A model generated the notes under the pieces. The model saw only the letters and a program-made list of their open reading frames with translations. It was not told the origin of the DNA and searched no databases. A program made the translations under genes and the position numbers. This document shows positions 1 through 34,908 of a stretch of 34,908 nt of DNA, piece by piece. The stretch's first letter is position 1; every line of letters starts with the position of its first letter. Source of the DNA: Flavobacteriales bacterium (lineage in GTDB: Bacteria > Bacteroidota > Bacteroidia > Flavobacteriales_C > GCA-002722245); contig PBLA01000002.1 in the NCBI GenBank assembly GCA_002722245.1, forward strand, positions 45,742-80,649. The letters run 5' to 3'.

Positions 1-591
1 AAGGATTTAATTTTATCGGAAGTAAACGTAAAAGAACTTGAGTATTTAAAAGAGGATTCGGGTGTTTTGGTAAAAAAAGTAAAAGCGAATTTTAAACTTC
101 TTGGGAAAAAATTTGGAAAACAAATGAAAGCAGTAGCAGCAGCAATTGCTCAATTTGACCAGGCCACTATTTCTACAATTGAAAGAGAAGGAAAAATAGC
201 GTTAAACATTGAAGGGAATCCAGAAATATTGTTAGAAGAAGTTGAAATATCAACAGAAGATATCCCTGGTTTATTAGTCGCGAGCGAAGGAAAATATACT
301 GTAGCACTTGATATTACACTAACAGAGGAACTGAAGCAAGAGGGAATTGCACGAGAATTGGTAAATCGAATTCAAAATTTAAGAAAAGAGAAAGATTTTG
401 AATTAACGGACAATATTAATTTAATGATTAAAAGTGTATCGGGGATAGATGCTGTAATTTCAAATTATAAAGAATACATATGTACCGAAGTACTTGCCAA
501 AGAAGTGAAAATATTAGAGGTTGTTGATAATGCCCTTGAAGTAGAAGTTGATGAGAACATGACTACTGAAATTGCAATAGAAAGAATTTAA
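1..591 (+). CDS. ileS: Isoleucyl-tRNA synthetase, C-terminal part (cut by left edge)
   Basis: The reading frame is open from base 1 and ends at TAA 589-591, so the 5' end of the gene lies outside the window. About 196 residues are visible. They match the C-terminal tail of bacterial IleS: the anticodon-domain end with VKANFKLLGKKFGKQMK, followed by the region around EGIARELVNRIQNLRKEKDFE that closes class Ia IleS proteins. The full enzyme (normally over 1000 residues in this phylum) charges tRNA-Ile with isoleucine in the cytoplasm. The catalytic HIGH and KMSKS motifs are upstream and not visible. The adjacent DksA-like gene is the usual neighbour in Bacteroidota. Identification is confident from the tail sequence alone. 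Confidence 0.93.
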   Translation, partial: KDLILSEVNVKELEYLKEDSGVLVKKVKANFKLLGKKFGKQMKAVAAAIAQFDQATISTIEREGKIALNIEGNPEILLEEVEISTEDIPGLLVASEGKYTVALDITLTEELKQEGIARELVNRIQNLRKEKDFELTDNINLMIKSVSGIDAVISNYKEYICTEVLAKEVKILEVVDNALEVEVDENMTTEIAIERI

Positions 592-710
592 TTATTAAAA
601 GTCGTTAAGTTAAATACCTCTAAAAAATAGTTTTTTATTGAAACATAAACTCTAAAACATAAGTTAAAGTATCAAATTGAAGCTTGTTTAGACGTTTAAT
701 AGAAAATATT

Positions 711-1097
711 ATGAGTGAGAAATTAAGATATTCCGACGCTAGTTTGGCAGAATTTAAAGAGTTAATCAATGAGAAGATTGCCAATGCCGAAAAAGATTTG
801 AGACATTTCCAGGGTCAAATTGATTATTCTGGTAATAATTCAGGAAATGAAACTGGAAAAAAGCTAGGGTCAATGGAGGACGGCTCAGAAGCATTAGGAA
901 GAGAAAAAATAGCCCAATTAGCCCATAGGCAAAGAAAATTTATTCAACAGTTACGCGCAGCCTTAGTAAGGATTGAAAACAAAACATATGGAGTATGTAG
1001 ACAAACTGGAAAACTAATTTCCAAAGAACGTCTTAAAATTGTACCGCATACCACACTTTCCATCGAAGCTAAAAACGCGCAGCTAAAAGAAAACTAA
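711..1097 (+). CDS. TraR/DksA-family regulator with degenerate zinc finger
   Basis: A 128-residue protein. I chose ATG 711 over an in-frame TTG at 684 because the family begins near MSEKLRYSD. Residues 11-35 and 62-92 look like the two arms of the DksA coiled coil, joined by a Gly/Asn/Ser-rich tip (38-60). The C-terminal segment YGVCRQTGKLISKERL (93-108) and the following HTTLSIEAK are diagnostic of the Bacteroidota DksA-like family. Only one cysteine (C96) remains of the four that bind zinc in E. coli DksA, so a classical C4 finger cannot form. Family members act in the RNA polymerase secondary channel; that role here is inferred from homology. It follows ileS by 119 bp and ends in a strong terminator. 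Confidence 0.88.
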   Translation: MSEKLRYSDASLAEFKELINEKIANAEKDLRHFQGQIDYSGNNSGNETGKKLGSMEDGSEALGREKIAQLAHRQRKFIQQLRAALVRIENKTYGVCRQTGKLISKERLKIVPHTTLSIEAKNAQLKEN

Positions 1098-1120
1098 GAA
1101 CCATCAAAAAAGTAGATTTG

Positions 1121-1150
1121 ACCTTCCTGACTTTTCAGGAAGGTTTTTTT
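1121..1150 (+). terminator. Intrinsic terminator after the DksA-like gene
   Basis: A perfect 10-bp stem (ACCTTCCTGA at 1121-1130 pairing with TCAGGAAGGT at 1135-1144) closes a 4-nt loop (CTTT) and runs into a T tract at 1144-1150. It lies 24 bp after the stop of the DksA-like gene and isolates the ileS/DksA unit from the regulator-led operon that follows. Confidence 0.9.
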
Positions 1151-1203
1151 ATGCGGTTAAAAGAAAAAAGAAATGATAAATTATCATGCAGATCATAGTT
1201 TAA

Positions 1204-1235
1204 ATTAAACTTTCAGAAAATTTTGAAAGTTTAAT
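1204..1235. promoter_or_regulatory. Perfect 12-bp dyad, candidate operator O1
   Basis: ATTAAACTTTCA (1204-1215) and its exact reverse complement TGAAAGTTTAAT (1224-1235) flank an 8-nt spacer. The dyad sits 20 bp before the ATG of the GbsR/MarR-type gene. Its right arm covers the TTTG (1222-1225) of the best -33 promoter match. No T tract follows, so it is not a terminator. Winged-helix regulators of this type bind dyads as dimers and often repress themselves; that use here is inferred from position and symmetry. A second, imperfect copy with the same spacer length is at 1776-1805. Confidence 0.7.
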
Positions 1236-1252
1236 AATTATAAGTAAACTTG
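1222..1252 (+). promoter_or_regulatory. Putative promoter of the regulator/DUF2071 operon
   Basis: TTTG at 1222-1225 is followed after exactly 19 nt by TAAACTTG (1245-1252), one mismatch from the Bacteroidota -7 element TAnnTTTG. The predicted transcript would start within a few bases of the ATG at 1256, implying a leaderless or nearly leaderless mRNA. That is a reason for caution. The overlap with the dyad suggests repression by occlusion. Confidence 0.45.
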
Positions 1253-1255
1253 CGT

Positions 1256-1762
1256 ATGGAATTGAAGGAAGCAAAAGAAAAATTTATTGCGGCATGGGGT
1301 GCTTTTGGCACACAATGGGGGATCAACAGAACCATGGCTCAAATTCATGCGCTTCTTCTTATCAGTGAAGAGCCATTATCATCCGAGGAAATAATGAATC
1401 AATTAAACATTTCTCGAGGAAATGTGAATATGAATGTGCGTGAATTACTCTCATGGGGGATAGTACATAAAGTATTAAAACTTGGTGAGCGCAAAGAATT
1501 TTTCACTGCTGAAAAAGATATTTATAAAACAGCAATACAAATCATGAAGGAAAGAAGAAAAAGAGAGCTCGTTCCAGTGTTAGATTTACTGGCTGATTTA
1601 GAAGAGGTCCAAATTGAAAATGATGCCTCAGGACATTTTAAAATGGTGATGTCAGAAATCTATTCTTTTGGGCAAAACACCAACAAGATGTTGGATAAAA
1701 TGGTAAAAGCGGATGAGCATTGGTTTACGGGGTCTTTAATGAAATTCCTTGTTAAGCGATAA
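1256..1762 (+). CDS. GbsR/MarR-family winged-helix transcriptional regulator
   Basis: A 168-residue cytoplasmic DNA-binding protein. ATG 1256 is preferred over TTG 1250. The N-terminus WGAFGTQWGINRTMAQIHAL (about residues 14-33) is the signature of the GbsR subgroup of MarR-like regulators. The winged helix spans about 30-85, with a recognition helix around SRGNVNMNVRELL (53-65). The C-terminal half is helical and charged and probably mediates dimerisation. It is the first gene of an eleven-gene run. A perfect dyad lies just upstream and a partial one just downstream, fitting a self-regulated local repressor. The effector is unknown; GbsR itself senses choline, but nothing here points to choline metabolism. 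Confidence 0.85.
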   Translation: MELKEAKEKFIAAWGAFGTQWGINRTMAQIHALLLISEEPLSSEEIMNQLNISRGNVNMNVRELLSWGIVHKVLKLGERKEFFTAEKDIYKTAIQIMKERRKRELVPVLDLLADLEEVQIENDASGHFKMVMSEIYSFGQNTNKMLDKMVKADEHWFTGSLMKFLVKR

Positions 1763-1775
1763 AAAAAATTTAACC

Positions 1776-1805
1776 ATTAACTTTCAAAAAAAACTGAAAC
1801 TTTTG
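1776..1805. promoter_or_regulatory. Second, imperfect operator-like dyad O2
   Basis: ATTAACTTTCA (1776-1786) is separated by 8 nt from TGAAACTTTTG (1795-1805). The left arm shares AACTTTCA with O1. The right arm keeps TGAAA and the TTT three bases further on, but has C in place of G. Spacer length is the same as in O1. It fills the 49-bp gap between the regulator and the methyltransferase gene. The sequence is A-rich, so chance contributes, but identity of core and spacing makes a second regulator site plausible. Confidence 0.45.
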
Positions 1806-1811
1806 AACGGT

Positions 1812-2714
1812 ATGAAAACGGGAACAAAAATCTACACGAAAAGGGAAAGAACGGAGTTTAAAACGAGCACAGGCAATGCTATAGTTGATTATTATACAGA
1901 TGCAGGTCCAGATTATGAAGCTTGGAGTAAGAATTTCAATATGCATTTCGGGTTTGCTTTGAAGCGTTGGGATTGTTTAAGTAGAGAAAAAATGTTAGAG
2001 CGAATGAATCAGGTGGTTTTGGATTCACTAACTATGAAAGATGGTGATACCATTGTTGATATGGGTTGCGGTTTAGGGGCAACTATTCGCTACGGCGCAT
2101 ATAAGTATCCAAACATAAAGTTCAAAGGGTATACGATTACACCATGGCAGGTCAAGCAATCAGGCCTTTTAATTCAAAATATGGGATTAAAAAATGCTGA
2201 AGTACTTTATGGAGATTACAATCAATTGGCAATCGAAAAAAATTCTGTTCATGGAGTTTTTGGTCTAGAAAGTATATGTCATGCAGATGGAACGGATAAG
2301 GAGGGGCCTTTAAAAGAGGCCTATAGAATTCTGAAAGTCGGAGGAACCTTTACTATGGTGGATGGTTTTCTGAAGAAGCCAGAGCACGAATTGGCACCAT
2401 CAACAAAAAAAATGTACAAAACGGTTTGTGAAAATTGGGCTTTACCTTCTTTCGGAAATATTAATGAGGTTGTTTATAAAATGAAACAATTAGGGTTTAA
2501 GAGCATTGATGTTAAAGAAATCAGTTGGAAGGTTGCTCCATCAGCAGTTCACGCTCCATTTGTGACATTGTTTTTCCTAGTCAAAAGCGTTTTGAATGGG
2601 AAGAAGTTAAAGAAAGAGAGTATTAAAAACTTAAAAGCATGTTTTACAATTTTCTTTTTGGGGATGTGTAGGAGATCAATTGGATATTACAAGATTACTG
2701 CTAAAAAGGTCTAA
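1812..2714 (+). CDS. Class I SAM-dependent methyltransferase
   Basis: A 300-residue soluble methyltransferase. ATG 1812 is chosen over an in-frame TTG at 1749, because the extra 21 residues would be encoded by the operator-like sequence and have no family character. Motif I is VDMGCGLGA (82-90), the SAM-binding loop. A later segment, around GLESICHADGTDKEGPLKEA then ILKVGGTF, carries the post-II/post-III signature of the sterol/tocopherol/cyclopropane-synthase-like branch that methylates lipids or prenylated rings. The N-terminus (YYTDAGPDYEAWSKNFNMHFGF) resembles the substrate lid of that branch. The substrate is not known. As the second gene in the operon and its most recognisable enzyme, it suggests modification of a hydrophobic small molecule or membrane lipid. 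Confidence 0.82.
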   Translation: MKTGTKIYTKRERTEFKTSTGNAIVDYYTDAGPDYEAWSKNFNMHFGFALKRWDCLSREKMLERMNQVVLDSLTMKDGDTIVDMGCGLGATIRYGAYKYPNIKFKGYTITPWQVKQSGLLIQNMGLKNAEVLYGDYNQLAIEKNSVHGVFGLESICHADGTDKEGPLKEAYRILKVGGTFTMVDGFLKKPEHELAPSTKKMYKTVCENWALPSFGNINEVVYKMKQLGFKSIDVKEISWKVAPSAVHAPFVTLFFLVKSVLNGKKLKKESIKNLKACFTIFFLGMCRRSIGYYKITAKKV

Positions 2715-2726
2715 AGAATAGATGTT

Positions 2727-3095
2727 ATGAATAGAAAAGGGTTAAATATTTTAATTGCGCTTGTTTGGCTTATTAATGGATTATTTTGCAAGGTGTTAAA
2801 TTTTGTTCCCAGACATAAGGAAATTGTGTCAGAAATTTTAGGTAAAAAATACGCCGATTTATTTACAATAATGATAGGGGTTGCTGAAATTGGGATGTTT
2901 ATTTGGATTATATCAGGGATGGCGAAAAAATTCAATGCATGGTTTCAAATTACGCTTATATTAATTATGAACTGTATAGAATTTGTACTCGTCCCTGATC
3001 TCCTTTTATGGGGAAGATTCAATATAGTTTTTGGTGCACTGTTTTGTTATGTAATTTATTTAATTAATAATCGTAAAGAAGTGAGTTATGGTTAA
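2727..3095 (+). CDS. DoxX-like integral membrane protein
   Basis: A 122-residue protein with four predicted membrane helices (about 7-25, 45-66, 71-92 and 96-114). The pattern, including LIALVWLINGLFCKVLN near the N-terminus and GVAEIGMFIWI in helix 2, fits the DoxX-like (DoxX_3) family. DoxX proteins are small four-helix proteins, some linked to quinone or thiosulfate redox chemistry and some to SodA/DCC-type thiol systems; the precise activity is undefined. It starts 12 bp after the methyltransferase and overlaps the next gene by 8 bp, so translation is probably coupled. A DCC-type thiol protein occurs later in the operon, which is suggestive but does not fix the function. Confidence 0.72.
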   Translation: MNRKGLNILIALVWLINGLFCKVLNFVPRHKEIVSEILGKKYADLFTIMIGVAEIGMFIWIISGMAKKFNAWFQITLILIMNCIEFVLVPDLLLWGRFNIVFGALFCYVIYLINNRKEVSYG

Positions 3096-3822
3096 TCTAA
3101 TTCCTAAACATTCCTTCGAGGTAAAGGCACATTTTGAAAAAGCAATAATGTTAACTTTTGCAGTCCCTAAAGAAGATGTTTTGCCTTTAATCCCAAGTTG
3201 CTTGGAGCTTGATGACTATGATAACAAATGGGGTTTTATAACACTTGCTTTTGTGAAGACAAAAGATCTAAGACCTGTTAGATTTCCAAAATTTATGGGT
3301 AGTGACTTGATTTTATCAGGGTATAGAATATTCGTGAAATATAAAGAAAATGGAGGGAGGTGTTTAAGAGGTATTTATATTATTAAGTCAGAAACAGATA
3401 GTTTAAAAATGAAATTGATGGGAAATATACTTACACACTATAATTATAGTTTTTCGGATATTGAGTTAAATCAAGATTTAAAGGGTGGAAGGATAAAATC
3501 AACGAAAGCTGGATTTGATATTCAATATGAAAATTATTCTGAAAACTTACCTAGTGATTCTCCATTTCCCGATTGGAAAATTGCTCGAAAGTTTGTAGGG
3601 CCATTACCAAATACATTTTCTTATAATGAAGAAAAAAAGGAAGTTTTGATCATTAGAGGAAGAAGAGGAAATTGGAATCCAAAACCTATAAAAATTACAG
3701 AATATACCATCCCTTTTTTAGGGGACTTAAATTTTAGTAAAATAAAATTAGCAAATGCATTTCAGATAGAAGACGTCCCTTACATGTGGGATAAAGCACG
3801 AAAAGAAAAGCTCAATGAATAA
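3088..3822 (+). CDS. DUF2071 family protein (copy A)
   Basis: A 244-residue soluble protein of the DUF2071/YqjF family, which shares the acetoacetate decarboxylase-like fold; no general enzymatic function is established. Seen here are the N-terminal pattern FAVPKEDVLPLIPSCLELD (about 25-43), a GFITLAFVKTK strand, and a central block around GYRIFVKYKENGGRCLRGIY matching the R-Y-V...G-v-F segment of the family. The C-terminal end (ANAFQIEDVPYMWDKARKE) resembles that of copy C, suggesting A and C are closer to each other than to B. It overlaps both neighbours by 8 bp. It is one of three family members in this operon. Confidence 0.75.
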   Translation: MVNLIPKHSFEVKAHFEKAIMLTFAVPKEDVLPLIPSCLELDDYDNKWGFITLAFVKTKDLRPVRFPKFMGSDLILSGYRIFVKYKENGGRCLRGIYIIKSETDSLKMKLMGNILTHYNYSFSDIELNQDLKGGRIKSTKAGFDIQYENYSENLPSDSPFPDWKIARKFVGPLPNTFSYNEEKKEVLIIRGRRGNWNPKPIKITEYTIPFLGDLNFSKIKLANAFQIEDVPYMWDKARKEKLNE

Positions 3823-4540
3823 TAGAACTAAATATCAAGGGGTGTTCAATATTATTAGGTTCAATTGGCCTTTTTATATTATAGGACTGACAGGTTCACT
3901 TCTCTTGGTACTCGTACCCCTACCTTTTATGAGGTTTTTTTCACTATTAATCATCGGACAAATGTTTATATCACTTTTGGTTTCATGGTATGTTTATGAT
4001 TTGTCAGGTATTTATGAGTTGAATTGGCTCAAAGAAATGGATGGAAAAGTACTAAATATAAACGCAGGTTTTGATGAAATATCGGTTACAATAAGAAATC
4101 GTTTTGAAAAAATAAATCTGAAAGTACTTGACTTTTATGATGATAAATTGATGACAGAATCTTCCATTAAGCGAGCCAGAAAGGCTTATCCTTTAGAAGC
4201 AGGAACGGAGTTGATAAAACCAACAAATTTATGTGTTAGTATCGGATATGATAAGGTGATTTTATTCTTTTCTGCTCATGAAATAAGGAAAAAAATTGAT
4301 AGAGATAAGTTTTTTGAGGAATTAAACAGGATTACAAATACAAATGGGGAAATATATATAATAGAGCATTTAAGAGATTGGAAAAACTTTTTAGCATATA
4401 CCGTAGGATATTTTCATTTTTACTCAAAAAAAACATGGTTAAGTACATTTAAATATGGCGGTTTCGAATTGATTGAAGAAGATAAAATAACACCCTTTGT
4501 AACACTTTTTAAATTAAAAAAAAATGGAAGTACATCTTAA
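3815..4540 (+). CDS. Membrane-anchored, degenerate methyltransferase-like protein
   Basis: A 241-residue protein with a hydrophobic hairpin (about 17-35 and 39-60), then a soluble Rossmann-like domain. The N-terminal order (two helices, YDLSGIYELNWL, short strand VLNINAGFDEIS at 79-90) matches membrane-tethered class I methyltransferases found in Bacteroidota. The expected glycine-rich motif I is altered to N-I-N-A-G-F. Later segments SAHEIRKK (153-160) and NGEIYIIEHLRD (177-188) sit where post-motif II and III would be. Whether it binds SAM is uncertain because of the motif change; it may be a partner of the canonical methyltransferase in gene 2. It overlaps the previous gene by 8 bp and the next by 17 bp. 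Confidence 0.6.
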   Translation: MNNRTKYQGVFNIIRFNWPFYIIGLTGSLLLVLVPLPFMRFFSLLIIGQMFISLLVSWYVYDLSGIYELNWLKEMDGKVLNINAGFDEISVTIRNRFEKINLKVLDFYDDKLMTESSIKRARKAYPLEAGTELIKPTNLCVSIGYDKVILFFSAHEIRKKIDRDKFFEELNRITNTNGEIYIIEHLRDWKNFLAYTVGYFHFYSKKTWLSTFKYGGFELIEEDKITPFVTLFKLKKNGSTS

Positions 4541-4919
4541 AATTATAGGAATATTACTCATGTTGTTAGCATTGGTGCATACCATTTTCCCAAGATATTT
4601 TAATTGGAAAAATGAATTAAAAGAGTTGAGTTTGATGAATCGTCAAATGATGAAAATTCACACATTTTTTATTGCGGTAACTGTTTTTTTAATGGGTTTA
4701 ATGAGTTTTGTTTTGAGTGAAGATTTAATTTTCACCGAGCTTGGAAAAAAAATATGTCTTGGTATAGGAGGTTTTTGGACAATTAGAGGAGTTCTTCAAT
4801 TTTTTGGTTACAGTGCTGAGCTTTGGAGAGGAAAGTTATTTGAGACTATTGTGCATGTTGTGTTCAGTGGTTTTTGGATATATCTAAGTTTTATTTATCT
4901 CAAAATTGGGTTAGTATGA
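4524..4919 (+). CDS. Small four-helix membrane protein, unknown
   Basis: A 131-residue hydrophobic protein with four likely membrane helices (about 6-24, 47-66, 77-95 and 107-128) and short loops. I do not recognise a named family. The helix count and size resemble DoxX-like proteins but I see no diagnostic motif. A histidine in helix 1 (LALVHTIFPRYFNW), one in helix 2 (KIHTFF) and one in helix 4 (IVHVVF) could bind heme or metal, which is inference only. The gene is inside the operon, overlapping the previous gene by 17 bp and the next by 4 bp (ATGA), so it is clearly translated with them. Confidence 0.6.
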   Translation: MEVHLKIIGILLMLLALVHTIFPRYFNWKNELKELSLMNRQMMKIHTFFIAVTVFLMGLMSFVLSEDLIFTELGKKICLGIGGFWTIRGVLQFFGYSAELWRGKLFETIVHVVFSGFWIYLSFIYLKIGLV

Positions 4920-5728
4920 GTAAGTATGTCATCATATTTGATAACCAATGTGCTGCGTGCAGTCTTGGAGTGAGAAGTCTGAAAAAAATTGGGTTGATGA
5001 ATTCTAAATCATCAATAGAGTTGGAGTCTTTTAAGGAAAATGACATTGCGTGTAATGTTGATCCCGTGCGAGCTTGTGATGAAATGGCTTTCATCGATAA
5101 AGATACATTAGAGGTAAGTTATGGGTATGATGGTTACACAAATTTATTCTTAGAAAAGTATTCTTTTTTAGGCAAAATTATGAAGAATAGAATTATTAAA
5201 TGGTTATTCAACCCCTTATATCTATTCTTTGCTAGTAATCGAAGAATATTGGCACCATTAAAACCAACAGAATCTACCTGTAAGCCCACACTTAAAAAGA
5301 ATTTTCGTTTAGGATTAATCCTATTAATGGCACTTTATTCAGGAATTATAACCTACATAAAGGGAGGCTTATTAGAACAATCCGATTGGTTTTCATTTTT
5401 AAATCCTTGGAAATTGATTTCTATTACGGGTATTGGATGGTTAATTACGGGGTTATGCTATAATGGAAAAAATAAATGGGATTATTGGGGGCATTTGTCT
5501 GTAATCGCTGGGACGGCCATTTTTATTCAAACTCTTGCTTTAGTGGGGTATTATTTTTCGCCAAATTATATATGGTTGTTTGGTTCAATGATCCTAAGTG
5601 ACTTTGTAATGATTTGGATGCATTATCGACGAATAAAATTAATTGGGGATACGCAAAGGCAAACACTTATTTGGTGGGCTATTTTACACTTGAGTGCCGG
5701 AATACTTACGGCTACTTATTACAATTAA
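4916..5728 (+). CDS. DCC-type thiol-disulfide oxidoreductase domain fused to a membrane domain
   Basis: A 270-residue protein. The start at ATG 4916 overlaps the preceding stop as ATGA; a longer frame from 4874 is rejected for that reason. The N-terminus reads IIFDNQCAACSLGVRSLKKI, giving D9-x-x-C12-x-x-C15, the motif that names the DCC family (DUF393), followed by a short thioredoxin-like half domain with AFIDKDTLEV. From about residue 132 the protein turns into four or five membrane helices to the end. DCC proteins are thought to act in thiol redox chemistry. The fusion to a polytopic membrane domain suggests membrane-coupled chemistry. The membrane half matches nothing I can name. Confidence 0.7.
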   Translation: MSKYVIIFDNQCAACSLGVRSLKKIGLMNSKSSIELESFKENDIACNVDPVRACDEMAFIDKDTLEVSYGYDGYTNLFLEKYSFLGKIMKNRIIKWLFNPLYLFFASNRRILAPLKPTESTCKPTLKKNFRLGLILLMALYSGIITYIKGGLLEQSDWFSFLNPWKLISITGIGWLITGLCYNGKNKWDYWGHLSVIAGTAIFIQTLALVGYYFSPNYIWLFGSMILSDFVMIWMHYRRIKLIGDTQRQTLIWWAILHLSAGILTATYYN

Positions 5729-5734
5729 AGACTA

Positions 5735-6241
5735 ATGGAACATTTCAAAAAGTTTAAATATAATTGGATTTTGTATAGTTCTATTGCCTCAATTATTGGT
5801 GTGGTTACATTTTACTTTTGGCCAATTGTCAGTGGTGTAGCCGTTACAATTATTCAGGCGAGTTTATTGAGAAAATTTACAGGAGAAAAAGCTTGGTTTT
5901 GGTTACTTAACCCTCTATTATTATTTGCATCAATATTTCTTTACAAAGAAGATGAGATTTTAGGTTTGGCAGGAACAATCTTAGCCCTAGAATTGGTTTT
6001 TTACATAACCATTGGCCGATTTAGCTACATGATGTGGTCATTTGTTATAGGTATTCCTTTAACCATTGGTGCAGTTATATTGATTTTCAGTGACTCTTCA
6101 TCAAGTGATGGACTTTTTATTTTTGGAGCGATGTTTTTGCCTTGTTTAGTTTGGTTCGGACAAGCTCATTTATTATCTAAAGTGTTACCCAAACACCCTA
6201 TAAAAAAGGCCTTAAATTCTGATATTTTAGATGCATTATGA
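5735..6241 (+). CDS. Polytopic membrane protein, unknown
   Basis: A 168-residue protein with about five hydrophobic segments (roughly 13-45, 52-68, 76-95, 96-118 and 126-147) and a short charged tail. I recognise no family. It starts 6 bp after the DCC gene, and its stop overlaps the ATG of DUF2071 copy B by 4 bp (ATGA), so it is an integral part of the operon. It contains no cysteine pair or heme-binding motif I can point to. Together with the small four-helix protein, the DoxX-like protein and the membrane half of the DCC protein, it gives the operon a strong membrane emphasis. Confidence 0.55.
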   Translation: MEHFKKFKYNWILYSSIASIIGVVTFYFWPIVSGVAVTIIQASLLRKFTGEKAWFWLLNPLLLFASIFLYKEDEILGLAGTILALELVFYITIGRFSYMMWSFVIGIPLTIGAVILIFSDSSSSDGLFIFGAMFLPCLVWFGQAHLLSKVLPKHPIKKALNSDILDAL

Positions 6242-6993
6242 AAACGCTAGTTAAAGCACAATGGGAAGATTTAATAATGATTAATTTTGAGGTTCCGCAA
6301 GAATTATTAGTGCCTTACATTCCACATGGTACAGAGCTAGATTTGTGGAGAGGGAGGGCATATGTAAGTGTAGTTGCATTCTATTTTAAGAAAACAAGGG
6401 TTTTAGGAATACCTGCATTTTACAACCAAAACTTCCCAGAATTAAACCTTAGAATCTATGTAAAGCGAAGTGTTCAAAACTCTCCAGAACGAACTGAGCA
6501 ATTGATTGAAGTGAGAAGAGGAGTATCCTTTATTAAGGAAATTGTACCAAAGCCTTTTGTTTCTTTTGTAGCAAACACATTTTTTAAAGAAAATTATCAA
6601 ACCCTTAAAATGAATACAGTATGTAAGCAAAGGGAAAAGCATAATCATCAATACAATCGATTTGAACTTGAATACTCAATAAGAAAAAATAGTGAACATA
6701 AGATTACAGCTAGTGCGAATAATAGAAAAGTAAATTTATTAAGTGACTCTTTTGAAGAGTTTATTGCTGAACATTATTGGGGCTATGCGAAGATAAATGA
6801 CACGCGCACCATGGAATACGAGGTAAGGCACCCTAAATGGAAAATATACTCAAATGCAGATGTGAAATTTGATATTGATATCGGCGACCTTTACGGCGAG
6901 AAATGGGCGTTTTTAAATGAACAAACCCCGTACAGTTGTTTTTTGGCTGAAGGGTCAGCTGTTCAAGTTGGTTTTCCTAAACGATTAAAATAA
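6238..6993 (+). CDS. DUF2071 family protein (copy B, most canonical)
   Basis: A 251-residue soluble protein and the clearest DUF2071/YqjF member of the three. It has the opening AQWEDLIMINFEVPQELLVP, an LDLWRGRAYVSVVAF block, GIPAFYNQNFPELNLRIYV (the conserved G-P...F-x-E-L-N-x-R-x-Y-V segment), a later RRGVSFIKEIVP strand, and a C-terminal WAFLNEQTPYSCFLAEGS segment. The fold is related to acetoacetate decarboxylase, but I cannot assign a catalytic lysine from sequence alone. It is coupled to the preceding gene by a 4-bp overlap and is followed after 6 bp by copy C. Function is unknown. Confidence 0.82.
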   Translation: MKTLVKAQWEDLIMINFEVPQELLVPYIPHGTELDLWRGRAYVSVVAFYFKKTRVLGIPAFYNQNFPELNLRIYVKRSVQNSPERTEQLIEVRRGVSFIKEIVPKPFVSFVANTFFKENYQTLKMNTVCKQREKHNHQYNRFELEYSIRKNSEHKITASANNRKVNLLSDSFEEFIAEHYWGYAKINDTRTMEYEVRHPKWKIYSNADVKFDIDIGDLYGEKWAFLNEQTPYSCFLAEGSAVQVGFPKRLK

Positions 6994-6999
6994 AGTACC

Positions 7000-7635
7000 A
7001 TGAAGTTTACAGGCGAATTACATGATGTTAGATTAATAAATTTTTCAGTAAAATTAGATGAGGTTCTTCCTTTAGTGCCTAAACAATTAAAAATATTAAC
7101 AGATAAAGGGAGAGCAATAGTCTCCTTAGTAGACGTTAAATTAAAGAATATGGCCATTAAGGGATTACCAATTATTAAATTTGGCTATAGGCATTTAGCT
7201 TTTCGTTTATTACTTGAGGATCATCCACTGGAACCCAAGGGAGTTTATTTTTTGAAAAGCTTTTCAGATAAGCCATTTTTTAATTTTATTGGAAATTTAA
7301 TTTCTAATTATAACTTATCCACAGGTAGTATTAAAGAGTATTTTGATGCTGTAAGTCTTAAACAGGACAATCAGTATATACATTATGCCTTAGACCCCTA
7401 TTCTAAAATTGATTCTAACATGGAGCTTTATCAAAAGATAAAAAGAATTGATAGGGCCTATGCAACAGAAAAAGAAGAAACGTACGTAATTAGAATAACC
7501 AGAAAAAAATGGCCTATTGAACCCATTAAATGCTATCATTTTGCAACAAACTATTTTAAAACTGCAAAATTATTAGGCGCATTTAAGGTTAATGAAGTCA
7601 TTCACTACACCTGGAATGAATCAAAAAAGGTATGA
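7000..7635 (+). CDS. DUF2071-like protein (copy C, divergent and short)
   Basis: A 211-residue protein, about 40 residues shorter than copy B. The family outline is still visible: HDVRLINFSVKLDEVLPLVP at the start, KGRAIVSLVDVKLKN, and KGVYFLKSFSDKPFF in the middle. The usual N-x-R-x-Y-V segment has become YRHLAFRLLLEDH. The C-terminus (LGAFKVNEVIHYTWNESKK) parallels copy A. The loss of family landmarks suggests a different substrate or a non-catalytic subunit in a complex with B. It starts 6 bp after copy B and overlaps the reductase gene by 4 bp. Function is unknown. Confidence 0.68.
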   Translation: MKFTGELHDVRLINFSVKLDEVLPLVPKQLKILTDKGRAIVSLVDVKLKNMAIKGLPIIKFGYRHLAFRLLLEDHPLEPKGVYFLKSFSDKPFFNFIGNLISNYNLSTGSIKEYFDAVSLKQDNQYIHYALDPYSKIDSNMELYQKIKRIDRAYATEKEETYVIRITRKKWPIEPIKCYHFATNYFKTAKLLGAFKVNEVIHYTWNESKKV

Positions 7636-8492
7636 AAATTATAATTCTAGGAGGATCCGGTCAAATAGGTACTGTAATCACTCGAATGGTTACTAACGCT
7701 TTTCCAAATGCTGAGATTTTAAGTTGTTCAAGAAGTGGAAAAGGTCAAAACGGATACTCGTTTAATGTTTTTCAAAAAGACTGGAGTGTTTTTGGAAATG
7801 TGGATGTAATAATTAATTCGGTTGGAATTATTGCAGAGGAAGGTGAAAACACCTTTAAAAAGATTCACATTGATGTTGTAGAAAACATGCTTCATTCAAG
7901 AGCCAAAATGGGTAATCCAAAAATTATTCATATTTCGGTTTTAGGAGCGGATAGTCAATCTAAATCAGGGTATGCTTCAACAAAAGGATATGCGGATGAA
8001 CTACTGAAAAAAGAGGAAAATGTCAATATAATTAGTCCAAGTTTTGTGTGTACGCCAGGAACAATGATGATTGGAAAACTCAAAATGTTGAATACGATGG
8101 CTAAATGGCAATTGGGATTTTTACCTTGTCCTGCTCATTTTCTCTCTGCAAAGTTTCAACCTGTTATGGGAGAGGATATCGCAGAATCAGTCATTCAAAT
8201 GATTAAACAGGATTTAAAAGGGGAGCACATCTATGGCACGGGGCCAGAAATATATACTTTAGAGGATTGGATTAATATAGTAGGAAAAGGAAAAATCAAG
8301 ATTATTCGTATCCCAAAGTGGTTAATCGATAAGCCGTTTAGAGTAGTTACTATTTTATTTCCCTTTATAATGAATAAGGATCAATACATTCTACTTGGAA
8401 AGGACAATATTCACGATAATTCTGTTTTAAAGAGGATTCTTGGAAGAGAACCAAAGAGTACGCGATCGTTCTGGGTAAAAGAATTGGCATAA
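7632..8492 (+). CDS. NAD(P)-binding atypical SDR reductase
   Basis: A 286-residue Rossmann-fold protein. The dinucleotide loop GGSGQIG (7-13) follows a clean beta strand (MKIIIL), and a YASTK segment (114-118) gives the SDR Y-x-x-x-K pair. The overall plan, a cofactor-binding half then a variable C-terminal half with LEDWINIVGKGKIKIIRIPKW, fits the atypical/extended SDR group related to NDUFA9 and nucleoside-diphosphate-sugar epimerases. It probably reduces or epimerises a small molecule; the substrate is unknown. It is the last gene of the operon, overlapping copy C by 4 bp and followed 2 bp later by a strong terminator. Confidence 0.8.
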   Translation: MKIIILGGSGQIGTVITRMVTNAFPNAEILSCSRSGKGQNGYSFNVFQKDWSVFGNVDVIINSVGIIAEEGENTFKKIHIDVVENMLHSRAKMGNPKIIHISVLGADSQSKSGYASTKGYADELLKKEENVNIISPSFVCTPGTMMIGKLKMLNTMAKWQLGFLPCPAHFLSAKFQPVMGEDIAESVIQMIKQDLKGEHIYGTGPEIYTLEDWINIVGKGKIKIIRIPKWLIDKPFRVVTILFPFIMNKDQYILLGKDNIHDNSVLKRILGREPKSTRSFWVKELA

Positions 8493-8494
8493 AA

Positions 8495-8520
8495 AAAAGT
8501 CCTATCGAAATAGGACTTTT
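8495..8520. terminator. Bidirectional terminator between the operon and DAHP synthase
   Basis: AAAAGTCCTA (8495-8504) pairs perfectly with TAGGACTTTT (8511-8520) around the loop TCGAAA. An A tract on one side and a T tract on the other let it work in both directions. It begins 2 bp after the SDR stop and lies 24 bp beyond the stop of the convergent DAHP synthase gene. Confidence 0.88.
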
Positions 8521-8544
8521 CATTAAAATCTATAGAATTTAAGA

Positions 8545-9651
8545 TTATTTTCCAGCAAGCTCAGCTTGTCCTTCATTCATAACAATATTTTGTCGTCGAA
8601 TGGATTCTTTGTGAATTAATTTCAAATATGTTTTTACAAATTCATCATCTAACCCCATAGCAACACCTAGAGCAATTCTTTTGTTAACAATTTCTTCCCA
8701 TCTTCCCACTTGAAGAATCGTAACACTGTTTTCTCTTTTGTATTCACCAATTTGATCAGCGACTTTCATTCTCGAAGCAATTTTTTGGAAAATATCATCA
8801 TCCAATTCATCAATTTCTCTTCGAAGTGCTTCGAGCTGATTTGCATCTGCTGTTTCAACATTTTCTTTTCGGAACGTTAAACCGTCTAATAATTCTGTTA
8901 AACCAGAGGGTGTTACTTGCTGTGCAGCATCCGACCATGCAACTGTTGGTGTAATATGAGACTCTATCATTAAGCCTTCCATGTTTAGATCAAGAGCTTT
9001 TTGACACACATATGGAAGTAATTCTCTATTACCTGCAATGTGGGAAGGGTCGTTCACAATATCCAACTGAGGGAATTTTCGCATCATTTCAATGGCCATA
9101 TCCCACTTAGGTAAATTTCGAAAAGGAGTTTTTTCATATGTAGAGAAACCTCTATGTATAGCTCCTAATCGAGTAATTCCTGCTGCAGCTATTCGTTCTA
9201 ACCCCCCTTGCCATAAAGCGATGTCGGGATTAATTGGGTTTTTAACTAATACAGGGATGTCTACTCCTTTAAGGGCATCTGCAACTTCCTGAACAGAAAA
9301 CGGATTAACAGTTGTTCGCGCACCAACCCATAAAATATCAATACCTGCTTTTAAACACGCTTCAACATGAGCTGCATTTGCTACTTCAGTTGCAGTCAAT
9401 AAACCTGTTTCAGCTTTCGCTTTATTTAACCATTCTAAACCAACTTCACCAATACCTTCAAAGGAACCAGGACGGGTTCTTGGTTTCCATATACCAGCAC
9501 GTAGTACGTTAACTCTTTTATCTTTGGCAACATCTCTTGCTGTAGTTAGTACTTGCTCCTCTGTTTCCGCACTACAAGGACCAGAAATGACCATATGATC
9601 ATTGATCCCTAATCCCCAGTCTTTTATTCTTTTAATATTCTCTAAACTCAT
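8545..9651 (-). CDS. Bifunctional DAHP synthase / chorismate mutase (type II)
   Basis: A 368-residue cytoplasmic enzyme joining two steps of aromatic amino acid synthesis. The N-terminal domain (about 10-260) condenses phosphoenolpyruvate and erythrose 4-phosphate to DAHP and is of the KDO8P-synthase-like type (ISGPCSAET at 22-30, RAGIWKPRTRPGSFEGIG at 51-68, later HRGFSTYEKTPFRN). The C-terminal domain (about 270-355) is an AroQ-type chorismate mutase (LEALRREIDELDDDIF, RMKVADQIGEYKR), which makes prephenate. The start is ATG at 9651. The frame stays open to 9738, but a consensus promoter lies inside that extension, so it is not coding. The mutase domain may confer feedback control, as in related fusions. 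No other aromatic pathway gene is adjacent. Confidence 0.93.
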   Translation of the reverse strand: MSLENIKRIKDWGLGINDHMVISGPCSAETEEQVLTTARDVAKDKRVNVLRAGIWKPRTRPGSFEGIGEVGLEWLNKAKAETGLLTATEVANAAHVEACLKAGIDILWVGARTTVNPFSVQEVADALKGVDIPVLVKNPINPDIALWQGGLERIAAAGITRLGAIHRGFSTYEKTPFRNLPKWDMAIEMMRKFPQLDIVNDPSHIAGNRELLPYVCQKALDLNMEGLMIESHITPTVAWSDAAQQVTPSGLTELLDGLTFRKENVETADANQLEALRREIDELDDDIFQKIASRMKVADQIGEYKRENSVTILQVGRWEEIVNKRIALGVAMGLDDEFVKTYLKLIHKESIRRQNIVMNEGQAELAGK

Positions 9652-9687
9652 TCTACTATTTTTCAAAAAATTCCCAAAATGGGTATA

Positions 9688-9718
9688 CAAAGATAAGACA
9701 AAGTTTTTTCGCTCCAAA
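9688..9718 (-). promoter_or_regulatory. Consensus promoter of DAHP synthase/chorismate mutase
   Basis: Read on the minus strand, TTTG (9718-9715) is followed after exactly 19 nt by TATCTTTG (9695-9688), a perfect match to the Bacteroidota TTTG-N19-TAnnTTTG promoter. The predicted start of transcription, near 9682, gives a leader of about 30 nt before ATG 9651. This settles the choice of start codon. Confidence 0.8.
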
Positions 9719-9889
9719 TTTAATTTGTCAATTAACAATAATTTAAAGTTGATTCAAAATAAAATTTTAACCAACTAAATTTTAATCCTATGTTTTTCTG
9801 AATAATAGGCGATAACAAATAATAATTTGCCAAATTTTATTAAATCGGAATAAGATTTTTTGGAAATACATTTATTGCACGAAATTAAA

Positions 9890-10807
9890 TTACTTGAACG
9901 AATAGTGTACAGAAATTAAATAATATGGATTAGGTAACTTTTCAGAGAAGGAGGGAAGTTCAATACCTCTAGAAATTTTTGCTCTTATATTCGCTACTTC
10001 ATAATGTACACCAAGTCCTAGTGTTTGGTTTGAATAATAATCAAAGTTAAAACCAATATCTCTTAATAAATCTTTCGAAAGAAATCCATGTTCCGAACCA
10101 ATTTGATAAAAAACAAAATTGCTTGATTTAAGAAAAGTAATGCTTAAATCTGTAAGAAATTGATCGTTTTGAAAACCCCAATACTTAGAATAGGTGCCTG
10201 AACATCCAAGAATAGTATTTTTTATGCTTATTCCACTTATGATGGTAGTTATATCAGGTTTTAAAGGGTAGTTAACTAAGAATCCCACTTTCGCATAACT
10301 TACATGTAAACTATCGAGTCCTTTGAAATTGTATTTTAAATAAGTTCCAAATGGTAAGTCGATATTTTTGATTGTATGTTGGGTTCCAGGTTCAGAAGGA
10401 TCCGAAACCAAAATACTAGATAGATTCACATTGTACATGAAATATTTAATGCCTAAACCAATTCCTACATCAAACTGTTTTATGAATAGTCTTTTGGCAT
10501 AAGTTACCTGACAAGAATTAATGGATTGGTTTGTCGACATGAAATCGCTAAGAACTTGAAAGTTTAACCCGTTTTTACTATTAATTTTCCAGTTTATCTC
10601 ACCTAAGTAGGTGTTAAATGAATTGTCAATATCAGGGTAATCGTTTTGGTATCTAACTCCAATAGAGCTTTTTTTATGTGATATCGCATTGGATGGGTTT
10701 AAATATACATCTCTATCGTTTCTATCATAAAAAATAGCAGTTTGCCCAGATAAAAACAATTGGCAAAATAAAAGGAATAATACAATGTAATTACTTAAAT
10801 AGTTCAA
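9890..10807 (-). CDS. PorP/SprF family type IX secretion-associated outer membrane protein
   Basis: A 305-residue protein with a signal peptide (about 1-22, ending LFLSGQ) and a beta-barrel-like body. The PorP/SprF landmarks are YLNPSNA near residue 40, alternating amphipathic strands throughout, and a terminal aromatic-rich strand ending in HYSFK. PorP/SprF proteins sit in the outer membrane and are needed to export or anchor partner proteins carrying a type B (CHU_C) sorting domain; SprF serves SprB in this way. It overlaps by 17 bp the upstream gene for a bare CHU_C domain, its obvious partner. Family assignment is good; the partner role is inferred from adjacency. Confidence 0.82.
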   Translation of the reverse strand: MNYLSNYIVLFLLFCQLFLSGQTAIFYDRNDRDVYLNPSNAISHKKSSIGVRYQNDYPDIDNSFNTYLGEINWKINSKNGLNFQVLSDFMSTNQSINSCQVTYAKRLFIKQFDVGIGLGIKYFMYNVNLSSILVSDPSEPGTQHTIKNIDLPFGTYLKYNFKGLDSLHVSYAKVGFLVNYPLKPDITTIISGISIKNTILGCSGTYSKYWGFQNDQFLTDLSITFLKSSNFVFYQIGSEHGFLSKDLLRDIGFNFDYYSNQTLGLGVHYEVANIRAKISRGIELPSFSEKLPNPYYLISVHYSFK

Positions 10808-11126
10808 CGGTTCCTTTTATAATTTCTTGTTTACTATTTATTAAAAGTTCAACGATATAAATATAAACACCACTCTCGCATGGTCTACCCATATAGCTGC
10901 CATCCCATCTTTGATTAACATCAGTGGATGTGTAAATTAACTTTCCCCATCTAGTGTAAATTTTTAGTGAATAATTACTCTGATTTATTTCAGGTCCCCA
11001 TAAATCATTTACCCCATCACTATTTGGAGTAAACTGGGTAGAGATTTGATCTTTAATTTCTTGTACAGATTGCCCATATCCGAGATTAAATCCAGTAATT
11101 AAAATAAGGGATAATATGATTCTCAT
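10791..11126 (-). CDS. Stand-alone CHU_C (T9SS type B sorting) domain protein
   Basis: A 111-residue protein consisting only of a signal peptide (1-18, cleaved after GYG or GYGQ) and a CHU_C/gliding-motility C-terminal domain. The domain is recognised from FTPNSDGVNDLWGP (about 32-45), LKIYTRWGKLIY, WDGSYMGRPCESGVYIYIVEL and the final strand. This domain normally ends very large exported proteins and directs them through the type IX system. Here there is no cargo. The start lies only 4 bp after the stop of the preceding gene, so there is no room for a lost N-terminal part, and the intact signal peptide argues against a broken gene. It may be a minimal secreted or surface-attached partner of the PorP/SprF protein encoded next. 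Confidence 0.85.
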   Translation of the reverse strand: MRIILSLILITGFNLGYGQSVQEIKDQISTQFTPNSDGVNDLWGPEINQSNYSLKIYTRWGKLIYTSTDVNQRWDGSYMGRPCESGVYIYIVELLINSKQEIIKGTVELFK

Positions 11127-11130
11127 AGTA

Positions 11131-12243
11131 CTAGTCTTTCGCCATCCAGGCTTTTGAATTATGCGAAAGCTTAATCTTTGCTAATGCTTTAAGTGCTTTT
11201 ATTTTTTGTCCATAAGAACCGTAAGCAACTCTATATAATCCAGATTTAGAACGCCCTACAATTTGAGCGTTTGAGTAACCCGTTTTTTGAAGTTGCTTTA
11301 CCATTTTGTGCGCATTGGACTTTATACCAAAGCAACCTGCAATGATATGGTAAGGTAAGGAGGTCGGCTGGGAATCACTTTTTACAATTACCTTAGATTT
11401 TTCAATTGAATTATTTTCAATTGCAGACGTTTTAGTTGTTCTAGCGAATAACTTCTCTTTTTCTTTTCTTTCAGCCTGAATTTCTTGAATTCTCTCTAGA
11501 TTTGGCTCTTCATCTAAATGACCTCGATCTCTAAATTCTTGTCGATCCTCTTCATTGAATACAGTATTTACAGGATCAACATGCTCTAATGGAACATGAG
11601 TCTTCTCATTCACCGTGTTTGATCCAAATGAAAGAGGGGGAATGGAGAGAGATTGCTGTTGAACGTCAGTCCCCATTGTTGAAAAAGTTTGAAATAAACC
11701 GAATCCAATGATTAATGCGATTCCTGCTGCAATAGATGATGTTTTAGCAATTCGAAATAATCGAGGAGTAGCTATCTTTTTATCCAAACCACGTTCAATT
11801 CTACTAGCTAGATCAATTCTTTGCACAGGTTTTGCATGCACGTTGGTTAAACCAAAAGAAGTGCTGGCAAAGTTGGTTTCATTAAACTGTTCAAAAACGA
11901 GATTTCCTTCTTTATTTAGTACAAATGAACCCAATCCGTCTAATTCTAAGTAATTGGTAGCGGCTAGTTCATTTTGCCAAAATTCAACTTTTGCTTCAAT
12001 TGCTTTAAGTGCGTCTTGGTAACTCAACCCTGTTTTCACAACAATCGATTGAGCTAAAAAACCATCATTTTTTGAAAGTTGCACGTTGAAGGAGATATTT
12101 TTCCCGGGTGGAATTAGAATATTTTTAGTAGGCTCTAACACAGCGGGGCGAAAATGAGTGACGAAACCACCAAAGTTTGGAATCACTAAGAAGTCTTCGT
12201 CAATCAGTAATTCTTTCGCTATTTTTTCTAGTCTAATTTCCAT
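11131..12243 (-). CDS. HU-CCDC81-like / SPOR domain membrane protein
   Basis: A 370-residue protein starting at ATG 12243; an upstream in-frame ATG at 12273 lies before the putative promoter. Residues about 1-60 and 65-130 form the two bacterial HU-CCDC81 domains (FLVIPNFGGFVTHFRPA, then LDGLGSFVLNKEGNLVFEQ). A single membrane helix follows at about 168-187 (SSIAAGIALIIGFGLF), then a Glu/Arg-rich linker. The C-terminal SPOR domain (about 297-368, beginning PYHIIAGCFG) binds denuded peptidoglycan at division sites in other bacteria. The protein would therefore span the inner membrane with the HU-like part in the cytoplasm and SPOR in the periplasm. It leads an operon with CHU_C and PorP/SprF. 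Confidence 0.87.
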   Translation of the reverse strand: MEIRLEKIAKELLIDEDFLVIPNFGGFVTHFRPAVLEPTKNILIPPGKNISFNVQLSKNDGFLAQSIVVKTGLSYQDALKAIEAKVEFWQNELAATNYLELDGLGSFVLNKEGNLVFEQFNETNFASTSFGLTNVHAKPVQRIDLASRIERGLDKKIATPRLFRIAKTSSIAAGIALIIGFGLFQTFSTMGTDVQQQSLSIPPLSFGSNTVNEKTHVPLEHVDPVNTVFNEEDRQEFRDRGHLDEEPNLERIQEIQAERKEKEKLFARTTKTSAIENNSIEKSKVIVKSDSQPTSLPYHIIAGCFGIKSNAHKMVKQLQKTGYSNAQIVGRSKSGLYRVAYGSYGQKIKALKALAKIKLSHNSKAWMAKD

Positions 12244-12255
12244 TTTTGAGGTCAG

Positions 12256-12286
12256 TAAAGGTATAAAAAACAAAGGCTTTTACAAC
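12256..12286 (-). promoter_or_regulatory. Putative promoter of the HU/SPOR - CHU_C - PorP operon
   Basis: On the minus strand, GTTG (12286-12283) is followed after 19 nt by TACCTTTA (12263-12256), each with one mismatch to the TTTG and TAnnTTTG elements. The spacing is ideal and the position, just before ATG 12243, is sensible. The match is moderate in a very AT-rich stretch. Confidence 0.4.
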
Positions 12287-12389
12287 ATATAATTTACGAT
12301 GAAAAAAGCGTAAAGTTCAACCCATTCATTTACAACTTATTAACAAAATGTCTTGGAAGATAATCTTCTATTTAAATGAATTCAGTCCC

Positions 12390-12424
12390 TTGAGTATTTA
12401 AATTTAAAAGGATTGTTAACTTTG
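12390..12424 (+). promoter_or_regulatory. Putative promoter of the SLC13 permease gene
   Basis: TAACTTTG (12417-12424) matches TAnnTTTG perfectly and lies 11 bp before ATG 12436. The nearest TTG (12390-12392) is 24 nt upstream, longer than the usual 19, so the -33 part is weak. Confidence 0.42.
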
Positions 12425-12435
12425 GAAAATTAATC

Positions 12436-14223
12436 ATGTTTCAGTTAAGTCAATATATCGGAGACTTTGGGGTTCAATTATATGTAATTGGGTTAGTACT
12501 TACTACGGTATTTTTTCTTTATAAGGAAATTTACAATACTTCAATTGTTTTTTTAGCTGCTGTAGCATTTTTGATTGTACCTGGCGTTATTAAAACGGAA
12601 GATGTTTTGCATTCGTTTGCCAATGAACAGGTAGCGGTTATTGTAATGCTTCTGGCCATTGGACAATTTTTAAAAAGGAGCCCTGTTATTGAAGAATTAT
12701 TTCAGAAACTTTTTTTAAAAACAAAAGGGTTTTACAGTTTCACAGCAAAAATGTCTGTGTTTGTATCGATGTTTTCAGGGGTTATGAATAACACGCCTCT
12801 CGTTGCTTTATTGCTACCTTATGTTACAGAGTGGGGAAAGAAAAATAAAATATCGCCTAGTAAATTATTAATCCCGCTTTCTTTTGCCGCTATAATGGGA
12901 GGTGGACTAACCTTAATAGGAACCTCAACGAATCTTATTGCAAATAGTATTTTAGTTTCGGCAACTGGGAATGAGTTGGGGATGTTTTCGTTTTTTATCA
13001 TCGGAGCTCCGCTTGTATTTATTGGTATTCTTTACATCTTACTCTTTGGAAATAGAATGCTTCCTGAAAATAAGGGTATGATCTCAAAATTTCAGGAAAA
13101 TAAAAGGGAATATTTGGTAGATCTTTTGGTAAAAGAGGGATCTCCATTGGTAGGGAAAACAATTGGAGAATCCAACTTAAGAAGTTTAAATGGTCTTTAT
13201 TTAGTAGAGATTGTAAGACCAGACAAAGTAAGAACAGCCCCAGGACCACAAGAGATTATGAGGGCGGGAGACTATATTATTTTTGCAGGTCAAACGGAAA
13301 ACATTGTGGATGTACTCAATATGGATTTGGGATTGGAAATGCCAAATGAGCTCAGTCAATTGCGATCTAAAAAAGAAGTGGTTGAGGTCATAATGCCATT
13401 TAACTCTACGCTTTCAAAAAAACAAATTAAGGACACAGATTTTAGAGCCAGATTTGATGCTGCAATTATTGCCGTTCGAAGAGATGGTGAAAAATTATAC
13501 GGAAAAATAGGAGAGATTACCTTGCAAAAGGGAGATATGATGCTTTGTGTAGCAGGGCATGATTTTTATAAACGAATTGAGCGATCAAAAGAATTAACAT
13601 TGATATCGAATGTACGACAGCTTCAAGATATTGATGGGAGAAAATCACGTGCGCTAATCATTGCAACAGCAATTTCTATTTTTTTACCAGCCATTGGAGT
13701 AATTAGTTTGTTCCAGTCTTTACTCCTGCTTTTTGTATTCCTAATGTTATCTAAAGTGGTCTTGTTTGGTGAGGTTAAGCGATCAATTAATATTGGGCTA
13801 ACTACCATTATGGGCGGGGCGCTATCGATTGGAGTGGCGATGGATAAAAGTGGTGCTGCGGAGCTTATTGCTGCAAATGGGTTAGCTATTCTTGAGCCAT
13901 TAGGTCCTATTGGGATTTTAGCAGGGGTGTATTTGATTACAAATATTTTAGCTGCCTACATGACTAATATTGCGGCTGTTTCAATCATTCTACCAGTTGC
14001 AATTAGTTTTGCACAGGTGAACCATTATGATTTGATGCCCTTTGTTTTTTGTGTTGCATTTGCAGGTTCCAAAACTTTTCTTACTCCTATTGGATATCAA
14101 ACAAATTTAATGGTATACGGTCCTGGAGGATATAATTTTAGAGATTATTTCAGATTCGGATTCCCATTAACTGCGTTATTCATGGTAACGACTCTTTTTA
14201 TTCTTAAGGTATTATATTTCTAA
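12436..14223 (+). CDS. SLC13/DASS-type permease with two RCK_C domains
   Basis: A 595-residue inner membrane transporter. About 12 hydrophobic segments are split by a cytoplasmic insert at roughly 225-385. The membrane part has the family's paired motifs NNTPLVALLLPYV in the first half and NILAAYMTNIAAVSIILPVA in the second, and GTSTNLIAN, the Na+-binding S-x-T segment. The insert contains two RCK_C (TrkA-C) domains (around 230-300 and 316-382, each with a GD-x-I/M strand), typical of the long SLC13/YfbS-like subgroup. Substrates in this subgroup include sulfate and dicarboxylates; which applies here is not visible. It is transcribed alone, with a lipoprotein gene 49 bp downstream. Confidence 0.87.
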   Translation: MFQLSQYIGDFGVQLYVIGLVLTTVFFLYKEIYNTSIVFLAAVAFLIVPGVIKTEDVLHSFANEQVAVIVMLLAIGQFLKRSPVIEELFQKLFLKTKGFYSFTAKMSVFVSMFSGVMNNTPLVALLLPYVTEWGKKNKISPSKLLIPLSFAAIMGGGLTLIGTSTNLIANSILVSATGNELGMFSFFIIGAPLVFIGILYILLFGNRMLPENKGMISKFQENKREYLVDLLVKEGSPLVGKTIGESNLRSLNGLYLVEIVRPDKVRTAPGPQEIMRAGDYIIFAGQTENIVDVLNMDLGLEMPNELSQLRSKKEVVEVIMPFNSTLSKKQIKDTDFRARFDAAIIAVRRDGEKLYGKIGEITLQKGDMMLCVAGHDFYKRIERSKELTLISNVRQLQDIDGRKSRALIIATAISIFLPAIGVISLFQSLLLLFVFLMLSKVVLFGEVKRSINIGLTTIMGGALSIGVAMDKSGAAELIAANGLAILEPLGPIGILAGVYLITNILAAYMTNIAAVSIILPVAISFAQVNHYDLMPFVFCVAFAGSKTFLTPIGYQTNLMVYGPGGYNFRDYFRFGFPLTALFMVTTLFILKVLYF

Positions 14224-14233
14224 TTGTACGTTA

Positions 14234-14268
14234 TTTGACTTTTTAGGAAAAAGGTTGGAGTACATTTG
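14234..14268 (+). promoter_or_regulatory. Putative promoter of the lipoprotein gene
   Basis: TACATTTG (14261-14268) is a perfect TAnnTTTG and lies 4 bp before ATG 14273. TTTG at 14234-14237 is 23 nt upstream, at the long end of accepted spacing. It would make the lipoprotein mRNA nearly leaderless. Confidence 0.42.
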
Positions 14269-14272
14269 TTTT

Positions 14273-15136
14273 ATGAAAAATATCAGCTTCATCTTACTGT
14301 TATCGATCGCCTTGTCAAGTTGTCTTTCCTCGGTGAGTAATAAAATTGTGAAACAGGAGAGAATGACTAAAAAAGAAAAGGCTCTTGCTATTTTAAATAG
14401 GGCATGGTTGACCCATGGAATGGATCAAATGAGTAAAAAAAAGGTATATGAAGTCATAGCAACTAATCATTGGAAAGGCATACAAGGTAAATTTGGTAAA
14501 CTTTGGCCAAATCAAAAACAATTAATGAAGCTACAATATGCTGTGGGTACATTCGATTCAAAAGTTACTTTTTTAAATGGAAAAAAACAGGGAGAGGAAC
14601 GAGGACTACAGGCATGGAAATATTATGTAAAAGAAAAGGGGGACTCTGTTCTTGAATTTAAAAAGAAAACACATCGTAAAACACAATTCGGATTAGCGGC
14701 CTTTCACTACTTTTTTGAGTTACTTGATCGATTAAAAAAAGTGGACTTAATTGCCTATGCAGGAGAAAAAACATTTAATGGGAATCAGTATGAACTAGTT
14801 TTTATTACTTGGGAAAAGCTAGAAAAACATCCTGAACATGATCAGTATGTATTATGGATTAACAAAAAAACAAACATGATGGATTATGTGCATTTTACAG
14901 TTCATGATACGCCTTTTCCAGGAAACATGGTCACAGGAAGTGTTGAGTTTACTCAGTTCAAGACTATTGAGGGCGTGAAAATTCCATTTGAACAAATCGT
15001 ATATGTTGGCGATCCAAAAGCAAATCAAAACAAATACTTGCATAAATTAACAGTAAATGATTTTAAGTTTGATGCATTTGATAAACAAGTACTCTATCCT
15101 AAAAAAGAATTGATGTCTATTGGTGATTCAAAGTAA
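14273..15136 (+). CDS. Secreted lipoprotein of unknown function
   Basis: A 287-residue protein starting at ATG 14273, which places a lipoprotein signal peptide at the very N-terminus: a hydrophobic stretch with lipobox LSSC and the modified cysteine at residue 17. The in-frame upstream ATG at 14255 would overlap the promoter element. The mature part is rich in lysine and aromatic residues, and a beta-strand pattern (YELVFITWEKLE, YVLWINKKTNMMDYV, GVKIPFEQIVYVGDP) recalls the LolA/LolB-like folds of many Bacteroidota lipoproteins. No catalytic motif is seen. It is probably anchored to the outer membrane or inner leaflet. I cannot name a specific family with confidence. Confidence 0.75.
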   Translation: MKNISFILLLSIALSSCLSSVSNKIVKQERMTKKEKALAILNRAWLTHGMDQMSKKKVYEVIATNHWKGIQGKFGKLWPNQKQLMKLQYAVGTFDSKVTFLNGKKQGEERGLQAWKYYVKEKGDSVLEFKKKTHRKTQFGLAAFHYFFELLDRLKKVDLIAYAGEKTFNGNQYELVFITWEKLEKHPEHDQYVLWINKKTNMMDYVHFTVHDTPFPGNMVTGSVEFTQFKTIEGVKIPFEQIVYVGDPKANQNKYLHKLTVNDFKFDAFDKQVLYPKKELMSIGDSK

Positions 15137-15217
15137 TTCATCGAGTTAGCTGCGTTCTAAGACGATGAGGAATAGTTTCTATGTGTAGATGGATTGCGGA
15201 GGGTTATTTACCTCTTT

Positions 15218-15240
15218 AAAAAAAGGAGTTTACTCCCCTT
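15218..15240 (-). terminator. Terminator overlapping the hemJ stop codon
   Basis: On the minus strand, GGAG (15236-15233) pairs with CTCC (15228-15225) around the loop TAAA, followed by seven T (15224-15218). The hemJ stop codon TAA (15232-15230) forms the loop. The stem is short, so efficiency is uncertain. The convergent lipoprotein gene ends about 80 bp away with no clear terminator of its own. Confidence 0.55.
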
Positions 15241-15781
15241 TTCTTGACCTGTAGTTTTTATAAATCTTAATGCCCGCCATTAAGGCTAATGATACACCAA
15301 TTAACCCACCAACCCCAATCAATGCATTCATTTCATTTTGAAGTTCTACAAGGAAAACAATGGCGAATAGGAGTAAAGTAGCAACTTCATTCCATAATCG
15401 CATTTTTGCTGAAGTAGTGGTGACAATATCATTCTTAAACTTCTTAAAAATTGATCCACACACATGATGGTATGCAATTAAAAGTAATACAAAAACAAGT
15501 TTAGCATGCATCCATGGCTCCGTAAACAAGTCGGGCTGAACTGTTAAAAGAGCGCTTCCAAAAATAACGGTAAGCACCATACTTGGCCATGCAATAATGT
15601 ACCAGAGGCGCTTCATCATTATTTTATATTGCTCCGATAGAATGGATTTCTCAGGCTCTACTTTGTCTTGAGCCTCGCAGAAGTATACAAATAATCGCAC
15701 CATGTAAAATAATCCCGCAAACCATGTGACTACAAAAATGATGTGTAATGATTTTATATATGCAATGCCTTCTGCTGTCAT
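15230..15781 (-). CDS. hemJ: HemJ-type protoporphyrinogen IX oxidase (CopD/UPF0093 family)
   Basis: A 183-residue inner membrane protein with four or five helices. The N-terminus YIKSLHIIFVVTWFAGLFYM (about 8-27) with the conserved His13, followed by RLFVYFCEAQ, is the HemJ signature. Later landmarks are the conserved W-M-H-A-K-L stretch and IAYHHVCG. HemJ oxidises protoporphyrinogen IX to protoporphyrin IX in heme synthesis in bacteria lacking HemY/HemG, and itself binds heme. It is the last gene of a minus-strand unit, 2 bp after the M23 peptidase gene. No other heme gene is adjacent. Confidence 0.86.
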   Translation of the reverse strand: MTAEGIAYIKSLHIIFVVTWFAGLFYMVRLFVYFCEAQDKVEPEKSILSEQYKIMMKRLWYIIAWPSMVLTVIFGSALLTVQPDLFTEPWMHAKLVFVLLLIAYHHVCGSIFKKFKNDIVTTTSAKMRLWNEVATLLLFAIVFLVELQNEMNALIGVGGLIGVSLALMAGIKIYKNYRSRKGE

Positions 15782-15783
15782 TA

Positions 15784-16620
15784 TTATTCAAAGTTGATAA
15801 CTTCCGAGGGATTTAGAGGTGATCCTTTAAACCATATTTCAAAATGTAAATGAGGACCTGTAGTAAATTCACCACTGTTTCCAACAATTGCAATTACCTC
15901 TCCAGCCTTTACAATATCACCCTCTTTTTTCAAAATAACGGAATTATGTTTGTAAATACTAATCAATTCATTGCTGTGTTGAATAGCAATAACATGTCCG
16001 GTTTCTGCTGTCCATGCGGCTAATACAACTTTGCCATTTAAAATACTTTTTACACCTGCGTCTTCTTCCGAAACAACATCAACTCCATAGTGGCCCTCGT
16101 CTAACTTAAACTCTTTTGAAATCATTCCAGAAATCGGTTTAAAAAAATGGAAATATGCGAGAGATTTCGATTCTTCAAAAATGGAAAAGTTTATAAAATT
16201 GTCCGGAAGCATTTCATCCTTTTCATTTTTTAATGCGATTTTCTCAAGGGACATATTATTTATAGAATCAACAGGAATCCCAAAGTCTTTTAATGCCGAA
16301 TCCACTTTTAAACTATAGCTGATTTGACCATCTACCTTTTCTTGAAGATTAAATAAACGTTTTTGAACCTCCAGTAACTGAGCATGATCGGATGCTGATT
16401 CATAACCTGGAATGATAAACGATTTTATGGGAGTGAATGCGATAAGTGTATAAGTTAATCCGGATACTGCAAATGCGGCAAAAGCGATCCATACCATTAA
16501 TCTACCTCGTGAAATATCTCTACTATATACTTCGAGCAATAAATCTTTATTAACGATTGAAAGGTGATACCTTACTTTTAATCGCTCCCAAAAATTATTT
16601 TTCTCTTTTTTCTCCTCCAC
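15784..16620 (-). CDS. Membrane-anchored M23 family metallopeptidase
   Basis: A 278-residue protein. Residues 1-38 are cytoplasmic and basic, and a membrane helix spans about 41-61 (LMVWIAFAAFAVSGLTYTLI). A short helical linker leads to the C-terminal LytM/M23 domain (about 165-270). The zinc ligands are visible: H177 and D181 in HYGVDV, and the H-x-H pair H257/H259 in GPHLHFEIW. The domain should hydrolyse peptidoglycan cross-links in the periplasm. The same layout, without a LysM domain, is common in Bacteroidota. Its ATG directly abuts the stop of the thioesterase gene, so the two are cotranscribed; HemJ follows 2 bp later. Confidence 0.9.
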   Translation of the reverse strand: MEEKKEKNNFWERLKVRYHLSIVNKDLLLEVYSRDISRGRLMVWIAFAAFAVSGLTYTLIAFTPIKSFIIPGYESASDHAQLLEVQKRLFNLQEKVDGQISYSLKVDSALKDFGIPVDSINNMSLEKIALKNEKDEMLPDNFINFSIFEESKSLAYFHFFKPISGMISKEFKLDEGHYGVDVVSEEDAGVKSILNGKVVLAAWTAETGHVIAIQHSNELISIYKHNSVILKKEGDIVKAGEVIAIVGNSGEFTTGPHLHFEIWFKGSPLNPSEVINFE

Positions 16621-17130
16621 TTATTCAAATAATGATTTTAGCTCTCCGGCATCTTTCGCATCCATTTTACCCGCCATAATTAGATTTAATTGGCGTCGTC
16701 GGAGGGCTCCCTTATACTTCTTTTTTTCATCTTCAGATTCAGGAATTAATTCTGGAACCTCAATAGGACGACCAAGTTGATCAACGGCAACAAATGTGTA
16801 AATTGCTTCATTATGTCGTCTTTTTTCGCCTGTAACATGGTCTTCCACCCAAACATCCATAACAACCTCCATACTAGAGGTGAATGCACGAGATACTTTT
16901 GCTTCAATTGTAACGATATCGCCTAGTCGGATGGCTTTTTGAAAAGCAACTTTTCCTACTGATGCTGTAACTACCACTCTTCTGCAGTGTCGATGGGCAC
17001 TAATAGCACCAACAACGTCTAACCAGTTTAACAACTGCCCACCCATTAAATTTCCTAAAGTATTGGTGTTATTTGGCAAAACAATGTGCGTTGCCGACGC
17101 ATAAGTACTTCCTGCTGTAACCGCTTTCAT
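16621..17130 (-). CDS. Acyl-CoA thioesterase (hotdog fold, YciA/BFIT-like)
   Basis: A 169-residue cytoplasmic enzyme that hydrolyses acyl-CoA to free acid and CoA. The single hotdog domain is marked by NTLGNLMGGQLLNWLDVVGA (about 24-43), where the helix packs against the sheet and D38 is the likely catalytic acid, then VASVGKVAF-like and GDIVTIEAKVSRAFTSSMEV strands. A charged tail with EDEKKKYKGALRRRQ closes it, typical of the acyl-CoA hydrolase group related to YciA and BACH. Chain-length preference cannot be read from sequence. It is the first gene of the unit with the M23 peptidase (no gap) and hemJ. Confidence 0.88.
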   Translation of the reverse strand: MKAVTAGSTYASATHIVLPNNTNTLGNLMGGQLLNWLDVVGAISAHRHCRRVVVTASVGKVAFQKAIRLGDIVTIEAKVSRAFTSSMEVVMDVWVEDHVTGEKRRHNEAIYTFVAVDQLGRPIEVPELIPESEDEKKKYKGALRRRQLNLIMAGKMDAKDAGELKSLFE

Positions 17131-17225
17131 AGTCCTAAAATAGGTAATTTGAGTCAGTATTCCTTGTTAAACTCCATTGCCACTCGTAATCTCCCTATAT
17201 ATAAGAAGGCTAAAAGCAGTCTAAA

Positions 17226-17435
17226 CTATAGTAATACGTTTTTAACTCGTCCTACTTTTCCATTAGTTAGCATAACCTTGATTCCATGAGGATGATACTG
17301 AGATTTTGTAAGTAATTTCTTTACGGTTCCTTGAGTTAATTCACCTGTTCGTTGATGATGTTTTTGAACGATTTCTACCTCATACAAATACTTCACATTT
17401 CTTCTATATCTTCCGTCTGTTTCGTCCGTTTCCAT
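17226..17435 (-). CDS. YwbE family protein
   Basis: A 69-residue protein starting at ATG 17435; 18 further in-frame residues upstream do not match the family. The core VEIVQKHHQRTGELTQGTVKKLLTKS and then HPHGIKVMLTNGKVGRVKNVL matches B. subtilis YwbE (DUF2196) nearly end to end. No function is known. It is a small, probably single-domain beta-rich protein of the cytoplasm. It lies 56 bp after argD on the same strand and could be read from the arginine transcript. Confidence 0.85.
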   Translation of the reverse strand: METDETDGRYRRNVKYLYEVEIVQKHHQRTGELTQGTVKKLLTKSQYHPHGIKVMLTNGKVGRVKNVLL

Positions 17436-17491
17436 GTGTTTACAGATTTGTAGAATGTGTTGAGTTTGGCAATGAATGTAACGGAGCAAGC

Positions 17492-18619
17492 TTATGAAAA
17501 TTCGCTTTTAATGGCATTAATCAATTTATCACTCTCCTTTTTAGTAATGTTCATTGGAGGTAATAATCGTAAAATATTTGGATTAGCACATCCACCTGTG
17601 AAAATATGATGTTTTGTTAAAAGACCGGATCGTAGAGCTTTTCCATCTCCTTTAATCACCAGTCCTAACATTAACCCTCTTCCCGTAATGGCTTCAATAG
17701 CGTCAATTTTTGATAATTCCTCTTTTAAATATTCACCTTGATGTTTCGCATTTTCAAGGAGGTTTTCTTCCTCAATAACCTCTAAAACGGCTGTTCCCGC
17801 TGCCGAGGCCAGATGATTTCCACCAAATGTTGTTCCAAGTAAACCGAAACTTGGTTTAAACGCAGGACTTACAATAATCCCTCCAATTGGGAAACCATTA
17901 CCCATTCCTTTTGCCATGGTAATAACATCAGCTTTTATTCCCGCGTGTTGATGCGCGAAGAAATCTCCAGTCCGACCATAACCACTTTGGACTTCATCTA
18001 AAATTAAAACAACACCAAATTTATCTGCCAAATCTCTCAAACCTTTTAAGAACTCCACGGTTGGTTCAATGATACCAGCAACTCCTTGAATCCCCTCAAT
18101 AATGATACCTGCTACATCACCATCCTCAAGTGCTTGTTCAACCGGTTCCAATTCGTTTAACGGCAGATATTGAGTAGTAATGGATCCATTAAAGGCAGCC
18201 TTTATTTTTGGACCATCAGTTACCCGTAATGCACCCATTGTTCTTCCATGGAATCCTTTTTCGAAAGCTAAGATCTTTGATTTACAGTTATGAAAACTTG
18301 CCATTTTCAAGGCGTTTTCAACAGCCTCTGCTCCGCTATTGCAAAGAAATAACTGGTAATCATCATATCCAGATAGTTTCCCTAATTTCTCAGCCAATTC
18401 TGTTTGAGTATTGTTAATAACAGAATTTGAGTAAAAGGCAATATTATCCAATTGATCTTTTATTCTTTTTACATAATGGGGGTGTGAATGTCCTACGGAA
18501 ATTACAGCGTGACCACCATAAAAATCTAAATATTCTGTCCCATGCTTATCATATACATAAGCTCCCGAAGCCTTTACGGGTTCAATTGGGAATAATGGGT
18601 ATACATCAAATAATTTCAT
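17492..18619 (-). CDS. argD: Acetylornithine (or succinylornithine) aminotransferase
   Basis: A 375-residue class III PLP aminotransferase. Landmarks: NSGAEAVENALK (94-105), FHGRTMGALRVT (123-134), LDEVQSGYGRTG (207-218) with the PLP-ring aspartate D208, and the Schiff-base lysine K237 in TMAKGMGNGFP. It moves the amino group between glutamate and the N-acylated semialdehyde in arginine synthesis, in the cytoplasm. In Bacteroides, N-succinyl rather than N-acetyl intermediates are used; which applies here is unresolved. It is the third gene of argG-argC-argD, 29 bp after argC. Context makes ArgD the natural choice over other class III enzymes. Confidence 0.92.
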   Translation of the reverse strand: MKLFDVYPLFPIEPVKASGAYVYDKHGTEYLDFYGGHAVISVGHSHPHYVKRIKDQLDNIAFYSNSVINNTQTELAEKLGKLSGYDDYQLFLCNSGAEAVENALKMASFHNCKSKILAFEKGFHGRTMGALRVTDGPKIKAAFNGSITTQYLPLNELEPVEQALEDGDVAGIIIEGIQGVAGIIEPTVEFLKGLRDLADKFGVVLILDEVQSGYGRTGDFFAHQHAGIKADVITMAKGMGNGFPIGGIIVSPAFKPSFGLLGTTFGGNHLASAAGTAVLEVIEEENLLENAKHQGEYLKEELSKIDAIEAITGRGLMLGLVIKGDGKALRSGLLTKHHIFTGGCANPNILRLLPPMNITKKESDKLINAIKSEFS

Positions 18620-18648
18620 TTTGGTTTAATTAAAAGTTTGTGATTGAT

Positions 18649-19626
18649 TTAAAAAGCAACTGTTTTTAGTCTCAATCCTGTCCTCTCGTCTAATCCAAAT
18701 AATAAATTCATGTTTTGAACTGCCTGACCAGACGCTCCTTTTAATAAGTTATCTATTGCACTTTGGATGTAAATATTTCCATCATGTAATTCAACTTGGA
18801 TTACACATTTGTTCGTGTTTACAACTTGTTTCAAATCTAATCCCTTCTCAACGAAGTGAACGAAAGGCGCATCAGCATAATAATCTGTATATAATTTCTT
18901 AGCTTCTTCTAATGTCCCATCAAACTTGGTGTAAACACTCGCTAAAATCCCACGAGTGAAATTCCCTCTGAATGGAACAAAATTTACAGCCTGATTAAAT
19001 GATGGCTGCAAGTGCTTTAATGTCGCCTTAATTTCCTTTAAATGCTGGTGATTAAATTGCTTGTAAACCGAGATGTTTCCGTTTCTCCAAGAGAAGTGAG
19101 AAGTATCTGTTGGTACTCTTCCGGCTCCTGTAGAACCAGTCACAGCACTAACATGAATATCTTCTTTGATTAATCTAGCCTTAGCTAGAGGCAATAAAGC
19201 AAATTGAATTCCTGTTGCGAAACACCCAGGGTTTGCAATTTTTATAGCTCCTTTTATGGCTTCTTTTTGGAATTCAGGTAATCCGTATACAAATCCACTT
19301 TTATCACTTTCGAACTCTTCGATTGAGTGACGGAAATCCGTGCTTAAGTCAATTATTTTTGTGCTTTCCGAGATTGTATTCTCTTCTAAGAAAGTTTTTG
19401 AAGTCCCGTGCGGTAAACACAAGAAAAGTACATCAACTTCAACTAATTTATCCGAAAAAACCAAATCAGTTTCTCCCAATAAATCCTTATGCGTAGCATA
19501 AACTGGATTTCCAGCTTGCGACGTACTGTAAACATATTTTATATCAACCTCAGGGTGGTTAATGATGATTCGAAGCAATTCTCCTCCTGTATATCCTGCT
19601 CCTCCGGCAACTCCAACTGTAATCAT
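18649..19626 (-). CDS. argC: N-acetyl-gamma-glutamyl-phosphate reductase
   Basis: A 325-residue NADPH-dependent enzyme that reduces N-acyl-glutamyl phosphate to the semialdehyde, the third step of arginine synthesis. The dinucleotide loop is GVAGGAGYTGGELLRII (5-21). The catalytic cysteine is C135 in ANPGCFATG. Other landmarks are CLPHGTSKTFL (70-80), HFSWRNGNISVYKQFNHQH and a final GQAVQNMNLLFG helix, as in ArgC. Length is typical. It starts 12 bp after argG and is followed by argD. Confidence 0.96.
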   Translation of the reverse strand: MITVGVAGGAGYTGGELLRIIINHPEVDIKYVYSTSQAGNPVYATHKDLLGETDLVFSDKLVEVDVLFLCLPHGTSKTFLEENTISESTKIIDLSTDFRHSIEEFESDKSGFVYGLPEFQKEAIKGAIKIANPGCFATGIQFALLPLAKARLIKEDIHVSAVTGSTGAGRVPTDTSHFSWRNGNISVYKQFNHQHLKEIKATLKHLQPSFNQAVNFVPFRGNFTRGILASVYTKFDGTLEEAKKLYTDYYADAPFVHFVEKGLDLKQVVNTNKCVIQVELHDGNIYIQSAIDNLLKGASGQAVQNMNLLFGLDERTGLRLKTVAF

Positions 19627-19638
19627 AGTTAATAGTTT

Positions 19639-20829
19639 TTAGTCTAGGATTGAACCATTGACTGCATTAAAAATAATGTTAGGAACTGCTGCGATTTTAG
19701 AGAATCCTCTCACATCATTTCCGTCCCAAAGCTTATTCATTTCACCATACTGTGCGGCTGAACTATTCATTAAGTCGTGCTTGCTTTCAATTCCTAAAAC
19801 CTGGAAGTGATTTGGTGACAGCTTAATCTTGGCAGTACCAGTAACATACTTTTGAGTATCCTGAAGGAATGTTTCAATGTTTCTCATTACGGGGTCTAAG
19901 TATTGACCTTCGTGTAATAAGTTGCCATACCAATTAGCTAATTGCTCCTTCCAATATAACTGCCATTTTGCCAAAGTATGTTTTTCCAACGTGTGGTGTG
20001 CTTTGATTATGATTAGTGGTGCAGCAGCCTCAAAACCTACACGACCTTTGATTCCAACAATTGTATCACCAACGTGAACATCTCTACCAATTCCGTATTG
20101 ACAAGCAATTTCGTTCAACTTGTTAATCGCTGAAATAGGATCTAGATCCTCTCCATTGATTCCAACAACCTCGCCTTTCTTAAATGTTAATTCCACTTCC
20201 TCAGAATCATGTTTTTGAATTTGTGATGGGAATGCTTCTTCAGGTAAGAACTCGTTTGAAGTTAACGTCTCTTTTCCACCTACAGATGTTCCCCAAATTC
20301 CTTTATTAATTGAGTAGGCTGCTTTACTCCAATCACCGTCCACACCATGCTTTTCTAAGAATTCAATCTCTTCCTCCCGCGATAGTTTGTTGTCACGGAT
20401 TGGGGTGATGATTTCAGCCTCAGGGTAAATAATGTGAAAAGCCATGTCGAACCGAACTTGATCGTTACCAGCACCCGTTGAACCATGAGCAATAGCATCA
20501 GCTTTTAATTCTTTTGCATATTGTGCAATAGCAACAGCTTGGAAAATACGTTCAGCACTCACCGATAATGGGTAGGTGTTATTCTTTAGAATATTCCCAA
20601 AGATTAAGTATTTTATACACTTGTCGTAAAATTCTTGCGTAACTCTAATCGCCTTGTATGACGCTAAACCAATCGTATTCGCTCTGTTCTCCACAAAGTC
20701 TAATTCCTCTTGGCTAAATCCACCCGTATCAATTAATACAGCATGTACCTCATACCCTAAATCACCCAAATACTTTACACAGTAAGTTGTATCTAAACCT
20801 CCACTGTATGCTAAAACTACTTTTTTCAT
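19639..20829 (-). CDS. argG: Argininosuccinate synthase
   Basis: A 396-residue enzyme that joins citrulline and aspartate with ATP to form argininosuccinate. The ATP-binding PP-loop is LAYSGGLDTTYC (5-16). ArgG landmarks follow: IAHGSTGAGNDQVRFD, NIWGTS-like KGIWGTSVGG, and GRVGFEAAAPL. Length matches the bacterial family. It is the promoter-proximal gene of the argG-argC-argD unit. The remaining genes (transcarbamylase, argB, deacylase, argH) are not in the window. Upstream lies the divergent menC, then the GNAT gene. Confidence 0.97.
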   Translation of the reverse strand: MKKVVLAYSGGLDTTYCVKYLGDLGYEVHAVLIDTGGFSQEELDFVENRANTIGLASYKAIRVTQEFYDKCIKYLIFGNILKNNTYPLSVSAERIFQAVAIAQYAKELKADAIAHGSTGAGNDQVRFDMAFHIIYPEAEIITPIRDNKLSREEEIEFLEKHGVDGDWSKAAYSINKGIWGTSVGGKETLTSNEFLPEEAFPSQIQKHDSEEVELTFKKGEVVGINGEDLDPISAINKLNEIACQYGIGRDVHVGDTIVGIKGRVGFEAAAPLIIIKAHHTLEKHTLAKWQLYWKEQLANWYGNLLHEGQYLDPVMRNIETFLQDTQKYVTGTAKIKLSPNHFQVLGIESKHDLMNSSAAQYGEMNKLWDGNDVRGFSKIAAVPNIIFNAVNGSILD

Positions 20830-20867
20830 CTTTTCACTTTTAACCCATTAACCTACAAACGTATATG

Positions 20868-20899
20868 CAAAATTACCGAATTTTAAGGGAATTTTTCAA
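20868..20899 (-). promoter_or_regulatory. Putative promoter of argG-argC-argD
   Basis: On the minus strand TTG (20899-20897) is followed after 21 nt by TAATTTTG (20875-20868), a full match to TAnnTTTG. It gives a leader of about 30 nt before ATG 20829. No leader ORF or clear operator is visible between them. Confidence 0.5.
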
Positions 20900-20912
20900 T
20901 TATCTTTAGATC

Positions 20913-21968
20913 ATGTTCAAAGCACCGCTTTTGTTATCGAATCAATTATTAAAGGCTACTTGGGAAAAACATGAATTAGTATTTAAACGTCCGGCCAAAA
21001 CTTCTCGTGAAATATTTAACACCAAGGACACTTATGTGCTTAAAATATCTTTTGAAGATGAAGCGATTCAGGGTTGTGGAGAATGTAGTCCACTATGGAC
21101 ATTAAGTATTGATCCAAAGGATGAATATACCGATAAATTGGATTGGGTTTGTTCAAACATCAATTCGTGGAATGAATTTTTGTATTCAGATGAACTTTCG
21201 AATTATCCCAGTATCCAGTTTGGGATAGAAACAGCGTTGCTCGATTTACAACATGGTGGAAAGCAAATTGTATTTCCTTCAATATTTACAGAAGGAAAAG
21301 ATGAAATTGAAATCAATGGTTTGATTTGGATGGGTGATTACAAATACATGGCCCAACAAATCGAAGAAAAAATTTACGCAGGTTTTAATTGCGTTAAACT
21401 TAAGATAGGAGCAATTGATTGGGAACAAGAAAAGGACTTGCTAAAAAATATCAGAAGTCGTTTTTCAAAGGAAGAAATAGAATTAAGAGTTGATGCAAAT
21501 GGAGCATTTTTGCCTCAAAACGCTATGGAAAAGCTAAAAGTTTTAGCGGATTTAGAGATTCATTCTATTGAACAACCAATCATGGCAGGACAATTAGAAG
21601 AAATGGCTCAATTGTGTGCAAAAACACCAACACCAATTGCCTTAGACGAAGAGCTTATTGGGGTAAAAAAAATATCCGATAAGCGGGCTTTACTTGAGTG
21701 TATACAACCAGAATATATCATTTTAAAGCCAAGTTTAATTGGGGGTGTTAAGTCTTGTAATGAGTGGATCTCTCTTGCTGAAGAATTGAATGTTGGTTGG
21801 TGGGCAACTTCTGCACTTGAAGGGAATATCGGTTTAAATGCTATTGCTCAATTTGCATATCAAACGGGGAATAAAATGCCTCAAGGACTTGGCACAGGTC
21901 AACTTTTTGAAACTAATTTTGATGCTCCAATCGAGTTAAAAGGTAATTTGGTGTGTTTTAAAAAGTAA
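20913..21968 (+). CDS. menC: o-Succinylbenzoate synthase (enolase superfamily)
   Basis: A 351-residue enzyme that dehydrates SHCHC to o-succinylbenzoate in menaquinone synthesis. The enolase-superfamily active site is complete: the K-x-K pair K162/K164 in VKLKIG, metal ligands D194 (RVDANGAF), E220 (SIEQP) and D245 (ALDEE), and the second catalytic lysine K272 (ILKPS). The capping domain is N-terminal (1-115). Its closest look-alikes are dipeptide epimerase and N-acylamino acid racemase; the pattern EQP...LDEEL...LKPSLIGG fits the MenC group of Bacteroidota. No other men gene is nearby. It lies, oppositely oriented, between the GNAT gene and argG. Confidence 0.87.
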   Translation: MFKAPLLLSNQLLKATWEKHELVFKRPAKTSREIFNTKDTYVLKISFEDEAIQGCGECSPLWTLSIDPKDEYTDKLDWVCSNINSWNEFLYSDELSNYPSIQFGIETALLDLQHGGKQIVFPSIFTEGKDEIEINGLIWMGDYKYMAQQIEEKIYAGFNCVKLKIGAIDWEQEKDLLKNIRSRFSKEEIELRVDANGAFLPQNAMEKLKVLADLEIHSIEQPIMAGQLEEMAQLCAKTPTPIALDEELIGVKKISDKRALLECIQPEYIILKPSLIGGVKSCNEWISLAEELNVGWWATSALEGNIGLNAIAQFAYQTGNKMPQGLGTGQLFETNFDAPIELKGNLVCFKK

Positions 21969-22001
21969 CTATTTTTCGAGTGATAATTAAAAGGGGAACT
22001 A

Positions 22002-22541
22002 TTATTTCTTCTTCTCATTTGGATCCATCAACATTCCTGTACACAAACAGTGTTTTTTGTCCGTCCGCGTGAGAATATCATAATTCACACAACTTTGACA
22101 CCCCTTCCAAAATTGTTCATCATCAGTTAGTTCACTAAAAGTAACTGGACGATACCCTAATTCCGAATTAATTTTCATTACAGGAAGCGAAGTGGTTAAT
22201 CCAAAAAGTTTTGCTGTTGGAAACTTTTCTCTTGAAAGTTCAAACGCTTTTTGCTTTATTTTTTTTGATAAGCCTTGCCCGCGGTAATCCTCGTGTACAA
22301 TTAAACCTGAGTTCGCAACATATTTATCATGTCCCCATGATTCAATGTAACAAAAACCTGCAACGATGTCGCCATCTAAGGCAATAATAGCCTTTCCTTC
22401 CTCGATTTTTTGAACGATGTATTCAGGTTTTCTTTTCGCAATTCCAGTTCCACGTTTTTGTGCGGCATCTTCAATCATGCTCACAATCTTGGTTGCGTAT
22501 GTCGTATGATTTTGGTTTGCTACTTGAATATCGATTGCCAT
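22002..22541 (-). CDS. GNAT acyltransferase, candidate first enzyme of arginine synthesis
   Basis: A 179-residue GNAT protein. The acyl-CoA pyrophosphate loop is YRGQGLSKK (86-94), preceded by the strand ANSGLIVHED; the fold runs from about 5 to 140. It ends in an unusual cysteine cluster: C148 and C151 in WKGCQSC and C165 and C167 in HCLCTG, a possible metal site. GNAT proteins of this kind lead the arginine operons of many Bacteroidota, which lack a classical ArgA, and are candidate N-acylglutamate (acetyl or succinyl) synthases. Here it is on the argG strand but separated from it by menC. A 25-codon Arg-rich ORF lies directly upstream, strengthening the arginine link. Pathway role is inferred. 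Confidence 0.8.
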   Translation of the reverse strand: MAIDIQVANQNHTTYATKIVSMIEDAAQKRGTGIAKRKPEYIVQKIEEGKAIIALDGDIVAGFCYIESWGHDKYVANSGLIVHEDYRGQGLSKKIKQKAFELSREKFPTAKLFGLTTSLPVMKINSELGYRPVTFSELTDDEQFWKGCQSCVNYDILTRTDKKHCLCTGMLMDPNEKKK

Positions 22542-22586
22542 TCTTTTTAAATTTATAAGATGATAAAGAGGTTGATTAACAGTTTT

Positions 22587-22664
22587 TTACGCTTTTTCAC
22601 GCCTGATAATGCTCCTCCTCAAAAGAATGGTTAAAGCCATGATATTTTTGACTACATCGTTCAT
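22587..22664 (-). CDS. Candidate arginine-rich leader peptide upstream of the GNAT gene
   Basis: A 25-codon ORF from ATG 22664 to TAA 22587, ending 45 bp before the GNAT start. It opens MNDVVKNIMALT and continues LLRRSIIRREKA, with two pairs of adjacent arginine codons (AGG AGG and AGG CGT) at positions 16-17 and 21-22. Clustered codons for the pathway's end product just before the pathway gene is the hallmark of translation-sensing attenuators. A TAnnTTTG match (22682-22675) would start the transcript within a few bases of the ATG. I could not find a clear terminator hairpin after it, so the mechanism, if real, is not the simple trp type. It may also be a chance ORF. Confidence 0.5.
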   Translation of the reverse strand: MNDVVKNIMALTILLRRSIIRREKA

Positions 22665-22674
22665 AATGGAAAGA

Positions 22675-22682
22675 CAAAAATA
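22675..22682 (-). promoter_or_regulatory. Putative -7 element for the leader ORF / GNAT transcript
   Basis: TATTTTTG on the minus strand (22682-22675) matches TAnnTTTG exactly, 10 bp before the leader ATG at 22664. No TTG lies at the proper -33 distance, so the call rests on the -7 element alone. Confidence 0.35.
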
Positions 22683-22749
22683 CTTAAAAAATTAAAAGTT
22701 GGCTGTAGAACAATGTTTTCCATTTACATTTATGGCTTAATTTTTTATC

Positions 22750-23307
22750 ATGAGATATTTAATTGGTATCCTTTGCGTTCTTTTATTTTCATCCTTGCAC
22801 GCACAATCAAGTAAGGAGGATTTAATTCAATATTGTGAGTTCCTAACTCACCAACAGGTGGATTCTTTAATGCAGTATTTCCATCCTAAACTTTTTGAGT
22901 TTATTTCAAAGGAGGAATTAACCAAAACGTTGCGCTCTGTTTATGGAGATTCATCCATGGTTGTGTCATTGGGATCGCCTAAAAAAATTAATCTTAAAAA
23001 GAGTTTTATCCTTGAGGGAGTTACTTATGAGGTTTTAACGTACCAATTTGACATGAACATTATGTTTGCTGATACAGCCTCAGAAGCGTCATCTTTTGAA
23101 TTTATTTATGCGTTAATGAAAGCGCAATATGGAAAGAAAAGAGTGAATAAAAATGAGAGTAAAGAATCAATTAATGTGCTGGTGGATAGTAGAAATATTG
23201 GAATTCTTGATCCCAATCAAAAGAACTGGATTTTTATTAATTATAAATCTAAAAAAGATCCGATTTTAGGAAAGTTGCTATCCGACAAGGCGTTGAAAAA
23301 ACTTTAA
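22750..23307 (+). CDS. Small secreted protein, unknown
   Basis: A 185-residue protein with a clear signal peptide (1-18, cleaved after LHA, giving mature QSSKED). The mature part is mixed alpha/beta with no cysteines after the signal. It begins with a helical segment (EDLIQYCEFLTHQQVDSLMQYFHPKLFE has the look of the NTF2-like/DUF3887 fold) and has strands such as GVTYEVLTYQFDMNIMF and NWIFINYKSKKDP. No catalytic motif is apparent and I do not recognise a specific family. It is probably periplasmic. It converges on the RDD gene, whose stop codon directly abuts its own. A weak promoter-like TACATTTA lies at 22725-22732. Confidence 0.72.
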   Translation: MRYLIGILCVLLFSSLHAQSSKEDLIQYCEFLTHQQVDSLMQYFHPKLFEFISKEELTKTLRSVYGDSSMVVSLGSPKKINLKKSFILEGVTYEVLTYQFDMNIMFADTASEASSFEFIYALMKAQYGKKRVNKNESKESINVLVDSRNIGILDPNQKNWIFINYKSKKDPILGKLLSDKALKKL

Positions 23308-24042
23308 TTATCGTGTGAGTACGATGTAGTCATTGAGTATTGTTTTTAAGAATTGCGTTCTTTTTTTGGGTGCTTTTTGAATATCCAATTCCTTACAAAT
23401 TTTTTCAGTTAACTCAATCAATAACTTTTTGTAGTGCCGATTCGGATTTGTTTTTGCTCGGTCAAGTGTATTTTTAAGTAATAACATATCTTCCTCTGTA
23501 AATTTTACAACCCCTTCGTATTGGGGTTCGTAATCTTTTTGAGTCTTTATTTTTAACACATCTTGAATCGACATTTGATTCCGCGGACTGGTTTTTATAA
23601 CGCAGGTGTCCCCAACAATATCACCTAGTCGCTGATTATAATCATTACTCATTATTGTTAAAATGGCAACACTTCCTCCCGAAAGCATAATATCTACTAG
23701 ACGGAACATCCATCGTTTTCCATAGTCACTAATGTCCATTTGTTGGCCATTGCATTTAACAACCTTAATACCTAACGCTTTTTTACCGATGGATTGTCCA
23801 TTCCACATGGCCTCACAAAAAAAGTGATAACCTATGAAAACGGGGAAAATAAAAAATACAGTTAAAATGAAAATCATCTCGCTACTTGAACCGCCCGCAG
23901 CCACCCAAAGCCATGAAATAAGTACAAAATAAGTACCAACAATAATAGTGTCTAACAAAAAAGCAAGAATACGCTCTAATAAACCCGCTAATTCATAATC
24001 AATGGCTACATTTTGAGTTGTATTTATGCTAATTGAACGCAT
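23308..24042 (-). CDS. RDD family membrane protein
   Basis: A 244-residue protein. The RDD domain covers about residues 15-150, with the family landmarks LLERILAFLLDTIIVG (R and D of helix 1), WNGQSIGKKALGIKVVKCNG and YGKRWMFRLVDIM. There are three or four membrane helices. A soluble, charged tail (about 160-244) follows. RDD proteins are poorly understood; some act as Na+/H+ antiporters. In Bacteroidota an RDD gene commonly accompanies SpoIIM, DUF4129, DUF4350, MoxR and DUF58 genes, and here it stands divergently at the head of that cluster. Confidence 0.88.
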   Translation of the reverse strand: MRSISINTTQNVAIDYELAGLLERILAFLLDTIIVGTYFVLISWLWVAAGGSSSEMIFILTVFFIFPVFIGYHFFCEAMWNGQSIGKKALGIKVVKCNGQQMDISDYGKRWMFRLVDIMLSGGSVAILTIMSNDYNQRLGDIVGDTCVIKTSPRNQMSIQDVLKIKTQKDYEPQYEGVVKFTEEDMLLLKNTLDRAKTNPNRHYKKLLIELTEKICKELDIQKAPKKRTQFLKTILNDYIVLTR

Positions 24043-24137
24043 TGTTCTGCCAAAATAAGAATAATTAAGACAAATTATTTTGCCTTTAGAAGGATAAACA
24101 GCATTTTTATCCCTTCATTTACTCATAAATTGTTGCA

Positions 24138-26024
24138 TTGCGAGAAACCACATTCATAAAGCAGAAGAAGAAAAGCTGGAAAAAGTTTGAGCAATTGCAA
24201 AAAAAAAGCAAAGCAGATCCGGACAAATTAACCCAGTTATTTGTAGAAATTACGGATGATTTGAGCTACTCCAGAACATTTTATTCAAAACGTTCGGTTA
24301 GGGTATATCTAAATTATTTGTCTCAGCTCGTTTTTTTAAAAGTAAATAAGAATAAAAAAATAAATGTGTCTAAATTTATTCGGTTTTGGACGCATAGTCT
24401 TCCTCTCGAATTTGCCCGAAGTTGGAAAGCGATGGTTTTAGCGCTTTTTGTTTTTACAGGCTCAATGGTTATTGGTATTTTATCCACGGCGAATGATATT
24501 GATTATGCGCGTCAGATCATGGGGCGCTCTTACATTAATCGAACCGATGACAATATCGCCAATGGAGATCCAATGGCGATCTATCATCAAGGCGCTGGAG
24601 CAGCTTGGTCCACATTTGGATTAACCGCAAACAATACTATGGTTGCGGCTCGAACATATACCTCTGGTATAATTGCAGGACTTCCTTCCATTATTATTAT
24701 GGTTAAAAATGGAATTATGTTAGGGACGTTTCATTATTATCTCTATCACAAAGGCGTATTAGAGGAGTCCATGTGGATTATTTGGATTCATGGCGTCTTA
24801 GAAATCTCGGCTATTGTTTTAGCAGGAGGAGCAGGATTAGTTCTTGGTGGAGGATTATTGTTTCCTGGAACATATACGCGTTTACAGTCCCTTAGAATAT
24901 CTGCAAAACGAAGTTTCAAAATAGCTTTAAGTACGCTTTTTATTTTGGTTATCTCTGGATTTATTGAGGGATCAATTACCCGATTTACGGATATGCCAAT
25001 GGGGCTAAAATACCTTATTGTTTTAGGCTCATTAGCTTTTATATGTTTCTATTTTATTGCGTATCCTATTTACCTCTACATGAACAAAATAAAACCCGGG
25101 AAATTTTTCTTCAAGGATGACATACCTCATGTGAAAAAGAAGACGATTCAATTGGATAAAGTTCGAGAGTTAGGCGACATGTTTAATGATACGTTAAACC
25201 TTTACAGACAATTATTTCAAGATGTCATAAAAGGATGGTTAGTATCAGGAATTCCAATCGTTTTTGGCGTAATTATACATCACTTTTTTACAGAGACTGC
25301 TTACGATGAAGAGCTTTTTTGGTGGGTTAATTTAAAGAAAGTAATCGGAAGCACAACCATTGGCTTAGGTTATTTAACCGTGCTAACACTACCGATTTTT
25401 ATGAGCGTCTTTTATGCGTTAACGATTTATCGCGACAAACAAAAGTTTAATGTTTTAGCCTATTTTAAATTTTTCTTATTGGGTCTTTTAAAACTATGGC
25501 CGCTGTATCTTGTTGTTGGATTATTTTTTATCGTTCCTTCAGGATTAACCATTTTCCTCACCATTGTATTATCACCTTTTATTTTTCTTTTTAGTTATGC
25601 CGGTTTCTATAGCAGTGACCAAGGGTATTTTAAAGCATTGCAGTCAGCGAGTAAATTAATTACGAAATCGTGGTTTGGATCCATTGGATTTTTCTTGTTA
25701 CAATTGGTAATACCTATTCTATTGTTTGTAGCGATGTATTACTTATTTGGATCAAAAGGATTGGGTGGATTGGACATTATGTTTCAGTTTATACTCGAGC
25801 ACATTGCTCCTTTTGTAGATAATTTAAATCCTTATGGTAATGGGTTAAATTTTCTCGTGTATTACATTTTTTATTTTGCAATTCTTTCGTTTGCTACGTT
25901 TGGATTGGTGATTCAATTCCACTCAGTTAGAGAGCGTATTCAAGGAATTACCTTGTATAATCGATTAAAATCCTTTGGAGCGAAACATAATTTATTTGAG
26001 CAAATTGATGAAGGGGAATATTAA
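24138..26024 (+). CDS. SpoIIM-family protein with C-terminal polytopic extension
   Basis: A 628-residue membrane protein. The start is TTG 24138, giving MRETTFIKQKKKSWKKFEQL, which matches the N-terminus of Bacteroidota SpoIIM proteins; no suitable ATG is present. The first half (to about 325) is SpoIIM: a cytoplasmic helical start, FARSWKAMVLALFVFTG, then helices around GIIAGLPSIIIMVKNGIMLG and WIHGVLEISAIVLAGGAGL. The second half (about 340-628) is another multi-helix membrane domain containing YFKALQSASKLITKSW, like the separate DUF4013-type proteins of related clusters. The family usually stops near 325 residues, so this looks like a fusion of two neighbours. Role in MoxR clusters: unknown. 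Confidence 0.82.
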   Translation: MRETTFIKQKKKSWKKFEQLQKKSKADPDKLTQLFVEITDDLSYSRTFYSKRSVRVYLNYLSQLVFLKVNKNKKINVSKFIRFWTHSLPLEFARSWKAMVLALFVFTGSMVIGILSTANDIDYARQIMGRSYINRTDDNIANGDPMAIYHQGAGAAWSTFGLTANNTMVAARTYTSGIIAGLPSIIIMVKNGIMLGTFHYYLYHKGVLEESMWIIWIHGVLEISAIVLAGGAGLVLGGGLLFPGTYTRLQSLRISAKRSFKIALSTLFILVISGFIEGSITRFTDMPMGLKYLIVLGSLAFICFYFIAYPIYLYMNKIKPGKFFFKDDIPHVKKKTIQLDKVRELGDMFNDTLNLYRQLFQDVIKGWLVSGIPIVFGVIIHHFFTETAYDEELFWWVNLKKVIGSTTIGLGYLTVLTLPIFMSVFYALTIYRDKQKFNVLAYFKFFLLGLLKLWPLYLVVGLFFIVPSGLTIFLTIVLSPFIFLFSYAGFYSSDQGYFKALQSASKLITKSWFGSIGFFLLQLVIPILLFVAMYYLFGSKGLGGLDIMFQFILEHIAPFVDNLNPYGNGLNFLVYYIFYFAILSFATFGLVIQFHSVRERIQGITLYNRLKSFGAKHNLFEQIDEGEY

Positions 26025-27030
26025 TAGGTTAATAGGGCTCACCTTAATGATGTTGGGTAATGTTTGCGTGGTAAATGCAAATAAATCAACTCAATTGTCA
26101 ACGTCAATCCAAGTCAATGTCAATCCTTCCGATAATCAGCGCCAAGAGAAAAATCTTCTTTTTTCGGTAAAAAAAGAATTTAACGAAGAAGAGTATCAAA
26201 AAATCAAACAGGAAGTTGATTTGATAGAAGAGATGGAGCAAAAAAAATTAAAGGAGGATAGCTCGCAATTTGGATTAGGGTATGGTGTAGAGTACGGAAA
26301 AGATTATATCATTTATACTATAGACTCGATTACAGGAGAAGAAGTTTACAGAGAAACGCATCGAGGAAGTGGAGCTCAAGATGCAAGTGATGGCATTCAG
26401 CCTGATGCTCGTTCATATTCTAAGAATCAAAGAGCGTTTAAAAAAAGAATTGCTACTAAGCGAGAAAGAAATGAAAGACAACGTGTGAATCGTGCGTTAA
26501 AAAGAAAAGAGCAAGATGAAAAGGACGATGCGAGAAAGGAAAATCGGCGTAAAAATCAATCGAATGTTTCAATAAGTGGCGGATTTTTCAAAATTTTAAT
26601 GCTAATTATTATTGCAGTGATCCTCGGGTATGCGGCGTATATGCTTTTTGTCAATAGCCCTGTAAAGGGGAAAAGCCATAAAATTCTTTATGATCAGGAC
26701 ATGAATCCAGAAATGGTTGAACTCTCAGAATTGGAAGTGAAAATTAACAACGCAAAGCAGGACACGGATTATAGAACGGCAGTTAGACTTTACTTTATTT
26801 GGGTAATCAAGGAGCTTTCTGATCGCGATTACATCGTTTGGAAAAAGCGAAAGACAAATTATAATTACCTGTTAGAGGTAAATAACAAAGAATTTCGCGA
26901 TGATTTTGAATCATCAATTAAAAACTATGAGTTCATATGGTATGGTAAATATGCGCTTGGAAAATCCGATTTTGAGGGGGTTGAGAATCATTTCAAAAAA
27001 TTAATTACGATTATTAATACCCGTGGCTAA
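26008..27030 (+). CDS. DUF4129 domain protein
   Basis: A 340-residue protein starting at ATG 26008, overlapping the SpoIIM gene by 17 bp. A signal peptide (about 1-24) leads to a periplasmic region, then a very basic, charged stretch (139-184), a membrane helix (194-215, ILMLIIIAVILGYAAYMLF) and a cytoplasmic C-terminal DUF4129 domain (about 255-335). The latter is recognised by DYRTAVRLYFIWVIKELSDR, then KTNYNYLLEV and YEFIWYGKYALG. DUF4129 proteins are encoded beside MoxR ATPases and DUF58 proteins and may be membrane receptors or scaffolds for them; that is context-based. It overlaps the DUF4350 gene by 8 bp. Confidence 0.83.
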   Translation: MKGNINRLIGLTLMMLGNVCVVNANKSTQLSTSIQVNVNPSDNQRQEKNLLFSVKKEFNEEEYQKIKQEVDLIEEMEQKKLKEDSSQFGLGYGVEYGKDYIIYTIDSITGEEVYRETHRGSGAQDASDGIQPDARSYSKNQRAFKKRIATKRERNERQRVNRALKRKEQDEKDDARKENRRKNQSNVSISGGFFKILMLIIIAVILGYAAYMLFVNSPVKGKSHKILYDQDMNPEMVELSELEVKINNAKQDTDYRTAVRLYFIWVIKELSDRDYIVWKKRKTNYNYLLEVNNKEFRDDFESSIKNYEFIWYGKYALGKSDFEGVENHFKKLITIINTRG

Positions 27031-28336
27031 TTCCAAGAAATATATCATTATGTTCCTTTTAGTCGCAGGACTAGGAGTGCTTTTATATTTCTTAGGAGAC
27101 GGTAAGATTCCACAGGAAGAAAAAGAGGAGAGAAGGGTTGAATCAATCAATTGGGAGAAGAACTATGATTCAGAAAACAAACATCCTTATGGTACGTATT
27201 TCATTCGTCAAATCTTAGATCGTGGAGTTCAAAATTTCTCTGTTGAGGAAATGGACGTTTCCGTGAAGACATATTTTGATAGTATAGGAAATCAGGAATT
27301 TAAAGAAAAAACCACCTACTTTTTTATAGGTAAATCATTGAATTTATATGATTCAGAAGTGGATACCCTTTTATCATTTGTCGCCAAAGGCAACAATATG
27401 TTTATTGCGGCTGAACATTTACCCTTGAATTTATTAGAAACTTTATTCATCAATTATGATCAGTATGCTTACACTGATTATAATGAAGATTCCATTGTTT
27501 CTTTAACTTTTGAAGAGAATGAGTTAAGTGGAGAATTTCTCCTTCGGAATGAGATACGTAAAAAACTTCTTCGGCAACGATGGCGCTATATAAACTATGG
27601 AGTTGATTTAAAGTATGAAGGTCAAAATAGAGGAAACATGGACAGCAGGCCATGTTATGTAGAGTTTCGCTATGGAGCAGGAATAATTTTAATACACACT
27701 GTTCCTCAGGCTTTTACAAACAATTTCCTAAAAACAACCAACGGAAGAGAATATGTTGAGCAAGCGCTCGCTTATCTTCCCGAATCCACTATTCTTTTTG
27801 ACAATTACACACAGTATGTATATGACGATGGATTGATGGAAATTGATTATGGTCAACCCGGTGATTATTCAGATGATGGAAGAAGGTTGGGAGGAATGAA
27901 CTCATTAAAATTTTTATTAGAGACACCAGCGTTAAGATGGGGGTATTTTCTCATTCTTATTGGGTTGGTATTGTTTGCAATATTTAGAGGTAAACGGCAG
28001 CAAAAAATTATTCCAACCATGGAATCTAATAATAACTCTTCTTTAGAGTTTTCGGAAACAATAGCGCGACTATACTTAAGTCAAAATCAGCACAATAAAT
28101 TGATTGTCCACATGAAGAATATTTTCATTAATAAAATCAAAAACAAGTATTATATTGTGTATTCAGATGACGCTAAATATGCAGAACGAGTGGCTAAGAA
28201 GTCAGGAGTTGGAGTTCAGGAAATAAAAAAGCTCATGGACTTATTTAAAGGAGGGGCAAATACTTCAAATGTATCAGATGAATACTTAGTGAATTTGTAT
28301 AAAAAGTTAAATGATTTTTATAAGAAAGCCAGATAA
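27023..28336 (+). CDS. DUF4350 domain membrane protein
   Basis: A 437-residue protein. GTG 27023 overlaps the previous stop by 8 bp and gives a membrane helix at about 7-25 (YIIMFLLVAGLGVLLYFLG). The DUF4350 domain follows: PYGTYFIRQIL (about 55-65), TYFFIGKSLNLYDSEVDTLLSFVAKGNNMFIAAE (strand, helix, strand), and a region up to about 250 ending near IILIHTVPQAFTNNFL. A second helix lies at about 303-322 (WGYFLILIGLVLFAIF). The tail is cytoplasmic and helical. DUF4350 is a GATase-like fold of unknown activity, standard in Bacteroidota MoxR clusters. It is followed 3 bp later by the MoxR gene. Confidence 0.83.
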   Translation: MANSKKYIIMFLLVAGLGVLLYFLGDGKIPQEEKEERRVESINWEKNYDSENKHPYGTYFIRQILDRGVQNFSVEEMDVSVKTYFDSIGNQEFKEKTTYFFIGKSLNLYDSEVDTLLSFVAKGNNMFIAAEHLPLNLLETLFINYDQYAYTDYNEDSIVSLTFEENELSGEFLLRNEIRKKLLRQRWRYINYGVDLKYEGQNRGNMDSRPCYVEFRYGAGIILIHTVPQAFTNNFLKTTNGREYVEQALAYLPESTILFDNYTQYVYDDGLMEIDYGQPGDYSDDGRRLGGMNSLKFLLETPALRWGYFLILIGLVLFAIFRGKRQQKIIPTMESNNNSSLEFSETIARLYLSQNQHNKLIVHMKNIFINKIKNKYYIVYSDDAKYAERVAKKSGVGVQEIKKLMDLFKGGANTSNVSDEYLVNLYKKLNDFYKKAR

Positions 28337-28339
28337 AAT

Positions 28340-29446
28340 ATGGATAGCAAGGACAACATAAACGCCGAAGAGAAAGAAGCATTACAATCCTCTTCCCTAA
28401 ATGATCCAAAGGAACAGGAAGCTTCAGTTCAATCAAATCAAGATCAACAAAGAGTAATTGACACTAATCCTTATACTTTTTCACCGGAATCACGCATTAA
28501 GCTGGAGAAATTTCAAATGAAAGTGAAGGAGGTCAAAGAAGAAGTTCAAAAAATGATTATTGGTCAACATGAATTAATTGATCAGATCTTGTTGGCTATT
28601 TTTTCTAGAGGTCATGTTTTGTTAGAGGGTGTTCCTGGTATAGCCAAAACACTCACTTCAAAAGTCATTGCGAAAACATTATCCGTGGATTATTCACGAA
28701 TTCAATTTACGCCGGATTTAATGCCATCTGATGTATTGGGAACATCTGTGTTTAATGTAAAAACATCGGATTTTTTTTACAAAAAAGGACCAATTTTCTC
28801 AAATGTGGTATTAATTGATGAAATAAACCGAGCTCCAGCCAAGACACAAGCCGCTTTATTCGAAGTAATGGAGGAACGACAGGTCACAAACGATGGTGAA
28901 ACATTTAAACTGGATCCGCCTTTTTTTATTATTGCTACGCAAAACCCAATTGAACAAGAGGGAACCTATCGTTTACCTGAGGCTCAACTGGACCGTTTCC
29001 TTTTTAGGATAAAATTAGAATATCCTCATTTAAATGATGAAATTGAGGTGTTAAAACGATTTAAAAATAACATCAAAGAAATTTCATTTGATGAGATTCG
29101 TCCCCTATTGAGCGCGTCTGAGATTGATGAATTTCAAGAAGTGGTGGAAAATGTTAAAATTGAAGATCAACTCATTGAGTATATCGCTAAAATTATAGGA
29201 GAAACAAGAAATCATCCAAAATTATACCTTGGAGCTTCCCCTCGTGCATCGTTATCTATTTTGAAAACAGCCAAGGCAATTGCAGCAATAAGAGGAAGAG
29301 ATTTTGTGATTCCAGATGACATTCAATATGTCGCTGAACCAGTTTTAAATCATAGAATTATATTGACGCCAGAAACTGAAATGGAAGGGATTTCGGCCGA
29401 AGACGTCATTGCAGAAATTGTCCAAAAAATAGAAGTCCCGCGCTAA
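28340..29446 (+). CDS. MoxR-family AAA+ ATPase
   Basis: A 368-residue cytoplasmic ATPase. The AAA+ core has Walker A GVPGIAKT (97-104), Walker B VVLIDEINRAP (156-166), sensor 1 IIATQNPIEQEGTYRLPEAQ (198-217) and LDRFLFRI after it, all of the MoxR type. The C-terminal lid (about 280-360) contains YLGASPRASLSILKTAKA. Residues 1-45 are a polar, Gln/Asn/Ser-rich extension longer than usual. MoxR proteins act as chaperones in assembling or activating partner proteins, with DUF58/VWA proteins as partners. It lies between DUF4350 and DUF58 genes. Confidence 0.96.
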   Translation: MDSKDNINAEEKEALQSSSLNDPKEQEASVQSNQDQQRVIDTNPYTFSPESRIKLEKFQMKVKEVKEEVQKMIIGQHELIDQILLAIFSRGHVLLEGVPGIAKTLTSKVIAKTLSVDYSRIQFTPDLMPSDVLGTSVFNVKTSDFFYKKGPIFSNVVLIDEINRAPAKTQAALFEVMEERQVTNDGETFKLDPPFFIIATQNPIEQEGTYRLPEAQLDRFLFRIKLEYPHLNDEIEVLKRFKNNIKEISFDEIRPLLSASEIDEFQEVVENVKIEDQLIEYIAKIIGETRNHPKLYLGASPRASLSILKTAKAIAAIRGRDFVIPDDIQYVAEPVLNHRIILTPETEMEGISAEDVIAEIVQKIEVPR

Positions 29447-29473
29447 ACTCTTCATCCGTTCCTAAATGTTTTT

Positions 29474-30814
29474 ATGAAAAGCAATAAATTAATCGCTAAC
29501 CTGTATTTAACAAATTGGTTCTTCTGTTTGCTGGGGATCTCCTCTGCATTTTTTGTAGTGAGCTTCTTTTTTGAGTTTTTATTCTTCTATGCTCAACTGT
29601 TTGTAGCCTTAGTGTTTGCTTATCTCTTTGTTGATATTCTTATTCTACATGCGAGTAAATCTCGGATTGATGCCAAGCGCGATTTAAAAGAGCAATTGAA
29701 TTTAGGAGAAGATAATCTTGTAAGACTTGAATTGACAAACAATTATAATATTCCTGTTCATTTAATGGTAAAAGATGAGCTTCCGTATCAATTTCAAATT
29801 CGAGATTTTGAACGGCATCTCGTTGTCCAGACAGGAGAAACTAAAGAAATAAAGTACCATCTTCACCCTGTTAAACGAGGAGAGTATACATTTGGATCAC
29901 TGAATGTATTTATTGGAACATTTCTAAGAATGGCTCAAAGGCGTGTACGGTATTCTCAAGATTTTTCAGCTAAAGTATACCCTTCTGTGCGATTGATGAG
30001 AGAATTCGAACTAAAAGTATTTACGAACTCTAATTTAAGCCAAGGGGTGAAAAAAGTTAGAGTAGCAGGGAATGCTCAAGAGTTTGAACAAATTAAGCCC
30101 TATGTTAAAGGGGATGATTTTAGAAAAATAAATTGGAAAGCAACAAGCAGGAAAAGTGAATTAATGGTGAATCAATACCAAGATGAACGTTCCCAAAGTG
30201 TTTATTCATTAATTGATAAAAGCAGAACGATGAAGATGCCCTTTGATGGGATGACTCTTCTGGATCATAGTATCAACTCCTCACTCGTCATATCGAATAT
30301 CGCACTTCGTAAGGATGACAAAATAGGATTAATGACATTTTCCGATAAATTAGGGGTACACATTAAAGCGGATAAACTTGGTGGTCAACTGCGCAAAATA
30401 CTTGAGAACTTATACCGTCAAAAAACGCGTTACAACGAGGCCAATTTTGAAATGTTGTACTACGGGGTCAGACAACATATAAAAGGACGAAGTTTACTTT
30501 TTTTATACTCTAATTTCGAGAGTGTTTATGCAATGGAAAGAGCATTACCCATGCTTCGAAAAATAGCTAAGTTGCATTTACTCGTTGTCATCTTTTTTGA
30601 AAATACGGGATTGGTAGAGAAAGCAAATAAAAGGGCTGAAAATATAGATGGAATATATGTTCAAACCATCGCACAAAAAGCTGTGATTGAAAAACAAACG
30701 ATTGCAGCCGAATTGAAAAAGTATGGGATTAATACCATTTTAACGACACCAGAAAAGTTAAATGTGGACACTATTAATAAATATCTGGAACTCAAGTCGA
30801 GAGGGTTGATATAA
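29474..30814 (+). CDS. DUF58 (VWA-like) membrane-anchored protein
   Basis: A 446-residue protein. Two N-terminal membrane helices (about 12-30 and 33-55, rich in Phe and Leu) are followed by a soluble part. The DUF58 signature is PYVKGDDFRKINWKATSRKS (about 211-230), followed by a von Willebrand-like domain whose MIDAS-type loop is modified to DKSRTM, then DKIGLMTFSDK. These proteins work with MoxR ATPases; the DxSxS metal site is only partly conserved. The gene starts 27 bp after MoxR and closes the cluster, converging on the TonB-domain gene 10 bp away. Confidence 0.9.
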   Translation: MKSNKLIANLYLTNWFFCLLGISSAFFVVSFFFEFLFFYAQLFVALVFAYLFVDILILHASKSRIDAKRDLKEQLNLGEDNLVRLELTNNYNIPVHLMVKDELPYQFQIRDFERHLVVQTGETKEIKYHLHPVKRGEYTFGSLNVFIGTFLRMAQRRVRYSQDFSAKVYPSVRLMREFELKVFTNSNLSQGVKKVRVAGNAQEFEQIKPYVKGDDFRKINWKATSRKSELMVNQYQDERSQSVYSLIDKSRTMKMPFDGMTLLDHSINSSLVISNIALRKDDKIGLMTFSDKLGVHIKADKLGGQLRKILENLYRQKTRYNEANFEMLYYGVRQHIKGRSLLFLYSNFESVYAMERALPMLRKIAKLHLLVVIFFENTGLVEKANKRAENIDGIYVQTIAQKAVIEKQTIAAELKKYGINTILTTPEKLNVDTINKYLELKSRGLI

Positions 30815-30824
30815 ATGTTCCCTA

Positions 30825-31325
30825 TTATGATTTCTTCCTTCTAAAGAGCCTTTTTTTACCATCTACCACAAATCTAACAGGAACCTGAAAAAAAACGGGT
30901 ACATTCTTTCCTGATTGTTTTCCTGGAACCATATTGGGTAATTTTGAAATTGCATTCATTGCTGCATCGTCTAAAAGCGGATGAACTCCTTTTATAATTT
31001 CAACATCTTTTATGCTTCCATCTACTCCAACTACAAATCTAACATATACTGTTCCTTGAATGCTTTTTTCAATTGCCTTCTCTGGGATTATTATATTCTT
31101 CTCGATGAACTGACTTATTTTTTGTTTGGTACAAATAGAACGTTCTAAATTATTTCCATCTTTACAGTCAGAGTAGTGAGGCATTTCATTAGTAAAGGCG
31201 ACGGGAGTTGTTGTTGAGTCTATAATTTTAGAAGAATCATTTTGACAAAATGAGTTTAACTGAATTAAGAAAAAGCAAAAAAACAAACTATGTTTCAAAA
31301 TTAAAATCCTTTGGTGGAAAGACAA
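30825..31325 (-). CDS. Stand-alone TonB C-terminal domain protein, secreted
   Basis: A 166-residue protein. After a likely signal peptide (to about residue 28, ending LNSFCQ), it has a short linker with CKDGNNLERSICTKQK and then the TonB C-terminal domain (about 75-155): GTVYVRFVVGVDGSIKDVEIIKGVHPLLDDAAMNAI and ending VPVRFVVDG. True TonB anchors in the inner membrane and has a proline-rich spacer; neither is present here, so this is probably a periplasmic TonB-domain protein, a type common in Bacteroidota. The start overlaps the DUF4837 gene by 25 bp, so it shares the transcript from the transglycosylase. Confidence 0.82.
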   Translation of the reverse strand: MSFHQRILILKHSLFFCFFLIQLNSFCQNDSSKIIDSTTTPVAFTNEMPHYSDCKDGNNLERSICTKQKISQFIEKNIIIPEKAIEKSIQGTVYVRFVVGVDGSIKDVEIIKGVHPLLDDAAMNAISKLPNMVPGKQSGKNVPVFFQVPVRFVVDGKKRLFRRKKS

Positions 31326-32338
31326 ATAGCCTCCAATTCCTTAATGAATCGTCTTTTATTAAAATTAGGACCAAAAACAAACGCATCGGTAACAATAACT
31401 CGGTTCCGCATTTCATCTACCGTAGCCACACTAACGAAGGGTCCTCCCATCGTTCCATTTTTCATGTCCCACCAACCTTTTACCTCATATGCAAATTGTC
31501 CATTGATGGTTATATTTTTAGTGGCAACAGGGAAGTCTTTGTACACTTGCATGTAAGATCGCACAGAGTCTCTTGTTGTTTTTCCTTCAATATATATTTT
31601 AGTCACACTATCTCTTAGAGCGATAAATTTTTCGGGCGTGAAAATACCTTGGTCGGTGTAATTGAAAAAGTACGAAAAAACACCTGTTTGATAATAGCAA
31701 TTTTTATGGTTGAATTTCTCGCACTTCATCTCTCCCTGCTTAAAGGCATAGAAGAAGTTTAAAGAATCCATTCCTAATCGATAACTTTTTGGAATGATCA
31801 TACCTATTCCGTGGTTATTAAGAAGTCTATCTTCTAATTGATCGTTATTTTTTTTTCGTGCTAATTTTTGGATCATCGTTGTTCGATGATGATCAATTAC
31901 TTGAAAGATTTCATCTTTTTTATTTTTAAAAAGTGTAATGGCAGCATCGCTTGTTTTTGCAGCCAATTGAACTACAATCTGTCCATCCGCGTACACGTTT
32001 TTTTTCACCGAAACACCTTCTTGGCTTACTTTTTTAGAAGTGACAAAAATGAGTAAAGCACGTTGCCGTTTAAATAATCGATTAAATACTTTGGAGCGCA
32101 CAGTAGTGATATCAAACTCAGTTTCAGGATTAAGTAAGCCTTCAATTTGTCGTTCAAATACTGGTTGCACTTGTGCTTTTAATCCATTATCCCATAAAGG
32201 TTGATCAGCAATGATGTTTACTGTGCTATAACCTCCCACTGCTTCGGGAAGGTAGGAGAAATCATCCGAATTTTTTCCGCTTTCCTCTGAGCATGAGAAA
32301 AAGAAAACAACAAGGAGTATAATTCCAAAATATCGCAT
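31301..32338 (-). CDS. DUF4837 family lipoprotein
   Basis: A 345-residue lipoprotein with a short signal and lipobox FFSC (cysteine 16). The mature body matches DUF4837, a Bacteroidota-specific family: YLPEAVGGYSTVNIIADQPLWDN near the start, a middle HRTTMIQKLARKKN stretch with RLLNNHGIGMIIPKSYRL, then VSVATVDEMRNRVIVTDAFVFGPNFNKRRFI at the end. No function is known. It is probably anchored to the outer membrane. It starts 5 bp after the lytic transglycosylase gene and overlaps the TonB-domain gene, so the three form one unit. Confidence 0.87.
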   Translation of the reverse strand: MRYFGIILLVVFFFSCSEESGKNSDDFSYLPEAVGGYSTVNIIADQPLWDNGLKAQVQPVFERQIEGLLNPETEFDITTVRSKVFNRLFKRQRALLIFVTSKKVSQEGVSVKKNVYADGQIVVQLAAKTSDAAITLFKNKKDEIFQVIDHHRTTMIQKLARKKNNDQLEDRLLNNHGIGMIIPKSYRLGMDSLNFFYAFKQGEMKCEKFNHKNCYYQTGVFSYFFNYTDQGIFTPEKFIALRDSVTKIYIEGKTTRDSVRSYMQVYKDFPVATKNITINGQFAYEVKGWWDMKNGTMGGPFVSVATVDEMRNRVIVTDAFVFGPNFNKRRFIKELEAICLSTKGF

Positions 32339-32343
32339 GGTCT

Positions 32344-33867
32344 TTAGGTAGACTTTATTTTAATTTTCATTCCAGGTTTAAGTATTTTTCTGGATGAAAT
32401 ATGATTCAGTTTCATAATATCATTTGCCGACACACCTTGATATTTCTTAGCAATATCCCATAAAGTATCCCCTCTACGAATAGTATAATAGAGGTAACCA
32501 TTGTAGGTTTCTTCATTTTTTATGCTGTAACCACGGGAAGAAGAATGGGTATTGTGTGTGAAAACAATCATTTTCTGACCAGGATGAATATAGGCTTTAC
32601 TTGATATATTATTCCATTCCCTTAAATCAGATATCCTTACGTTGTATCGTTGCGCTATGAGTCCTAAACTCTCTCCTTTACGCACATGATGTATTAGCTC
32701 AGTGCGATTAGCATATAAATCTGAAGGAGCATCAACCTTATTTTTTGTTTTATAGTTGTAAATGCTATTCTCGTTGGCTAAAAAGTCCCCCACAATAGAT
32801 ACTGGTAATGTAATGGTGTATTTAACTGTGTCGGAAGATTTAACAGGAATATAGGCCCTCTTATATTGAGGATTAAGAAAAATCAAGTCTTTAAGGGATA
32901 TACAGAGCACATCTGAAATTTGGCTTAAATGAATTGCCTGTTGAATGGTAAGTGTGTCAATATTTCTAATTTCAAATTTAGGTTGTACAGGATATAGATT
33001 ATGATCCGCAGGATGACTCATTAAGTAGGTAACCGCCATAAATGAAGGAACATAATTTCTGGTTTCTCGAGGAAGGAAATACTGGATCGCCCAAAAGTTC
33101 TTTTTCCCACCAGCCCTTCTTATTGCTTTGTTTACATTTCCAGGCCCAGCATTATAAGCGGCTAGCGCCAAAAGCCAATCATCATATATACTGTTTAAAT
33201 AATTGAGGTATTTAATTGCGGTTTGTGTAGATTTTACAGGATCTCGTCTTTCATCCACATAAGAGTTAATTTCTAACCCAAGATATTTCCCTGTTCTATA
33301 CATAAATTGCCACATTCCAACTGCCCCCGCACGAGAACGAGCTGTATTGTTTAACGCCGATTCCACCACCGGAAGGTATTTTAGCTCCATTGGTAAGTTC
33401 ATCTTTTCAATTTCCTCTTCAAACATAGGGAAGTATAATTCAGCTAATCCCATGACTTTAGAGAGCATCAGTCTTCTGTGCGTACCGTAAACCTCAATCA
33501 GTTTTTTAACCTTGTTGTTGTAGGTAAACGATATGGGAGAAAAGGCGTCCATATCTTGAAACCGTATCCGCATAATGGAATCACTGTAAACAGGGATTGA
33601 GTCTAAAGGGAAATGGTGAACATTAAGTTGTGCAGTGGAATAAGAGATGGGATGCGCGTTAAAAACATGTGCCTCATGGAGGCTGTCTAACATCGCTAAA
33701 AATGGATCGTCTGAAAGGATTTGTCTTTTAGCAATACTGTCAGTCTTGATCGAATCGGCGGTGTTTTCATTCAACATTTTTTGACCCGAGGACCAAAAGC
33801 TTAGGCATATTAAGGCGATAAAAGCAGCGCTTTTACGATTTAATATAGAATTTAATTGAAAACACAT
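32344..33867 (-). CDS. Lytic transglycosylase with two LysM domains (MltD-like)
   Basis: A 507-residue secreted enzyme that cleaves peptidoglycan glycan strands to 1,6-anhydromuropeptides. A signal peptide (about 1-28) is followed by a helical region and the GH23/SLT domain (about 150-270). The catalytic glutamate lies in YLPVVESALN, with GAVGMWQFMYRTGKYLGL and LALAAYNAGPGNV completing the fold. Two LysM repeats end the protein: one with VRKGESLGLIAQRYNV and one with IRRGDTLWDIAKKYQGV, binding glycan. This layout equals MltD. It leads the unit with DUF4837 and the TonB-domain gene, consistent with an envelope role. Confidence 0.94.
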   Translation of the reverse strand: MCFQLNSILNRKSAAFIALICLSFWSSGQKMLNENTADSIKTDSIAKRQILSDDPFLAMLDSLHEAHVFNAHPISYSTAQLNVHHFPLDSIPVYSDSIMRIRFQDMDAFSPISFTYNNKVKKLIEVYGTHRRLMLSKVMGLAELYFPMFEEEIEKMNLPMELKYLPVVESALNNTARSRAGAVGMWQFMYRTGKYLGLEINSYVDERRDPVKSTQTAIKYLNYLNSIYDDWLLALAAYNAGPGNVNKAIRRAGGKKNFWAIQYFLPRETRNYVPSFMAVTYLMSHPADHNLYPVQPKFEIRNIDTLTIQQAIHLSQISDVLCISLKDLIFLNPQYKRAYIPVKSSDTVKYTITLPVSIVGDFLANENSIYNYKTKNKVDAPSDLYANRTELIHHVRKGESLGLIAQRYNVRISDLREWNNISSKAYIHPGQKMIVFTHNTHSSSRGYSIKNEETYNGYLYYTIRRGDTLWDIAKKYQGVSANDIMKLNHISSRKILKPGMKIKIKST

Positions 33868-33911
33868 TTTTTCCTAAAAAGGGTAAAGTTTAGTTTTATT
33901 TTTCAAGGATA

Positions 33912-33939
33912 CAAATTTAACCATTATGGTTTATACAAA
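33912..33939 (-). promoter_or_regulatory. Putative promoter of the transglycosylase unit
   Basis: On the minus strand TTTG (33939-33936) is followed after 16 nt by TAAATTTG (33919-33912), a perfect TAnnTTTG. Spacing is shorter than the usual 19. The predicted leader before ATG 33867 is about 40 nt. Confidence 0.42.
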
Positions 33940-33980
33940 AAGGTGCGGAGACCATTTGAATGTTTTTCAAATAAAGGCAA

Positions 33981-34010
33981 AAAAAAGCCGTGCGAATGTG
34001 CACGGCTTTT
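33981..34010. terminator. Strong bidirectional terminator
   Basis: AAAAGCCGTGC (33983-33993) pairs over 11 bp with GCACGGCTTTT (34000-34010) around the loop GAATGT. It lies 16 bp after the stop of the minus-strand sorting-domain gene, for which it is the terminator, and upstream of the promoter of the transglycosylase unit. Confidence 0.88.
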
Positions 34011-34026
34011 AAGTGAAAAAATGAAG

Positions 34027-34908
34027 TTATTTTACAATTATTTTTTGCGTGTTTGATTGTCCGTTTGCAGTAGCTTTAACAAAATAAACACCTGACGTTA
34101 AATCTGTAGCGTCAACGAAGTAAGCATTAGCTAAAGTATTTTGATTAATTACTAAGTTTCCAATGGCATCAAATACCTTTACATTTTCCAAATGATTCGC
34201 TTTCACGGTAAAACTTCCGTTAGAAGGGTTTGGGAAAATTTGTAAGGATTCCAATGTTAACTCATCGGTTGAAACCACTTCCACAGGGCTAAAATTATTG
34301 TTTTTCATTAAGCTTAGCTTTCCGTCAATCAAGGTAGCTATTCTTCCATATTCTTTGGTTTCCCAATAGTAGTAAGTTTCTGTGATACTATACCCTGGGA
34401 TTGAAAAAGTTTCTGTTACCAAAAGGGCATCAAAAGTACCGTATGGAGTAACTACTTCACCTGTAGCCATTACAGAACCATTTAACGTGGATGGATAAGG
34501 ACTAAACACATCAGTGATATTCACCACAGAAGAACCTGAAGTCCATGTGTCACTTTCGGCGTGTGGAAATCCTAACGCATGACTTCCCGATAAAAATGAA
34601 ACATCTGTTCCCCCTACATCAAACGCCTCCATTCCCCAGTCACTTTCTCCTGAAGGACCATAGTTTGTTGGGCTTACAATATCCGATGATATCTTGATTG
34701 TAGCAGTTGCTCCAGCAGATTTTTCACCTACTTTTACAGTATCAATTGTTGATGATCCGGCATAGGATCGTAAATCCCAAGTCACCCCATTACCTGAACT
34801 GGTAAAATCACCAATTGAAACTCCTGAATTAACATCCATTGTCCATGTGTTACCCACAGTCCACTTCATGTCAGCAGAAGTTACTTCAATACCTGCAGAT
34901 GCGTTTAA
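34027..34908 (-). CDS. Secreted T9SS type A sorting-domain protein (5' end outside window)
   Basis: The frame is open to the right edge of the window (34908); an internal ATG at 34869 is not the start, since 13 more in-frame codons precede it without a stop. About 293 residues are visible. The first 200 form a beta-rich, Gly/Ser/Thr-rich domain with no recognisable catalytic motif (segments such as WDLRSYAGSSTIDTVKVGE). The last 75 or so are a type A (Por secretion) sorting domain: LQIFPNPSNGSFTVKA, then VKVFDAIGNLVIN, ending SGVYFVKATANGQSNTQKIIVK. The domain directs export through the type IX system and is removed on anchoring. The cargo's role is unknown. Confidence 0.88.
   Translation of the reverse strand, partial: LNASAGIEVTSADMKWTVGNTWTMDVNSGVSIGDFTSSGNGVTWDLRSYAGSSTIDTVKVGEKSAGATATIKISSDIVSPTNYGPSGESDWGMEAFDVGGTDVSFLSGSHALGFPHAESDTWTSGSSVVNITDVFSPYPSTLNGSVMATGEVVTPYGTFDALLVTETFSIPGYSITETYYYWETKEYGRIATLIDGKLSLMKNNNFSPVEVVSTDELTLESLQIFPNPSNGSFTVKANHLENVKVFDAIGNLVINQNTLANAYFVDATDLTSGVYFVKATANGQSNTQKIIVK

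Follow-up and report, generated by a model that had tools for sequence, protein, structure and literature searches.

An arginine-codon-rich leader ORF upstream of a GNAT acyltransferase gene in a Flavobacteriales bacterium is a probable arginine-responsive attenuator

What is the role of a 25-codon ORF, rich in arginine codons, directly ahead of a gene for arginine synthesis? The question was raised by a 34,908-nt stretch of a Flavobacteriales genome, here called the window, in which an initial annotation had interpreted such an ORF as an arginine-sensing, ribosome-mediated attenuator. The ORF, with two Arg-Arg pairs that place all four of its arginines within the last ten codons, was confirmed to the base, and its TAA is separated from the GNAT start codon (ATG at 22541) by the 45 nt that had been claimed. 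The coding features of the locus are the following.

22002..22541, minus strand: GNAT N-acylglutamate synthase-type gene, first step of arginine synthesis (Pfam Acetyltransf_1; orthologues before argG)
22587..22664, minus strand: leader peptide ORF MNDVVKNIMALTILLRRSIIRREKA, 25 codons (ATG + 24) plus TAA (ungapped and equal in length in the congener loci L082/L083; class-wide homologues by position)
22614..22619, minus strand: Arg codons 16-17 (AGG AGG), the proposed sensor codons (from the sequence and a folding calculation)
22599..22604, minus strand: Arg codons 21-22 (AGG CGT), the second Arg pair (from the sequence)

Shuffled sequences and the 35-kb window served as the null for ORF counts. 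Just two ATG ORFs of 12-45 codons with at least four Arg in their last 12 residues were found in the whole window. The other one lies antisense within a gene, whereas the leader ORF is intergenic and linked to a promoter. AGG accounts for three of the four Arg codons of the leader, compared with a 9% share across the genes of the window. A second, overlapping ORF (GTG AAA AAG CGT ..., MKKRKKLLINLFIIL) ending just 5' of GNAT was considered and rejected; congeners lack it. Rfam covariance models gave no match at the gathering score in the window and 20 other loci, and no match up to an E of 5 in 22450-22760.

The downstream gene had been thought to catalyze the first arginine-specific step, and the assignment held, as the gene is the probable orthologue of a Bacteroidetes enzyme genetically tied to that step (PMC7311316). 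Bacteroides requires this enzyme, BT3761, to make arginine, and its activity is probably that of an N-succinylglutamate synthase (PMC7311316); orthology of the window's GNAT to it is suggested by the shared argR/GNAT/argG neighbourhood. GNAT orthologues with 59-88% identity lie directly before argG in many other families, and GNAT is joined to argG in the sister genus. In the window's genus, the two are split by a menC-like gene on the opposite strand (20913-21968, plus strand), and control by the leader would thus be limited to GNAT. The argG gene of the window (19639-20829, minus strand) is served by a separate TAnnTTTG promoter with no Arg ORF, and within the order the argB and argH loci showed no Arg leaders upstream.

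The perfect TAnnTTTG that had been placed before the ORF is present at 22682-22675, 10 nt 5' of the ATG.

22675..22682, minus strand: sigma-A -7 box TAnnTTTG (TATTTTTG); L082/L083 have an identical box, likewise 10 nt from the ATG
22665..22670, minus strand: putative start of transcription near 22670, leaving almost no 5' UTR (6 nt at most), as placed from the TAnnTTTG position

In Flavobacterium psychrophilum, the TAnnTTTG consensus is given as spanning -12 to -5, and 5.5% of mRNAs are given as leaderless (PMC9723704). With the box at -12 to -5, an ATG located 4 nt past the box sits at +1. An ATG located 10 nt past it, as in the window, would therefore be about 6 nt from a transcription start just upstream of 22664, and we infer from this spacing that the leader mRNA is nearly leaderless. 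No -33 element was evident by eye.

To compare loci, the 500 nt upstream of GNAT were extracted from about 185 loci. The comparison of orthologous leaders that the initial annotation had proposed returned conserved ORFs with Arg codons, not their absence. The close congeners G001 and G004 carry MKSASQHIIALSILNRIRNRRPSRA or MKSTSLHIIALSILNRIRNRRPSRA, each of 25 codons, ungapped against the window and preceded by the same TATTTTTG at the same 10-nt spacing. A same-genus homologue has five Arg codons at a length and promoter spacing equal to those of the window leader, and 48 of 78 nt are identical between the window leader and L082. Leaders of the sister genus have 28-30 residues (e.g., MFLKTKHIANKLPSFTRPNRPSRRPHGGIC), and in further families (e.g., MKIASNIFFHTSRSYRRRR, MNTKAHNFLITRSSFPVTRFVPTRRRP, MLTVSPRIRLLRRRI) the sequences diverge and the Arg content is kept.

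An Arg-blind test was performed on 163 non-redundant loci, in which ORFs were picked solely by an ATG 3-12 nt after TAnnTTTG. It returned 25 ORFs, compared with 2.25 per shuffle set, and 17 of the 25 have at least three Arg in their last 12 residues (3% of shuffle ORFs do). The Arg share of these 12 residues is 27.7%, compared with 6.0% in shuffles. The ATG of the blind-test Arg leaders lies 4-10 nt past the box (25 loci), corresponding to a 5' UTR of 0 to 6 nt. When leaders were instead selected by Arg content, an exact box was found 3-12 nt upstream in 18 of 67, compared with 1% of random positions; in some families the box is 30-40 nt upstream, and 38 Arg-selected leaders have no exact box within 80 nt.

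An Arg-selected leader was present upstream of GNAT in 69 of 116 loci without an ArgR motif (5.6 expected from shuffles) and in 3 of 69 loci with ArgR upstream (8.8 expected), a difference with a Fisher p of 1.6e-15, although the loci are mutually related, so that the Fisher and shuffle figures overstate independence. This relatedness inflates the leader statistics, but too little to put the result in doubt. Loci were scored as having ArgR upstream when the translated 500 nt contained its motif. Two of the five same-genus genomes, G002 and G003, have no leader and appear to have lost it. In these genomes (L089/L028 in G002, L099 in G003), an RDD-family gene stands shortly ahead of GNAT, and the Arg leader is missing. 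In family f54 (L145, L162, L163, L181), the leader is a variant poorer in Arg, MNxxxLHITxxSRTNRPxTSPEVRML(LV), and lies about 240 nt from GNAT.

ArgR (PF02863) had no match in the window's genome and is present in 18 of 392 genomes of the class. Thirteen genomes combine a full-length GNAT with an intact ArgR match (G040, G080, G112, G142, G170, G195, G238, G297, G315, G332, G349, G366, and G382); in every one of them, argR is the gene immediately 5' of GNAT and shares its strand, and ArgR-upstream loci are nearly always without an Arg leader. As argR always adjoins GNAT where both exist, the site before GNAT tends to be occupied by one or the other, argR or an Arg leader. ArgR repressor systems control the same genes, with argR directly before GNAT in Bacteroidales-type loci; ArgR is a DNA-binding repressor, however, and it is missing from the window's genome and nearly exclusive with the leader. 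The annotated role as an arginine-sensing ribosome-mediated attenuator thus gained support from class-wide conserved Arg-rich ORFs that occur far above shuffles and replace ArgR. We have high confidence that the leader ORF is real and related to arginine, it likely has a present function in the window's genome, and it very probably acts there as an arginine-sensing leader.

Other amino acid leaders were found in the same genome. The hisG gene (L221) is preceded by the leader MNKQKHIHHHFTTLPRA (HIHHH), 10 nt after TATATTTG, followed by a strong U-tract terminator, GAGCCACGCTAATTAGCGTGGCTTTTT; judged by eye, its 5' arm could pair with the leader end. The trpE gene (L225) is preceded by a GTG-started ORF with TGG TGG TGG (WWW), 4 nt after TATATTTG, followed by a U-tract terminator, AAGCTTGCAGTTCACTGCAAGCTTTTTTTTT, able to pair with the leader end. 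An aspartokinase/homoserine dehydrogenase gene (L226) has a Thr/Ile leader, M(HM)ISKNILLISATTTVIAIAIITPFGV. The TAnnTTTG-to-start spacing of the His, Trp, and Thr/Ile leaders is 4-10 nt, like that of the arg leader. No leader was found near ilvD. The occurrence of His, Trp, and Thr/Ile leaders in one genome suggests that leader-peptide control is a general habit of the organism and the arg leader its arginine case.

The absence of a clear terminator hairpin after the ORF was borne out; neither an intrinsic terminator nor a terminator-like hairpin was found in 22450-22800. The arg leader of the genus departs in this from the His and Trp leaders, which are followed by ordinary terminators, and its spacer is only 45 nt long. 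The predicted pairing of the leader RNA involves three segments.

22621..22630, minus strand: anti-start sequence CCATTCTTTT, leader codons 12-15, a 10-nt perfect complement of 22538-22547, paired in the minimum-energy fold
22538..22547, minus strand: GNAT translation start region AAAAGAATGG, the pairing target, including the start codon (sequence; fold)
22564..22571, minus strand: CCTCTTTA in the spacer, predicted to pair with TGAGGAGG over Arg codons 16-17 (minimum-energy fold)

The 10-nt match between CCATTCTTTT and AAAAGAATGG was reached by 0.2% of shuffled leaders (P about 0.002). The predicted cost of opening the GNAT start region is 7.6 kcal/mol in the free RNA and 4.3 kcal/mol with a ribosome at codon 16, and it returns to 7.6 kcal/mol with a ribosome at the leader stop; the opening cost alone is not significant, as 6.5% of leader shuffles reach it. 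The second Arg pair (codons 21-22) had a smaller effect or none in the folding calculation, and the whole leader RNA folds only mildly better than shuffles (z -1.45). In the congeners L082/L083, TTAATAGG pairs with CCTATTAA at the matching place (P about 0.05) and the start codon is untouched; the predicted stalling response is weaker there, and stalling at codon 18 is of no help. The missing terminator, the 10-nt match to the start region, and the drop in opening cost favor a translational read-out in the window's genome, which we hold tentatively, at a little under an even chance, on the basis of these folding models.

Taken together, the leader ORF is probably an arginine-responsive, ribosome-mediated attenuator of GNAT that depends on stalling, with a translational read-out being the favored form. 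Transcription would start a few bases before 22664, and the leader would be translated from a nearly leaderless mRNA end. When charged Arg-tRNA is plentiful, the ribosome would reach the stop codon and leave, and the free leader RNA would pair with the GNAT start codon region and the spacer upstream of it. When charged Arg-tRNA is scarce, the ribosome would stall at the leader Arg codons; stalled at codons 16-17, it would cover the anti-start segment, and the GNAT start would be freed. The transcription start, the stalling, and the translational control in this scheme are each inferred from the sequence.

The read-out varies across relatives. In family f38, the loci L102 and L151 clearly have a transcriptional read-out: a terminator with a U tract is present and, judged by eye, its 5' arm is able to pair with the end of the leader. 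Many relatives have an arg-leader hairpin with an almost invariant CC-UAYGY-GG loop.

40-150 nt before GNAT: CC-UAYGY-GG hairpin in L009, L023, L069, L072, L092, L105, L131, L138, L139, L147, L155, L160, L164, and others

Within the 160 nt nearest GNAT, 19 copies of the 9-mer CCTAYGYGG were counted, compared with none at 260-500 nt upstream. At least five extra pairs flank 14 of the 19 sites, compared with 1.1% at random positions. In an alignment of 17 sequences, 95.8% of the pair positions are paired and the covariation score is 0.79, compared with 0.25 in shuffles and at most 0.19 in slid controls, but most of the 17 rows were picked for complementary flanks, and the 14 of 19 count is the unbiased figure. 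With the hairpin model R1, the best match was the arg leader in 11 of 11 genomes. Seven R1 matches outside arg leaders were inspected and lie inside or just after protein-coding genes; they look like chance. One of them, a CC-UACGC-GG hairpin around base 1505 of L247, falls within the opening codons of an arginine decarboxylase-like gene and is probably due to chance, though arginine-related. The CC-UAYGY-GG hairpin is absent from Rfam and is usually without a U tract after it; in the sister genus, the loops of a related hairpin are UUCGC-like. A hairpin over the leader stop codon, examined as a general feature of 77 leaders, gives a modest average signal (mean z -0.85). The window has a weak stop-codon hairpin compared with relatives and has lost the conserved CC-UAYGY-GG hairpin, which may mean that the element is decaying there. 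It is conceivable, with more doubt than attaches to the window's own read-out, that Bacteroidota without ArgR combine a leaderless or near-leaderless Arg leader with the non-terminator CC-UAYGY-GG hairpin in an undescribed read-out mechanism, of which the window would hold a shortened version with its read-out moved to the start codon.

Other explanations for the locus were weighed against a stalling-dependent translational attenuator. The same Arg-sensing leader could act on transcription without an intrinsic terminator, through Rho or pausing on the RNA exposed after the ribosome departs. Many relatives would suit this, having spacers of 86-150 nt with a conserved structure and no U-tract terminator, and the transcriptional read-out of the two f38 loci points the same way. 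The window itself, however, offers little room for a Rho loading site in the 45 nt between the leader stop and GNAT, and no terminator or pause-like hairpin is predicted there, so we consider this rather unlikely. A still less probable explanation is that the window retains a relic, namely a genuine ancestral arginine leader without its former regulatory structure and with little remaining effect. The lost CC-UAYGY-GG hairpin (hairpin B), the weak stop-codon hairpin, the loss of the leader in G002 and G003, and the menC-like gene parting GNAT from argG are all consistent with decay. The ORF length, promoter spacing, and Arg count were nevertheless kept while only 48 of 78 bases match L082, and three of the four Arg codons are the rare AGG, which speaks against a relic.

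Leader peptides that sense free amino acids are known for the arginine pathway in other organisms, and we counted this in favor of a further explanation, namely that the nascent RR-rich peptide is an arrest peptide sensing free arginine or ornithine, like fungal AAP or SpeFL, rather than slow decoding being the signal. RP and RRP endings recur among the leaders, but beyond Arg content the peptide is not conserved between families, and the endings RA* and PFGV* are shared with His and Thr leaders and are compatible with an RNA hairpin spanning the stop codon; an arrest peptide is thus improbable. That the ORF arose by chance is scarcely credible. Short Arg-rich ORFs do occur, as the antisense one in the window demonstrates, but chance is contradicted by the positional conservation, the promoter linkage, and the exclusion with ArgR.

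The preferred stalling-dependent attenuator resembles enterobacterial hisL, trpL, and thrL, which likewise consist of a short leader ORF rich in end-product codons directly before a biosynthetic gene, with stalling as the proposed signal. The His and Trp leaders of the window's genome fit the hisL/trpL class, terminator included. The arg leader differs from hisL, trpL, and thrL in its amino acid, in having no terminator or antiterminator, in its predicted nearly leaderless translation, and in belonging to a phylum without Shine-Dalgarno use; as it lacks the terminator, it is not filed as a classical transcription attenuator of the trpL/hisL type. To our knowledge, no bacterial leader-peptide attenuator of arginine biosynthesis has been characterized.

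Mycobacterial polycysteine leaderless ORFs are described as cysteine-responsive attenuators (Canestrari 2020, as cited in PMC9031893). As described there, they would share with the proposed arg leader a leaderless short ORF, codon runs for a single amino acid, and control of the downstream gene by translation; they differ in responding to cysteine, in being actinobacterial, and in having no sequence relation to it. The enterobacterial speF leader is described as carrying arginine codons (PMC6386406). In the accounts consulted, this leader and the fungal arginine attenuator peptide are likewise arginine-related upstream peptides controlling arginine or polyamine genes, but in other organisms, at other genes, with another logic, and with no sequence relation. 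Within the same phylum, "strong clues" for leader peptides before amino acid operons were reported in F. psychrophilum; the main text of that study names no arginine leader and gives no mechanism, and its supplement may list one (PMC9723704). Short ORFs "reminiscent of leader peptides" are mentioned in passing elsewhere (PMC7366714). Our literature searches, which included the main text of the F. psychrophilum study, found no arginine leader. Ribosome-mediated attenuation is a known principle; the arginine case appears to be new.

In summary, the Arg leader explains how Bacteroidota without ArgR may sense arginine, and the near-exclusion of leader and ArgR at one gene is a clear case of regulator replacement across a phylum. 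The study of this leader also exposes an uncatalogued conserved RNA hairpin that is directly testable, and the arg leader predicts leader-peptide control in a group whose translation initiation does not rely on Shine-Dalgarno pairing.
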